Origin: Rhodospirillaceae bacterium
GTDB lineage: Bacteria; Pseudomonadota; Alphaproteobacteria; MPNO01; UBA2964
NCBI GenBank assembly: GCA_002709075.1
Contig: PAPV01000012.1
Coordinates: forward strand, 43,572 to 107,571
Length of the DNA stretch: 64,000 nt
Direction: 5' to 3'
Position 1 is the stretch's first letter. Each line of letters starts with the position of its first letter. The position numbers and the translations under genes were made by a program. Positions 1 to 64,000 of the stretch are shown piece by piece. The notes beneath the pieces are model-generated. The model was not told where the DNA came from and did not search any database. It saw only the letters and a list, made by a program, of their open reading frames with translations.

Positions 1-48
1 CATGGCACGATCGACAAGCTGGCTGTAATCTAATGAGTTTTCAGTCAT
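1..48 (-). CDS. sspB: SspB-like ClpXP adaptor (5' end only, runs off window)
   Basis: Minus-strand ATG at 48..46 opens MTENSLDYSQLVDRAM..., resembling the N-terminus of alphaproteobacterial SspB proteins; position next to thyA fits. Only 16 codons visible. Confidence 0.5.
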   Translation of the reverse strand, partial: MTENSLDYSQLVDRAM

Positions 49-111
49 AATTTTCTACATGTTTTGATGAAATAAATTATCGTGATTATGCATCGTATGT
101 TTATAACAGTT

Positions 112-380
112 AATTAAGTGGAGGGCTTCTGTTGCCCGGTGCCCCCCGAACCGCGCTTGCCTATATATTAGGCAGCGAGAGCCAAGTCATTATCATTGGC
201 AATTGTAAATTAGCCCGATAACGGTGGTACCATGCCGAACGAAAAACCTGTCTTTACGCGCGCGTCGATCCTATTTCACCCCCATTGAAACAATAGTAAT
301 CTTAGTTTGGTGGAGGCGCCGGGTACCGCCCCCGGGTCCGCATCGTTTATTTCACATGTCGTTTATCGTCATAGCCAGTA
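112..380 (-). ncRNA. ssrA: tmRNA, circularly permuted two-piece alphaproteobacterial type
   Basis: Minus strand: acceptor piece ending ...GGACCCGGGGGCGGTACCCGGCGCCTCCACCA (CCA end at 308), short spacer, then coding piece starting GGGGGTGAAATAGGATCGACG at 283. GGGGGTG pairs with the CGCCTCC preceding ACCA (7-bp acceptor stem). Tag frame GCC AAT GAT AAT GAC TTG GCT CTC GCT GCC TAA = ANDNDLALAA* at 200..168. Outer ends approximate. Confidence 0.93.
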
Positions 381-451
381 AACTGGCACTTTTATTATAA
401 GCCGATTCGTTAGAACATTATACAGTAATTTTTTGTTTTGAGGTTAATATT

Positions 452-1246
452 GTGCGGCAATATCATCAACTCCTACGTCATGTGCTTGAAAATGGAACAA
501 AAAAAAATGATAGAACCGGAACGGGAACTAAAAGTGTTTTCGGATATCAAATGCGTTTCGATTTGTCCATGGGGTTTCCTATTTTAACCACAAAGAGGCT
601 ACATCTTAAATCAATTATTCATGAGCTTCTGTGGTTTCTAAAAGGAGACACAAACATTGGTTATTTGAGCAAAAATGGGGTGAGGATATGGGATGACTGG
701 GCTGACAGTAACGGTGATCTCGGGCCTGTTTATGGAGCACAATGGAGGTCTTGGCCATCACCAAACGGTACTCAAGTTGATCAGATTTCAGAGTTGGTTA
801 AAGGATTAATTGACCAACCCGAATCGCGGCGACATATAGTAAGCGCTTGGAATGTTGCTGATATTGAAAAAATGGCATTACCTCCATGTCATTGTTTGTT
901 TCAGTTTTATGTGGCTCAAGGAAAATTATCCTGTCAACTTTATCAAAGAAGTGCTGATATCTTCTTAGGAGTTCCCTTTAATATTGCGTCATATTCTTTA
1001 TTCACCATGATGCTTGCTCAGGTTACAGAACTTAATGTAGGAGAATTTATTCACACTCTCGGTGATGCACATATCTATCTTGATCACTTGGACCAAGTAA
1101 ATTTGCAGCTTTCACGGGAGCCCTATTCTTTGCCTCGAATGGTTATAAACGAGGGTGTGACAGACATTTTTGGTTTTAGTTACGATGATTTTATTCTTGA
1201 TAATTATCAATCCCACCCACATATCGCAGCATCAGTAGCTGTTTGA
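452..1246 (+). CDS. thyA: Thymidylate synthase
   Basis: Full-length 264 aa with [11 protein letters not shown] catalytic motif; GTG start. Confidence 0.97.
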
Positions 1247-1253
1247 CGTAAGC

Positions 1254-1781
1254 ATGATAAAAAAATCTCGTCTGTCCATTATCGTTGCTGTGGCTCAAAA
1301 TCGGGTTATAGGATGCGAAAACCATTTGCCATGGAGGCTTTCCAAGGATTTAAAAAACTTTAAACGTATAACACTCGGGAAACCAATGATCATGGGTCGC
1401 AAAACTTTCGAGTCGCTTGGCAGACCACTTCCGGGAAGACCGCATATCGTTCTAACACGGAACGGCAACGCTTCGTTCAAAAATGTCACATACGCCCCCA
1501 GTTTTAATGATGCGTTAGAAGCGGCTCGTTCTTTTGTTGAAAAGGAAAATGATGAAATAATGGTAATTGGTGGGGAGAATGTTTTTCGTGAGGCACTAAC
1601 GCAAGCGGATCGTATTTATCTTACAGAGGTACATATGAAAGCAGCCGGTGACGTTCGATTTCCGCATTTCAATCTTTCCGACTGGTTGGAAGTTTATCGC
1701 GAGTCATTCAATGCTTGTTCTAATGACACTTGCGATTATAGTTTCGTCACTCTTGATAGGGTTAATAAACCCACGGATTAG
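1254..1781 (+). CDS. folA: Dihydrofolate reductase
   Basis: IGCENHLPWRLSKDLKNFK and PMIMGRKTFESLGRPLPGR motifs; follows thyA. Confidence 0.96.
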   Translation: MIKKSRLSIIVAVAQNRVIGCENHLPWRLSKDLKNFKRITLGKPMIMGRKTFESLGRPLPGRPHIVLTRNGNASFKNVTYAPSFNDALEAARSFVEKENDEIMVIGGENVFREALTQADRIYLTEVHMKAAGDVRFPHFNLSDWLEVYRESFNACSNDTCDYSFVTLDRVNKPTD

Positions 1782-1831
1782 AGATAAAAGATATATTCTT
1801 GAATTATTATTAAAACGATTTGCTTATTTGA

Positions 1832-2392
1832 TTGAAATATGAAGTTAGAATTAGTAAATTTTTGTTAATGACTAAGCGAGTAACTTATACAGTTTTTTTT
1901 ATTATCCTCTTCATCTCTCCATCTCAATCTTCTGAAGCATTAGATCGGGAAAACTTTGCTTATGCTCAATTTGCTGACCGAGTGGTTGTGCTAAAAGATT
2001 CACGAAAAATGGTCGTGATGCAAGCTGACAAAGTTCTAAAAATTTTTCGCATCGCGCTTGGCCGATATCCAAAAGGCCACAAGAATCGTGAGGGTGATGG
2101 TAAAACCCCGGAAGGCCTCTATACACTCGATTATAAGTTGAAGAATAGTGCATTTTTTAGAGCCATTCACATTTCATATCCAAATAGCGAAGATATTGCT
2201 CGCGCTAAAATAAATGGATTTAAACCCGGTGGAAAAATAATGATTCATGGATTGCCAAATGATATGTCAGCAGAGGATATTGGTCACCCCTATATAGATT
2301 GGACACAAGGTTGCATTGCGGTCACAAATTATGAAATGTTGCAGTTATGGGAAATGATTAGGGCAGGTATTCCAATTGAGATACACCCTTAA
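1832..2392 (+). CDS. L,D-transpeptidase (YkuD) family protein; start possibly 1868
   Basis: IMIHGLPN...DWTQGCIAVTNYEM matches the YkuD catalytic HxxxxxxxxxxxGC region; N-terminal signal-like segment. Confidence 0.85.
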   Translation: MKYEVRISKFLLMTKRVTYTVFFIILFISPSQSSEALDRENFAYAQFADRVVVLKDSRKMVVMQADKVLKIFRIALGRYPKGHKNREGDGKTPEGLYTLDYKLKNSAFFRAIHISYPNSEDIARAKINGFKPGGKIMIHGLPNDMSAEDIGHPYIDWTQGCIAVTNYEMLQLWEMIRAGIPIEIHP

Positions 2393-2404
2393 TCGATATT
2401 TTTA

Positions 2405-3307
2405 TTACTTTCTTGCTTTTCGGAATTTTGCACTTAATTTGGGAGCATCTTCGCAGTAGGCACGACCAGTTTCAACTAAATGTTCCATGTGAGCCAAAAC
2501 AGATCGTTCCGCGGCTTTATGCAACTGTATGGGTATATGGGTATAGAGTGCCGCGACAACTTCCTGAATTGAAGTAAGTCCATTGTCTAAACATCTTAAA
2601 ATTTGTCCCTCTCTTATACGACGGTGATTGCGATAGGCTCGCGTAAAAGGTCTCGGATTAGATATTTCTGGGCCATGGGCAGGCCAGTATTTTACCTCCG
2701 TTCTTGCGAGGCAGGTTTCTAAACTTTCAAAGTAATCGCGCATGTTACCGTCAGGAGGCGAGATGATTGTTGTATTCCAACCCATAATATGATCACCCGT
2801 AAACAAAATATTTTCTTCTTTGAGCGAAAAACACATGTGATTTGACATATGACCTGGAGTGTGAACGGCCTCCAACGTATATCGATTGCCAGAAATCTTC
2901 ATACCATTGATTATTTCATGATCTGGCGAAAAATCCCAATCAATTGACTCCTCCCTATTTTCGATTTTGGACGCAAGTTTGAGTTTTGCTCCCCAGATCT
3001 TTCCTCCCACCAGATTAACAAGTGGTTTTACTCCAGATGAATGATCATTATGTGTGTGTGTGACCACGATATTCTCTACTTCTTCGCCTTTCAGCGCAAT
3101 TGCTAATGCACGGATGTGTTCATCCAGCGCAGGGCCAGGATCTATTATGGAAACTTTGCTATGGCCGATTATATATGTGTTGGTGCCATAGCATGTAAAA
3201 TTGCTCGGGTTCCGAGCAACAATTCGACGAACCATGGGAGAAATCTGTTTTATCTCCCCATACTTGAAATCCATAGTTTTGGCGAATGGAATTTTTACGT
3301 TGCTCAT
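2405..3307 (-). CDS. MBL-fold metallo-hydrolase (LACTB2-like)
   Basis: THTHNDHSSG metal-binding motif, TPGHMSNHMCF, FTGDHIMGW. Confidence 0.88.
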   Translation of the reverse strand: MSNVKIPFAKTMDFKYGEIKQISPMVRRIVARNPSNFTCYGTNTYIIGHSKVSIIDPGPALDEHIRALAIALKGEEVENIVVTHTHNDHSSGVKPLVNLVGGKIWGAKLKLASKIENREESIDWDFSPDHEIINGMKISGNRYTLEAVHTPGHMSNHMCFSLKEENILFTGDHIMGWNTTIISPPDGNMRDYFESLETCLARTEVKYWPAHGPEISNPRPFTRAYRNHRRIREGQILRCLDNGLTSIQEVVAALYTHIPIQLHKAAERSVLAHMEHLVETGRAYCEDAPKLSAKFRKARK

Positions 3308-3310
3308 CTT

Positions 3311-4402
3311 TTACTCAATGCTGATACTTGGAGTGTATCGCTCTCTAGTGCTTATTTTGCTCTCCAAGATCAGTTTAGCAATATCCAGATAAGTTGCAGT
3401 ACTTTGGCTATGCGGCGTGCTAACCACAATCGGTACTCCTTTGTCGGATCCTTCACGTATTTCCATTTCCAATGGAATACTGCCGAGAAAGTCTACTCCC
3501 ATTTTGTTGGCAGTTCTTTCAGCTCCGCCATGAGTAAATATATTGGATCGATTACCACATTTAGGGCAAATGAAGTAGCTCATGTTTTCTATGATACCAA
3601 TTATAGGCACTTCCACTTTATTAAACATATTAAGTCCCTTTAATGCATCAAGAAGAGCTAAGTCTTGAGGTGTTGAGACAATAATAGCGCCTGCCAGAGC
3701 TACTCTTTGGGAAATAGTAAGTTGGGTATCTCCTGTACCAGGAGGCATGTCAATTATCATAATATCTAGTTTTCCCCATTCGGTATCGCCCAAAAGCTGC
3801 TCCAGCGCACCCATCACCATTGGACCACGCCATATCATCGGAGTGTCTTTTGGTACCATGAACCCGATAGACATGCATTTCACACCAAATTTTTCAATGG
3901 GGAAAATTCGTTTACCGTTGGCTGAGTCAGGTTTCTCGTTGATACCCATCATCATCGGCAGAGAAGGACCGTATATGTCAGCATCCATGATACCAACTTT
4001 CAGGCCAGTTTGGGCTAATGCTAAAGCAAGATTGACCGCTGTCGTTGACTTGCCCACCCCACCTTTACCCGATGCAATAGCAATAACTTTTCCAACATTT
4101 TCCAATAGTTTCGGTTTTTTAGCAGAAGCATGTCTTTGATGCTTGTTGTTTGTTTTTTCTGCTGTCAAAATAGCGGTAACGGATTTAACCCCCTCAATAG
4201 CTAAAACTGCTGCTTCTGCAGCTTTTCGCAATGGTTCCATCCGAGATCCATCCTCAGTAGTTACCTCTATGGCAAAACGAATATTTCCATTCTGAGATTC
4301 TAAACCTGACACAATTCCTAAGAAAACAATATTTTTTTCGTGATCTGGATGAAGGACATTTTCGAGGGCTTTGATTACTTTGTTTTTAAGTTCATCTTGC
4401 AT
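3311..4402 (-). CDS. apbC: Mrp/ApbC Fe-S cluster carrier P-loop ATPase
   Basis: IASGKGGVGKSTTAVNLALALA, MPPGTGDTQLT, FICPKCG CxxC motif. Confidence 0.94.
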   Translation of the reverse strand: MQDELKNKVIKALENVLHPDHEKNIVFLGIVSGLESQNGNIRFAIEVTTEDGSRMEPLRKAAEAAVLAIEGVKSVTAILTAEKTNNKHQRHASAKKPKLLENVGKVIAIASGKGGVGKSTTAVNLALALAQTGLKVGIMDADIYGPSLPMMMGINEKPDSANGKRIFPIEKFGVKCMSIGFMVPKDTPMIWRGPMVMGALEQLLGDTEWGKLDIMIIDMPPGTGDTQLTISQRVALAGAIIVSTPQDLALLDALKGLNMFNKVEVPIIGIIENMSYFICPKCGNRSNIFTHGGAERTANKMGVDFLGSIPLEMEIREGSDKGVPIVVSTPHSQSTATYLDIAKLILESKISTRERYTPSISIE

Positions 4403-4578
4403 TCTATTGTGCCTTAATTCGCGTATAATAGTATGAAGTAATAAAATAAAGCTGACTGAAGCTCATTGCGTTTGGTCAATACGTATCTTATATACTTTCA
4501 GAGGACTCGAGCAATGGATAGAAGTAAGGGAACAGAAATCCAGCGGTTGAAATTTTTATAATTAGAGCGGAGATTACT

Positions 4579-5700
4579 ATGCCGTGGCAACAACAAGGCG
4601 GAAAAAATAACGGCGGTGGCGGACCCTGGGGTAGTGGACCCACCGGTGGATCGGGTGGTGGCAGTGGCCCGACACCTCCAGACTTTGATGAAATGCTTCG
4701 CAAGGGGCAAGAAAAGTTAAAAAATATTATGCCGGGAGGCATTGGCACTGGAAAGGGAATCAGCCTGTTATTATTAGTGATTTTAGGGGTGTGGTTGTTT
4801 TCAGGTATTTATCGCGTTCAACCCGGCGAGCGCGGCGTAGAACTTTTGTTTGGTGCAAAAATTTCGGATTCTACTACTGCCCCTGGGTTACATTTTTGGT
4901 TTCCATCTCCAATAGGAAGAGTTTATACGCCTAATGTAGAACAAACTAACGAAATTCTTGTAGGATTTCGCGGCACCGGAGCTGGAAGTCGGGCTGCAAC
5001 GGTAAGGGATGTCCCAGAAGAAAGTTTGATGTTAACTGGTGATCAAAATATTATTGATATTGACTATGTGATTCAGTGGCGCATTAAAAATCCTATAAAC
5101 TTTTTGTTCAACACGCGTGATCCTGTGGGAACTACCAAATTAGCGTCTGAAAGTGCTCTGAGAGAGGTTGTTGGTCAGACTAACTTAGAAGATGCACTTG
5201 CTGCCAGGCGTGGTGAAGTTGAAAATAACACACGCGAGTCATTACAGAAGATACTAGACGAATATAAAGCCGGTATTTTCGTTGCTTCAGTCAAAATGCA
5301 GAAAGCAGAGCCACCTCAACCTGTTATTGATGCATTCAATGATGTGCAGAGAGCCAAGCAAGATCGCGAGCGTCAGCAAAATGAGGCAGAAGCGTACCGA
5401 AATGATATTCTTCCCAAAGCAAAAGGTGAGGCAGAGCGCATGGTGCAGGAAGCGATGGCCTACAGGGAACGTCGGATTCAAGAAGCTGAAGGTGAAGCAA
5501 AACAGTTTCTTGAGGTTTATAATGCCTATAAAGGCAACCCTGATGTCACGAAGCGGAGGTTGTATATTGAACGAATGCAAGAAGTGTTAAGCGGCTCAAA
5601 CAAGGTTATTATCGATAGTGAAAAAGGCGGATCGGGCGTAGTTCCTTATTTACCGCTCCCTGAGGTTCAGAAAAGACTTCAATCTGGTGGAGGGCAGTGA
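4579..5700 (+). CDS. hflK: FtsH modulator HflK
   Basis: Gly-rich N-terminus, TM segment, SPFH domain; followed by hflC. Confidence 0.95.
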   Translation: MPWQQQGGKNNGGGGPWGSGPTGGSGGGSGPTPPDFDEMLRKGQEKLKNIMPGGIGTGKGISLLLLVILGVWLFSGIYRVQPGERGVELLFGAKISDSTTAPGLHFWFPSPIGRVYTPNVEQTNEILVGFRGTGAGSRAATVRDVPEESLMLTGDQNIIDIDYVIQWRIKNPINFLFNTRDPVGTTKLASESALREVVGQTNLEDALAARRGEVENNTRESLQKILDEYKAGIFVASVKMQKAEPPQPVIDAFNDVQRAKQDRERQQNEAEAYRNDILPKAKGEAERMVQEAMAYRERRIQEAEGEAKQFLEVYNAYKGNPDVTKRRLYIERMQEVLSGSNKVIIDSEKGGSGVVPYLPLPEVQKRLQSGGGQ

Positions 5701-5701
5701 C

Positions 5702-6580
5702 ATGAATAAGATTGGTTTAATTATAATTGGTATTTTTGTAATCGTAGGTGGATTTCTTGCCCTAGATGCCATGTACACAGTGCATGTCACTCGATCGGCA
5801 TTGGTTCTGCAATTTGGACGACCAGTAGCAATTAAAACTGAGCCAGGTTTGCATTTTAAAATGCCAATGCTTCAGAGTGTTGAATATTACGAAAAACGCA
5901 TTCTGGAACTTGATCCACAGCCGCAGGAAGTAATATTAAAGGACCAAAAGCGGGTAAATGTAGATTCTTTCATGAGGTATAAAATTACAAATCCTCTTGA
6001 ATTCAAGAAAAAAGCTGTAACACAGGCAAATTTTCTTCAGCTCTTTGGTGGCCGTCTCAATGCCGAGGTTAGGTCTGCGGTCGGTCAAGTATTATTAGCA
6101 GACATGTTGTCGCCTAAAAGAGATGATATAATGGCTGTAATAACAGCGGAGATTCGCGCAGAAGCGAAGGAATTTGGGGTCGAAGTAGTCGACGTTAGGA
6201 TTGGTCGCACAGATTTACCGCGAGCTACTGCTGAATCTGTGTATAATCGGATGAGATCCCAGCGTGTTGCTCAAGCAGCCCAGTTGAGAGCTGAAGGGGC
6301 AGAGATTAAGGCAAGAATACAGTCCAATGCTGATAGAGAGCGAACAATTATACTTGCGGAAGCTGAGCGGAAGGCTCGCATCCTTCGGGGTGAGGGTGAA
6401 GGTCAACAAACTCGGATTTTAAACGATGCATTTGGAAAAGATCCTGAATTTTTTGCGTTTTATCGGTCCATGGAGGCATATGGGAAGGCATTGGGCGAGG
6501 GTACTACAATGGTATTGTCCCCAGACAGTGAATTTTTCAACTTCTTCAACCAAATAACAAAGGGAAAAACAAAAAAATAA
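5702..6580 (+). CDS. hflC: FtsH modulator HflC
   Basis: SPFH domain, TM N-terminus, VDVRIGRTDLP; ATG at 5702 within ORF 5687..6580. Confidence 0.94.
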   Translation: MNKIGLIIIGIFVIVGGFLALDAMYTVHVTRSALVLQFGRPVAIKTEPGLHFKMPMLQSVEYYEKRILELDPQPQEVILKDQKRVNVDSFMRYKITNPLEFKKKAVTQANFLQLFGGRLNAEVRSAVGQVLLADMLSPKRDDIMAVITAEIRAEAKEFGVEVVDVRIGRTDLPRATAESVYNRMRSQRVAQAAQLRAEGAEIKARIQSNADRERTIILAEAERKARILRGEGEGQQTRILNDAFGKDPEFFAFYRSMEAYGKALGEGTTMVLSPDSEFFNFFNQITKGKTKK

Positions 6581-6600
6581 TATTTGCACAATTTTAAATA

Positions 6601-6789
6601 ATGCTGTCTGAAATAATCATTGCCCTTGCTCTAGTGGTTACTGTCGAAGGTTGCCTATACGCGCTGTTTCCAAATGGTATGAAGAAGGTGATGGAACAAG
6701 CTTTGGCGACTCCCGTTAGTACATTAAGAATTACCGGCTTAATTGCAGCTTTCTTTGGTGTAGTGCTCATTTGGTTTCTGCGTGGCTAA
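6601..6789 (+). CDS. DUF2065 family small membrane protein
   Basis: 62 aa, EGCLYALFPNGMKKVMEQ; typical position downstream of hflKC. Confidence 0.85.
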   Translation: MLSEIIIALALVVTVEGCLYALFPNGMKKVMEQALATPVSTLRITGLIAAFFGVVLIWFLRG

Positions 6790-6943
6790 ATAAGAAGATT
6801 ATTTTTAGCCTATCCAGTCAGGGTTGGTTAATGCAATCTAATGTCCATATATGACAGTACCAATATCAATCAGCATTTTAACTGGCTACCATTTAGGGGG
6901 TAAGATGCTTTGGAAGTTTGTTAGACCGAGAATTTTATAAACT

Positions 6944-8449
6944 ATGGGTGATGTTGTGAAAACAAGCATTCTGGAGAGCAAACAACGAGGTTTCATTGCA
7001 AGATCGGCACTTTTGTCTCGATTTACAGCAATTATCTTAATATGCACGGTGAACAATGTCTATGCACGCACCGCACCGGAGAGCTTTGCTCCTCTGGCTG
7101 AAAAATTGCTGCCCGCAGTTGTTAACATATCAACAACACAGACTGTGAAGCGGGACGATGGATTGGAAATGCCAAGGTTGCCAGAGGGGTCGCCGTTTGA
7201 AGAGTTTTTCAAGGAATTTTTTGACAGGCAACAGCGCCGTAATGGAGAGCGTTCAAGGCGAGCGACATCATTGGGGTCAGGTTTCGTTGTAGATCCAAAA
7301 GGTTTAGTGGTTACAAATAACCATGTTATAGAGGGTGCGGATGAGATAACAGTCATATTTCATGACAACACGCGGCTCGAGGCGACTGTAGTTGGTCGTG
7401 ATAAAAAAACAGACTTAGCTTTGTTGCGCGTTAAGCCTAAAAACAACATCGCTTACGTTAGTTTTGGTGACTCAGATTCAGCAAAGGTTGGGGATTGGGT
7501 GGTTGCAATAGGGAACCCATTTGGACTCGGTGGAACGGTTACTGCCGGGATAATTTCTGCCCGCGCACGAAATATAAACGCCGGCCCATATGATGATTTT
7601 ATTCAAACCGATGCTTCTATCAACAGAGGGAATTCAGGTGGTCCGATGTTTAATATGCAAGGGCAGGTTATTGGGATCAACACAGCTATTTTTTCACCCT
7701 CAGGCGGGAGCGTTGGGATAGGTTTCGCAATTCCCGCGAAGCTTGCTAAGCCGATTATTGACCAATTGAACAAATTTGGTCGGGCTAAACGAGGCTGGCT
7801 TGGAGTCCGCATACAGACCGTCACCGATGGACTAGCGGAGAGCTTGGGCATGAAAGAGAATCGGGGTGCTTTGGTAGCTAACATTACACCTGGTGGTCCA
7901 GCAGAAAAGTTTGGTCTCAAGGTTGGCGATGTAATATTACAATTTGGTGGTACGCCGATTGTTGAGATGAGAGGATTACCGCGCGCTGTAGCAGAGACGC
8001 CTGTCGGAAAAACTGTGGAAGTCGTAGTTCTTCGTAGGGGAACTAAAAAGACAGTCCTGGTAACACTCGGCGAATTTCCAGAGGATGAGAAAGTTGCTAG
8101 GGTGCGCTCTGGAAAAAGCGATAAAGCATCAGGGATAACATCTGTTCTTGGACTAGAACTTTCCAATATCACTCCCGCTCTTCGTAAAAAATTTAATTTA
8201 AAAAAAGGAGTAAAGGGGGTAGTAGTTGTGGGTGTCAAGGCGGGCAGTGCAGGGGATCGTGAAGGAATTCGCTCTGGTGACATTGTACGCAAGGTTGGTC
8301 GTAATCAGAAGGCTTCAGAAACCGGAAAAGACGTTAAAAAACGAGTTGAGTCCGCTCGAAAAGCCGGCGATAAAACAGTGCTGTTTTTGATTGAGCGTGG
8401 TTCCAACTCGCAATTTGTAGCACTCAAACTGGATCAAGCAGGAAATTGA
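6944..8449 (+). CDS. degP: Do/DegP-family periplasmic serine endopeptidase with PDZ domains
   Basis: Triad motifs NNHVIEGAD, KTDLALLRV, RGNSGGPMFN; two PDZ-like regions; signal peptide. Confidence 0.93.
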   Translation: MGDVVKTSILESKQRGFIARSALLSRFTAIILICTVNNVYARTAPESFAPLAEKLLPAVVNISTTQTVKRDDGLEMPRLPEGSPFEEFFKEFFDRQQRRNGERSRRATSLGSGFVVDPKGLVVTNNHVIEGADEITVIFHDNTRLEATVVGRDKKTDLALLRVKPKNNIAYVSFGDSDSAKVGDWVVAIGNPFGLGGTVTAGIISARARNINAGPYDDFIQTDASINRGNSGGPMFNMQGQVIGINTAIFSPSGGSVGIGFAIPAKLAKPIIDQLNKFGRAKRGWLGVRIQTVTDGLAESLGMKENRGALVANITPGGPAEKFGLKVGDVILQFGGTPIVEMRGLPRAVAETPVGKTVEVVVLRRGTKKTVLVTLGEFPEDEKVARVRSGKSDKASGITSVLGLELSNITPALRKKFNLKKGVKGVVVVGVKAGSAGDREGIRSGDIVRKVGRNQKASETGKDVKKRVESARKAGDKTVLFLIERGSNSQFVALKLDQAGN

Positions 8450-8457
8450 TTAAAGTA

Positions 8458-9357
8458 CTAACTATTATTTGAGTTCTTAAAATCAGCTTTCTTATAACCT
8501 TGTATGTAAAGAACTGCTGTCAAGTCACCGAAACGAATACACGCGGGTGCCTTTTTTTCTAATATTGGTTTGGCGTGAAAGGCAACGCCCATCCCAGCTG
8601 ATAGAATCATTGGTAAATCATTTGCTCCATCACCTACCGCTATGGTTTCGCTTTGGTCAAGATTATATGTTTTAATTAATTGAAATAAAGCAGACCGTTT
8701 TGAGTTTTTATCTAAAATAGGTTCATTAATTGCTCCAGTTAATATGCCATTTTCCAATAAAAGAGTGTTCGCAAAATTCCTGTCAAACTTAAGTAATTCA
8801 GAGAGACGATCTGTAAAAAATTTAAAGCCTCCTGATATTAAAATACAAGTTGCTCCGTTGGCCTTCATGGTCGAGACCAACTCACGAGCACCCTGCATTA
8901 ACTCTATTTTGGCCCAAGTATCATGCAACGCCTGCTCAGGTACGCCCTGCAGCATTTTAACTCTTTCTATCAGTGCAGTTTTAAAATCAAGTTCGCCTTT
9001 CATAGCACGATCGGTGATTGCGCTGATTTGTTTTCCGAAACCCGTTAAGTTGGCAAGTTCATCTAGGGTCTCATTTTTTACAATTGTGGAATCCATGTCG
9101 GTGAGCAGCAATTTTTTTCGCCTTCCATGCATAGGTTGAACAATAATATCAAACATACTCTTAAATGAGGAGGTGGCAGCCGCCTTGCGCACTGTATTTA
9201 GTTCGTTTTCCAGTCGCAATTCGCATGCAATTTCCTTCGCGAGCCATCGGGGTGGTTCTGAGCCAAATTCTTCGCTTAGTTGCTTTGCACGCAATTTAGT
9301 TAATGGAAAAATCTTTGGATTTGCAATTATAGTTATGACTATTTTCATTCTCTGCAT
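8458..9357 (-). CDS. serB: Phosphoserine phosphatase
   Basis: LTDMDSTIVKNETLDELA, GGFKFFTDRL, AVGDGANDLPMI HAD motifs. Confidence 0.94.
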   Translation of the reverse strand: MQRMKIVITIIANPKIFPLTKLRAKQLSEEFGSEPPRWLAKEIACELRLENELNTVRKAAATSSFKSMFDIIVQPMHGRRKKLLLTDMDSTIVKNETLDELANLTGFGKQISAITDRAMKGELDFKTALIERVKMLQGVPEQALHDTWAKIELMQGARELVSTMKANGATCILISGGFKFFTDRLSELLKFDRNFANTLLLENGILTGAINEPILDKNSKRSALFQLIKTYNLDQSETIAVGDGANDLPMILSAGMGVAFHAKPILEKKAPACIRFGDLTAVLYIQGYKKADFKNSNNS

Positions 9358-9610
9358 AATTTGTGTAGAACTAACATCGTGAAAATTCTGAATTTATGTA
9401 TAATTCTAATCTAAAAAATTTAAATGTGGTGAATATGAAATTGTCTTATCATTAAACACAACGGATACATAATAAATTTTATACTCTAAAAAATACGTCC
9501 TGATGGAAATGGTAGAATTTTGTGAAAGTCAGAAATAGTTTAGATTTTGTTGCACAGAGGATATAAATGTGGAGTGAGTTCAAAAACTGTATAAGGAAGG
9601 CTATAATTGC

Positions 9611-10552
9611 TTGTCGAAGCCTGTAGTTGTCATCGGAGGTCCAAGCGCTAGCGGAAAGTCCAATCTGGCAGTTGCGTTGTCATGTGAGTTCAATGGCGTA
9701 GTTATTAACGCAGACTCAATGCAAGTTTATAAGGGTTTAGAAATTATATCAGGAGTTCCAACACCTGAAATTCGTTCCTCTTGTCCACATTTTCTATATG
9801 GAGTTTTGGACCCCGAAGACCCCTGTTCCGCAGGAATGTGGAAGGAATTAGCAGTAGAACAGATAAAAAAGGCGCACAGATACCACCGTGTTCCTATTGT
9901 AGTTGGAGGAACCGGACTCTATTTACGTAGCTTAATAACTGGAATTAATATAATCCCTCCGGTGCCTGAGTTTATCCGACAAAATATACGAAATCGAATA
10001 AAAAATGAGGGCGCCAAGTTTCTACATTCTGAGTTGGCGTTATATGATCCGGAAGCGGCTTCCCGCATAGAGATCAATGACCGACAGAGAATTTCTCGTG
10101 CACTAGAAATATATTTTTCGACAGGAAAAAAACTTTCTGATTGGCAGACCGGTATCCAAACATCTGAAGATGAATATAAATTTTTTAAAATAATAATTCT
10201 TCCAAGACGTAAATCACTTTATCATCATTGTGACAAGCGGTTCCTGACGATGGTGGAAAACGGAATTATAAGGGAAGTTGAGAGTTTGATTGCCCGTGGT
10301 TTGAGCCCCAGTTTACCAGCGATGAAGGCGCTTGGTGTAAAACAAATCATTTCTTATCTGCAGGGGGACATTCAACTGCATGAAGCAATATCATTGTCTC
10401 AACTTGCAACTCGACAATATGTAAAACGACAATTTACTTGGTTTAAGAATCAGATTATTACCGATATGATTATAAAAGAGCAATATTCAGAAAAGATAAG
10501 AGAAAAAATCTTTCCGGATATTAGGAAGTTTTTATTGACCAATCTTACATAA
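9611..10552 (+). CDS. miaA: tRNA dimethylallyltransferase
   Basis: GGPSASGKSNLAVALS P-loop, NADSMQVYKGL, VGGTGLYLRSL; TTG start. Confidence 0.94.
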   Translation: MSKPVVVIGGPSASGKSNLAVALSCEFNGVVINADSMQVYKGLEIISGVPTPEIRSSCPHFLYGVLDPEDPCSAGMWKELAVEQIKKAHRYHRVPIVVGGTGLYLRSLITGINIIPPVPEFIRQNIRNRIKNEGAKFLHSELALYDPEAASRIEINDRQRISRALEIYFSTGKKLSDWQTGIQTSEDEYKFFKIIILPRRKSLYHHCDKRFLTMVENGIIREVESLIARGLSPSLPAMKALGVKQIISYLQGDIQLHEAISLSQLATRQYVKRQFTWFKNQIITDMIIKEQYSEKIREKIFPDIRKFLLTNLT

Positions 10553-10676
10553 AACACTATTTTCTCGCGCTTTACTAGACAATGCATGAAAACTTTCTGT
10601 TCCCTGGAAAAAAGTTGGACACTTATCTTTGTTTAATATTTTTTGGGATCCCATATCTGACTCGCGGTGAAATCTA

Positions 10677-12446
10677 ATGGCTAAACGCAAATTAAATGGT
10701 TCGGAGATAATAATTCAATGTCTTATTGAAGCAGGTGTTGATACAATATTTGGTTACCCTGGTGGTGCTGTTTTACCCATATATGATGAAATTTTTAAAC
10801 AAAACAGGTTAAAGCATGTTCTTGTGCGTCAAGAGGGTGGCGCTGTTCATATGGCCGAAGGTTACGCACGTTCTACTGGTAAGCTTGGAGTTGTGTTAGT
10901 GACTTCAGGTCCGGGTGCAACTAACGCGGTAACCGGATTAGCGGATGCGTTTATGGATAGTATTCCTGTATTGTGCTTGACTGGACAGGTTCCCACACAT
11001 CTTATTGGCAATGATGCTTTTCAGGAAGCTGATACTACGGGTATTACTCGACCATGCACCAAGCATAACTATCTGATAAAGGACGTGAAAGAACTCGAAA
11101 GGTATTTGTGTGAAGCTATATTTGTTGCAACATCAGGGCGGCCAGGACCAGTTGTTATTGATTTGCCGAAAGACGTACTTATCGATGAAACTCGTTTTGA
11201 TGGTGCTAGAGAGAAGTTAAAGATTGGCCACAGAAGCTACAAACCACGCACCAAAGGAGACCCAAAGAAAATTGCTGAAGCAGTTGATCTGATTAGTAAA
11301 GCAAAACGCCCAATTTTTTATTGTGGTGGTGGGGTAATTAATTCTGGCGTGCGCGCATCAAAAAGACTTTGTGAATTAGTAGGAATTACCGGAGCCCCTA
11401 TTACCTTAACATTAATGGGTCTTGGTGCATATCCTGCTAATGATGAAAAATTTTTGGGTATGCTTGGAATGCATGGAACTTATGAAGCAAACCTTGCTAT
11501 GCACGGTTGTGACGTAATGATAAATATAGGTGCCCGTTTTGATGATAGGGTAACAGGTTTATTATCTGAGTTCGCTCCGGAATCGAAGAAAATACACGTA
11601 GATATTGATCCAAGCTCAATTAACAAAAATGTGGCAGTTGAAATTCCTATCGTTGGTGATTGTGCTAGCGTACTTGGTGATATGATTAAGTTGTGGCGAG
11701 AGAAAAAACCGAAACAAGATAAGAGAGCGTTATCCGCTTGGTGGAAACAGATTGCAAAGTGGCGCGCACGTGAATGTTTGAAATATAACCAATCAAACGA
11801 TGTTATTAAGCCACAATTAGCGCTGCAACGGCTATATGAATTAACCAAGAAACGTGACACCTACATAACAACTGAGGTGGGGCAACATCAGATGTGGGCG
11901 GCACAATTTTATAAGTTCAATAGGCCTAATCGCTGGATGACTTCGGGTGGATTAGGGACCATGGGGTATGGTTTTCCGGCAGCAATTGGTGTTCAGATCG
12001 CTCATCCTAGAGCTACAGTTATAGATATTGCAGGTGAGGCCTCTTTTCTCATGAATATGCAAGAACTATCAACAGCAATTCAATATCGACTGCCAGTAAA
12101 TATATTTATTTTAAATAATCATTACATGGGTATGGTGCGCCAGTGGCAAGAACTACTCTACAGCAGCCGATATTCGGAGAGTTATAGTGAGTCCCTGCCA
12201 GATTTTGTAAAGTTGGCAGAAAGCTATGGCGCGACTGGTCTCCGGGCACTCAAGCCAGATGATTTAGATCCAGTTATTAATGAGATGTTAGCGAGTGACA
12301 AATTGACCATAGCGGATATTGTCATTGATGAAACAGAAAATTGCTTTCCAATGATACCCTCTGGAGCTTCGCATAATCAAATGCTATTAGGCCCAGCAGA
12401 TGAGCCGGAAAAAACTGTATCCGAAGAAGGAATGGTTCTGGTATGA
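10677..12446 (+). CDS. ilvI: Acetolactate synthase large subunit
   Basis: ThDP enzyme; FGYPGGAVLPIYDE, RQEGGAVHMAEGYARSTGK; followed by small subunit and ilvC. Confidence 0.95.
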   Translation: MAKRKLNGSEIIIQCLIEAGVDTIFGYPGGAVLPIYDEIFKQNRLKHVLVRQEGGAVHMAEGYARSTGKLGVVLVTSGPGATNAVTGLADAFMDSIPVLCLTGQVPTHLIGNDAFQEADTTGITRPCTKHNYLIKDVKELERYLCEAIFVATSGRPGPVVIDLPKDVLIDETRFDGAREKLKIGHRSYKPRTKGDPKKIAEAVDLISKAKRPIFYCGGGVINSGVRASKRLCELVGITGAPITLTLMGLGAYPANDEKFLGMLGMHGTYEANLAMHGCDVMINIGARFDDRVTGLLSEFAPESKKIHVDIDPSSINKNVAVEIPIVGDCASVLGDMIKLWREKKPKQDKRALSAWWKQIAKWRARECLKYNQSNDVIKPQLALQRLYELTKKRDTYITTEVGQHQMWAAQFYKFNRPNRWMTSGGLGTMGYGFPAAIGVQIAHPRATVIDIAGEASFLMNMQELSTAIQYRLPVNIFILNNHYMGMVRQWQELLYSSRYSESYSESLPDFVKLAESYGATGLRALKPDDLDPVINEMLASDKLTIADIVIDETENCFPMIPSGASHNQMLLGPADEPEKTVSEEGMVLV

Positions 12447-12472
12447 TAGATAGAAAAATTGGAGCCTGATAA

Positions 12473-12976
12473 TTGGATAATACAGAAAAACACACTATTG
12501 CAGTTTTGGTTGATAATGAAGCTGGTGTTTTAGCTAGAGTGATTGGATTATTTTCGGGTCGAGGTTACAACATTGAGAGTCTCACGGTAGCTGAGGTTGA
12601 TGTTCAGGAGGGGTTATCTAGAATCTGTGTGGTTACTTCAGGAACCCCTATGGTTATTGAACAAATTAAGGCGCAACTCGATAGATTGGTGCCGGTCCAT
12701 AAAATCAGTGATTTAACTGCAGAGGGTGAGTCCGTAGAACGTGAACTTGCCTTGATCAAGGTAAAAGGTAAAGGAAACAAACGTGTAGAAGCACTGCGCA
12801 TTGCCGACATTTTTCGGGCCCGTGCAATAGACAGCACTAATAATTCTTTTATCTTCGAGATTTCGGGCAAGCCTGACAAAATAGACGCTTTTATAAATTT
12901 AATGCAACCGCTTGGACTGAATGAAATAACACGAACAGGTGTAGTCGCTATTGCGCGCGGGCCAAAGGGGCTTTAG
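12473..12976 (+). CDS. ilvH: Acetolactate synthase small subunit
   Basis: ACT domain VLVDNEAGVLARVIGLFSGRGYNIESLTV; TTG start. Confidence 0.95.
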   Translation: MDNTEKHTIAVLVDNEAGVLARVIGLFSGRGYNIESLTVAEVDVQEGLSRICVVTSGTPMVIEQIKAQLDRLVPVHKISDLTAEGESVERELALIKVKGKGNKRVEALRIADIFRARAIDSTNNSFIFEISGKPDKIDAFINLMQPLGLNEITRTGVVAIARGPKGL

Positions 12977-13016
12977 GTAGTCCTAGCAGTTTTGTGGTTA
13001 CACTGCCTTATAATAA

Positions 13017-14063
<1,047 letters not shown>

Positions 14064-14064
14064 G

Positions 14065-14088
14065 TTTTTAGCACTTTTGGGCTAAAAA
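14065..14088 (+). terminator. Candidate hairpin downstream of ilvC (weak terminator, no clean U-tail)
   Basis: TTTTTAGC-acttttgg-GCTAAAAA perfect 8-bp inverted repeat immediately after the ilvC stop. Confidence 0.4.
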
Positions 14089-14303
14089 TAAGCATTTTCA
14101 CCTAAAAATGATTGGAAAATTGGTCGATAAGGGTTTAGGAGTAATGTAATTAGTATTGTGAAGAAGAGACCGTCGCAAAATATTCATCCGTTATACTATT
14201 AATTACTGAACTTGAAGCTGTTTTCAGTAAATGCAGAGCGTTTAAAATGATCAGAAATTATGCAACATTTAATATTGATTTTGGAGTGCGGAAGTTAGGT
14301 GTA

Positions 14304-14384
14304 ATGAGTCCTTGGTTTACACTTATTCTGATTGAGTTGTTTGGTTCTGTTTTTTGGGAGGATTCTCGACTTATGGGCCCCTGA
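14304..14384 (+). CDS. Candidate leader peptide upstream of leuA (MSPWFTLILIELFGSVFWEDSRLMGP)
   Basis: 26-codon ORF with AGGT upstream of ATG; LILIEL run; stop overlaps the following GC-rich hairpin. Confidence 0.4.
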   Translation: MSPWFTLILIELFGSVFWEDSRLMGP

Positions 14385-14413
14385 GGGGGGCTTTAAGGTC
14401 GTCCCTTCAGGGG
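14377..14413 (+). promoter_or_regulatory. GC-rich hairpin in the leuA leader (possible attenuator)
   Basis: CCCCTGA (14378-14384) pairs with TCAGGGG (14407-14413), about 50 nt before the leuA ATG. Confidence 0.5.
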
Positions 14414-14461
14414 TAGTTGCATTTTAAGTTGTAACCACCAACTGATCAGCGGAGTTATATC

Positions 14462-16018
14462 ATGAATACAATAAATAATGTCCCCAACCAAATTTTCATT
14501 TTCGATACCACATTGCGTGATGGTGAACAATCTCCGGGCGCGTCCATGAACCTCGAGGAAAAACTTGGTATTGCTGAGTTGCTTGAAGAAATGGGAGTGG
14601 ATGTAATTGAAGCAGGCTTTCCGATTGCCTCGAATGGTGATTTTGAAGCTGTAAATGAGGTTGCAAGAATAGTTAAGGAGTCCGTGATTTGCGGTCTCGC
14701 AAGATCTGCTCGTGGTGATATAGAGCGTGCCGCTGATGCTCTAAAGCCTGCTCGACGGTCCCGTATTCACACATTTATATCAACCAGTCCACTGCATATG
14801 AAATACAAGCTTCGTATGGAACCCGAGGAAGTTTTTCAAGCTGTAATTGATAGTGTATCTTACGCAAGAAATTTCACTGATGATGTAGAATGGTCTCCCG
14901 AGGATGGTTCACGAACTGACTTCGATTTCTTGTGTCGCACAGTGGAGGCGGCAATTAAAGCTGGGGCTACTACTATTAATATTCCTGATACAGTTGGGTA
15001 TTCGGTACCGAAAGAATTTGGCGCGCTGATTTCAGGTTTAATTGACCGGGTTCCGAATATTGATAAAGCAATTGTTTCTACCCATTGTCATAACGATTTA
15101 GGGCTCGCCGTCGCTAATTCGCTAGCTGGTATAGTGAGCGGTGCACGTCAAGTAGAGTGTACAATAAATGGATTAGGGGAAAGAGCTGGTAATGCTGCGT
15201 TGGAAGAAATTGTTATGGCTTTACGCACACGACAGGATAAAATCCCATACATCACTAATATCGATACTACCTGTATCACGCGTGCTTCGCGAATGGTATC
15301 TTCTGTTACAGGTTTTGCCGTTCAACCCAATAAGGCTATAGTTGGGGCAAATGCGTTTGCTCATGAATCTGGCATTCATCAAGATGGTATGCTGAAGCAT
15401 GCGGAAACATATGAAATAATGACGCCGGAGTCAGTTGGATTATCACAGTCGAAACTGATAATGGGTAAGCATTCTGGCAGGCATGCCTTCCGTGTGAAGT
15501 TAGAAGAGCTTGGATATAATTTAGGTGACAATGCGGTTCAGGAGGCTTTTCGTCGCTTTAAGGAATTGGCCGATAAAAAGAAAGATGTATATGACGAGGA
15601 TATTGTCGCACTCGTTGATGATGAAGTTCAACGAAACAATGATGCAATTCAGTTTGGGTCTCTGAGGGTGGTCTGCGGATCTGAGGGGCCTCAGACTGCT
15701 ACTTTGTCTTTACTAGTTGATGGCCTCTCATACGAGGTTACTTCTGATGGAGACGGTCCTGTTGATGCCACCTTTAATGCTATTAAAGAAATAGTGCCGC
15801 ATTTTGCTAATTTGCAGTTGTATCAGGTTCATGCCGTAACGGAGGGCACCGATGCCCAGGCTGAAGTTTCTGTGCGATTGGAAGAAAAAGGGAAAACTGT
15901 AACAGGTCGTGGTACTGACACCGATACGCTTGTAGCCAGTGCACGGGCTTACGTTAATGCATTAAACAAGTTAGTTGAGAAGCGAAATAAAACAGCTCCC
16001 GGGGCAATATCCGCGTAG
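14462..16018 (+). CDS. leuA: 2-isopropylmalate synthase
   Basis: FDTTLRDGEQSPGASMN, STHCHNDLGLAVANSLAG, C-terminal LeuA regulatory domain. Confidence 0.96.
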   Translation: MNTINNVPNQIFIFDTTLRDGEQSPGASMNLEEKLGIAELLEEMGVDVIEAGFPIASNGDFEAVNEVARIVKESVICGLARSARGDIERAADALKPARRSRIHTFISTSPLHMKYKLRMEPEEVFQAVIDSVSYARNFTDDVEWSPEDGSRTDFDFLCRTVEAAIKAGATTINIPDTVGYSVPKEFGALISGLIDRVPNIDKAIVSTHCHNDLGLAVANSLAGIVSGARQVECTINGLGERAGNAALEEIVMALRTRQDKIPYITNIDTTCITRASRMVSSVTGFAVQPNKAIVGANAFAHESGIHQDGMLKHAETYEIMTPESVGLSQSKLIMGKHSGRHAFRVKLEELGYNLGDNAVQEAFRRFKELADKKKDVYDEDIVALVDDEVQRNNDAIQFGSLRVVCGSEGPQTATLSLLVDGLSYEVTSDGDGPVDATFNAIKEIVPHFANLQLYQVHAVTEGTDAQAEVSVRLEEKGKTVTGRGTDTDTLVASARAYVNALNKLVEKRNKTAPGAISA

Positions 16019-16057
16019 AATTTAGATATTGGCTTCGGTGATGAAGGGGAAATATGA

Positions 16058-17098
<1,041 letters not shown>

Positions 17099-17147
17099 AT
17101 GTAGCTATGTCTGTAGGTGAATAAATTTGGTTTGAGAGATTTGGACT

Positions 17148-18053
17148 ATGGCTAGGAAATTAAACTTTAGGACTGGATCCTCTATCTCAAGATTTGCCGC
17201 ACCCATCAAGCTGCTTGCTCACCGTTTTATTTTCCTTTTTCTTATACTAACAGCAATTGGGACAATGCTGTTGGCTCGTGCGGATAGCATAGCGGTAGAA
17301 AAAGCATCAGTTATAGTAACCGATCTTTTTTCCCCACTGTTAGGTTTCTTTTCCAGACCTGCCGCAACGATCAATGGTGCCGTTCAAAAATTTGAAGACC
17401 TTGTTCGTCTTCACAGTGAAAATGAGCGGCTTAAGGCTGAGAACAGACGGCTAAAAGACTGGCAGATGGTTGCCCGTGATTTAGCCTCGCAAAACAGGTC
17501 ATTGAGATCTCTTATGGCATTTACTGCGGACCCAAAGTCGCGACAGATATCTGCAAGGGTTGTTGGTGACTCTGGAGGTGCTTTTGTTCGTTCGGCGATA
17601 ATTAATGCTGGCACACGCGATGGAATAGAAAAGGGGCAAGCTGTTATAACCGGTGATGGTCTTGCGGGCCGAATTATTGCAGTTGGACTTCAGTCCGCTC
17701 GAATATTGCTTGTTACCGATATAAACTCCCGTGTACCAGTACTGGTAGAAACGTCACGTGATCGGGCAATTCTCGCGGGCAATAATAGTGGACAGCCAAA
17801 GCTCGCTTTCCTTCCCGTGATTGCTGCAGTGAAAGAAGGAGATCGTGTGGTAACGTCTGGACATGGTGGTGTTTTCCCCCCCGGCCTGCCGGTAGGGACT
17901 ATTTTAAATGCAGGCGATGGCACAGTGCGAATTGCACCGTTTGCACAGCTAGACCGGTTGGAATTCGTTAGGGTATTGAGTTATGAAAAAATTGTGCCGC
18001 CGCCTACGACAGGGTCAAGGATATTGTCTAAAAGAAATGTTAGCCCACCTTGA
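17148..18053 (+). CDS. mreC: Rod shape-determining protein MreC
   Basis: TM, coiled coil and beta-domain; follows mreB. Confidence 0.94.
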   Translation: MARKLNFRTGSSISRFAAPIKLLAHRFIFLFLILTAIGTMLLARADSIAVEKASVIVTDLFSPLLGFFSRPAATINGAVQKFEDLVRLHSENERLKAENRRLKDWQMVARDLASQNRSLRSLMAFTADPKSRQISARVVGDSGGAFVRSAIINAGTRDGIEKGQAVITGDGLAGRIIAVGLQSARILLVTDINSRVPVLVETSRDRAILAGNNSGQPKLAFLPVIAAVKEGDRVVTSGHGGVFPPGLPVGTILNAGDGTVRIAPFAQLDRLEFVRVLSYEKIVPPPTTGSRILSKRNVSPP

Positions 18054-18562
18054 CTACTAGTCTTTCACAAAGACTCGAGAAGATTGCACGCGATTATGTT
18101 CCTATCGCTATAACAGTCTTTTTTACAATTCTTTCAGCTACACCCCTATATCTTCCAGGCTATGGTATGATTGCCGCTAATCTTGCATTGATGGCAATTT
18201 ATTATTGGGCTGTTTATCGCCCAGATCTTTTATCACCTTTGGCAGCATTTTGTATTGGGATGATTTATGATTTTCTTGTTGGAACCCCACCTGGTATAAA
18301 CGCATTAGTTTTTCTTTTAGTGCGTGCATTAGTTAGCAGGCGAGGAGGGGCACTTCAGGGTAAACCTTTTATTACCCTTTGGTTAGGGTTTGTTGGTGTT
18401 TCACTGAGCGCGAGCTTGGCTACGTGGGTGATAAGTGTTATTTGGCATCTGACGTTTCTAAATCCACTGCCCATAGTATTCCAAGCTGGACTAACCATTG
18501 GTGTTTTTCCATTTGTGTGTTGGCTCCTCGTTTGGACTCAACATAAGACGTTATCTGTTTAA
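18050..18562 (+). CDS. mreD: Rod shape-determining protein MreD
   Basis: Polytopic 170 aa protein, FLVGTPPGINALVFLLV; 4-nt overlap with mreC. Confidence 0.88.
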   Translation: MTTSLSQRLEKIARDYVPIAITVFFTILSATPLYLPGYGMIAANLALMAIYYWAVYRPDLLSPLAAFCIGMIYDFLVGTPPGINALVFLLVRALVSRRGGALQGKPFITLWLGFVGVSLSASLATWVISVIWHLTFLNPLPIVFQAGLTIGVFPFVCWLLVWTQHKTLSV

Positions 18563-18566
18563 CATC

Positions 18567-20450
18567 ATGTATCGTGAAGCAGCAGAACGCCAAAAGCTTT
18601 TTTCGCGTCGCGCCGCGATACTCGGTGGGTTGCAGTTTGCAATGGCAGGAGTATTAGCAGGAAGAATGTATCAACTGCAGGTTCTAGAGTCTGATCGATA
18701 TAGAACCTTAGCAGATGAAAATCGAATTAACATGCGTTTATTGGTTCCGCCTCGTGGTCGCATTCTAGATCGCAATGGACAGCCGCTTGCGGTCAACCGC
18801 AAAAACTATCGCGTTTTACTTACTGCTGAGCAATCACCAAATATACTCCTAACGTTAGAAACTCTTAGTCGTCTTATTGATATAAGTGATTTTGAAAGAG
18901 AAAATATTCTCCGAGAAATACGGCGGCGCAAAGGGTTCGTTCCGGTTACAATAAAGGAAAATCTAGATTGGAATACTGTTTCTAGAATTGAAGTTAATGC
19001 TCCTGACCTACCTGGCGTTTCAATAGATTTGGAGCAAAGCCGAGAATACCTGCATGGATATGAAATTTCTCACGTACTTGGTTATGTTTCACCTCCATCT
19101 ACCAAGGAAACTGGAGACGAACCATTGTTACAATTGCCAGGTTTTCGTGTAGGAAAATCCGGAATAGAACGAATGCATGAAATGCGTTTACGGGGCAAAG
19201 CTGGTAACAGTCAATTTGAGGTTAACGCATTAGGCAGAGTAATTCGAGAATTGGAGAGGAAAGAAGGTGTTCCTGGTAATGACGTAATTTTAACAATCGA
19301 TCTTGATTTGCAGAAGTTCGCAATTAAAAAATTGATAAGTCAAAAAAGTGCTGCCGCCGTAGTTGTTGATGTAAAAGATGGGGCAATTTTATGTCTTGTG
19401 TCAGTACCTGGTTATGACCCCAACGCCTTTAATATTGGATTTTCGCAAAAAAACTGGCGAATGATTCGTCAAGATCCATACTCGCCTTTGATAAACAAAG
19501 CAATCTCTGGACATTATTCTCCAGGCTCTACTTTTAAAATGTCGGTAGCGCTCGCAGCTTTGAAGTATAATGTAATATCCCCGAAGGATACTATTTTTTG
19601 TCCGGGTCACTACAATTTAGGGCAAGGCAAGTTTCATTGTTGGAGTGAAAAAGGTCATGGCGCTTTAAATATGCGGGGCGCAATACAACAAAGTTGTGAT
19701 GTATATTTTTACGAAATTGCAAAACGACTAGGGGTAGACCGAATTGCTGAGATGGCATCAATCCTTGGACTTGGTGATTTGACAGGTATTGATTTGCCCG
19801 GTGAGCGGCGTGGCTTGGTTCCTACGGCGGCTTGGAAAAAAGAAGCACTTGGCGAAACTTGGCAGGGTGGAGAAACTCTTGTTACTGGAATTGGTCAGGG
19901 GTTTGTGTTGTCAACTCCACTGCAACTTGCGGTTATGACGGCACGTCTTGCAACAGGTCGGGCAATTAAACCCTACTTGTTACGTGCCGTTGTGTCAGAG
20001 GGACTTACAGAAATGACAAAACCTCGGTCTGCACTAGCTCTCAAAGTAAACCAAGACCATCTTGAAATAGTTTTAGGTGGAATGGACGCAGTTGTTAATT
20101 CACCTCTCGGTACTGCCCGTGAGTCCCGTATCTTTGGGAAGAATACACGAATGGCAGGAAAGACGGGAACCTCCCAAGTACGGCGAATTAGTCGGAGAGA
20201 ACGGGAAACAAGAGTTTTAAAAAATGAGGAAAAGCCGTGGAAAGACCGTGATCATTCATTGTTTGTTGCGTACGCACCTTTTGAAAACCCCCGTTATGCA
20301 ATATCAGTGGTTGTTGAGCATGGCGGGAGCGGGTCTAAAGTGGCAGCACCGATTGCACGCGACATTTTGCAAGAGACTCTTCGGCGGAAGATTGGTTTAT
20401 TTAATAAGTTCAAAACCTCTCTACCTGCAGAACAAAGAATAAGTCGATGA
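18567..20450 (+). CDS. mrdA: Penicillin-binding protein 2
   Basis: GRILDRNGQPLAVNRKNYRV, SPGSTFKM (SxxK), AGKTGTSQVRR (KTG). Confidence 0.95.
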   Translation: MYREAAERQKLFSRRAAILGGLQFAMAGVLAGRMYQLQVLESDRYRTLADENRINMRLLVPPRGRILDRNGQPLAVNRKNYRVLLTAEQSPNILLTLETLSRLIDISDFERENILREIRRRKGFVPVTIKENLDWNTVSRIEVNAPDLPGVSIDLEQSREYLHGYEISHVLGYVSPPSTKETGDEPLLQLPGFRVGKSGIERMHEMRLRGKAGNSQFEVNALGRVIRELERKEGVPGNDVILTIDLDLQKFAIKKLISQKSAAAVVVDVKDGAILCLVSVPGYDPNAFNIGFSQKNWRMIRQDPYSPLINKAISGHYSPGSTFKMSVALAALKYNVISPKDTIFCPGHYNLGQGKFHCWSEKGHGALNMRGAIQQSCDVYFYEIAKRLGVDRIAEMASILGLGDLTGIDLPGERRGLVPTAAWKKEALGETWQGGETLVTGIGQGFVLSTPLQLAVMTARLATGRAIKPYLLRAVVSEGLTEMTKPRSALALKVNQDHLEIVLGGMDAVVNSPLGTARESRIFGKNTRMAGKTGTSQVRRISRRERETRVLKNEEKPWKDRDHSLFVAYAPFENPRYAISVVVEHGGSGSKVAAPIARDILQETLRRKIGLFNKFKTSLPAEQRISR

Positions 20451-21595
20451 AAATAGGCGCGGTTTATGATCCGAGTGATATAACTCTCAGCCGCAAATTG
20501 CGGATGATAAGCTGGCCCTTGGTCTTGCTCTTGTGCGTACTTTCGGCAGTGGGTTTCGGTATGCTCTATTCTGCAGCTAATGCCAGCTGGACACCTTGGG
20601 CATTACGACAATTTGTACGTTTTGGAATTGGGTTGACTTTGCTGCTTACAATATCTTTGACGGACATTCGCATGTGGATGCGTTATGCATATTTTCTCTA
20701 CTTTTTGGCTCTTGCTCTGCTAATCGCTGTGGAACTAATGGGCGTAATTGGGATGGGAGCCCAGCGCTGGATAGATTTAAAAATTATAAGAATTCAGCCA
20801 TCAGAAATAATGAAAATTACTCTAGTGCTTGCACTTGCCCGTTATTTCCACGGTATTTCAGCGGAAGAAACAGGTCGGATTATTTGGTTACTATTTCCTG
20901 TTATGTTGGTAATGGCACCTTTGGCACTAGTTTTGCGTCAGCCTGACCTTGGAACTGCTGTGATGATGGGCATGTCCGCTCTGGCAGTTTTCTTTGTTGC
21001 TGGGGTTAGACTCTGGAAATTTGCGGTTGCTGGCGGGCTCACACTAGCTGCTTTGCCTGTAGCCTGGTCATTTTTGCATGAATATCAAAAAAGACGGGTT
21101 TTGACATTTTTAGATCCTGAGTCGGATCCCTTAGGTTCTGGTTATCATATTATTCAATCAAAGATTGCACTTGGTTCAGGTGGAATTTTTGGGAAGGGTT
21201 TCCTTGAAGGGACACAAAGTCATTTGAATTTTTTGCCAGAAAAGCAGACAGATTTTATATTTACCATGTTGGCAGAAGAATTTGGCATGGTTGGAGGTCT
21301 TGCTCTTCTTGCTTTATACATTCTTATTATAGCCTATGGCTTTGTTATTAGCTTGCGATTAAGAAACCAATTCTCCCGGCTAGCATCGATGGGTATTGTG
21401 AGTGTTTTTTTCTTTTACATGTTTATCAATATAGCGATGGTAATGGGCCTTGTCCCTATTGTTGGTGTACCACTGCCAATGGTGTCTTACGGCGGCACGT
21501 CAATGCTTTCATTGATGATTGGCTTTGGCATTATAATTTCCTCTAACGTACATCGTGATTTACAAATGGACCGTCGAGGCGAAAATATAATTTAA
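20447..21595 (+). CDS. rodA: Peptidoglycan glycosyltransferase RodA (SEDS)
   Basis: FLPEKQTDFIFTMLAEEFGMVGG, VPLPMVSYGGTSML. Confidence 0.96.
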   Translation: MKIGAVYDPSDITLSRKLRMISWPLVLLLCVLSAVGFGMLYSAANASWTPWALRQFVRFGIGLTLLLTISLTDIRMWMRYAYFLYFLALALLIAVELMGVIGMGAQRWIDLKIIRIQPSEIMKITLVLALARYFHGISAEETGRIIWLLFPVMLVMAPLALVLRQPDLGTAVMMGMSALAVFFVAGVRLWKFAVAGGLTLAALPVAWSFLHEYQKRRVLTFLDPESDPLGSGYHIIQSKIALGSGGIFGKGFLEGTQSHLNFLPEKQTDFIFTMLAEEFGMVGGLALLALYILIIAYGFVISLRLRNQFSRLASMGIVSVFFFYMFINIAMVMGLVPIVGVPLPMVSYGGTSMLSLMIGFGIIISSNVHRDLQMDRRGENII

Positions 21596-21721
21596 AAAAA
21601 ATGCTTAAATGAAATGATAGTACGACAATAGAAAAAACATTATCTTCAACTGAGTTTTTACGAATAATTTGTCCTTTTTGTTTATAAGAAAAGTTGTTTG
21701 TCCAGTTCCAACTCGTATCTT

Positions 21722-23080
21722 TTATTGAAAAAATTGATTTTTTGGTATTTGCAGTCCTAAATTCTCTCTAAGAGTTGTGCCCTCATATTCTTCACGAAAA
21801 AGACCCCTGTTCTGTAAGATTGGGATTAATTTGTCAACTAAATCATCAAGTCCTTGAGGTAGATATGGAAATTGTATTGTGAAGCCATCACAAGCTTCCG
21901 TCTCAAACCATTCTTGCATTTGATCCGCAATAAATTCTGGATGCCCCATAAGTGTCAGACTCGAGTGTCCGCCAATACGTTGGGCAATTTGGCGAACTGT
22001 TAATCCCTCCTCTTTTGCAATTCTAATTGCTTTGTGCCGGCTCGATTTTCCTGCATTTGTCTCAGGAATATTCGGTAAGGGTGCATCTGGATCAAACCTT
22101 GAAGCATCCGTTCCAAGCGCTATTGATAGAGATGCAATCGCACTCTCAAAATGCACGAGCGAGTCAAGAATTTCACGGCGTTCTTGTGCTTCCTCGGCTG
22201 TTTCACCAATTATTACCATACAGGCGGGGAGAATGTGCATCTGATTAGGTGTACGACCTATCTTTATCATACGACTTTTTAAGTCCGAATAAAATTCTCG
22301 CGCCTGATTGATTGTCGGCTGAGAAGTGAAAACCACTTCCGCTGTTTCAGCTGCTAATTGTCGACCGGCTTGAGAGGCACCAGCTTGAACAATAACCGGC
22401 CGGCCTTGAACAGGGCGAGCTATATTAAGAGGACCTTGTGATTTTAAATATTTTCCATCATGATTTAAAATATGCATTTTTTTGCTGTCAAAGAATTCCC
22501 CAGTTTTTTGGTTACGAATAAATGCATCGTCGGCCCAGCTGTCCCAAAGACCAATAACCACACTATAAAATTCGCGGGCACGCCGGTACCGTTCGTCATG
22601 TTCCATTTGCACGTCAATACCAAAATTTTTTGATGCGTCGGGGTTGGCAGTGGTTACAATATTCCAGCCGGATCGCCCTCCGCTTATATGATCGAGAGAT
22701 GCAAACCGTCTCGCAACATGATAAGGCATATCAAATGTAGTCGATGAAGTCGCGATAAGACCTATATTTTTGGTGACCATTGCTAGCGCTGAGAGAAGTG
22801 TCATCGGCTCGAAGGATGTTGGAGTTGCTGATCGCTTCAATGCCTCCATTGGCATATTTAGAACCGCCAAATGGTCCGCCATAAAGAATGTATCGAACCG
22901 GCCTTGTTCTAATTTCTTAATAAATTGAGTTATATGGTGTAAGTTAAAATTTGCATCAGCGTAACTGCCTGGGTATCTCCAGCCGCCTGTGTGTATAGTG
23001 GCTGGTCTCATAAATGCATTAAGGTGTAACTTACGTTTTTGAGTCATGCAAAATAATAACCCGTGCAGCGTATATGACAT
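21722..23080 (-). CDS. LLM-class flavin-dependent monooxygenase (NtaA/SnaA/DszA-like); likely start 23047
   Basis: GRFDTFFMADHLAV, ARRFASLDHISGGRSGWNIVTT, VQAGASQAGR. Confidence 0.9.
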   Translation of the reverse strand: MSYTLHGLLFCMTQKRKLHLNAFMRPATIHTGGWRYPGSYADANFNLHHITQFIKKLEQGRFDTFFMADHLAVLNMPMEALKRSATPTSFEPMTLLSALAMVTKNIGLIATSSTTFDMPYHVARRFASLDHISGGRSGWNIVTTANPDASKNFGIDVQMEHDERYRRAREFYSVVIGLWDSWADDAFIRNQKTGEFFDSKKMHILNHDGKYLKSQGPLNIARPVQGRPVIVQAGASQAGRQLAAETAEVVFTSQPTINQAREFYSDLKSRMIKIGRTPNQMHILPACMVIIGETAEEAQERREILDSLVHFESAIASLSIALGTDASRFDPDAPLPNIPETNAGKSSRHKAIRIAKEEGLTVRQIAQRIGGHSSLTLMGHPEFIADQMQEWFETEACDGFTIQFPYLPQGLDDLVDKLIPILQNRGLFREEYEGTTLRENLGLQIPKNQFFQ

Positions 23081-23261
23081 ACCATAAACCCTTGATCACG
23101 CATAAAATTTTTACGTGACGAAGTAGTCATCTTAATTTTTATATTTCCCAAAAGAATAACACCTTAACTTGTAACTAACTCGCTTAAAGATAAAATTAAC
23201 TTATACATAGTAGAGTTATTTTTGAGAATAAATCGAAAAAAATTGACTGTCGGAGTTAAAT

Positions 23262-24527
23262 TCAATCTTTTACACGCATTCGAGAGACTGGACTAGCATT
23301 CATCAAGATCTGAAAAAACCCTGCTGTTATTCCGATAACAACAGCTATTTTCCATGCGAGATCATAGGTTCCAAATTCATCAACTAATAGTCCCGCGCCC
23401 CAAGCACCTACAAAAGAACCTGTTTGATGACAAAAAAATGCAATTCCCGTTAGAGTAGCCACATTTTGAAGACCAAATATTTGGGCTACCAGTCCTGTGA
23501 CTAGTGGCGCCACTCCAAGCCATAGGAGACCCATTACAGATGCAAAAATAAGTGTGGTTGTCGTCGTTGCGGGTATTAAAAAATAAACGATAATGAAAAA
23601 TGATCGCAATATATACACAATCCCTAGTAGTACCTGTTTTGGAAATTTACTTCCTAACCACCCGAGTAGATAACAACCAATTGCATTAAATCCTCCAATT
23701 AACCCCAGCGCTTGTGCGCTTAAATTTGGTGTTTGTCCGCATAACTCCAAATAGGCGGGAAGATGCGCAGCGATAAATATTAACTGCAATCCGCAAACAA
23801 AATAAGCTACAGACATGGTCACATAGCCTTTGTGATGCCATGCCTCCGATAGAACCTCTTTTATGCGTATCTCAAACTCCAATGTCACCTGGGCGGTCGG
23901 TTTACCTAATGTATTTTTACCTGTTGAGTCTCCAGCACCAGCCACAAAACAGGCTGGCAACATTACAGCACACATACCGATAAAGCCAACCATCGCTATT
24001 ATCCAACCACCGTTTGAAATCAAACCTTGTGCTAATGGTGCCGCAATGAAAGTTCCAATTGATCCAAATGCTGAAATAGTGCCAAGAGTTATACTGCGTT
24101 TAGCCGTCGAAACGGCTCTTGCCGCGGCGGCAAGTGCAAGGCTCAGTCCGGTACAAGCGAGGGCAAGGCCGACCAGTATGCCAAGCCCAATCCAGAGTGC
24201 AATCGGGTTGGTTGCTATGATTGTAAGAGCAAGGCCGGCGGCATAAAGAATTGAACCGAGAACTGTTAGAAATCGACATCCAATTCTATCGGCTACAATT
24301 CCAATAAGGGGCTGGCTGACACCCCAGACAAGATTCTGTAAAGCAATTGCGAGAGTAAAATCTGCTATCGACAGACCAAGGTCTTGCGTTACCGGATTAA
24401 CAAACAACCCGAAGCTTTGTCGCATCCCCATACTCATTGTAAGCATTACGCTAGCACCAATAAGTACAGAAATAGTTTGGGCGTTAGTGTAATCTGGGTG
24501 TTTTAAGTTTGATGGAAAAATTATAAT
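23262..24527 (-). CDS. MFS transporter (start uncertain: ATT/ATA or lost start)
   Basis: 12-TM-like protein; ORF-track start at 24446 cuts into TM1; frame open to 24533 with SD-like GAGGT at 24535-24531 but no ATG/GTG/TTG. Confidence 0.8.
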   Translation of the reverse strand: MIIFPSNLKHPDYTNAQTISVLIGASVMLTMSMGMRQSFGLFVNPVTQDLGLSIADFTLAIALQNLVWGVSQPLIGIVADRIGCRFLTVLGSILYAAGLALTIIATNPIALWIGLGILVGLALACTGLSLALAAAARAVSTAKRSITLGTISAFGSIGTFIAAPLAQGLISNGGWIIAMVGFIGMCAVMLPACFVAGAGDSTGKNTLGKPTAQVTLEFEIRIKEVLSEAWHHKGYVTMSVAYFVCGLQLIFIAAHLPAYLELCGQTPNLSAQALGLIGGFNAIGCYLLGWLGSKFPKQVLLGIVYILRSFFIIVYFLIPATTTTTLIFASVMGLLWLGVAPLVTGLVAQIFGLQNVATLTGIAFFCHQTGSFVGAWGAGLLVDEFGTYDLAWKIAVVIGITAGFFQILMNASPVSRMRVKD

Positions 24528-24728
24528 TTTACCTCACAGTAAAAGTTTTTTAAATCTTTAAACCAGCTTTGAAATTCGGACAAAATACTCCTGAATTAAA
24601 TCATAATTTGCTTCAAATTGCATAAAGACATTTAAACCAAAGGAATTATTATCTCGTATTTTTGATATGCAAATAGTTTCATAATAATATCAATTTTCAG
24701 ACTTAAAGAAATTAAGCATATTGAAAAA

Positions 24729-26087
24729 CTAAAATTCCATTATGGATATTAGCGGACGTAAATCGACAGCATCTCTCATTTTTACCCATTCTTCAATTAT
24801 TTCATTGCAGTGATCTGCTCCGATTACTGGTTTTCCAAGCGATTGGAATTTATTGAAAACATCTTTTTCACTCATGGGGTTCAGGGGATGTCCAATTGGA
24901 TCAAAACTTTCAGCATTGTGTATTGTGCCATCTTTCATTTTTATGGATACACGAACAATTAAATGCCCTGACATCATTGCTTCTATATTTTTATCAACGG
25001 TGGCTTTTATTTTTTTCATTAGAGGTCGTATTGAGGGATCGTTTACTGGTTCTTCTTCAAAAGATGAGATATTTAACGGTCCATCTACCAAAGTGCGGGC
25101 AAAAATATATGGCATGGAGTGATCCGCGGTTTCGCGTGTTTTCGGATTCCATTTTTCTGTTTCCATTGCAAGTTCGCGTTTTCCAACAGAATCGCAAAAT
25201 ATTTCAATTTCTTCAATACAATTAAATTTTTCTGGAGGGATTTGGTTTCGAAGACTCAAGGCAGCCCACACGACTGGTTGACCGTTTGCCTCAATTGGCC
25301 AATATTTTATAAGCACTTCCCTAAGACGTGTTGGGCCACCTTGATTAGGAAAAGGGGTTATATTAAATGGTCCAGTAATATTTTCAAATAAACCGGAACG
25401 TCCCTCAAAAGTATTTTCCGGTCCTGGCATCCCTTCGGCAGCTAACATAGCTGCAAAAACACCGTTACGTCCGGCAAAGGGTGTAGCAACATTTTTCCAA
25501 GCATTTAATTCACCGGTACGTGAAACAAGCAGAGGTATAGTCGAACTTGCCGTTATTCCAATGGCACTGGCGGTCTGCTCAAAGTTTAGGTTTAAGAGAT
25601 AACTCATTGCAGCCGCGGTTGAAATAGCTACTGCAAAACCTTGATCCCACCCATGCTGTCGCATTTGAGATGCTTCAGCAAGCCGGATAAAAGTCTCATA
25701 TGTAATGAATGCTGAGGTTAAAAATCTTTGCCCATCCATTTTTATTGCGCCAGCCAATGCCAACGGCCAACCCAACCCATCCGAAGGATGGCCTCCTGGG
25801 AACCTATCATTAAAATCATAATTTCTGATCATGCAGCTGTTTAAAAAGCCAGCTAAATCAAGTGAATATTCTTTATTATTAAATAGTGTTCGTCCGGTAT
25901 ATTTTCCTGGTGTCTCGCCACCTGCTATTTTCCGTATTATTTTGGCAGGAAGAGAGTTCTTGGCTCTGATTGCACATCCTAGCGCATCTATAATGTGATT
26001 GATTGCTAGAGTGATATCATCCCCCCCAAAATGGTCATATGTAATTTCTGTTGCAAAATGGGCAACTTGTTTTGTTATATTGTCCAT
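24729..26087 (-). CDS. MmgE/PrpD family protein
   Basis: IIDALGCAIRAKNSLPAKI..., MIRNYDFNDRFPGGHPSDGLGWPLALA; characteristic PrpD-fold sequence. Confidence 0.9.
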   Translation of the reverse strand: MDNITKQVAHFATEITYDHFGGDDITLAINHIIDALGCAIRAKNSLPAKIIRKIAGGETPGKYTGRTLFNNKEYSLDLAGFLNSCMIRNYDFNDRFPGGHPSDGLGWPLALAGAIKMDGQRFLTSAFITYETFIRLAEASQMRQHGWDQGFAVAISTAAAMSYLLNLNFEQTASAIGITASSTIPLLVSRTGELNAWKNVATPFAGRNGVFAAMLAAEGMPGPENTFEGRSGLFENITGPFNITPFPNQGGPTRLREVLIKYWPIEANGQPVVWAALSLRNQIPPEKFNCIEEIEIFCDSVGKRELAMETEKWNPKTRETADHSMPYIFARTLVDGPLNISSFEEEPVNDPSIRPLMKKIKATVDKNIEAMMSGHLIVRVSIKMKDGTIHNAESFDPIGHPLNPMSEKDVFNKFQSLGKPVIGADHCNEIIEEWVKMRDAVDLRPLISIMEF

Positions 26088-26716
26088 ACGATACCCCTTG
26101 CAGAATTACACAATTTGTACCCACTTAAATCACAAGCCGAAAGTTTATCCAAAAAAAGTATAAAAATTAAATGTGCTTTTTTTCAATCTAAAAACTTGAT
26201 GTTTTTGTCTCGTACTCTGCCGCCATAGTTAATTCTAATAATTCATAATCGTCTGAGTAGTACATTGTGCTGTGTTTAATTCTAGTTGGGGAATTTAGCA
26301 GTTCCCTGCAAAAAAACTTAGCGTACCCGCAATTCTCGAACCAGGCTCGCGACTCTCCCTTCGGGATCACAACTATTTGGAACTCCCACCATAATGATGT
26401 AGATCACTGCCTTCTGGCGGGCGTTCCTTGGTTGTAAGAAATATCTGTGTATGGATTTTGTCCATCGTTTCTTCAGTCTTATCCAGTTTCCTATATTTAC
26501 GATAAATTCCCAAATCCTGTATTTTTATTGAAGTGTCGACAGCGTAATTTGTCATAAATCCAGAATGCATCTTTCTGTAAACTATTTTTATTCTTCTCCC
26601 ATATTTAAATGATTGTTTTTTCCGTTTGTCAGTCTGACTAAGAAAACGTAGTCTAGTATTTTCGATGATGGATAAATTGTTTAAAGTTGATAACAGAATA
26701 ACTAGGGAGAAGTCTA

Positions 26717-27784
26717 TTGGACCCGTTTATTCATACGGGATTTTCTAGTCGTGTCGTACACGGCGCAGGGTCAGTGCAGGAATTAAAAAATGAGGTTGCC
26801 GCACTTGGAGTAAAAAGGGTTATGTTCTGCTGTACAAAAGGTCGAGTGCCCGTTGTAGAACAAATCGCCGGCTCACTTGGAAACAAATTGGTTGGGATAT
26901 GTTCAGAAGCAAGAATTTTTGTTCCTATCTCTGCTGTTGAAAAAGGGAGGTCTGAAGCAACAAGGCTCAACGCTGATTGTCTGGTTTCTTACGGTGGTGG
27001 TACCGCAGTAGGTTTGGCTAAAGCTATTGCTCTACAGCACAACATTCCGATAATTGCGATTATAACTACCTATTCTGGTTCGGAAACGACGCATATGCAG
27101 GGAATTATTAATCATGATGGTGTAAGGAAAAATCATGCTGATCTTAGAATGTTGCCCAAGACCTTAATTTATGACCCCGAACTTTCGTTAGATTTGCCGC
27201 GAGACATTTCTATTGCTAGTGGTTTTAATGCAATAGCACATGCAATAAGTTCATTTTTAGGACGATTTTCAAATCCAATTTCCGAAATGTTTGCGGAGGC
27301 GGGTATTCGAGAAATGTCCAAATGTTTGCAACAGATTGCTGCAGATCCGTATGATGTGGATGCGAGAGGCAAAGCTCTCTTCGGTGCTTGGTTATGTGGA
27401 ACAACCCTCATATCAGCTGGTACAACTTTACACCATAAAATGGTGCACGTTCTAGGGGGTGGTTGGGATCTCCCACACGGGCCAACGCATGGCATTATGT
27501 TACCTCATTCTACGGCGTATGTTAGGTCTGCTCAACCCAATCAATTGAAGAAAATTGCACATGCGCTCGGTGATGAAGCTAATGATGCAGCCCAATTACT
27601 CCACGTTTTGTTGAAAGAATGCGGAGTTCCTCAAGGGCTTAAACAACTAAACCTTGACCGAGAAGCACTGGACGAAGCAACGAACAGAATTATGCAAGAA
27701 CCATATTATTGTGCTCGTGAGTATGATCGTCGTGAGATTCGGGACCGCCTCGAAGATGCATGGGGAGGCATCCCTCCTAGATAA
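26717..27784 (+). CDS. Maleylacetate reductase (Fe-type alcohol dehydrogenase superfamily)
   Basis: SRVVHGAGSVQELKNEVAALGVKRVMF, GGGTAVGLAKAIAL, HKMVHVLGGGWDLPHGPTHGIMLPH; TTG start with AGGGAG upstream. Confidence 0.88.
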   Translation: MDPFIHTGFSSRVVHGAGSVQELKNEVAALGVKRVMFCCTKGRVPVVEQIAGSLGNKLVGICSEARIFVPISAVEKGRSEATRLNADCLVSYGGGTAVGLAKAIALQHNIPIIAIITTYSGSETTHMQGIINHDGVRKNHADLRMLPKTLIYDPELSLDLPRDISIASGFNAIAHAISSFLGRFSNPISEMFAEAGIREMSKCLQQIAADPYDVDARGKALFGAWLCGTTLISAGTTLHHKMVHVLGGGWDLPHGPTHGIMLPHSTAYVRSAQPNQLKKIAHALGDEANDAAQLLHVLLKECGVPQGLKQLNLDREALDEATNRIMQEPYYCAREYDRREIRDRLEDAWGGIPPR

Positions 27785-27990
27785 CTTTACGTTAGCTGCT
27801 AAAGCAAGTCTAACCAGATTGATCTATTTAAATATGAGGACTTTTATGAATCACAATCATGCGAGAAGAAGGAAGAAACTGAACCGGTATTTGTAACTTG
27901 TTTATTCAATACAAATACATGTAATTATCTTCTTCCAGCGCGACCAAACAATTTTCATCGAAAATTAATTTTGTTAAGCTTCCTTCTCTA

Positions 27991-28248
27991 TTATTTCTTG
28001 TATTCGGCAGCCTCCTCCGAACCAGATGTGGAGCTACCTTTAGTGTAGGAGTGAGCGCCCGTTCCTGCGAGTTCGCCATTTTTTACTATAAGATATTCAT
28101 CACGTATATTTCTTCCACTCAAGAAACATTCAAGAATTTCTCTAACTCCGTCCGCATATCTCGCTTGTGCAGATAGACTTGTCCCTGAAGTATGGGGGGT
28201 CATTCCATGATTGGCCATGCTTCGCCAAATGTGGTCATTTGGAGCTTC
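27991..28248 (-). pseudogene. C-terminal remnant of NAD-dependent formate dehydrogenase
   Basis: Minus-strand translation EAPNDHIWRSMANHGMTPHTSGTSLSAQARYADGVREILECFLSGRNIRDEYLIVKNGELAGTGAHSYTKGSSTSGSEEAAEYKK* matches the FDH C-terminus; the N-terminal ~3/4 is absent. Confidence 0.88.
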
Positions 28249-28591
28249 TGTTTTTCTTCTACTGGCTGTTCCACATTCTCCATTTTCTCAGCCGAGAAAC
28301 CTTTTAATTGGTCACTTAATAGCTTCATTAATCGGTTTGATTTGCTTTAATTTTATTTCAAATGAGATTTTTGCTTTAACTGTTTCGATGTGTATTGTAA
28401 TTGCAGCAATGCAAATTTTGGATGTTTCACATCCTCCCGCAGCATCAAATCCAATTATTATTTTTCTGTCTTCACCTGATTGGGTGTTTATTCTTATGCC
28501 GACCCTTGTGGGAGCTTTTTTTCTCGTAATTTGTGCATATTGTTTTCATAGGTGGATTTCAAAAAGTACATATCCTGTGGTTAATGCTTAA
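28238..28591 (+). pseudogene. HPP family membrane protein, N-terminally truncated
   Basis: FGASVFLLLAVPHSPFSQPRNLLIGHLIASLIGLICF...HPPAASNPIIIFLSSPDW is HPP-family; sequence preceding FGAS is antisense formate dehydrogenase. Confidence 0.82.
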
Positions 28592-28781
28592 CAGTCATTT
28601 GTGATTAGTTAAAATGTATCGCATCAAAAAAATTACAAATACAAGAGCCTCCCAAATATATTATACTAATTTATTACTCTAGGGATTTGGCTATATGCCA
28701 TTGCTATATAGAAAAATTAAATGCATTTTCACATCAGTTTGACTGTAATTTTTACGGCTTTAGCTTTAATGGGAGGTTTAT

Positions 28782-30506
28782 ATGGTAGTTGATGCTTCAC
28801 AGCACCAAGGTGGTAAACTGATAGATGGGTTTCATTTAATCATTAAGGCGCTGCAGTTGAATGATATTGAGACCGTTTATAACGTCCCTGGTATTCCGAT
28901 TACTGATTTAGGTCGGATGATGCAAATTGAAGGTATGCGTGTGTTGTCTTTCAGACATGAGCAAAATGCCGGATATGCAGCTGCGATCTCTGGATTTTTG
29001 AATAAAAAACCTGGTGTTTGTATGACTGTAAGCGCTCCAGGATTTCTAAATGGTTTAACAGCATTGGCGCATGCGACAACTAACTGTTTCCCAATGATAC
29101 TTATCAGTGGGTCATCAGAAAGAGAAATAGTTGATCTTCAGCAAGGTGATTATGAAGAAATGGATCAGCTTGCGGTCGCTAAACCACTCTGCAAAGCGGC
29201 GTATCGAATCCTCAATGCTGAGGATATTGGGATTGGTTTCGCTCGTGCTATCCGCGGTGCGCTGTCGGGACGACCAGGAGGTGTGTACGTTGATATCCCA
29301 GGAAAGCTACTTGGCCAGACAATGGATTATGATTCTGGAATAAACTCGCTGATTGAGGTGATCGACCCATCCCCGAAACATTTACCCTCTCCTGCCGCAG
29401 TGCGGCGCGCCATAGAACTTCTGAGAAAGGCAGAGCGGCCTTTAATAATACTTGGGAAAGGAGCTGCTTATGCTCAAGCAGATGCTGATATTAAAACTTT
29501 GGTTGAAAAGACCGGAATTCCATATCTCCCTATGAGTATGGCAAAAGGTCTGCTTCCAGATACACATAGTCAATCCGCTGCTCCAGCGCGGTCCCTAGTT
29601 CTAAGAGAGTCAGATACGGTGATCTTAATAGGAGCACGACTGAACTGGTTGCTCTCTCACGGGAAAGGTAAGACGTGGGGTTCTGTAAACAAAAAGTTTG
29701 TACAAATTGATATTGAACCTACCGAAATGGATAGTAACCGGCAAATATGTGCACCTATTGTGGGTGACATAGGTTCCTGTGTTCGTGCTCTTTTAAATGA
29801 AATGGGTGACAATTGGAGTTTGCCACCTTCATCATGGACAAAACTAGTTCAGGAAAAAAAGAACACAAATATTGAGAGAATGGCTCAAAGAATACGAAAT
29901 AATAACGTGCCTATGGATTATCACGGTGCTCTTGGTGTGATACGAAAAATAATTATGGAGCGACCTGATATAATGCTTGTTAACGAGGGGGCAAATACAC
30001 TTGATTTTGCCCGCAGTATTATAGATATGTTTCAGCCTCGTAAACGTCTCGATGTAGGCACTTGGGGTGTTATGGGTATAGGAATGGGCTCCTCTATTGC
30101 AGCAGCAATAGAAACTGGAAACCCAGTTTTGGCGATTGAGGGAGATAGTGCCTTCGGGTTCTCCGGTATGGAGATTGAAACAATTTGTCGTTACAACCTT
30201 CCCATTTGTGTTGTAGTCTTCAACAATGGTGGAATATACCGTGGAATCGATGAAAATAACGATGTTAAGGATATTTCGACTACCGTTTTCGTTAAAGGAG
30301 CGCGCTATGACATTATGATGGAAGCTTTCGGCGGCAAAGGATACAATGTTTCATCTCCTGACGAGCTTTTGAATGCTGTTAGGGAAGCAATTGTTAGCGG
30401 ACAACCAACATTAATTAATGCTGTAATTGATGAGGCGTCGGGAACAGAAAGTGGACGTATCGGTAATTTAAACCCGCAAAGTATCATTTCTAAGAAAGAA
30501 AGTTAA
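28782..30506 (+). CDS. oxc: Oxalyl-CoA decarboxylase
   Basis: ThDP enzyme, YNVPGIPITDLGRMMQ, EIVDLQQGDYEEMDQLAVAKPLCKAAYRI; adjacent frc. Confidence 0.93.
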   Translation: MVVDASQHQGGKLIDGFHLIIKALQLNDIETVYNVPGIPITDLGRMMQIEGMRVLSFRHEQNAGYAAAISGFLNKKPGVCMTVSAPGFLNGLTALAHATTNCFPMILISGSSEREIVDLQQGDYEEMDQLAVAKPLCKAAYRILNAEDIGIGFARAIRGALSGRPGGVYVDIPGKLLGQTMDYDSGINSLIEVIDPSPKHLPSPAAVRRAIELLRKAERPLIILGKGAAYAQADADIKTLVEKTGIPYLPMSMAKGLLPDTHSQSAAPARSLVLRESDTVILIGARLNWLLSHGKGKTWGSVNKKFVQIDIEPTEMDSNRQICAPIVGDIGSCVRALLNEMGDNWSLPPSSWTKLVQEKKNTNIERMAQRIRNNNVPMDYHGALGVIRKIIMERPDIMLVNEGANTLDFARSIIDMFQPRKRLDVGTWGVMGIGMGSSIAAAIETGNPVLAIEGDSAFGFSGMEIETICRYNLPICVVVFNNGGIYRGIDENNDVKDISTTVFVKGARYDIMMEAFGGKGYNVSSPDELLNAVREAIVSGQPTLINAVIDEASGTESGRIGNLNPQSIISKKES

Positions 30507-30527
30507 AATATCACTCAAACTGAAGAA

Positions 30528-31808
30528 ATGGGAAACCAAATGAAAGCTCTTGAAGGCGTCAAAATTCTTGATATGACACATGTCCAGTCCGGTCCTACAT
30601 GTACTCAACTCCTTGCTTGGTTTGGCGCTGATGTGATCAAAGTAGAGAGACCAGGAGTTGGTGATGCAACTAGAGCACAACTTCGTGACATACCCGACGT
30701 GGACAGTCTTTATTTTACAATGCTTAACCATAATAAGCGCAGTGTCACAGTTAATCCAAAAACCAAAACTGGTAAGAAAATATTCACTAGGCTGATAGAA
30801 GAATGTGACGTTTTGGTAGAAAATTTTGCGCCTGGTGCAATAGATCGGATGGGGTTTTCTTGGGAGAACATCCAATCAATTAATTCCCGAATAATTTATG
30901 CGTCCATTAATGGATTTGGGCCCGGACCATATGAAGAATGTAAAGTTTATGAGAATGTTGCCCAATGCACTGGTGGGGCAGCGTCCACTACAGGTTTTTT
31001 GGGAGGTCCGCCAATTGTCACTGGTGCTCAAATTGGTGATTCTGGCACCGGTCTTCACTTAGCATTAGGTATTGTTGCTGCCCTTTATCAACGTGAAACA
31101 ACTGGAAGGGGGCAGCGTGTGACCTGTGCAATGCAGGATGGAGTTCTGAATCTTTGTCGTGTAAAAATGCGTGACCAACAGCGTTTGGAAAAAGGACCCC
31201 TCAGAGAATACAGCCAATATGGACAAGGTGTTCCGTTTGGAGAATCAACACCGCGTGCTGGAAATGACTCAGGAGGTGGCCAACCGGGGTGGATTTTGAA
31301 ATGCAGAGGCTGGGAAACTGATCCCGACGCATATGTTTATTTCATTACACAAGCTGCAGTCTGGGGCAATATTTGTGATTTAATTGGTAAATCAGAATGG
31401 CAGGATGAGAGAGGCTATGCTTCACCGGAGGAACGATTAGATAAAATCCCCGAGATTTTTGAAGAAATTGAAAAATGGACAAAAACTTTGGGAAAACTTG
31501 ACGTGATGCGGCAATGCAATCGGTTAAATATTCCTTGCGGTCCGATCCTATCTATGAAAGAGCTTTCTATTGAGGAAAGTCTTAAAAAGACCGGGACGGT
31601 TGTGGAAGTTGATCATCCAACAAGAGGATCATACTTAAGTATAGGTAATCCAATAAAATTATCTGACTCGCCTTCTGATGTTTCGCGTTCTCCTCTGTTA
31701 GGAGAACATACTTTAGAAATACTTCGAGATTTAATTGGGCTTTCGCAGGAAGAAATAGAGGAAGCAGTAGAGGAAGGCGGAACTGGAACCGAAGCAGCTA
31801 CAAATTAG
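30528..31808 (+). CDS. frc: Formyl-CoA:oxalate CoA-transferase
   Basis: [66 protein letters not shown]. Confidence 0.93.
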
Positions 31809-31846
31809 AATGATTCAAAAGCCTTTTAGAAAACAGTTAAATTAAT

Positions 31847-34180
31847 ATGGTACAAATTGGGGACCCGGTTTCGCGGGATGAGGACTATAGATTACTCAAA
31901 GGCAAGGGACGTTATCTCGACGATGTGGTCCCTAATAATCAAGCTTACGCTCAAGTTTTACGTTCACCTATAGCTCATGCAGATATAAGAAACATTAATA
32001 TTTCATCGGCTTTATCTGCCCCGGGCGTACTCACTATACTAACAGGAAAAGAACTTAAAGAGCGCGGTCTTGGTGCATTGCAACCGTCCAATCCAGGGTT
32101 TCGTTCAGACGGGTCACCGGGTTTTGTCTGTTCCCTGCCATTGTTGGCTCAAAAACGCGTTCGGTTTGTTGGGCAGGCTGTTGCGTTTGTGGTTGCTAAG
32201 ACTCTTGACCAAGCACGTGACGCACTTGAGCTTATAGAAGTTGATTATCGTCAATTGCCTGCTGTAATTACATCCGATGATGCTTTAGCTGTGGATGCCC
32301 CTGTGATATGGGAAGATGCGGGCAGTAATGAAGCTTTCTTTTTTGAAACCGGTGATAGAGCATTAGTTGATAAATATTTTGCGCAAGCCACACATATTAT
32401 AAAGCACAATATATGCGTTAGTAGGGTTTCTGGCAATCCAATGGAAAACCGTGGTTGCATCGGCGAATATGATAGCTTTGAAGACCGTTATAAATTGAGG
32501 GCTACCGTGCAGTCCGTGCATGGCATCCGTGCAATGATAGCGAGTGGAATCTTTAAAATTCCGCATCATAAACTGCGTGTAATATGCGACAATATGGGAG
32601 GCGGATTTGGTACTCGAGGGGGGTGCCAACCCGAATACAGTTTGGTGTTATGGGCCTCAGAAGTTGTTGAACGCCCAGTTAAATGGGTGGCTAGTCGTGA
32701 GGAAGGCCTTCTAACCGATGAACAGGCTCGGGGAACCTTGAATCATACTGAACTAGCTTTGGATTCGGACTATAAATTTTTAGCTATAAGAGCACATATT
32801 ACGGTACCCATAGGAGCCTATTATACTACTGATCGTAACATGAGGTCCGTAACAGGTGGTTTCGGAGGAATGGCTGGTGTTTATGGTTTGCAGTCAATCT
32901 ATTGTAGCGTGACTGGCGCTCTCACAAATACTATGACAAATGCGCAATATCGCGGCGGAGCAAAACCGGAACCAGTTTATATTTTGGAGAATATTGTTGA
33001 CGTAGCAGCAAGACAATTAGGAATTGATGCAGCTCAGTTACGTAGAATAAACACCATTACAAGAGATCGAATACCATATACCACTTGTTTGGGTGATACA
33101 TATGATTGTGGAGACTTTATTGGTAACTTTGAAGATTGTCTCAAAGCTGGGGATTATGAAGGAGTGCTATTACGCCGTAAAAATGCTGAGGAAAGAGGAA
33201 AAGTTTTAGGTATAGGTATGTCGAACACTATAACCGGGGTTGCAAGTTCTAACTTTGAACATGTTGAAATTCGGTTCGATCCATCCGGCGGTATTGTTTT
33301 GCAAAGCGGTGCAATGGATCATGGTCAGGGTCATGATACCACTTTCAGGCAGGTTTTAGCAGATAGATTAGGTATTAATCACGGCGATATAGTATATAGA
33401 TTTGGTGATACGGATAAAATCGCCACTGGAGTGGGAACATTTAATGCGCGTTGTGCAGTTTTCGTCGGTTCGGCGGTTCACATTGCTGCTGAAAAAGTTA
33501 TTGAGAAAGGCAAAAAGATTGCAGCTCATGTTCTGGAGGCAGCAGTAGACGATATAGAATTCTCTAAAGGAAATTTTACTGTGGTTGGAACAGATCGCAG
33601 TCTAAGTCTGTTGGACGCAGCAAAAACGGCATTCAATAAGGCACAGCTTCCCGTAGATATTGAACCAGGATTGTACGAGCATGGAGAATTTGGTATGGGG
33701 AAAGGTCAATACCCAACCTATCCCAATGGGTGCCATTTAGCAGAGATTGAGATAGATAGGGAGACTGGCGAAGTTAAAATTGTACGTTATACCGCTGTTG
33801 ACGATGCAGGAACCATTCTTAATCCAGTAATTTTCGATGGTCAGGTGCATGGAGGAATTGCACAAGGGGCAAGTCAAATCCTTATGGAAAATATATATTA
33901 TGACACCAAAACCGGACAGCTTTTATCCGGTTCTTTTATGGATTACTGCATGCCACGAGCTGATAATTTTTGTGATTTTAATATTTTTGCAAATGAAGTT
34001 CCAACAGAACGTAATCCTCTCGGGGTAAAGGGCGTTGGTGAAGCGGGAACAGTTGGCGCCTTGCCAGCAGTCATGAATGCAATAAATAACGCGTTACATG
34101 GAGTTGGCGCTCAACCTATTGAAATGCCTGCTACGTCTCTAAAAATATGGAATGCGTTACGAGGGGCTGAAAAGCATTAA
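31847..34180 (+). CDS. Xanthine dehydrogenase/CoxL-family molybdopterin-binding subunit
   Basis: GKGRYLDDVVPNNQAYAQVLRSPIAHADI, GGGFGTRG, AQYRGGAKPE, GVGEAGTVGALPAVMNAI; lacks the CO-dehydrogenase form I AYxCSFR loop. Confidence 0.92.
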   Translation: MVQIGDPVSRDEDYRLLKGKGRYLDDVVPNNQAYAQVLRSPIAHADIRNINISSALSAPGVLTILTGKELKERGLGALQPSNPGFRSDGSPGFVCSLPLLAQKRVRFVGQAVAFVVAKTLDQARDALELIEVDYRQLPAVITSDDALAVDAPVIWEDAGSNEAFFFETGDRALVDKYFAQATHIIKHNICVSRVSGNPMENRGCIGEYDSFEDRYKLRATVQSVHGIRAMIASGIFKIPHHKLRVICDNMGGGFGTRGGCQPEYSLVLWASEVVERPVKWVASREEGLLTDEQARGTLNHTELALDSDYKFLAIRAHITVPIGAYYTTDRNMRSVTGGFGGMAGVYGLQSIYCSVTGALTNTMTNAQYRGGAKPEPVYILENIVDVAARQLGIDAAQLRRINTITRDRIPYTTCLGDTYDCGDFIGNFEDCLKAGDYEGVLLRRKNAEERGKVLGIGMSNTITGVASSNFEHVEIRFDPSGGIVLQSGAMDHGQGHDTTFRQVLADRLGINHGDIVYRFGDTDKIATGVGTFNARCAVFVGSAVHIAAEKVIEKGKKIAAHVLEAAVDDIEFSKGNFTVVGTDRSLSLLDAAKTAFNKAQLPVDIEPGLYEHGEFGMGKGQYPTYPNGCHLAEIEIDRETGEVKIVRYTAVDDAGTILNPVIFDGQVHGGIAQGASQILMENIYYDTKTGQLLSGSFMDYCMPRADNFCDFNIFANEVPTERNPLGVKGVGEAGTVGALPAVMNAINNALHGVGAQPIEMPATSLKIWNALRGAEKH

Positions 34181-34192
34181 AACCTTTGTTTA

Positions 34193-35071
34193 TTATGGAC
34201 TTTTTCGCGTTTCACACCATGTGTTATAGTAACCAGAGACAAAAACTATTATCGCGCCAACCCACACCCATTTATCAGCTACTTCGTTGAAGAAAATCCA
34301 CGCAAACAGTGCTCCAAAAATCAACCGAGAAAAGTCGAAGGGCATTACTGCGCTTGTATCCGCTTCTTCAAATGCTCGCGCTTGACAAAAATGAGCTGCC
34401 CATCCTGAAATAGCCATGATTAATAACGGAAAGATTTGTTCAAGGGTTGGAGTCTTCCATACAAAAATAAGGGGAATAATGCAGAGAGGCATCATCATAA
34501 CATTCAAATAGAAGGTGGTTATTACTGCAGAATCTTTTTTTGTAAGAACTTTGATAGTTGACCAAGTGGCCGCGTAGAATACGCATGATAACACAACAAG
34601 AAATATGTAGGGATTTATTGAGTTTGTGCTGGGTCTAACAATAATCAATGCACCAATAAAACCGACTACAGTGGCAATCCACCGGCGAACATCCACTCTC
34701 TCTCTGAGTATTAATGCCGCTGTGATTGTAGTAAAGATCGGAATTAAAAAGGTTAATGATATTGAATCCGCCAAAGGAGTGACCGCCAAGGCGTAATACA
34801 GTGTGACCATTGCTGCAAAAGCAAATAACGTTCTCAGTCCATGAAGACCGATTTGTTCAGTTTTTAGTGCGGATAGGCCTGATGAAAGTATGACTGGAAC
34901 TATCATTAATAACCCAACTAATGCGCGTACGAATACAATTTCTATTGCGTCTAACTCGGGACCTATATAACGCACACTAGTCATCATAATGGCAAAGTTT
35001 GCGCATCCAAATATCATCCAGTAGATACCGCGCAGAGTGCGACCGCGATTCTGAGAATAAGTTTTTAACAT
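34193..35071 (-). CDS. DMT/EamA family transporter
   Basis: 10-TM-like protein with duplicated EamA regions. Confidence 0.88.
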   Translation of the reverse strand: MLKTYSQNRGRTLRGIYWMIFGCANFAIMMTSVRYIGPELDAIEIVFVRALVGLLMIVPVILSSGLSALKTEQIGLHGLRTLFAFAAMVTLYYALAVTPLADSISLTFLIPIFTTITAALILRERVDVRRWIATVVGFIGALIIVRPSTNSINPYIFLVVLSCVFYAATWSTIKVLTKKDSAVITTFYLNVMMMPLCIIPLIFVWKTPTLEQIFPLLIMAISGWAAHFCQARAFEEADTSAVMPFDFSRLIFGALFAWIFFNEVADKWVWVGAIIVFVSGYYNTWCETRKSP

Positions 35072-35152
35072 TTTTCAAAAGTATTTCTAAATAACTTTTA
35101 CGTTTATAACGTTCTATAAAACTTACGCCAACAAATAGTCTGATAGGTGTTT

Positions 35153-36027
35153 ATGATTATGAAACAGGAATTATTACGTTCTGGAATTCAATTGCCAGAT
35201 ATTAATTTAAAAAAAAGGTAATATTCATTACGGGAGGGGATCGGGGGTTAGGACGGTCTATGGCAGAGGCTATGGCACAATGTGGGGGGAGGTTAAGTAT
35301 TGCGTCTGATAATGAAAAAGGGTGTAGAAAACTTGCAAGGCAACTAAATGCCTGCTTTGGAGAGGGCACAGCTATGGCTCTGAAATTAGATATAACAGAC
35401 ATTGAACAATGCCGAACCGCAGTACAAGAGACAGTCTCCCTAATGGGAAAACTTGATGTCCTTTTTAATAATGCGAGGCGATTAATGCGCGGACAAGGCC
35501 TACCACCAGAGGGAAACTCTCTTCCAATATGGGAAACCGATCCAGTTATCTACGCAGAAACAGTAAATGTAAATGTAGTTGGTACCTTTAATATGACACG
35601 TGCAGCTGTAGAATGCTTTAGAACGCAAAAGTTCGGAAAGATAGTAAATATTTCTTCATCATTGAGAAACTTTTCTAATCCATATAACTCACCTTACGGG
35701 GTTACTAAAGCAGCCCTAGAAGCTCAAACATTAATATGGTCGGTCGAGTGTGAAAAAGAGGGCATTATGATAAATTCACTTTTACCTGGCGGATCTGTTG
35801 ACGCTGACATAAAACGTCCAAACCGTGAAAAGAAAAAGTTACAACCTGTCGATATTATGAACCCTTTAGCAGTGTGGTTGTCGTCGGATAGGTCCGATGG
35901 TGTTACAGGTTGTCGCTTTAATGCAAAACTCTGGACCCCGGAGTTGTCCGTGGATTTAGCTGCAAGAAAGGCGCGAGAGGAACCAGTTTTTTCTTCTCAG
36001 CCAGTCGGTAGATTCCATGATAATTAG
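35153..36027 (+). CDS. SDR family oxidoreductase, apparently frameshifted near 35209-35216 (ORF-track start 35260 lacks the TGxxxGxG motif)
   Basis: Frame upstream of 35260 encodes VIFITGGDRGLGRS but has a stop before any start; ATG at 35153/35159 opens MKQELLRSGIQLPDINLKK in the frame that joins after +1 nt in the A8 run. Confidence 0.72.
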
Positions 36028-36274
36028 GGAAAGTTTCTTGTAACAAAATTTTGATCTGAGTATTTCGGTGACATATTAAAAATTCTGTTTACATAATGTA
36101 TTCCATTTATTAACGCTAAAATTTGATATTAAAAATTGTAAAAATACGAAGCTTATCTCTATTATTTAATTAAAAAAGAGTTCTCTTTGGTAATGTTATT
36201 GCTTAGAGGAAATTTATAAGCCTATTCTGGGTGATTTTGTTGCAGATATTAGTGATTAGAAATAGCCTTTACAG

Positions 36275-37462
36275 ATGGATTTTTTACTCAGCAAAGAACA
36301 AAAACTATTGCGGCAAATTTCTTCAGATTTTGTTGCGAGTATAACAAACATTGACAGTCTTCAGGGAAAATTTGAAGTTGATGATCCCAAAAGCCGTTCT
36401 CGGCTCAAAGTCATGGCTGCCGAGGGATGGTTCTCTATAATGGTATCAAGTCGCACAGGCGGTTTAGGATTGGGTGTTACGGACCAAACTTTGGTTATGG
36501 AAGCTGCTGGTGAAGGATTGATTATGGATCCAATAGCAGAAATTGGCGTTGCAGCTTGGGCAATTTCAGTTGGGGAGGCTGCAACTGGGCTCGGTCATTT
36601 ACTTTCAGATCTTATGGCCGGTGAAAAGCTAGTTATTCCCGCGGTATATGAAACTCAAATAAAAGATTTTGATCGTAAAGGAGTAGTCTCAACCAACGAG
36701 CATCATGGCTACCAACTCAACGGCTATAAGTCAATCATCCCTTTTACAATTACTCCTGACTATTATTTGGTCGATGCATCAACCCAAGACGGTAAATTAA
36801 TCTACGTTATTCAAAGTGAAAAGTTAGACCAGATATTTGATAAAAAACAGAAAACAAATATTCTTAATATTGGTATTCTCCGGATTCCTGGAATTTTTAT
36901 TAACGAAGATGCATTGGTATCTGGCCGCAAACAGGGATCAAGGATAGCCTCGAATATTCATGATAGGCTACTTTTAGCCAACATAGGCAAGTATATTGGT
37001 CTAGCACAAATCACACTTAATAGAGCACGTGAAGATTTAATAGCGCGATCCGGAAGCGATGATCATATCGAAGAAGTTGATAGCCTGCAGTCTCACTTAA
37101 AGTCCATTGTTACCCTGCATGAAAAATTGAAATTGTTTTTATATAAGACTTGTAAGGTTATTGATGAAGGTCAAGGGAATAGAGTGATGGTGGCTGAAGT
37201 TGCCGCCGCTGCATGTAAGTTGGCAACTCATTTCTCTGAGTTTATGGCTGAAATACAAAGAAGATTAGATTTGAAAGATGAACAGTTTCTCATGCAGTTA
37301 TTAAATACGGCTACTTATTTTCCTCTCCTGTATGGTAAATTAGAAGAACATAAAGAACGTGCAAAAAGGTTGATTTTGGAAGAAGAAAGAATAAAGGTCA
37401 CCAAAAAGAAGCATCGACGTCAAAAACGCCGACGTTCTGTATTTTCTAAAATCAATAATTAA
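36275..37462 (+). CDS. Divergent acyl-CoA dehydrogenase family protein with basic C-terminal tail
   Basis: N-terminal MDFLLSKEQKLLRQISSDFV, GGLGLGVTDQTLVMEAAGEGLIMDPIAE; tail KVTKKKHRRQKRRRSVFSKINN. Confidence 0.75.
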   Translation: MDFLLSKEQKLLRQISSDFVASITNIDSLQGKFEVDDPKSRSRLKVMAAEGWFSIMVSSRTGGLGLGVTDQTLVMEAAGEGLIMDPIAEIGVAAWAISVGEAATGLGHLLSDLMAGEKLVIPAVYETQIKDFDRKGVVSTNEHHGYQLNGYKSIIPFTITPDYYLVDASTQDGKLIYVIQSEKLDQIFDKKQKTNILNIGILRIPGIFINEDALVSGRKQGSRIASNIHDRLLLANIGKYIGLAQITLNRAREDLIARSGSDDHIEEVDSLQSHLKSIVTLHEKLKLFLYKTCKVIDEGQGNRVMVAEVAAAACKLATHFSEFMAEIQRRLDLKDEQFLMQLLNTATYFPLLYGKLEEHKERAKRLILEEERIKVTKKKHRRQKRRRSVFSKINN

Positions 37463-37628
37463 ATTCAACAATAAATGTTTTATGAGAATCTCTTCAAAAG
37501 TAATTAAAGTACCTGTTTAAAAAAGTTAAAACAAATATTAATTTATGATCTAAAGTGTTCGAGTTTAAATATGCGATTTCATATTGTGCATCAAAGGTTT
37601 TGTTTAAAAATGAATTTTTCTTTGACCT

Positions 37629-38177
37629 TCAATTCATCATATGTTTATGCGAATGACTTTTTTTATGGTTCATTTTAAAAGACTCATCGATCGCACCTAT
37701 CTCACGTACAATCACCAGAGCAGGGATACTGTTTTTATTCTCAAATATAAGATCTAGAGAAAATTTATCCCCTTTTCTTATTTTTTTCTTAAGTCCAAAG
37801 AGCATGATGTGCAATCCACCAGGCTGCATTGTAAGTTTTTCCCCTGATTTAATTTTAATATGATCTAATTGCTGCATTTTAACGATTTTATTAATAATTT
37901 GGTGTTGATGCATTTCAGCATATTCAGCAATAGCTGTTTTTGCCGCGACTAACTTAGTTTTGGTGCTGTCATGATTTATAAGCGTAATGTAAACTGCACT
38001 ATTATTGCTGATGGACGCTCTTGCCCAAGCTGCAACGACCTCAATTTTTGTAGAATAAACCTTTGATGCATCACTGTGTTTGGGATAAGATCTTTGGCCT
38101 TGTGTAGCAATTGAATCCGCTAACAATGGCTGGATCAGTAGCGTAGGCATTAGAACCAAAAGCCCTATTGTTTTCAT
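37629..38177 (-). CDS. PCu(A)C-family copper chaperone, signal peptide, His-rich C-terminus
   Basis: AWARAS...AVYITLINH, EMHQH...MQPGGLHIMLFGLKKKI, tail HKKSHSHKHMMN. Confidence 0.88.
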   Translation of the reverse strand: MKTIGLLVLMPTLLIQPLLADSIATQGQRSYPKHSDASKVYSTKIEVVAAWARASISNNSAVYITLINHDSTKTKLVAAKTAIAEYAEMHQHQIINKIVKMQQLDHIKIKSGEKLTMQPGGLHIMLFGLKKKIRKGDKFSLDLIFENKNSIPALVIVREIGAIDESFKMNHKKSHSHKHMMN

Positions 38178-38330
38178 GTTTCCCCTCTTTTTTTGTGCGG
38201 CCTATTTTGATGTAATCTAGAATCAGGTAAAAAATATTTAGATATATACTCAAAAAGTATCCTTATAATTACTTTTTATTTTTTGTTCACTTTCTAATCT
38301 TTGATATAAGTTGTGATTTCTGCTTTGACA

Positions 38331-41072
38331 TTATATTTTAATTTTTAAATCATCTATGGCTGCCCGTAATCTGTCAGGAGTGCATGGAGCATGAAGAACT
38401 CGTACACCTGTTGCATGATAAATGCCGCCAAAAATTGCTGGAGCGGTTGCGCAAAGAGCAGGTTCCCCTATTCCTTTGGCACCCCACGGGCCAGAGGGCT
38501 CAGAAACTTCAACTATATGGATTTTGATAGGAGGAATGTCACCAATCGTAGGTATTAAATAGTCATGCAAGTTTTCTGTATTGCCTGGTATGTATTCTTC
38601 CATTATCGCAAGGCCTATACCTTGGGCAGTCCCGCCTTCGATTTGCCCTTCTACCTGCATGGGATTTAGAGCTTTACCTACGTCATGCGCAGCATTTATT
38701 TCTAATACTCGTACTGTTCCCAAAGCACAATCAACTTCTACCATGGCGGTTTGTGCTGCAAACCCATACGTACCATAAGGATTCCCTTGCCCATTATTGT
38801 CTAATTGTGTGACTGGAGGATCAAAATATCCCTCACCAACAAAAACGTCGCCTGTTGGCTTCATCTTTGGAAGGGATGTAAGATCAATATGATGTGTTTC
38901 TTCATTATCACGAACAATTAGGACTCCTCCGTCTATCTCAATAACTGCATCTGTTCCAGCATTTGCTAATCTTAATACTTGAGATCGCAGTTTTTCTCCT
39001 GCAATTTTCACGGCATTGCCCGATACATATGCCTGGCGTGAGGCGGAACTTTTCCCCGCATCAGGAGTTCGATCGGTATCTCCCCAAACTAATTGTATTT
39101 GTCTCATTGGAACACCAACGGCATCTGCGGCTGCTTGAACAAGGGTAGTGTTCGTACCTTGTCCAATGTCCTGTGCCCCAGAATAAAGTGTAATGCGACC
39201 CTCAGCTGAAATACCTATCCGCATGTGAGATGGATTGGATAGTGAGGTGTTACCACATCCATACCACATACAACCTATGCCAACGCCCCTTCGTAGATCA
39301 CCATTTTGATTAGTATTAAAATGGTGCGCGAGCTTTCGTGCCGATCTCCAATTTGGTCTTAATGATTCAAGGCATTTTTTAAGTCCAACGCTTTGTAATT
39401 CTTGACCGGTGGACGTCTTTTGCCCACTACGTAGAGCATTTTGCATCCTAAATTCGAGTGGGTCGATACCTGTTCTCTCTGCCATTTCATCTATCAGTGC
39501 CTCATGTACTATTGCAGATTGTGGGACACCAAATCCACGGAAGGCTCCTGCAACTGGTTGATTTGTGAAAACGGCTTTCGCTTTTGCTTTCACGGATGGG
39601 ACATAATACGGACCAGTAGCATGAATAGGAACACGGTCTTTTACGGTTAGACCCCATGACACATATGCACCGGTATTAAAATCACCATTGAAGTCAAAGC
39701 CCGTTAGTATTCCCTTCTTGTTGCATCCATATCTTGCAGAAATCTTTGACGGGTGTCGCTTAGTAGTTGCCACCATACTTTCCCAACGATTGTAAGCCAT
39801 TCTTACAGGCTTTTGAAGTTTCCAAGCTGCAATAGATAAAAATAATTGAACGGATAGGTCTAATTTACCACCAAAGCCGCCACCGCAGGCAGTAGGAATA
39901 ATTCTAACATTCTCAGGATCAATGCCAATCAACTGAGCGATTTCATCTCGGTCCATATAAGGTGATTGTGTAGTAGCGTGAATTTCCAAACGATTGCCAA
40001 CTCTTCTAGCCCAACCAGCCTCAGGCTCAATATATGCATGCTCAACAAAACTGGTGGTAAAATCTTTTTCGACAGTTATCTCACTAGATAAAAAAGCTGC
40101 GTCGCTATCGCCCTTTTCCACATAACCAGTGGCCAAAATATTACCACGTTTGTCTTCGTGTATAATATGGGCCCCATCAGCCAAGGCTTCATCTATATTT
40201 TTAATGGATGCTTGTTCATTCCACATGACTGGTAGGTCACTATCACGCACACTGTTGATGGTATGGTAACTTCCAACAAGTGCCATAATTGGTTCGCCGC
40301 GATAACGTACTTGTGATTGTGCTAATGCTGGTTGGTCTTTAACATCTGGATAGATTCCATACCCGTTATTCCCAGGAATATCTTTGGCGGTTATTATATC
40401 TGTGATTCCTTCATGCTCGCTAATAAATCTTTTTAGGTCTCCAATTTCAAACGTTGCTCTCCAAAAAGGCGACCGAATTGCTTTAATCCAAAGTGCACTG
40501 GCTGGTGCACCATCATCACCAAAAATTTCATGACCAGTTAATTTAGGCACACCATCTGTTTTAATTGCATTCGCACCAACTGCGTTCCCTCTAATAGGTT
40601 CTTTGATGTCAATATTTTCGCGTTTGCAAGCGTCACTAACGGCTTGAATTATTTTTTGATATCCGGTGCATCGGCATAACACACCACCTAATGCATCTCG
40701 GATTTCATCGTGTGTAGGATTAGGATAGTTTTCTAGTAAATCACTTGCCGCCATTAGCATGCCGGGCGTGCATATGCCACATTGAGCGGCACCGCATGCA
40801 AGAAACGATTTTTGTAATTTATTTAGAACTCCGTTTTGTGCAAGTCCTTCAATCGTGGTAATTTTGCGCCGCTCTGCCTGTGCTATTGGCATGATGCATG
40901 AACAAATTTGTTTTCCGTCCAGTAGAATTGTGCATGCCCCGCAGTCTCCCCCATCACATCCGATTTTTGTTCCAGTTAAACCTATGCTTTCGCGGATAAC
41001 AAATGCGAGCCGCTCAGCTGGTGAATTGTTTACGGTGTAATTTTCCCCATTTACATTTAGCGTTATGCACAT
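38331..41072 (-). CDS. Molybdenum hydroxylase with fused [2Fe-2S] and molybdopterin-binding subunits (aldehyde oxidoreductase/XDH family)
   Basis: N-terminal KIGCDGGDCGACTILLDG and CGAAQCGICTPGM...CRCTGY clusters; CGGGFGGK, GAFRGFGVPQ, GAKGIGEPA. Confidence 0.93.
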   Translation of the reverse strand: MCITLNVNGENYTVNNSPAERLAFVIRESIGLTGTKIGCDGGDCGACTILLDGKQICSCIMPIAQAERRKITTIEGLAQNGVLNKLQKSFLACGAAQCGICTPGMLMAASDLLENYPNPTHDEIRDALGGVLCRCTGYQKIIQAVSDACKRENIDIKEPIRGNAVGANAIKTDGVPKLTGHEIFGDDGAPASALWIKAIRSPFWRATFEIGDLKRFISEHEGITDIITAKDIPGNNGYGIYPDVKDQPALAQSQVRYRGEPIMALVGSYHTINSVRDSDLPVMWNEQASIKNIDEALADGAHIIHEDKRGNILATGYVEKGDSDAAFLSSEITVEKDFTTSFVEHAYIEPEAGWARRVGNRLEIHATTQSPYMDRDEIAQLIGIDPENVRIIPTACGGGFGGKLDLSVQLFLSIAAWKLQKPVRMAYNRWESMVATTKRHPSKISARYGCNKKGILTGFDFNGDFNTGAYVSWGLTVKDRVPIHATGPYYVPSVKAKAKAVFTNQPVAGAFRGFGVPQSAIVHEALIDEMAERTGIDPLEFRMQNALRSGQKTSTGQELQSVGLKKCLESLRPNWRSARKLAHHFNTNQNGDLRRGVGIGCMWYGCGNTSLSNPSHMRIGISAEGRITLYSGAQDIGQGTNTTLVQAAADAVGVPMRQIQLVWGDTDRTPDAGKSSASRQAYVSGNAVKIAGEKLRSQVLRLANAGTDAVIEIDGGVLIVRDNEETHHIDLTSLPKMKPTGDVFVGEGYFDPPVTQLDNNGQGNPYGTYGFAAQTAMVEVDCALGTVRVLEINAAHDVGKALNPMQVEGQIEGGTAQGIGLAIMEEYIPGNTENLHDYLIPTIGDIPPIKIHIVEVSEPSGPWGAKGIGEPALCATAPAIFGGIYHATGVRVLHAPCTPDRLRAAIDDLKIKI

Positions 41073-41911
41073 ACCTTTTTCCCTAATTCTGCAAGATTGC
41101 GTCTCAGCAGGGTAAGAGCTACTTCTTTTCGGTATGAACTTGTAGCGCGGATATCGTTTATTGGGTTTAAGACATCGAGATGGTGCCGTTGAACTATACA
41201 GCCGATCAAAGGGGAGATTTTTTTTCCTTTAAGATCCCATTCTAGCTTGTTAATTCTTGTTGCAATTGGAGAACAAGACCCAACCGCAATACGCGCAGCA
41301 GATATATGATTAGTTTCATTAAACTCCAACACTGTAGACACCATTGCAATAGATATAACCAAATAACGCCGGCTTCCTAATTTTTGAAAATTTGAAACCG
41401 AATGGAATTTGGGCTTTGGGATTAATATTCCTGTTACAAGTTCATCCAATTTCCTGATGGTTTTTTTATTTCCTGTTAAGAAGCATTCAAGGTTAACAAT
41501 CCGTTTTTCTGTTGATGTTTGCAGCTCCACGTGCGCATTGAGCGCAAGCAAGGGTGGAACTCCATCGGCTGCTGGCGAAGCGTTGCAAATGTTCCCTCCA
41601 ATCGTCGCCACGTTTTGGATTTGACGTCCACCTAACTCGCGTGCGGCTAGTTTAAGTCCATTGAAAAGCGATGGTAAACGTGTTTCTATTATATCCGACC
41701 AAGTTGTGGTTGCCCCAATTCGCCAAAATTCTCCATTATCGCTAATTCCGCGCAGCGATATAATTCGTGTGATATCTAGTACGTTGTCTTTCACAAAAGA
41801 TCCCACCAGTTTGGGATAAAAATCAGTTCCGCCTGCAAGAGGCGTAAAATTTTTTCCAGAAAGCACCTCTAATGCTATTTCAAGGTTCTCTGGAACCACA
41901 TATTGAGGCAT
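41063..41911 (-). CDS. FAD-binding (CoxM/XdhB-type) subunit of molybdenum hydroxylase
   Basis: PLAGGTDFYPKLVG, NVATIGGNICNASPAADGVPPLLAL; overlaps the downstream catalytic subunit by 10 nt. Confidence 0.93.
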   Translation of the reverse strand: MPQYVVPENLEIALEVLSGKNFTPLAGGTDFYPKLVGSFVKDNVLDITRIISLRGISDNGEFWRIGATTTWSDIIETRLPSLFNGLKLAARELGGRQIQNVATIGGNICNASPAADGVPPLLALNAHVELQTSTEKRIVNLECFLTGNKKTIRKLDELVTGILIPKPKFHSVSNFQKLGSRRYLVISIAMVSTVLEFNETNHISAARIAVGSCSPIATRINKLEWDLKGKKISPLIGCIVQRHHLDVLNPINDIRATSSYRKEVALTLLRRNLAELGKKVCA

Positions 41912-41978
41912 CTAATTCTCCAATGACCGTGTTTTTGAATCAACAGCGCTTGCTTTTTTATTCTTAGTATTTGTTTTA

Positions 41979-41998
41979 AGCCCCCCTTTTGGGGGGCT
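41979..41998. terminator. Strong GC-rich hairpin between two minus-strand genes; terminator or processing element
   Basis: AGCCCCCC-TTTT-GGGGGGCT, perfect 8-bp stem with 4-nt loop; no clear U-tract on the minus strand. Confidence 0.5.
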
Positions 41999-42202
41999 AA
42001 CCAAATTTTTGGCCAATGCAAATAATTTGATTCGTGCACAACCTATGTTTTGATATTGCGATGCCGCAGCATTTATCAAGATAACAATAGAGTTACAGAT
42101 TTTATTTTCTGTAGATCCTTGATAGAGCCTACGGAAAAAGTAACACAGGCTGCTTTTTCATTTAACCTGTCATATTTCTCGGCCAATCGTGGTTTCTAAT
42201 TT

Positions 42203-42592
42203 TTATCCACGCAATTCAATCTGTTCGCCATCAGGCCCCTCGAAAACTGTTCTTCGCCAACCCTCCTCAGATGGAACTCTTGCTGCAGTTTCATATGGTT
42301 CAGTGAGGCATTTTACACCATTTTGTTTCAATGCCGCTATTGCAACATCAAGATTATCTGTTTCAAAACAAAAATGAAAACCCTTCATATCGCCATCTGG
42401 TGAATGGGTAAGCTCCAGGACGGTATCTCCTAACTTCATGTAGGCAATCCTAAAACCAGGCCCAGCTCTGTGTTCAAAGTATTTGTGACAACCAAAATTA
42501 GTTTCATAAAATTTAATTGATTGGTCTAAATCTTCTACATGAAGGGCAACGTGATCTATCCTTTTGTACATGAAAAAATTCTCCTTCTCCAA
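42203..42592 (-). CDS. VOC family / glyoxalase I-like protein; likely start 42571
   Basis: MYKRIDHVALHVEDLDQSIKFYETNFG, GDTVLELTHSPDG, VFEGPDGEQIEL; AAGGAG upstream of 42571. Confidence 0.87.
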   Translation of the reverse strand: MEKENFFMYKRIDHVALHVEDLDQSIKFYETNFGCHKYFEHRAGPGFRIAYMKLGDTVLELTHSPDGDMKGFHFCFETDNLDVAIAALKQNGVKCLTEPYETAARVPSEEGWRRTVFEGPDGEQIELRG

Positions 42593-42731
42593 GTTCCTGT
42601 AATTTAGCGGTTTAATATAACTAATTAAAACCGCATTTTATTTTTTAAGTAGCCAAAGCACGCGAATGCCGTATAGCATCAAAGATTATAAAAGCGGATG
42701 TTCAGATTATGCAATGGAGTAAATAAGAAGC

Positions 42732-43511
42732 ATGCAGGAAACAATTGGCACTGAGATTCCATCGGTAAAGAATCTGGTTAGCGCCGAGGAATGGCAGGCA
42801 AGAGTTGATCTTGCCTGTGCGTATCGGATTGTAGATTTTTATGGGTGGACTAATGTAATAGCTAACCATATTTCTCTTCGTGTTCCCGGGAAAGCGGATA
42901 ACTTTTTGATTAATCCTTACGGGCTAATGTACGACGAAGTGACCGCTTCAAGCCTAGTCAAGATAGATCTTGAAGGAAATAAAGTAATTGAAAGTATTTT
43001 TGAGATTAATCAGGCCGGATTTGTGCTGCATTCCGCTATTCATGCCGCTCGTGCAGATGTAGTTTGTGCGATTCACACCCATACTGAGGCAGGTATGGCG
43101 GTGTCTGCACAAAAGTGCGGATTATTACCAATCACGATGGCGGCTATTCGTTTTTACGGAAACCTTGCTTATCACGAGTATGAGGGTGTTATTTTGGACT
43201 TAGCGGAGCAGGAAAATATCGTTAAACATCTCGGCGACAAATATGCAATGATTCTTCAAAATCATGGGTTGCTGACTTTGGGAAGAAATCTGGGCGAAGC
43301 ATTTTATTTGATGTATAATTTAGAAAAAGCTTGTCGTTCGCAGTTGGCAGCAATGGCATCTGGCACAGACTTGAATATTCCTGAAAAATCAATCCTTGAA
43401 AAATCATCAGCGCAAAGCTGGTTAGCGAACAATAGGTTTACCGAGATGCATCCGACCTGGCCTGCTTTAATGAGAAAAATGGATCGTATTGACCCAAGCT
43501 TTAGAACTTAA
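42732..43511 (+). CDS. Class II aldolase/adducin family protein
   Basis: NVIANHISLRVPG, VCAIHTHTEAG, LQNHGLLTLGRNLGEAF. Confidence 0.9.
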   Translation: MQETIGTEIPSVKNLVSAEEWQARVDLACAYRIVDFYGWTNVIANHISLRVPGKADNFLINPYGLMYDEVTASSLVKIDLEGNKVIESIFEINQAGFVLHSAIHAARADVVCAIHTHTEAGMAVSAQKCGLLPITMAAIRFYGNLAYHEYEGVILDLAEQENIVKHLGDKYAMILQNHGLLTLGRNLGEAFYLMYNLEKACRSQLAAMASGTDLNIPEKSILEKSSAQSWLANNRFTEMHPTWPALMRKMDRIDPSFRT

Positions 43512-43843
43512 ACTACTCTTTTTCACTTTTTAGTAACAAATGATATTGATCTTTTTAAGGGTGCGTAAAAAAATATCGCTTCTCCTATTTTAAGTACTAC
43601 ATCTGAGTAGTATCCCAACAGCAATCAACCTGAGAATAAATCATCTAACCTGTCAATTAGAAAAAATTATTAAATGCAGCAATGAGGGGTTAAAATTATA
43701 TTTTAAAGCATTTGCAGATGTTCTTGTTGATATTGTATTTATAAATTTTACTCATGCACAGGTTAATGAGCCAATTTGGTTTTGTTGACCAGAAACTCAT
43801 CTGACCTAAAAACATGAAGTATTAAAGTTTGGAGGGGGGTTAT

Positions 43844-44839
43844 ATGACTGAGTCTTTCCGAGGTCTTTTAATTGAGAAAAATAAAGGACTTATCAAAGCG
43901 TCAGTAAAATCGCTTAAAAACGAGCAATTGCCAAGTGGCGATACAATAGTAAATGTCTCTTATTCTTCTTTGAACTACAAAGACGGTATGATCTTAGAGG
44001 GAATGGGAAGAATAGTGCGTCATTATCCTCACATTCCGGGAATCGATTTTGTGGGTGAGGTTGAAACTACCGTGAGTAACAAATTCAATTCAGGTGATAA
44101 AGTAATTCTTACAGGCTGGCGTGTTGGTGAAACCCGTTGGGGGGGATTTTCAGAAAAAGTATGTGTGCAAGCAGATTGGCTGATACCACTGCCGGAGAAT
44201 ATGACATTTCAAAATGCAATGGTGGTTGGCACAGCGGGCCTTACAGCTATGCTTGCACTTATGGCGTTAGAGGATAAAGGGGTACATCCAGATCAGGGTC
44301 CGGTGTTAGTCACTGGTGCAAATGGTGGGGTGGGTGGATTGGCTATTGCTTTGTTAAAAGCGAATGGATACCAAGTTCATGCATCAACCGGTCGGCCACA
44401 GTTGGCTCAAAGACTCCGTTCACTTGGCGCAGATGAAATAATTAATCGTGCTGAACTTAATATTAAGGCTGAACGCCCATTGCAGACTGAGACATGGGCT
44501 GGCGCAATCGATACAGTAGGTGGAAATTCACTCGCTAACATATTAGGCCATATAAAATATGGGGGCTCAGTAGCATGCTGTGGCCTTGCTAGCGGTAGTG
44601 CGTTTCATACTACTGTGATACCATTTCTATTGCGCGCGGTTAATTTGCTCGGGATCGACTCAGTGATGTGTTCCACTGCAAAGCGACTGCAAGCTTGGAA
44701 GAGGATAGAAAAAGATCTTTCAAACAGTGCGTTTAAGACATTAATAAACATGATAAGCCTTGATGATGTCCCAAAATATAGCAAAGAAATTTTGCGGGGA
44801 AGAACTGCGGGCCGGATTGTTGTTGATATAAATGTCTAA
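43844..44839 (+). CDS. acuI: MDR/zinc-independent oxidoreductase, acrylyl-CoA reductase (AcuI/YhdH) family
   Basis: VSYSSLNYKDGMILEGMGRIVRHYPHIPGIDFVGEV, VTGANGGVGGLAIALL. ATG 43844 preferred over 43829. Confidence 0.85.
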   Translation: MTESFRGLLIEKNKGLIKASVKSLKNEQLPSGDTIVNVSYSSLNYKDGMILEGMGRIVRHYPHIPGIDFVGEVETTVSNKFNSGDKVILTGWRVGETRWGGFSEKVCVQADWLIPLPENMTFQNAMVVGTAGLTAMLALMALEDKGVHPDQGPVLVTGANGGVGGLAIALLKANGYQVHASTGRPQLAQRLRSLGADEIINRAELNIKAERPLQTETWAGAIDTVGGNSLANILGHIKYGGSVACCGLASGSAFHTTVIPFLLRAVNLLGIDSVMCSTAKRLQAWKRIEKDLSNSAFKTLINMISLDDVPKYSKEILRGRTAGRIVVDINV

Positions 44840-44924
44840 ATCTCCAAAAGTAGTTGAAAGTGGAGACTAAGACTTTCAAATTGGCTGATAGCAAAAACGA
44901 TATGACCGTTTTAGATATAGCTAA

Positions 44925-45398
44925 TTATATTGGAATAACCATAAGTGTATCAACTCGCCGGGAGTCAAACACACATATTCTACTATGAAACATTGGTTTA
45001 TCAGCTTCAAAAACTATTTTATCAACATACTTTCCAGTACTAAACACTGATACATCACCCTCATCCATGGTGCGTATGACCGTGTAACTCGTTTGGGCAT
45101 GCCAAACGCTATCTTCTTCGCCTCGAATTCGGATAGCGCTTAAAAGATGGCGATATACATGTGGTTCATAGATGTTGGCGTTCCGAAGTGAGACCATACG
45201 ATCAACTAGCATTCCGCGACTAATGCAAGTGATGACTCCTACAGGCATTCCTGCTTCATGATCGGCTCGCGAAATTACTTGATAAAAACATTTTTCAGTG
45301 AAAAATTCTGGCCATTCCTCAAGGCGGTCATCATCTATGCAATGTGCATAATCATACATAAGATTTTTTATTTTTCTTTCCGCTTCCTCAAAGGTCAT
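44925..45398 (-). CDS. Aromatic-ring-hydroxylating dioxygenase beta subunit
   Basis: NTF2-like 157 aa; YAHCIDDDRLEEWPEFFTEKCFYQVISRADHEAGMPVGVI; adjacent to Rieske alpha subunit. Confidence 0.9.
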   Translation of the reverse strand: MTFEEAERKIKNLMYDYAHCIDDDRLEEWPEFFTEKCFYQVISRADHEAGMPVGVITCISRGMLVDRMVSLRNANIYEPHVYRHLLSAIRIRGEEDSVWHAQTSYTVIRTMDEGDVSVFSTGKYVDKIVFEADKPMFHSRICVFDSRRVDTLMVIPI

Positions 45399-45413
45399 TT
45401 AATGCTTCTTTCC

Positions 45414-46670
45414 TCACACATTCATCAAGGTGCGCCAGCCATTCCAAAATCCTCGGATAGAAACCTCTGTTGCTCGTGAGTTTTTGCTTGGCTCCACATT
45501 TCGGCCACCCATCTCAAGAACCGTTAGACTGCTACCATCTCTTACCGTCGCCCGTTGAACCCAACCGCCAACTACTCCATCTTCCATTGAGATTAAACCC
45601 GCAGGTCCAATCATGTTACTTTGGGTTACTCTGATACCACGTTCTTCATCTGTATCTGCAGCAGTTCCTAGCACCCACCATATAAGCTCGCAATTTTCTG
45701 GGCCTTTTGGTACACATAGACGTAATGCGAGAGAATTATATATTTGCTGACAAACAAAGTTTGGATACACTGACTGTATTGCTAGTGTTGTTCCACAATT
45801 AAATTCCTGCCATTTTTTTATAAGAGATGGATCAGCCATCTCAAATCCGTGGTCCATAGCGTGTAAATTCTTTCCTTTGTAAGCGTCCTCGGCTCCGCTT
45901 TCACTTTTATCGATTGAGTAGCTTATATGGTGCCACCCTTCGGAAGACAACTTTATACCCCCATCCATTGTAAGGCGATTTATCCCAAAGGCAGCTTGGA
46001 ACATGTGCAATAGACTAGCGTGATACGAGTCGCGCACATTCTCCATGTAAAGTTTCCAGTTGTTAGGCATGTATTGATGATGCATCCCAATGATTTTCAT
46101 TTTTCGGCCAACTACACGATCTAAATTCGAACGCATTTCATCGCCTAAATAGGATGACAATTCCTCAACAGAGTTGTCAAAACTAGCAAACACCAAATCG
46201 TTATAGGTATCCACTTTAAGACAAGGCATTCCTCGTCCCTCCATAGAAAAATCTTTGGGCATACCCCCACGACCTCCAATACCCCTTCGAAACGCAACAG
46301 AAGTTAGCTTTCCTTTGAGATCGTAAATCCAGTTATGGTAAACACACGTCAGGTGCTTCGCGTTTCCTCTGGTCTTAGTGCAGACTAAGTTTCCTCGATG
46401 GCAGCATTTATTTACCAAAACGTTGATACTTTTGTCATCAGATCGGACCATTACAACCGGGGTATCTCCAACGTATCGGGTGACATAATCTCCAGTTTTT
46501 GGCACCTCGGATGCTAATCCAACAAAATTCCAAATCTTGCCACGGAAAATTCTTTGCTGTTCCTCTGCATAAATCTCAGGGTCTGTATATATGCGATAAG
46601 GAACTTGGTGTACCCCCTGACCCGGCCAATCAACACGCTGTTTTAGGTTTTCGGTCGTCATAGCACACAT
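45414..46670 (-). CDS. Rieske [2Fe-2S] aromatic-ring-hydroxylating dioxygenase alpha subunit
   Basis: CCHRGNLVCTKTRGNAKHLTCVYHNWIYDLKG (Rieske), ENVRDSYHASLLHMF (mononuclear Fe site). Confidence 0.93.
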   Translation of the reverse strand: MCAMTTENLKQRVDWPGQGVHQVPYRIYTDPEIYAEEQQRIFRGKIWNFVGLASEVPKTGDYVTRYVGDTPVVMVRSDDKSINVLVNKCCHRGNLVCTKTRGNAKHLTCVYHNWIYDLKGKLTSVAFRRGIGGRGGMPKDFSMEGRGMPCLKVDTYNDLVFASFDNSVEELSSYLGDEMRSNLDRVVGRKMKIIGMHHQYMPNNWKLYMENVRDSYHASLLHMFQAAFGINRLTMDGGIKLSSEGWHHISYSIDKSESGAEDAYKGKNLHAMDHGFEMADPSLIKKWQEFNCGTTLAIQSVYPNFVCQQIYNSLALRLCVPKGPENCELIWWVLGTAADTDEERGIRVTQSNMIGPAGLISMEDGVVGGWVQRATVRDGSSLTVLEMGGRNVEPSKNSRATEVSIRGFWNGWRTLMNV

Positions 46671-46973
46671 AGCAACGCCTCCATATTAATGCTGTTAGAG
46701 CTATCCATTTATTGGGATTTTTATACTACCGTCTGACACGTTGGATTCTTCGACAATAGTTCCCTTAATAAATTTTTTGCAACTTTGATTTCAACGGTTG
46801 TGGATTGTGATTGCATTTTATTAACTCAAATTCATTTAAGAAATTATATAGTTGATAAGACCTTCTTATTATCACTTTTGACGATTTTAAGGTCTCCTTT
46901 AAAAACTTGAATATTGCACCTGTTTTTGAGAAGCATATTGAGAAATTGGGTGCCCGGGCGTTTTTTAGAAATT

Positions 46974-47963
46974 CTACTCAGACCAAGATACAATCGGAGT
47001 AAAAAGGTCATCAACATTTGGCGCAGTTTCAAGGAAATGCTGCTCAGCAAGGTATTGGGTGAAAGCGTCAAGCATCTTACGATTAGGCTCTACTCCATAC
47101 GGCCAAGGGTTATCTCCCATTAATGTCTCCATTTCTGCTATCTCCTCATGTACCCATGGTAACATAATTTTCTGCGCTCCAGAGAATTTCATAGCGTTTA
47201 AAGCCCAAATCTTAGATTCCTGACATGCTTTGAATATTGATTCTGATACCCATGGTTTTTCCATTTGTAGATTTTCACGAATTACTATTGTGTGCATGAT
47301 TGGATAAAACCCGGTTCGTTCCAAATAAGACTTCTCTTCAGCTCGGTACTCAGGGAATAGTCGGATAACATTTTTGCCCTTATCAAAAGATTCTGGGCGC
47401 CGGGCACCAAAATATGCATCGATTTGCCCAGCTTCCAATTGATCGCTAAGACATTCATCCTCGCGAAGTATATCTAGGTTAATTTGACCCAGAGGCCTCA
47501 GATCCATGTCTTTATCTTCTGGTCGAGGTGCGTTCACCCCACCTTCAAACCAGTTTACATTTGAAAGATCTACTCCGTATTCATGTTGCAAAATTCCGCG
47601 CACCCAAACTCCAGCTGTTTGTCGATATTCCTGAACTCCTATGCGTTTGCCAGAGAGGTCAGAGGGCTTTTCAATGCCTGAATGCTTATTTATAAAAATA
47701 AAACCGTGTCTGAACATTCTTGATGGAAACACAGGAATCGCTAAAAATGGAAAATTGCCACGGCTCCGCATTATCATATAATGAGCCATGGACATTTCAG
47801 AAATGTCGAAAGACTGAGTTTTTTGCATTCTGGCGAAAATCTCTGGTGGGGATTGTATTGGAATATAATGTAGATCAATGCCCTCGGGCTGTATTAATCC
47901 AAGATTAAGCGCTTCCATTCTGTCATAGGGTCCACAGGCGAAGGTGACTGGTAACTTTTGCAT
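46974..47963 (-). CDS. 4,5-dihydroxyphthalate decarboxylase-like / substrate-binding-fold protein
   Basis: FACGPYDRMEALNLGLIQPEGIDLHYIPIQSPPEIFARM, FDISEMSMAHYMIMRSRGNFPFLAIPVFPSRMFRH. Confidence 0.82.
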   Translation of the reverse strand: MQKLPVTFACGPYDRMEALNLGLIQPEGIDLHYIPIQSPPEIFARMQKTQSFDISEMSMAHYMIMRSRGNFPFLAIPVFPSRMFRHGFIFINKHSGIEKPSDLSGKRIGVQEYRQTAGVWVRGILQHEYGVDLSNVNWFEGGVNAPRPEDKDMDLRPLGQINLDILREDECLSDQLEAGQIDAYFGARRPESFDKGKNVIRLFPEYRAEEKSYLERTGFYPIMHTIVIRENLQMEKPWVSESIFKACQESKIWALNAMKFSGAQKIMLPWVHEEIAEMETLMGDNPWPYGVEPNRKMLDAFTQYLAEQHFLETAPNVDDLFTPIVSWSE

Positions 47964-48136
47964 CTATAACTCCCAATTTTTTGAAGCCTATCGAAGCTGG
48001 TGAGCCTGTCAACCTGATCTGAAAAGTTTTAGATTTATACCTATAACGTGTTATCAAGTGGAAATTTATTACTTCTTTTACTAAAAGCACAAAAAAATGC
48101 ACTCGTGTATTTTATATGAAATTTTAATAGCTTTAG

Positions 48137-48388
48137 TTAGATGTCATCTGTTTTGTCTTCGCAACCATATTTATTTCCATCATATCCATGACGGTTACTA
48201 TAAAAAACCAGCGCCATTAGACCAACACCAAGCGCAAAGGTTAGTAAAACACCAAGTCCAAGTGCGAAAAGTCCGTGTGTTGAAATAGAGACATCGCCAA
48301 TGCGGGCCCACATTAATACTGTAATACTTGCTGCCACTGACAATAGGGAAATAAGGCAAAAAGTAAGAATTTTACCTTTCAGACTCAC
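48137..48388 (-). CDS. Small two-TM membrane protein of unknown function
   Basis: 83 aa with two hydrophobic segments, starts 4 nt after the leuD-like stop. Confidence 0.6.
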   Translation of the reverse strand: MSLKGKILTFCLISLLSVAASITVLMWARIGDVSISTHGLFALGLGVLLTFALGVGLMALVFYSNRHGYDGNKYGCEDKTDDI

Positions 48389-48391
48389 TGT

Positions 48392-48996
48392 CTATGTCCA
48401 CGGGTGTGACTCATTGTATTTTGCCTCAAATGTTAAAATTTCTGATTCAGACTGCAAGGTATAATCAATTGGATCAAGCCCTTGAATTAATTTTTCTTTT
48501 CGGTGAGGATCAATTTCGAACTCGATTTTTAGATTTTCTGGACCATTAATGAATTGATTTGTTAAATCAATTTCAAGTTCTGGTGATCGAACATAGCTTA
48601 GGATGTTCTGTAACTCGATTACAACAACTTCTGGAATCGTCACTGCTAGCAAACCATTATTGAAAGCGTTATTATAAAAAATATCTGCAAAGCTTGATGC
48701 TATCACACAACGAAATCCAGCATCAACTAAAGTGAAAATTGCACCTTCTCGCGACGATCCACATCCAAAATTTTTTCCTGCAACTATAATTCGAGAACGT
48801 CGAAAGGGCTTTTTGTTTAAAACAAAAGACATATCTTCAGATCCTGCGTTAGTAATCCGAAGATCTTTAAACAGATAGGTGCAATATTTATCATCTCTTG
48901 GCATCATTAAGAAGCGTGCCGGCAGTATCTGATCAGTATCTATATCCTTCGTATCAAGGGAGCTGCAATCGCTTTGAATACATTAAAAGATTCCAT
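48392..48996 (-). pseudogene. leuD: 3-isopropylmalate dehydratase small-subunit-like (LeuD), frameshifted near 48947
   Basis: ATG at 48996 opens MESFNVFKAIAAPLIR...; after a 1-nt deficit the other frame continues DIDTDQILPARFLMMPRDDKYCTYLF...NFGCGSSREGA. Confidence 0.8.
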
Positions 48997-50406
48997 TTAG
49001 CGGGCCTCGAATGCCCTTACATCTGAAATTTTTCCCGTGACAGCAGCCGCAGCTGCCATTGCCGGTCCAACAAGATGAGTGCGTGCTCGCGGTCCCTGGC
49101 GTCCGCGAAAATTTCGATTAGATGTGGAGACACATCGTTGTCCTGGAGGAACCACGTCACCATTTACGCCTACACACATCGAACAACCAGCGGCAGGTCT
49201 CCAGTCGAATCCGGCATTTATAAAAATACGATCAATACCCTCTTGTTTGGCTTGCTTGCTGACAGCCGCTGATCCAGGTACTACCATTGCAGGGACAGCA
49301 GCTCGTCTACCTTTTGCTACAGCAGCGGCCCGTAAATCATCGATGCGGCTGTTCGTGCAAGATCCGATAAAGACACGGTCTATTTTAATGTCGGTTAATG
49401 CTTGTTCAGGTTTTAGTCCCATATATTCAAGTTTCTCAGACATTATATTGCGTTTTTTTTGCTCTGGTTCAGAATTTGGATCAGGTATTTTTTCATTGAT
49501 AGGTAGAGCATCTTCTGGACTTGTTCCCCAAGTAACCATAGGAATTATATCCTTGCTATCAATTGTTTTTTCTTTATCAAAAATTGCATCCGGATCACTC
49601 TTTAATACTCGCCAGTTGGTGAGTGCTTTATCCCAGTTTTTTCCGCAGGGTGCAAAACTTTTACCCGCGATCCAGTTTATTAATTTGTCATCTGGAGCCA
49701 TCATTCCTGCACGTGCGCCTGCTTCAATTGACATATTACATACAGTGAGTCTTTCTTCTACAGACAAGTTACTAATAACGGGACCAGCATATTCAATAAC
49801 ATGACCTGTTCCTCCGCTAGCCCCAAGATTTCTAATAACTGTAAGTATAATATCTTTTGCAGAGACGTGTGGTGCACGGCGCCCTGTAATGTTAACGCGC
49901 ATAGATTTAGGTCGGGGTTGCCACAATGTTTGGGTCGCAAGAACATGGCTAACATCCGACGCTCCTATCCCAAAAGCTAGTGCCCCCATGGCTCCATGCG
50001 TTGCTGTGTGTGAGTCGCCGCAAACTATTGTCATGCCCGGTAAAGACAGTCCTTGCTCAGGCCCGACTACGTGAACTATACCCCGGCGGCTATCGTTTAG
50101 ACCCATGAATAGTAGGTTGTTTTAAGAAGCATTGGACTCCAAGTTTTTGTATAAATTATAATGAGCAATATTGGTGAAATTACTTTTATTTGTTCCCGAG
50201 GTTGGAGTGTAATGGTCAGCAATAGCAATAGTCCGCTTTGGATGTCTGACGCGCATTTTACGCGCCTCTAACATATTAAAAGCATGAAATGAGAGCTCAT
50301 GACAAAAATGTCGGTCGATGAACAAAAGTGATTGCCCGGCCGTATTCTTTTTTATTTCATGCTGGTTCCAAATCTTATCGAAAAGGCTATTTGGTTCTTT
50401 TGTCAC
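48997..50406 (-). pseudogene. leuC: 3-isopropylmalate dehydratase large-subunit-like (LeuC), interrupted by in-frame TAA at 50122-50124
   Basis: N-terminal MTKEPNSLFDKIWNQHEI...FIDRHFCHELSFHAF and C-terminal [32 protein letters not shown]...[15 protein letters not shown] lie in the same frame (50406-50106=300), split by one stop. Confidence 0.87.
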
Positions 50407-50420
50407 TAGAATTAGCTCTT

Positions 50421-51026
50421 CTATTCATCTTCATTTTCAATTGCAAAACGACGCATCATAGGCAGTTGAAACACTATAAAGATGCAAGTTAAGATTAATA
50501 GACCCCAAACTTTAAAATGGACCCAAATTTCTGTTGTTTGGGTCCGCCAGACAATTTCATTTAAAAGAGCTAATACAAGAGAAAAATAGGAAAATCTTAA
50601 TGATAGTTTCCGCCAACCCTCATCATTCATAGGCACCGCTGAACCCATAAGATACTTCAAAAATAATTTCTTAAATCGGAGTCCAATTAATAAAATGGCT
50701 GCAATCAATATTTCTACAATGGTTGGTTTCATTTTTATAAACGTCTCGTCTTGCAGGAACAGAGTGAGTCCTCCAAAAATACCAATAGCTACAGCCGTAA
50801 CCAGTGGCATTGTTGGTATTTTATGAGTAACAAAAACTGACACTATAACAACAATTACTGTGGCAACCATAATTGCCGCAGTTGCGAAAAATAGATCTTT
50901 CAGATAATAGGCGGAGAAAAAAACGATGAGAGGACCGAAGTCGACCATGGGTTTTAGCCAAGCGGGCTGATTTTTCATATTTTGCATGATAACTTTCTCT
51001 ATCCAACAAGTTTGACGTGTTTCCAA
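50421..51026 (-). CDS. yciB: Inner membrane-spanning protein YciB / septation protein A family
   Basis: LVDFGPLIVFF-like motif (MVDFGPLIVFFSAYY), polytopic, NEIVWRTQTTEIWVHFKVWGL. Confidence 0.9.
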   Translation of the reverse strand: METRQTCWIEKVIMQNMKNQPAWLKPMVDFGPLIVFFSAYYLKDLFFATAAIMVATVIVVIVSVFVTHKIPTMPLVTAVAIGIFGGLTLFLQDETFIKMKPTIVEILIAAILLIGLRFKKLFLKYLMGSAVPMNDEGWRKLSLRFSYFSLVLALLNEIVWRTQTTEIWVHFKVWGLLILTCIFIVFQLPMMRRFAIENEDE

Positions 51027-51120
51027 TTCTAAATTACTGAAACTACAATGGATTGGCCATGAAGTTATTTGGAATATTTTTTACAAGTAAAAAATATATC
51101 GTATTGAGGGGCGTATTAAT

Positions 51121-51843
51121 ATGGCAAAAATCGATACAATTCAGGTAAATGGTAATCCTATGAGAATTCTATATGAGAAACCTCACGGAAATGGACCTCA
51201 TCCTTGCATGGTTGTAATGTTTCACCGAGGTGGGTTTGACGAATTCACAAAAAAAATTTTAAAAAATTTAGCAGATCTAAATATTTTTTCTGCCGCTCCC
51301 GATGTATATCATTGGTCAGAAATCAAAGACCAGACGGGGAAAAATTTATTTCCAAAGGATACTGACCTTATAGAAGACATAGGGGGCACCATAGATTGGA
51401 TTAGTAAGCTTCACTCTGTAGACATTCAACGTCTTGGAATAATCGGTCACTGTATGGGAGGAAGAATGGCTTTTTTAGGTGCGAGCGTTTATAGCCAATT
51501 TAAAGTTTGTATTTCATATTATTCAGGTAACATGTTCAAAGTCTGGGGTGATGATAACCATCCTACCCCGTTCGACCAGTTGAGCAACATAAAAGCAGAG
51601 GTTTTGGGTTTTTTTGGAAATGATGATGAGAATCCTTCTCAACATGACGTCAATATTATCAGTTCAGAACTTACGAGATTGGACATAAAGCATCAGTTCT
51701 ATCGCTATGATGGCGCTGGTCATGCATTTCAAAACTTTTTGTCGGTTGACCGTTTTCGCGAAGAAGCACGTAACGATAGTTGGTCAAAGACCGAAACATT
51801 TCTCAAAGAAAAACTCTGTATAATTCCGTCTTGTGTTGATTGA
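51121..51843 (+). CDS. Dienelactone hydrolase family protein
   Basis: Alpha/beta hydrolase: GIIGHCMGGRMAF nucleophile elbow, DGAGHAFQNF. Confidence 0.9.
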   Translation: MAKIDTIQVNGNPMRILYEKPHGNGPHPCMVVMFHRGGFDEFTKKILKNLADLNIFSAAPDVYHWSEIKDQTGKNLFPKDTDLIEDIGGTIDWISKLHSVDIQRLGIIGHCMGGRMAFLGASVYSQFKVCISYYSGNMFKVWGDDNHPTPFDQLSNIKAEVLGFFGNDDENPSQHDVNIISSELTRLDIKHQFYRYDGAGHAFQNFLSVDRFREEARNDSWSKTETFLKEKLCIIPSCVD

Positions 51844-52297
51844 TAGAACATTGACAATTTTGTTCCTCCGGCTAGCAACTATTTACGGAATTATTTGTAT
51901 TTTTTCATTTTCAATACTCACAGAAGAAAAGCGATTTTCTTTGATTGTCGAAGTGGCCGCTGTAAAGGGTTCTTCGGGATATTTGCAATACGCACTTTAT
52001 GATCAGGCCTCATCGTTTGCGACGCGTCAAGGACAGCTTTTATCCGGGCGTGTGCCCGCAGTATTCCCAGTAACCCAATTTAGAATTAGAGGGCTAAGAT
52101 CAGGTACATATGCTTTGGCCATTTTTCATGATGCAAATTCCAATAGTGAATTTGATCAAGGTTTTTTGGGAATTCCTTTGGAAGACTATGGTTTTAGCAA
52201 TGATGCGATGGGTTTATTTAAAGCACCAAATTTTTCAGATGCAAAGTTTAACCTCAGGCAGCATAAAAATAAGATTAAGTTGACACTTAAACGCTAA
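51833..52297 (+). CDS. DUF2141 domain-containing protein
   Basis: YALAIFHDANSNSEFDQGFLGIPLEDYGFSNDAMG; N-terminal hydrophobic segment. Confidence 0.85.
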   Translation: MLIDRTLTILFLRLATIYGIICIFSFSILTEEKRFSLIVEVAAVKGSSGYLQYALYDQASSFATRQGQLLSGRVPAVFPVTQFRIRGLRSGTYALAIFHDANSNSEFDQGFLGIPLEDYGFSNDAMGLFKAPNFSDAKFNLRQHKNKIKLTLKR

Positions 52298-52317
52298 TTT
52301 TACGAGGAGAAATTTGT

Positions 52318-53034
52318 TTGGAAAAAAAATTAAATGAAACGATGCTTGAACTGGTGATTGCCAACCGCATTTTAGATAAAGAAAATATTTGTGATGCGTT
52401 CGGACATATAAGTGTCCGCCATCCTCTCGATCCAGAGAAATATATTATGGCTCGGTCTCGAGCGCCCGGTGTCATAGAATTTGGTGACCTAATGGAATTT
52501 TATCTGGACGGCACACCAATTAATGAAAATGGACAAGAAATTTACGCAGAGCGGCATATTCACGGTGCTATCTTTGAAATGCGAAGGGAAGTTAATTCTA
52601 TCGTCCATAGTCATTCCCATTCGGTTATCCCGTTTGGAGTAACCGGGGTAAAACTAAAACCGGTTTTTCACATGGGTGCATCGGTTGGACCCGAAGTGCC
52701 AGTATGGGATATCAGAGATAGCTTCGGTGATACTTCATTATTAGTTGATAATATGGATCAAGGCCGTGATCTTGCGAGGTTCTTAGGTGAGAGGCGCGCG
52801 GTATTAATGCGGGGGCATGGTGCTGTGGTTTCAGGAAAAACAATTAAGGAAGCAGTTTTAATAGCAGTTTTTATGGAACATAATGCTCGTATTTCCATGC
52901 AATGTCTTCAAATGGGAACACCCCAGTATTTATCTGCTGGAGAAATTGAACTTGGTATGAATAAATTTGTTGGGAGTTTGGCAATCGATCGAGCCTGGGA
53001 CTATTGGTCGTTGCGTACTGGACTTAAATCTTAG
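52318..53034 (+). CDS. Class II aldolase/adducin family protein
   Basis: CDAFGHISVRHP, SIVHSHSHSVIPF, LMRGHGAVVSGKT. Confidence 0.9.
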   Translation: MEKKLNETMLELVIANRILDKENICDAFGHISVRHPLDPEKYIMARSRAPGVIEFGDLMEFYLDGTPINENGQEIYAERHIHGAIFEMRREVNSIVHSHSHSVIPFGVTGVKLKPVFHMGASVGPEVPVWDIRDSFGDTSLLVDNMDQGRDLARFLGERRAVLMRGHGAVVSGKTIKEAVLIAVFMEHNARISMQCLQMGTPQYLSAGEIELGMNKFVGSLAIDRAWDYWSLRTGLKS

Positions 53035-53041
53035 TTTGATT

Positions 53042-54181
53042 ATGACACCGCTTGAATTATATGGTAGACGTCTCGTCGCAGGGGATATCACTGAGGACGA
53101 AATGCAGGCGAAGGTGGTGGATACCCTGCAAGAACTTCATTTGGCTCTTAAAGAATTAAAATTGCGTCCAAAATCCCCTTTGTTTCAGCGTTTTGGATTT
53201 TTCAAAAAAAAAGAATTTATAGGAACCCCGCGAGGATTGTATATCCATGGGCCCCCGGGACGTGGAAAGTCCATGTTAATGGATTTGTTCTTCGAGACTG
53301 CACCGATCTCGCCGCGCCAGCGTGTGCATGTGCACGCGTTTATGCAGGAGGTACATCAACGGCTTCATCAATTGCGTACGGGTAAAAACAGAAAATCGAA
53401 TGATGACCCGTTAATGCAATTATCACAGGAAATAGCTAGAGAAAGTCGTTTATTATGTTTTGATGAATTTCAGGTTGAAGCGATTGCGGATGCGATGATT
53501 ATTAGACGGCTTTTTGAAAATTTATTGGATCTTGGCGTAACGGTTGTTGCCACATCAAATACTGCTCCCGTAAATTTGTATGCCGGCGGTTTACAGCGTG
53601 AGAGATTTTTACCCTTTATTGATCTTATTTTTAATCGTTTGGAAATTTTGACTTTAGAAGGTAAAACTGATTATCGTCGGAATCGTTTGAGAACAGTTGG
53701 CATCTGGCATATGCCGACGGGTAAAAAAGCAAACGAAGAATTAAATTCCGCATTCAAACGTTTAACAGATGGTTGTATGGCTGAGCCTAAGACCCTTACC
53801 GTGCAAGGACGATCATTGTTTGTTCCGCGTCAGGCGAGGGGAGTTGCTACTTTTAGCTTTAGTGATTTGTGCGAACAACCCCTGGGCGCAGCGGACTATA
53901 ATGTAATAGCTTGCCTTTATCAGACAATTATAATCTCTAATATTCCTGCATTAACAGGCAAAGATAGAAATGTTGTGAAGCGTTTTTCAATTTTAATTGA
54001 AACACTTTATGAACAACGTACCAAAATAGTGTGTTCAGCCGACACCTCACCTGATGAATTGTATACCGAAGGTGAGGGTGCCGAGCTATTTAAGCGAGTC
54101 GTATCCCGGTTAGATGAAATGCAAGCGGAAGATTATCTGGCTGAGGCACACCGTCCCGCTGCAAGTAAGGTTTCTAATTAG
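53042..54181 (+). CDS. zapE: Cell division protein ZapE (AFG1-like ATPase)
   Basis: GTPRGLYIHGPPGRGKSMLMDLFF, LLCFDEFQVEAIADAMIIRRLF; ATG 53042 inside ORF 52967..54181. Confidence 0.94.
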   Translation: MTPLELYGRRLVAGDITEDEMQAKVVDTLQELHLALKELKLRPKSPLFQRFGFFKKKEFIGTPRGLYIHGPPGRGKSMLMDLFFETAPISPRQRVHVHAFMQEVHQRLHQLRTGKNRKSNDDPLMQLSQEIARESRLLCFDEFQVEAIADAMIIRRLFENLLDLGVTVVATSNTAPVNLYAGGLQRERFLPFIDLIFNRLEILTLEGKTDYRRNRLRTVGIWHMPTGKKANEELNSAFKRLTDGCMAEPKTLTVQGRSLFVPRQARGVATFSFSDLCEQPLGAADYNVIACLYQTIIISNIPALTGKDRNVVKRFSILIETLYEQRTKIVCSADTSPDELYTEGEGAELFKRVVSRLDEMQAEDYLAEAHRPAASKVSN

Positions 54182-55055
54182 AGTTATTTTGTGGATCGAT
54201 CCATGTGTTTATTAAGCTTGTATCGCGTTTAGGGGGATGAAAGATTGCTTTTTCTCTCGCATTTTCTGCTGCTTTTGTTGCCGGTAAAGTTTGATCCCAA
54301 TTGGCGCCTATATACCGGCAGCCTGTAATTCCATCGGAAGCAGAAGATGCCAGCCAAACTGCTGCTGGGACAATTACTTCGGCAGGATAAAAATGCTTAT
54401 TAATTTCTTTATTTAAAATCTGTCTTCTGACAGCTGGTAGCACAAAGTCGGTATCGACGCTGCCACCTGGTGCTAAGGTGTTGACAGTTACGCCGGTGTT
54501 TATCAGGTCTTGTGCCCAGGAGAGTGATATGGCCTCTAACGCAGCTTTCGTTGCACCGTAGGGAGAGTTTTGTGCTCTGTGCATCGAGTCACAGGATTTT
54601 GAAATATTAATTATTCGTCCCCAGTTTTTTTTCATCATTCCTCCCACTACCTCTCGGGCCATCAGGAACGGACCGTTAATATTAGTATCAACAATTTCCC
54701 GCCAACCATTAATTTTTGCTTCCCAAAATGGAACTCTGTTATTTGAGATGTAGTTTTGTCCTTTGCCAGCATTATTGATTAGAATATCAGCGATACCTAA
54801 AATATTTGATGTAGCTTCAACGGTACGTCGGCAGGCATTCGGATCTGTGACATCTGCCAAAAAGGGGAGTATTTTTACCCCTGGATGTAACGCTTTAATT
54901 TCTGAAGCAGTTTGATCAAGTTGTTCTCTTGATTTGGCTGAAGTGATACAGATACCGGACAAACCTTCTTTTGCGAGTCCAATTGCTATAGCCTTTCCTA
55001 GTCCGCGCCCTCCGCCAGTAATAATTGCCACTTTGTTTTCGAATAGTTTTGTCAT
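54174..55055 (-). CDS. SDR family oxidoreductase
   Basis: NKVAIITGGGRGLGKAIAIGLA, INNAGKG, SPYGATKAALEAISLSWAQDL. Confidence 0.92.
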   Translation of the reverse strand: MTKLFENKVAIITGGGRGLGKAIAIGLAKEGLSGICITSAKSREQLDQTASEIKALHPGVKILPFLADVTDPNACRRTVEATSNILGIADILINNAGKGQNYISNNRVPFWEAKINGWREIVDTNINGPFLMAREVVGGMMKKNWGRIINISKSCDSMHRAQNSPYGATKAALEAISLSWAQDLINTGVTVNTLAPGGSVDTDFVLPAVRRQILNKEINKHFYPAEVIVPAAVWLASSASDGITGCRYIGANWDQTLPATKAAENAREKAIFHPPKRDTSLINTWIDPQNNSN

Positions 55056-55142
55056 GTAATACCTTGTTGTTGGAAGGTGATTTTAATACTGTGGATCATT
55101 CTTAAATGAAATGTTTTATGATTGAGCCATAGGAAGGCAAAA

Positions 55143-55703
55143 ATGTCGACAGAATATCCAGACCATCCCTTTTGGAACTTTTCAATAAAAGTTTATGCAG
55201 GCAAAGGAGTCTCGCATGCCTGTATAAATATTCAAGAAAGGCACCACATGGATGTTAACTTGTTGTTGCTCGGAACATGGTACGGGGCAAGTGGACGAGG
55301 CCGTCTTTCTTATAATCAACTTAACAAGGTGATCGAAATAACGTCAAAATGGAATAAAGAAATAGTTTGTAATTTAAGATCTGTTCGCACTCGGTTGAAG
55401 GATCGTGTAGAGGGATTTCCAATGAATCAGACAGAGGCAATAAGGAAAGCTGTTCTCTCTATGGAGGTGGAGTGCGAACATATTGAGCAATTAGCTATCG
55501 CGAAATGTCTTGGAGACAAGGCACTTGGATCGGATAATTTAACTGCTGGAAGAATTGAAGACTCTGTTGATAATATATTGTGCTACTTTCATATAAAAAA
55601 AGTTTGTCCGACCGACTTTGATCTAAATGACCTAAGCATTATTTTAAAGTCTGCATATCCCAAAAAAAATGAGAATAGCATAAAAGAAACACTAATCAGA
55701 TAG
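55143..55703 (+). CDS. TIGR02444 family protein (unknown function)
   Basis: PFWNFSIKVYAGKGVSHACINIQERHHMDVNLLLLGTWYG; start 55143 preferred over 55122. Confidence 0.75.
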   Translation: MSTEYPDHPFWNFSIKVYAGKGVSHACINIQERHHMDVNLLLLGTWYGASGRGRLSYNQLNKVIEITSKWNKEIVCNLRSVRTRLKDRVEGFPMNQTEAIRKAVLSMEVECEHIEQLAIAKCLGDKALGSDNLTAGRIEDSVDNILCYFHIKKVCPTDFDLNDLSIILKSAYPKKNENSIKETLIR

Positions 55704-55771
55704 GATTATGGCTCTAATGAAAACTTGCTATAATTAGTGGTTAATGTTTTAAATTATGACTCATACAAGAA

Positions 55772-56950
55772 ATGAATATTACACGGGATTTTTTGAGTTA
55801 TAACTCGGTCCACATACGGCACATGAAATCGGAATTATTTACAAAAGATCAGAGTAAAGATCAGGCTCTTATAAATGCAGATCGTGCTACATTTGAAATG
55901 CGGCGCGGACGGCCACTTTGCATTGTAACGGATGATAAAAAAGCTTTTTTAGCGGTGCCGACTGAAACCATTACGGAGCGCGCCTTAGAAGTTCTGAAAG
56001 AGATTTCAGAGAAAGAGCCCGACCTAGCTCTCACCCATCATCGTGCTCGGACATTAAAAGTAAGATTGTATACCGATGAAATTGTCTTAGTACCTTTTCC
56101 TGCTTGGCATACAGCTGAGACAGCAAGAAATCTTGCTGACCCATCTACTGATTTAGATAATCCTCTTCGTGGTCCATTTGCTGCGAAAAGGGAAAAATTG
56201 GCTGAGGGTGTTCTTGCAGCGGTCAATCTTGCTAAGTCGGCTCGTCTTTTACCTTCTGTTGTTATCGTTGAAATTGATTATTCTAAATCCTTTCACCTTA
56301 AGGAAAAAGGTACTTTGATCGTTACTTCAAAAGAGGCTTTAAATTATGAAATAGACAGTTCAGCAAGTCTTAAACCTATTGCCGCTGCAGATGTGCCCCT
56401 CGAAAATGCAGAGAACACTCGTATTTTAGCCTTCAGGTCTTCCGATGGAGGACGTGACCATCTTGCTATAGTCATTGGTAGTCCACCGAGTGATAAATCT
56501 GTATTAATAAGGATCCATTCAGAATGTTTTACCGGAGATTTGATAGGGTCACTCAAATGCGATTGCGGACAACAATTGCGTGGTGCAATTAATCAAATTT
56601 CTGAAGAGGGTTCTGGTATTCTACTTTATTTACGTCAAGAAGGGCGGGGAATTGGCCTTTTAAATAAACTGAGGGCGTACGCTTTGCAAGGACAGGGGTT
56701 TGATACCGTTGAGGCAAATGAACGGTTAGGGTTTGAGTCGGACGAGAGACTCTTTCTCCCGGCAGCTCAAATACTCAAAAAACTTGGTTTCTACAACGTT
56801 CGGTTAATGACAAATAATCCCGAGAAAGTTGATGGTTTGGAAAGACATGGTATTACGGTGTTTGAACGGGTTCCGCACAAGTTTCCTTCTAATGAGCACA
56901 ATGCGTTCTACCTGACTGTTAAACGCGAAAAGAGCGGGCATTTACTTTGA
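55772..56950 (+). CDS. ribA: GTP cyclohydrolase II with N-terminal extension
   Basis: RIHSECFTGDLIGSLKCDCGQQLRGAI, YLRQEGRGIGLLNKLRAYALQ; ~200 aa N-terminal domain resembling degenerate RibB. Confidence 0.94.
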   Translation: MNITRDFLSYNSVHIRHMKSELFTKDQSKDQALINADRATFEMRRGRPLCIVTDDKKAFLAVPTETITERALEVLKEISEKEPDLALTHHRARTLKVRLYTDEIVLVPFPAWHTAETARNLADPSTDLDNPLRGPFAAKREKLAEGVLAAVNLAKSARLLPSVVIVEIDYSKSFHLKEKGTLIVTSKEALNYEIDSSASLKPIAAADVPLENAENTRILAFRSSDGGRDHLAIVIGSPPSDKSVLIRIHSECFTGDLIGSLKCDCGQQLRGAINQISEEGSGILLYLRQEGRGIGLLNKLRAYALQGQGFDTVEANERLGFESDERLFLPAAQILKKLGFYNVRLMTNNPEKVDGLERHGITVFERVPHKFPSNEHNAFYLTVKREKSGHLL

Positions 56951-57044
56951 AAAATCCGACAAATAAAATACGGAATGATTTATTTTTTTGTAAAAAATCT
57001 TACCGGAAAAAAATTTTGTGTTGTCCAGCCTATGGAGTTGATAA

Positions 57045-57746
57045 TTATTTCTCAGGATCGTTGTCCGTTAGATAATCCCACATCCTTTCATATATTCGAC
57101 CACTGCCGGTGGCGCGCACCATTGCTTGTTCGTGAGTAAATACTGTGGACTCTACTTTAGTACTATTTGCTAGTACTGCTAATTCAGTATTGGCGGACTC
57201 TTCCAGGTAAAAGCCTAATACGACACTTTCTTCAATTGTCGGAGCCACACAAATTGCACCGTTACCGCGCATGACAATTGCTTTTGCATTTCCTAGTTTT
57301 TCTGCAAATTTCTTTGCTTGCAAATCATCTCGTATTAGCAGGGGATCATCCCAGAGTGGTGGTTGAGGAAAAAAATAGGCACCAAAACCTAAACGGGCTT
57401 TTGGTGTCAACCGGAATGTGGATAGAGTCATAACATTCCGTGGAAAAATTCTACATATGCCATTTATGCCAGGTCGTGTTGCATAAATTGTCTGATGACA
57501 TCTTACCTCACCTAAGACCCCTTTTGGAAGGGGTTTATTAATTTCAACAACCGAACCATTTTCATTTTCCTTAATTGTACCCATTGGCTTGGCGGCACAA
57601 ACTAGAAATCTCTTTTGATCCAATCTAGCGCTTACATGCCCGTACGCATGCACAAGACCATGTCTTGCGAGTGCACGGGCAGCAAGGCGGACCCTCTTTT
57701 CTGTTACTTCAATCGGTTCTCCCAAACTGCCGAAATCACTAGGCAT
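57045..57746 (-). CDS. Class II aldolase/adducin-like protein lacking Zn-ligand histidines
   Basis: ARHGLVHAYGHVSARLD fold signature, but ICRIFPRNV replaces HTH and MRGNGAICVA replaces RGHG. Confidence 0.82.
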   Translation of the reverse strand: MPSDFGSLGEPIEVTEKRVRLAARALARHGLVHAYGHVSARLDQKRFLVCAAKPMGTIKENENGSVVEINKPLPKGVLGEVRCHQTIYATRPGINGICRIFPRNVMTLSTFRLTPKARLGFGAYFFPQPPLWDDPLLIRDDLQAKKFAEKLGNAKAIVMRGNGAICVAPTIEESVVLGFYLEESANTELAVLANSTKVESTVFTHEQAMVRATGSGRIYERMWDYLTDNDPEK

Positions 57747-57751
57747 GATAT

Positions 57752-58606
57752 TTAGTCTTTAAACTCGGGAATGTCAGGCACTGCACCCCAAACACAAAAG
57801 GCCTCCGGCGTGAAGGGAAATTGTCGCGGTCTGTATTCTGGATCATCAATCAACCGAACACCGGTTGAGTATTCATAAACCATTCCATCAGGCCCCTCAA
57901 AGTACAAGAACATTGCTCCAGAGGTTGCGTGTCTACCCGGTCCAAAAACTATGTGCACTTGTTTACCACAGAGATAATAGTATGAGCGCATCAAATCATC
58001 TATGCTATCCACCTGAAAGTTTATATGTTGAATGCCCGGCCTATCTGACGGGAATAGGGCAAAACGATGATGGACTTTATCGAATGACAATAGGCCTGCT
58101 GGCCCAATCCAGTCATTTGCGCGAACATTGAACAGACTTGTCCAGAAGCTTTCATCTATTTTTGCGTCAGTTGAGCGTAAGCCTACATGGCTAAATTCGT
58201 TAATTCCAGCATCACGAGTTGGAAAGTACCGTCGAGTAGCTTTAAAGGGACGAACGGTAAGCTCTATTTGATTTCCTGTTGGATCACAAAAGGCAATAAA
58301 ATCAGTAACTCGACGATCTGCACATTCTTTCTGATTTCCGCGTTTTACCGCAATACCTGCTGCAGCCAATTCTGTGGCTGCAGAGTCAAGGGCGCCAATG
58401 TCTTTGACTTCCATTCCAAGTGCATTCAATGATGGATCGTCGTCAATATAACAGATGTTATGATCACGATCATCCCCTCTGACATAAACACGGTTATCCT
58501 CTTCATGGGCAATTTGTAATCCTAAAATTTCTGTAGCAAAGGATACCGCTGCTTTAATGTCTGCAGTACCAAGTCGGACATAAGTCATATCAATAAGTTC
58601 TATCAT
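57752..58606 (-). CDS. Two-domain VOC protein, extradiol (2,3-dihydroxybiphenyl/catechol 2,3-) dioxygenase-like
   Basis: MTYVRLGTADIKAAVSFATEILGLQ, EFSHVGLRSTDAKIDESFWTSLF, HINFQVDSIDDLMRSYYYL, YFEGPDGMVYEYSTGV. Confidence 0.88.
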   Translation of the reverse strand: MIELIDMTYVRLGTADIKAAVSFATEILGLQIAHEEDNRVYVRGDDRDHNICYIDDDPSLNALGMEVKDIGALDSAATELAAAGIAVKRGNQKECADRRVTDFIAFCDPTGNQIELTVRPFKATRRYFPTRDAGINEFSHVGLRSTDAKIDESFWTSLFNVRANDWIGPAGLLSFDKVHHRFALFPSDRPGIQHINFQVDSIDDLMRSYYYLCGKQVHIVFGPGRHATSGAMFLYFEGPDGMVYEYSTGVRLIDDPEYRPRQFPFTPEAFCVWGAVPDIPEFKD

Positions 58607-58998
58607 AATTATATGATATGCTAGAAGACTGATCGCGCAAGTGCGGAAAAGATTCTTTAGAAAATTTGTTCAAGGAATTTCTCTTCTCGATTTAATTGTT
58701 TTGCATTGAAACCCAGTGTCTAATTATCAAAATCCAAAGTAATTTTCGTTCAGAGACTCTTATACTGTGGTAAAAAAATTAAACTTAGTTTGTGAGCTGT
58801 AGGATTTTCTCTTTTTTCCAAGCGTGCATGAGACATAAAATTTTATCGGTAATTTTTTTGAAACACCACTATTACGTTGTACAGCTACAATCAATGTTTT
58901 CTTTTGGGGCCTTAATAAAAAATTGGTGTATACTCTTAAAAAAACGGAAAGCATGTTTTTAAAAAATTGATTTTTACCTACGAACAACAGGTGATCTC

Positions 58999-60048
58999 AT
59001 GGAAGCATTTGCACTTTTGCAACTAGCGTTTCTCTGTCCTATAGTATTACTGTTATCTGTTACTTTTACATGGTGCATGATCCGAATAAAATTACTTTCG
59101 GTTCCTAACAATCGTTCATCCCATGAAATACCAATTCCAACTGCCGGTGGTTTGGGAATTGTTTTGGCTACAACATTTGGACTTTTGTTTTATGGGTTAA
59201 GTGAAATTCATGGCAAACAATTAAAAGAATTTTATTGGATAATATTAGCGACCCTTATCGTAGCAGCAGGTGGCCTTTTAGATGATTTCGGAAAGGCAAA
59301 ATCATTTAAAGCAAAATTAGGGTTCCAAATTTTTGGAACGATTGTTGTGCTTTTTTCCGGTGTTTCGTTTAGTCAAATTTATATTCCATTTTGGGGTGCA
59401 TTAGATTTAGGTCTTTTCAGTTATGTGTTGACATTTTTTTGGATAATCGGATTTACAAACGTCTTTAATTTCATGGATGGTATAGATGGCATTGCTGGGG
59501 GCACGGTATTAATTACATCAATATTTTTGGTTTTCTTAGGAATTTTGTTAGGTCTAATTGAGTTAGTTTTCTTTTCAGCTATTCTTGGGTTTGCTACCGC
59601 TGGTTTTTTATTTTTCAATTTTCCAAAAGCATATATTTTTATGGGTGATCTTGGTAGTCAATTCTTGGGTTTTTCAATTGCTATCTTAGGGGTTTTGATC
59701 GCAAAATCAGATGTCACTGGATCCTTGTGGATAATTATTCCATTACTATTTTTTCATTTTATATTTGACACAGTGTTTACACTTTTACGAAGATGGTGGA
59801 GTGGAGAAATTATTACGCAGGCACATCGTTCGCATTTATATCAATTGCTTGTTAGATTAGGATACACACATGTTGCAGTAAGCGGTTTGCACCTCATTAT
59901 GTCATTAGTGTTAGGTATGGTTGCATTGCTAATTGTTGGCTGGTCGGAAGATATAAGAATATTTGCGTTTTTGCCGTGTCTTTTAGTTCAAATGGTTTAC
60001 GCAAAGATTGTATTGAATAAAAAAGCTCGGTTCAAAAGATTTGGTTGA
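58999..60048 (+). CDS. Glycosyltransferase family 4 (WecA/MraY-like polyprenyl-phosphate sugar-1-P transferase)
   Basis: GGLLDDFGKAKSF, FNFMDGIDGIAGGT, FMGDLGSQFLGF, AHRSHLYQLLVRLGY. Confidence 0.92.
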   Translation: MEAFALLQLAFLCPIVLLLSVTFTWCMIRIKLLSVPNNRSSHEIPIPTAGGLGIVLATTFGLLFYGLSEIHGKQLKEFYWIILATLIVAAGGLLDDFGKAKSFKAKLGFQIFGTIVVLFSGVSFSQIYIPFWGALDLGLFSYVLTFFWIIGFTNVFNFMDGIDGIAGGTVLITSIFLVFLGILLGLIELVFFSAILGFATAGFLFFNFPKAYIFMGDLGSQFLGFSIAILGVLIAKSDVTGSLWIIIPLLFFHFIFDTVFTLLRRWWSGEIITQAHRSHLYQLLVRLGYTHVAVSGLHLIMSLVLGMVALLIVGWSEDIRIFAFLPCLLVQMVYAKIVLNKKARFKRFG

Positions 60049-60172
60049 AAAGAAAATCTTAAACGTTAACTCTTATCAAAATGCTTTTAATTATTTTTTA
60101 AATTTGTTGCTTATTATATATCGGCTTACCATACTGGTTGTGGTATTATCTTAATCGGAATATAATTGGCTT

Positions 60173-60487
60173 ATGGTAAAAGGAAAAGACAAAAACGGAG
60201 GGCCGCCGCACCCTGGATCTATTCTGTTACAAGAGGCAATGCATCCTCTCGGAATTAGTAGAAATCAGCTGGCTCGTGATTTGGATGTCCCGGTCGGAAG
60301 AATTAGTGAAATAACTAACGGAAAACGAGGTATTACAGCTGACACAGCTCTCCGTTTAGGCCGCTACTTCGGAACAAACCCTGATATTTGGATGCGACTT
60401 CAAGCAGAATATGACTTACATATGGCTAACATCTCTGCGGGGGCAGAAATCATCGAACGAGTGCGGAAGTTAAAAAAAATAAAGTAA
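60173..60487 (+). CDS. HigA-family addiction-module antidote / XRE regulator
   Basis: HPGSILLQEAMHPLGISRNQLARDLDVPVGRISEITNGKRGITADTALRLGRYFGTNPDIWMRLQAEYDL. Confidence 0.92.
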   Translation: MVKGKDKNGGPPHPGSILLQEAMHPLGISRNQLARDLDVPVGRISEITNGKRGITADTALRLGRYFGTNPDIWMRLQAEYDLHMANISAGAEIIERVRKLKKIK

Positions 60488-60548
60488 ACCTTCAACTGTT
60501 TAAACAGAATGTGTTTTGAAGGAATTTAAAGAGGTAAGTTAGTACAAA

Positions 60549-61679
60549 TTGACGGATCGAGTGGAAGCGATAGTTATCGGCGCGGGAGTGGTTGGTCTTG
60601 CGGTAGCAAGAGAGTTGTCATTGTTGGGTAAAGAGGTTTTAGTGCTTGAGGCGGCAAAAGCAATTGGTACAGAGACAAGCTCAAGAAATAGTGAAATTAT
60701 TCATGCTGGAATATATTATCCTACAGGAAGTTTAAAAGCACAATTGTGTGTCGAAGGTAAGAACTCTTTATATGATTATTGTAAGGTGCACGGTATTCCG
60801 CATCGTAAGTGTGGAAAATTTATCGTAGCAACGGATAGGGAGCAGCTATCAGAACTGGAAAATTTGCAAATTAACGCTGCTGAAAATGGTGTTTCGGATT
60901 TAAAGTTTTTTACTCCTGATGAAGTTCGGGCAGTGGAGCCAGCTGTGAAATGCGAAGGTGCGCTTCATTCACCCTCTACTGGTATTGTCGATAGTCATAG
61001 TTTGATGCTTGCTTATCAAGGTGAGGCTGAAGATGCTGGTGCGCTTATAGTACTAAACTCTCCTGTGATATCTGGAAGAGTTGAACAAGGAAATTTGTTT
61101 TTAACTGTTGGTATTGATGATCCATTTGAGATAGCAGCTTCAATGGTGATAAATTCCGCCGGTCTTCACGCTACTCAGGTCGCCAGAAGAATCAAAGGTT
61201 TAAAGCAAAAAGATATTCCCCCCACATATTTTGCTAAAGGCAATTATTACACTCTTGTTGGGCGCCCGCCATTTTCGAGACCAATTTATCCTATTCCTGA
61301 AAAAGCAGGGCTTGGTGTGCATGTAACCGTTGATCTCGCAGGTCAGGTTCGTTTTGGCCCTGACGTCGAGTGGATTGATGAACTGAATTATGATGTTGAC
61401 CCAACTCGTGCAGAGTGCTTTTACACGGCAGTTCGTAAGTATTATCCCGCATTAGAGGATGGTGCAATTCAGCCATCTTACTCTGGAATACGTCCAAAAA
61501 TACAAGGTCCCGGTGAAGATCCGGTTGACTTTGTTATACAAGGACCAGAAACTCACGGTGTTGAGGGGCTTGTAAATTTATTTGGGATAGAATCTCCTGG
61601 CCTTACCGCTTCTTTGCCTATTGCACGCCTTGTCTCAGTTAGCCTTGGACTACTGCAGGAAAATATGTGTTGGAACTAG
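60549..61679 (+). CDS. FAD-dependent oxidoreductase, L-2-hydroxyglutarate oxidase (LhgO)-like
   Basis: AIVIGAGVVGLAVARELSLLGKEVLVLEAAKAIGTETSSRNSEIIHAGIYYP; TTG start. Confidence 0.88.
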   Translation: MTDRVEAIVIGAGVVGLAVARELSLLGKEVLVLEAAKAIGTETSSRNSEIIHAGIYYPTGSLKAQLCVEGKNSLYDYCKVHGIPHRKCGKFIVATDREQLSELENLQINAAENGVSDLKFFTPDEVRAVEPAVKCEGALHSPSTGIVDSHSLMLAYQGEAEDAGALIVLNSPVISGRVEQGNLFLTVGIDDPFEIAASMVINSAGLHATQVARRIKGLKQKDIPPTYFAKGNYYTLVGRPPFSRPIYPIPEKAGLGVHVTVDLAGQVRFGPDVEWIDELNYDVDPTRAECFYTAVRKYYPALEDGAIQPSYSGIRPKIQGPGEDPVDFVIQGPETHGVEGLVNLFGIESPGLTASLPIARLVSVSLGLLQENMCWN

Positions 61680-61848
61680 AGCTTGACTTTCTTGTATCCT
61701 ATGAACAATTATCCGACAAAAAGTCTGACCAATGCAATAAATCGGGCTGCATAATAATTTTATTTTTTGGATGATTATTTTATTTTTAGTTTCTATTTTA
61801 AGTGTGAAAGAAACGTGTTGGGTTGGGCACTATTTGGGAGGTTTATGA

Positions 61849-62811
61849 ATGAGTGCTTTGCTTGAAGTAAATGGACTTACTAAACAATTTGGAGATTTTA
61901 CTGCAGTGGATGGGATCGAGTTCACTGTTAGAAAAGGAGAGGTGCTTGGTTTCTTGGGTCCGAATGGAGCGGGGAAAACAACCGCAATGCGCATGGTCAC
62001 TGGATATCTCCCTCCCACTGCCGGCGACATCACTATCGCTGGCTTTGACGTGGAAAAACACCCTATTGAAGTTAAGCGTCGGGTGGGGTATTTGCCCGAA
62101 GGGGCACCTCTGTACGAGGATATGACCCCATTGGAATTGTTAGGTTTCGTAGCTAATGTCAGAGAAATCTATCGGCCTGATAGAAAAAGGGTCATATTGG
62201 AAACAGCTGAGAGAGTAAACATTCAACATGTAATAAATCAAACAATTGGAACTCTATCGAAAGGCTACAAGAGGAGAGTTGGAATTGCGCAGGCGATTCT
62301 GCACGATCCGGATGTATTAATTCTCGATGAGCCGACAGATGGTTTGGACCCAAATCAGAAACATGAAGTTCGCAACTTAATAAATGAAATGGCACCGACA
62401 AAAAGTATTGTCATATCTACACACATTCTTGAAGAAGTAGATGTTGTTTGTTCCCGCGCGATAGTCATTGCGGGGGGGAGGATAGTTGCTAACGGAACGC
62501 CACAGGAACTTGAGTCTAAATCTCGTTTTCACAACGCCGTACGATTTAGAATCAGCGGAAAATCATCGGATTTAGAAACCACATTAACGGCTTTGCCAAA
62601 TGTTGCCGAAATCAATGTCTCACTTGATGAACATAAGCGTGCCACAATCACTGCGTTTCCAATAGAGGGTGTTTCAATAATAAATGATGTAAACAGTTGT
62701 TTGCGAGATACAGGAATTATAGCGGAAGAAATCCACGTGGAACGTGGACATTTAGACGATGTATTCCGAAACATTACCAAAGATACTCAGGACAAAATCA
62801 ATGGGAACTAG
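61849..62811 (+). CDS. ABC transporter ATP-binding protein (GldA-like)
   Basis: GFLGPNGAGKTTAMRMVTGYLPPTAG, LSKGYKRRVGIAQAILHDPDVLILDEPTDGLDPNQ. Confidence 0.94.
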   Translation: MSALLEVNGLTKQFGDFTAVDGIEFTVRKGEVLGFLGPNGAGKTTAMRMVTGYLPPTAGDITIAGFDVEKHPIEVKRRVGYLPEGAPLYEDMTPLELLGFVANVREIYRPDRKRVILETAERVNIQHVINQTIGTLSKGYKRRVGIAQAILHDPDVLILDEPTDGLDPNQKHEVRNLINEMAPTKSIVISTHILEEVDVVCSRAIVIAGGRIVANGTPQELESKSRFHNAVRFRISGKSSDLETTLTALPNVAEINVSLDEHKRATITAFPIEGVSIINDVNSCLRDTGIIAEEIHVERGHLDDVFRNITKDTQDKINGN

Positions 62812-63535
62812 TTTAGCTATTTGCCTTCGGGAATTGAAATCGTACTTCACCACTCCTCTTGCCTATGTTTTTATCGTCATATTTGTAGCAATGAATGGAG
62901 CAACAGCATTTTTCTTTGGTGCACTATTTGATCGAGGTCAGGCTGACATGACCTCATTATTTAGCATGTTGCCATGGCTTTTCCTATTTCTTATTCCCGC
63001 TCTTGCGATGAGGTTGTGGGCGGAAGAGCGTAAATCAGGTACACTGGAATTTTTAATGACTCTTCCAATAACAACTTTTAGTGCTGTATTTGGTAAGTTT
63101 TTGGCTGCATGGATATTTGCAGGGTTTGCTTTATTGTTAACCTTTCCAGTTTGGATTACGGTTAACTGGTTGGGAAATCCTGATAACGGGATTATTATTG
63201 CGAGTTATTTAGGTGGTTTTTTACTGGCTGGCTCCTACCTCGCGATAGGCAGTTTTGTGTCTGCTTTGACTAAGAATCAAGTTATCGCTTTTGTAATAGG
63301 CTCAGCGGTCATTTTTCTATTTTTAATGAGTAGCTTAGATATAGTTCTTGCAGTTTTCCGCGGCTGGGCGCCCGTTTTTGTGGTTGAGATTATACAGTCT
63401 CTAAGCTTTTTGGTGCATTATGAGTCTATTGTGAGAGGGGTAATTGATATACGGGACTTGATTTTTTATGTAAGCATAATCGGAATTTTTTTGTTTGCGA
63501 ATGTTGTTGTCGTCGATCAAAAACGCGGAGCATAG
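62801..63535 (+). CDS. ABC transporter permease (ABC-2/GldF-like)
   Basis: Polytopic; LRLWAEERKSGTLEFLMTLPI; overlaps the ATPase; ATG 62801. Confidence 0.9.
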   Translation: MGTSLAICLRELKSYFTTPLAYVFIVIFVAMNGATAFFFGALFDRGQADMTSLFSMLPWLFLFLIPALAMRLWAEERKSGTLEFLMTLPITTFSAVFGKFLAAWIFAGFALLLTFPVWITVNWLGNPDNGIIIASYLGGFLLAGSYLAIGSFVSALTKNQVIAFVIGSAVIFLFLMSSLDIVLAVFRGWAPVFVVEIIQSLSFLVHYESIVRGVIDIRDLIFYVSIIGIFLFANVVVVDQKRGA

Positions 63536-63542
63536 TCTTAAA

Positions 63543-64000
63543 ATGGTTAAAGTGAGGAAAAGTGGCTATTATAGAAAACTTGGAATAATTGCTCTTTGTT
63601 TAACACCTGTATTTTTCCTAGCAATTCATGTGTTGTCTACAGAGATGCTACGACGCGTTACTGTTGATCTCACCGAAGAAAAACTTTTTACCCTATCCGA
63701 TGGAACCAAGCGTGTTTTGGAAAACATGCGAGAACCTATTACACTCAGATTGTTTATGTCCGATGAACTTCTCAATTCTAGCCCTAACCTGAAGGACTAT
63801 GGACGTCAAATAACTGAATTGCTGGATCGTTATGTTGAACTTTCTAGTGGTCGAATCAAACTGCAGATAATTAAACCTGAACCTTTTTCACCAGAAGAGG
63901 ATCGTGCCGTCGGACTTGGTTTGCAGGGTATTCCTATTTCCCAAGCAGGTAATCTTGGATATTTTGGTTTGGCTGGAACAAACACAACAGATGACAGCGA
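63543..64000 (+). CDS. GldG-family ABC-transport-associated protein (3' end beyond window)
   Basis: Open frame MVKVRKSGYYRKLGIIALCLTPVFFLAIHVLSTEMLRRVTVDLTEEKLFTLSDGTKRVLENMREPITLRLFMSDELLN... to the window end; absent from the ORF track because no stop is reached. Confidence 0.85.
   Translation, partial: MVKVRKSGYYRKLGIIALCLTPVFFLAIHVLSTEMLRRVTVDLTEEKLFTLSDGTKRVLENMREPITLRLFMSDELLNSSPNLKDYGRQITELLDRYVELSSGRIKLQIIKPEPFSPEEDRAVGLGLQGIPISQAGNLGYFGLAGTNTTDDS

Follow-up and report, generated by a model that had tools for sequence, protein, structure and literature searches.

The 64,000-nucleotide stretch of Rhodospirillaceae bacterium DNA analysed here (the window) begins with the minus-strand gene sspB, upstream of which, on the same strand, lies a permuted ssrA gene for tmRNA, occupying 117-426 at its whole Rfam extent with leader. 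The earlier note had named the covariance model RF01849 (alpha_tmRNA) as the check on its reading, and the search proved decisive: the model matches 426-117 (minus strand) over its full length (model positions 1-355) with 262.3 bits and E=3.8e-75, a score far beyond chance (the gathering cut-off is 50 bits). RF04321, the model for permuted tmRNAs in general, also matches over its full length (154.6 bits, E=8.8e-31) and, independently, ARAGORN calls a permuted tmRNA* at 400-77 (minus strand) with the tag ANDNDLALAA. The range of 112-380 given beforehand named the right locus with approximate outer limits: the RF01849 match includes the leader, and the end at 380 was a guess. That the gene is missed by an ORF-based view is true but trivial, since the usual RNA-finding programs pick it up immediately. 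The genome, rated 99.89% complete, holds a single ssrA copy, and the gene is present in 25 of the 27 genomes from its order and in 275 of the 289 genomes sampled from its class.

The tRNA-like acceptor piece comes first in the direction of transcription (308-370, minus strand; its 5' limit, taken from the start of the RF04321 match at 370, is approximate). It is preceded by a leader hairpin with the core GCCAG-UUUA-CUGGC (374-389), found in the RF01849 structure line and by folding, and contains a T arm CCGGG-GGCGGUA-CCCGG (319-335) that appears in the structure lines of both models. Read directly from the minus strand, the acceptor 3' strand CGCCUCC (318-312) is followed by A311 and by an encoded CCA at 310-308. 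An intervening segment of exactly 24 nt (307-284), presumably removed, separates this end from the 5' end of the coding piece, GGGGGUG at 283-277, which pairs with CGCCUCC in a seven-pair acceptor stem: G-C, G-C, G-U, G-C, G-C, U-G and G-C. All that the earlier note had read here, namely a piece ending in CCA at 308, a spacer of about 24 nt, pairing of the two ends and the acceptor-before-coding order, was confirmed by the ARAGORN call, the terminal pairing and the order of the sequence itself. The third pair is G3-U70, formed by G281 and U314; a G3-U70 pair marks alanine acceptors for alanyl-tRNA synthetase. It is unchanged in 54 of 54 loci compared, and pairing of the stem is kept in nearly all of them with substitutions on both strands (CGCCTCC/GGGGGCG, CGTCTCC/GGGGACG, CGACTCC/GGGGTCG and CGGCTCC/GGGGCCG). 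Two apparent mismatches occur at one locus (L040), where the search pattern may have slipped register. Pair 6 is U-G in the window, whereas it is C-G in the other loci of the order.

The coding piece extends over 117-283 (minus strand; 3' end approximate). Following the RF04321 structure line, its PK1 region with the stem CGG/CCG lies at 222-237. The tag frame with its stop sits between PK1 and the 3' pseudoknot, at 200-168, and reads GCC AAT GAT AAT GAC TTG GCT CTC GCT GCC TAA, that is ANDNDLALAA and a UAA stop; the frame located by script and the ARAGORN call both bear out the tag read in the earlier note. A hairpin encloses the end of the tag and the stop codon (154-177; 95.7% of cells paired in 52 sequences), and the 3' pseudoknot, formed by CGGU/ACCG and GGGGGGC/GCCCUCC, occupies 120-153. 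In the alignment of 52 compact coding pieces, compensatory changes were found at two of the four CGGU/ACCG pairs and at all seven GGGGGGC/GCCCUCC pairs, with 99.7-100% of cells paired; for the tag hairpin, the 3' pseudoknot and the PK1 stem together the figure is 98.2%. Both-side changes in the hairpin and pseudoknot affect 10 pairs, as against 2.9 in shuffles and 0-1 with the strands slid, while the three PK1 pairs are invariant in the 52 sequences and are uninformative for covariation. Single-strand folding energy is unexceptional (z of -1.0 for the coding piece and -0.6 for the acceptor piece), as expected of an RNA that is pseudoknotted and made of two strands.

Both the length of the tag and that of the coding piece were considered as marks of a new variant and rejected, as each is shared all through the order and recurs in numerous further families of the class. 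Among the 25 loci of the order examined with ARAGORN, the tag is exactly ANDNDLALAA in 18, a 10-residue variant in three and 14 residues long in four, so that 21 of 25 genomes carry a 10-residue tag. Outside the order, a 10-residue tag was found in 23 of 96 class loci and a 12-residue tag in 44 of 96; these loci were drawn from the top-scoring hits listed, for the most part with a single locus per family, and the proportions are not unbiased. ANDNDLALAA itself recurs at three of the class loci outside the order (L084, L113 and L130). The earlier remark that the tag is as short as the 10-residue ANDENYALAA of E. coli is correct and unsurprising, 10 amino acids being the length that the paper on the tmRNA database gives as commonest for tags (PMC11915505). 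Most of the alphaproteobacterial coding pieces sampled belong to one of two length classes, of about 162-182 nt (around 165) and 199-221 nt (around 208), which differ in the stretch that follows the tag stop and precedes the 3' pseudoknot; the coding piece of the window, at about 165 nt, is of the compact class. As a separate observation, the four 14-residue tags of the order, ANDNVASQD[FHY]ALAA, all belong to one genus (g3; loci L014, L016, L018 and L021), of which other members carry ANDNDLALAA, so that tag length has changed by four codons within a genus.

The genes flanking ssrA and those encoding its partners were then considered. The next gene downstream of ssrA on the minus strand is sspB, which starts some 70 nt past the end of the coding piece (1-48, ATG at 48-46; genome place G000:C12:43167-43589); it runs beyond the window edge, continuing at L001:929-1432 (minus strand), with a product of 167 aa. 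The protein was assigned by Pfam PF04386 (135 bits, E=3.1e-39; E=4.9e-39 in the genome search) and is related to the solved SspB-type chains 2nys, 2qas and 2qaz. In characterised bacteria SspB is an adaptor that recognises ssrA tags. The genome also encodes SmpB (PF01668, E=6.5e-56) and ClpX (646 bits); with SmpB, SspB and ClpX all present, trans-translation and the tag-degradation route can be assigned. Upstream and divergent from ssrA are thyA (452-1246, plus strand) and a dihydrofolate reductase gene (1254-1781, plus strand). A same-strand sspB within 500 nt downstream of ssrA was found at all 23 loci of the order that offered sufficient sequence and at 71 of 94 loci elsewhere in the class, the latter again among best-scoring listed hits; at none of the loci surveyed does sspB lie downstream on the opposite strand. 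Scanning of the ssrA-sspB gap gave no minus-strand terminator and only weak, 9/12 promoter-like sites.

Two other explanations of the locus were weighed. It might be a decayed ssrA copy, for instance an attachment-site fragment left by an island, and not a working gene: tmRNA genes do serve as integration targets (PMC11915505), and the U-G at pair 6 of the acceptor stem departs from the C-G of the other loci of the order. A fragment of this kind is nevertheless extremely improbable and was rejected, given that the RF01849 match is full length with stem, tag and stop intact, that the copy is the only one in a nearly complete genome, and that its neighbour sspB is conserved with no island in between. 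Equally remote is the explanation that the tmRNA acts as an uncleaved precursor, one continuous RNA retaining the 24-nt segment. Against it, charging requires CCA as a free 3' end, the length of the spacer in relatives ranges freely from 3 nt to more than 100, as expected of discarded sequence, and the C. crescentus homologue works as two pieces (PMC3985003, citing Keiler 2000). We found no sequence evidence at the locus against a functional permuted ssrA. Judged from sequence, then, the locus is almost certainly a functional, single-copy ssrA of the alphaproteobacterial permuted type, working through the two-piece tmRNA route.

For this presumed two-piece tmRNA, the known behaviour of the family would imply the following course. 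Minus-strand transcription would yield one precursor, from which tRNA-processing enzymes would excise the 24-nt intervening segment (PMC3985003), leaving separate mature acceptor and coding pieces that would be held together by the connecting helices and by the acceptor stem of 7 bp. The CCA end would be charged at A308 by alanyl-tRNA synthetase, by way of G3-U70, and the charged RNA would enter stalled ribosomes with SmpB. ANDNDLALAA would then be templated behind the charged alanine to give A+ANDNDLALAA, and ClpX, with the help of SspB, would recognise the -ALAA end for degradation by ClpXP.

Two-piece tmRNAs typically have two pseudoknots, PK1 and PK2 (PMC3985003), and the tmRNA of the window departs in nothing from the described two-piece form or from the common tag length. 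Like the Caulobacter crescentus ssrA, the type of RF01849, it has the acceptor before the coding piece, an encoded CCA, G3-U70, the order PK1, tag, hairpin and 3' pseudoknot, and a tag that starts with ANDN and ends with AA; it differs in its compact coding piece of about 165 nt and its 10-residue tag, both widespread. With E. coli tmRNA (RF00023, ANDENYALAA) it shares the tag length, the -ALAA end and the presumed SspB/ClpXP route, whereas the E. coli RNA is one-piece with four pseudoknots (PMC3985003) and that of the window, a permuted RNA, has PK1 plus a single pseudoknot at the 3' end.

Matches were also seen in phage sequences. Rhodobacter phage RcRudolph (OP009285.1) carries a full permuted tmRNA (L146:2437-2851; 94.8 bits with RF01849 and 103.6 bits with RF04321) with the tag ANDNVRMDAQALAA, at a site annotated as hypothetical protein RCRUDOLPH_61; 33 nt of it are identical to the acceptor 3' region of the window. 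In addition, MT836065.1, an unannotated human faecal phage scaffold, has a 71% match to 64% of the ssrA query (L147:2001-2181), which could be an alphaproteobacterial tmRNA whose contig was entered under phage.

An alphaproteobacterium is expected to have such a gene, in permuted form and with a tag of this length; ssrA is here an ordinary feature, and its finding is routine annotation. Modest by-products, possibly useful, are the clear division of alphaproteobacterial coding pieces into two length classes and the strong, one-directional linkage of ssrA and sspB, for which no published statement was found in those parts of the open literature that were accessible, although one may exist. The adjoining of the gene for the tagging RNA and the gene for its adaptor suggests joint expression. 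It is conceivable, if on balance doubtful, that ssrA and sspB are transcribed as one unit in the order and across much of the class, the sspB mRNA arising when transcription reads through the tmRNA precursor. If this were true, tag and adaptor would be made together.
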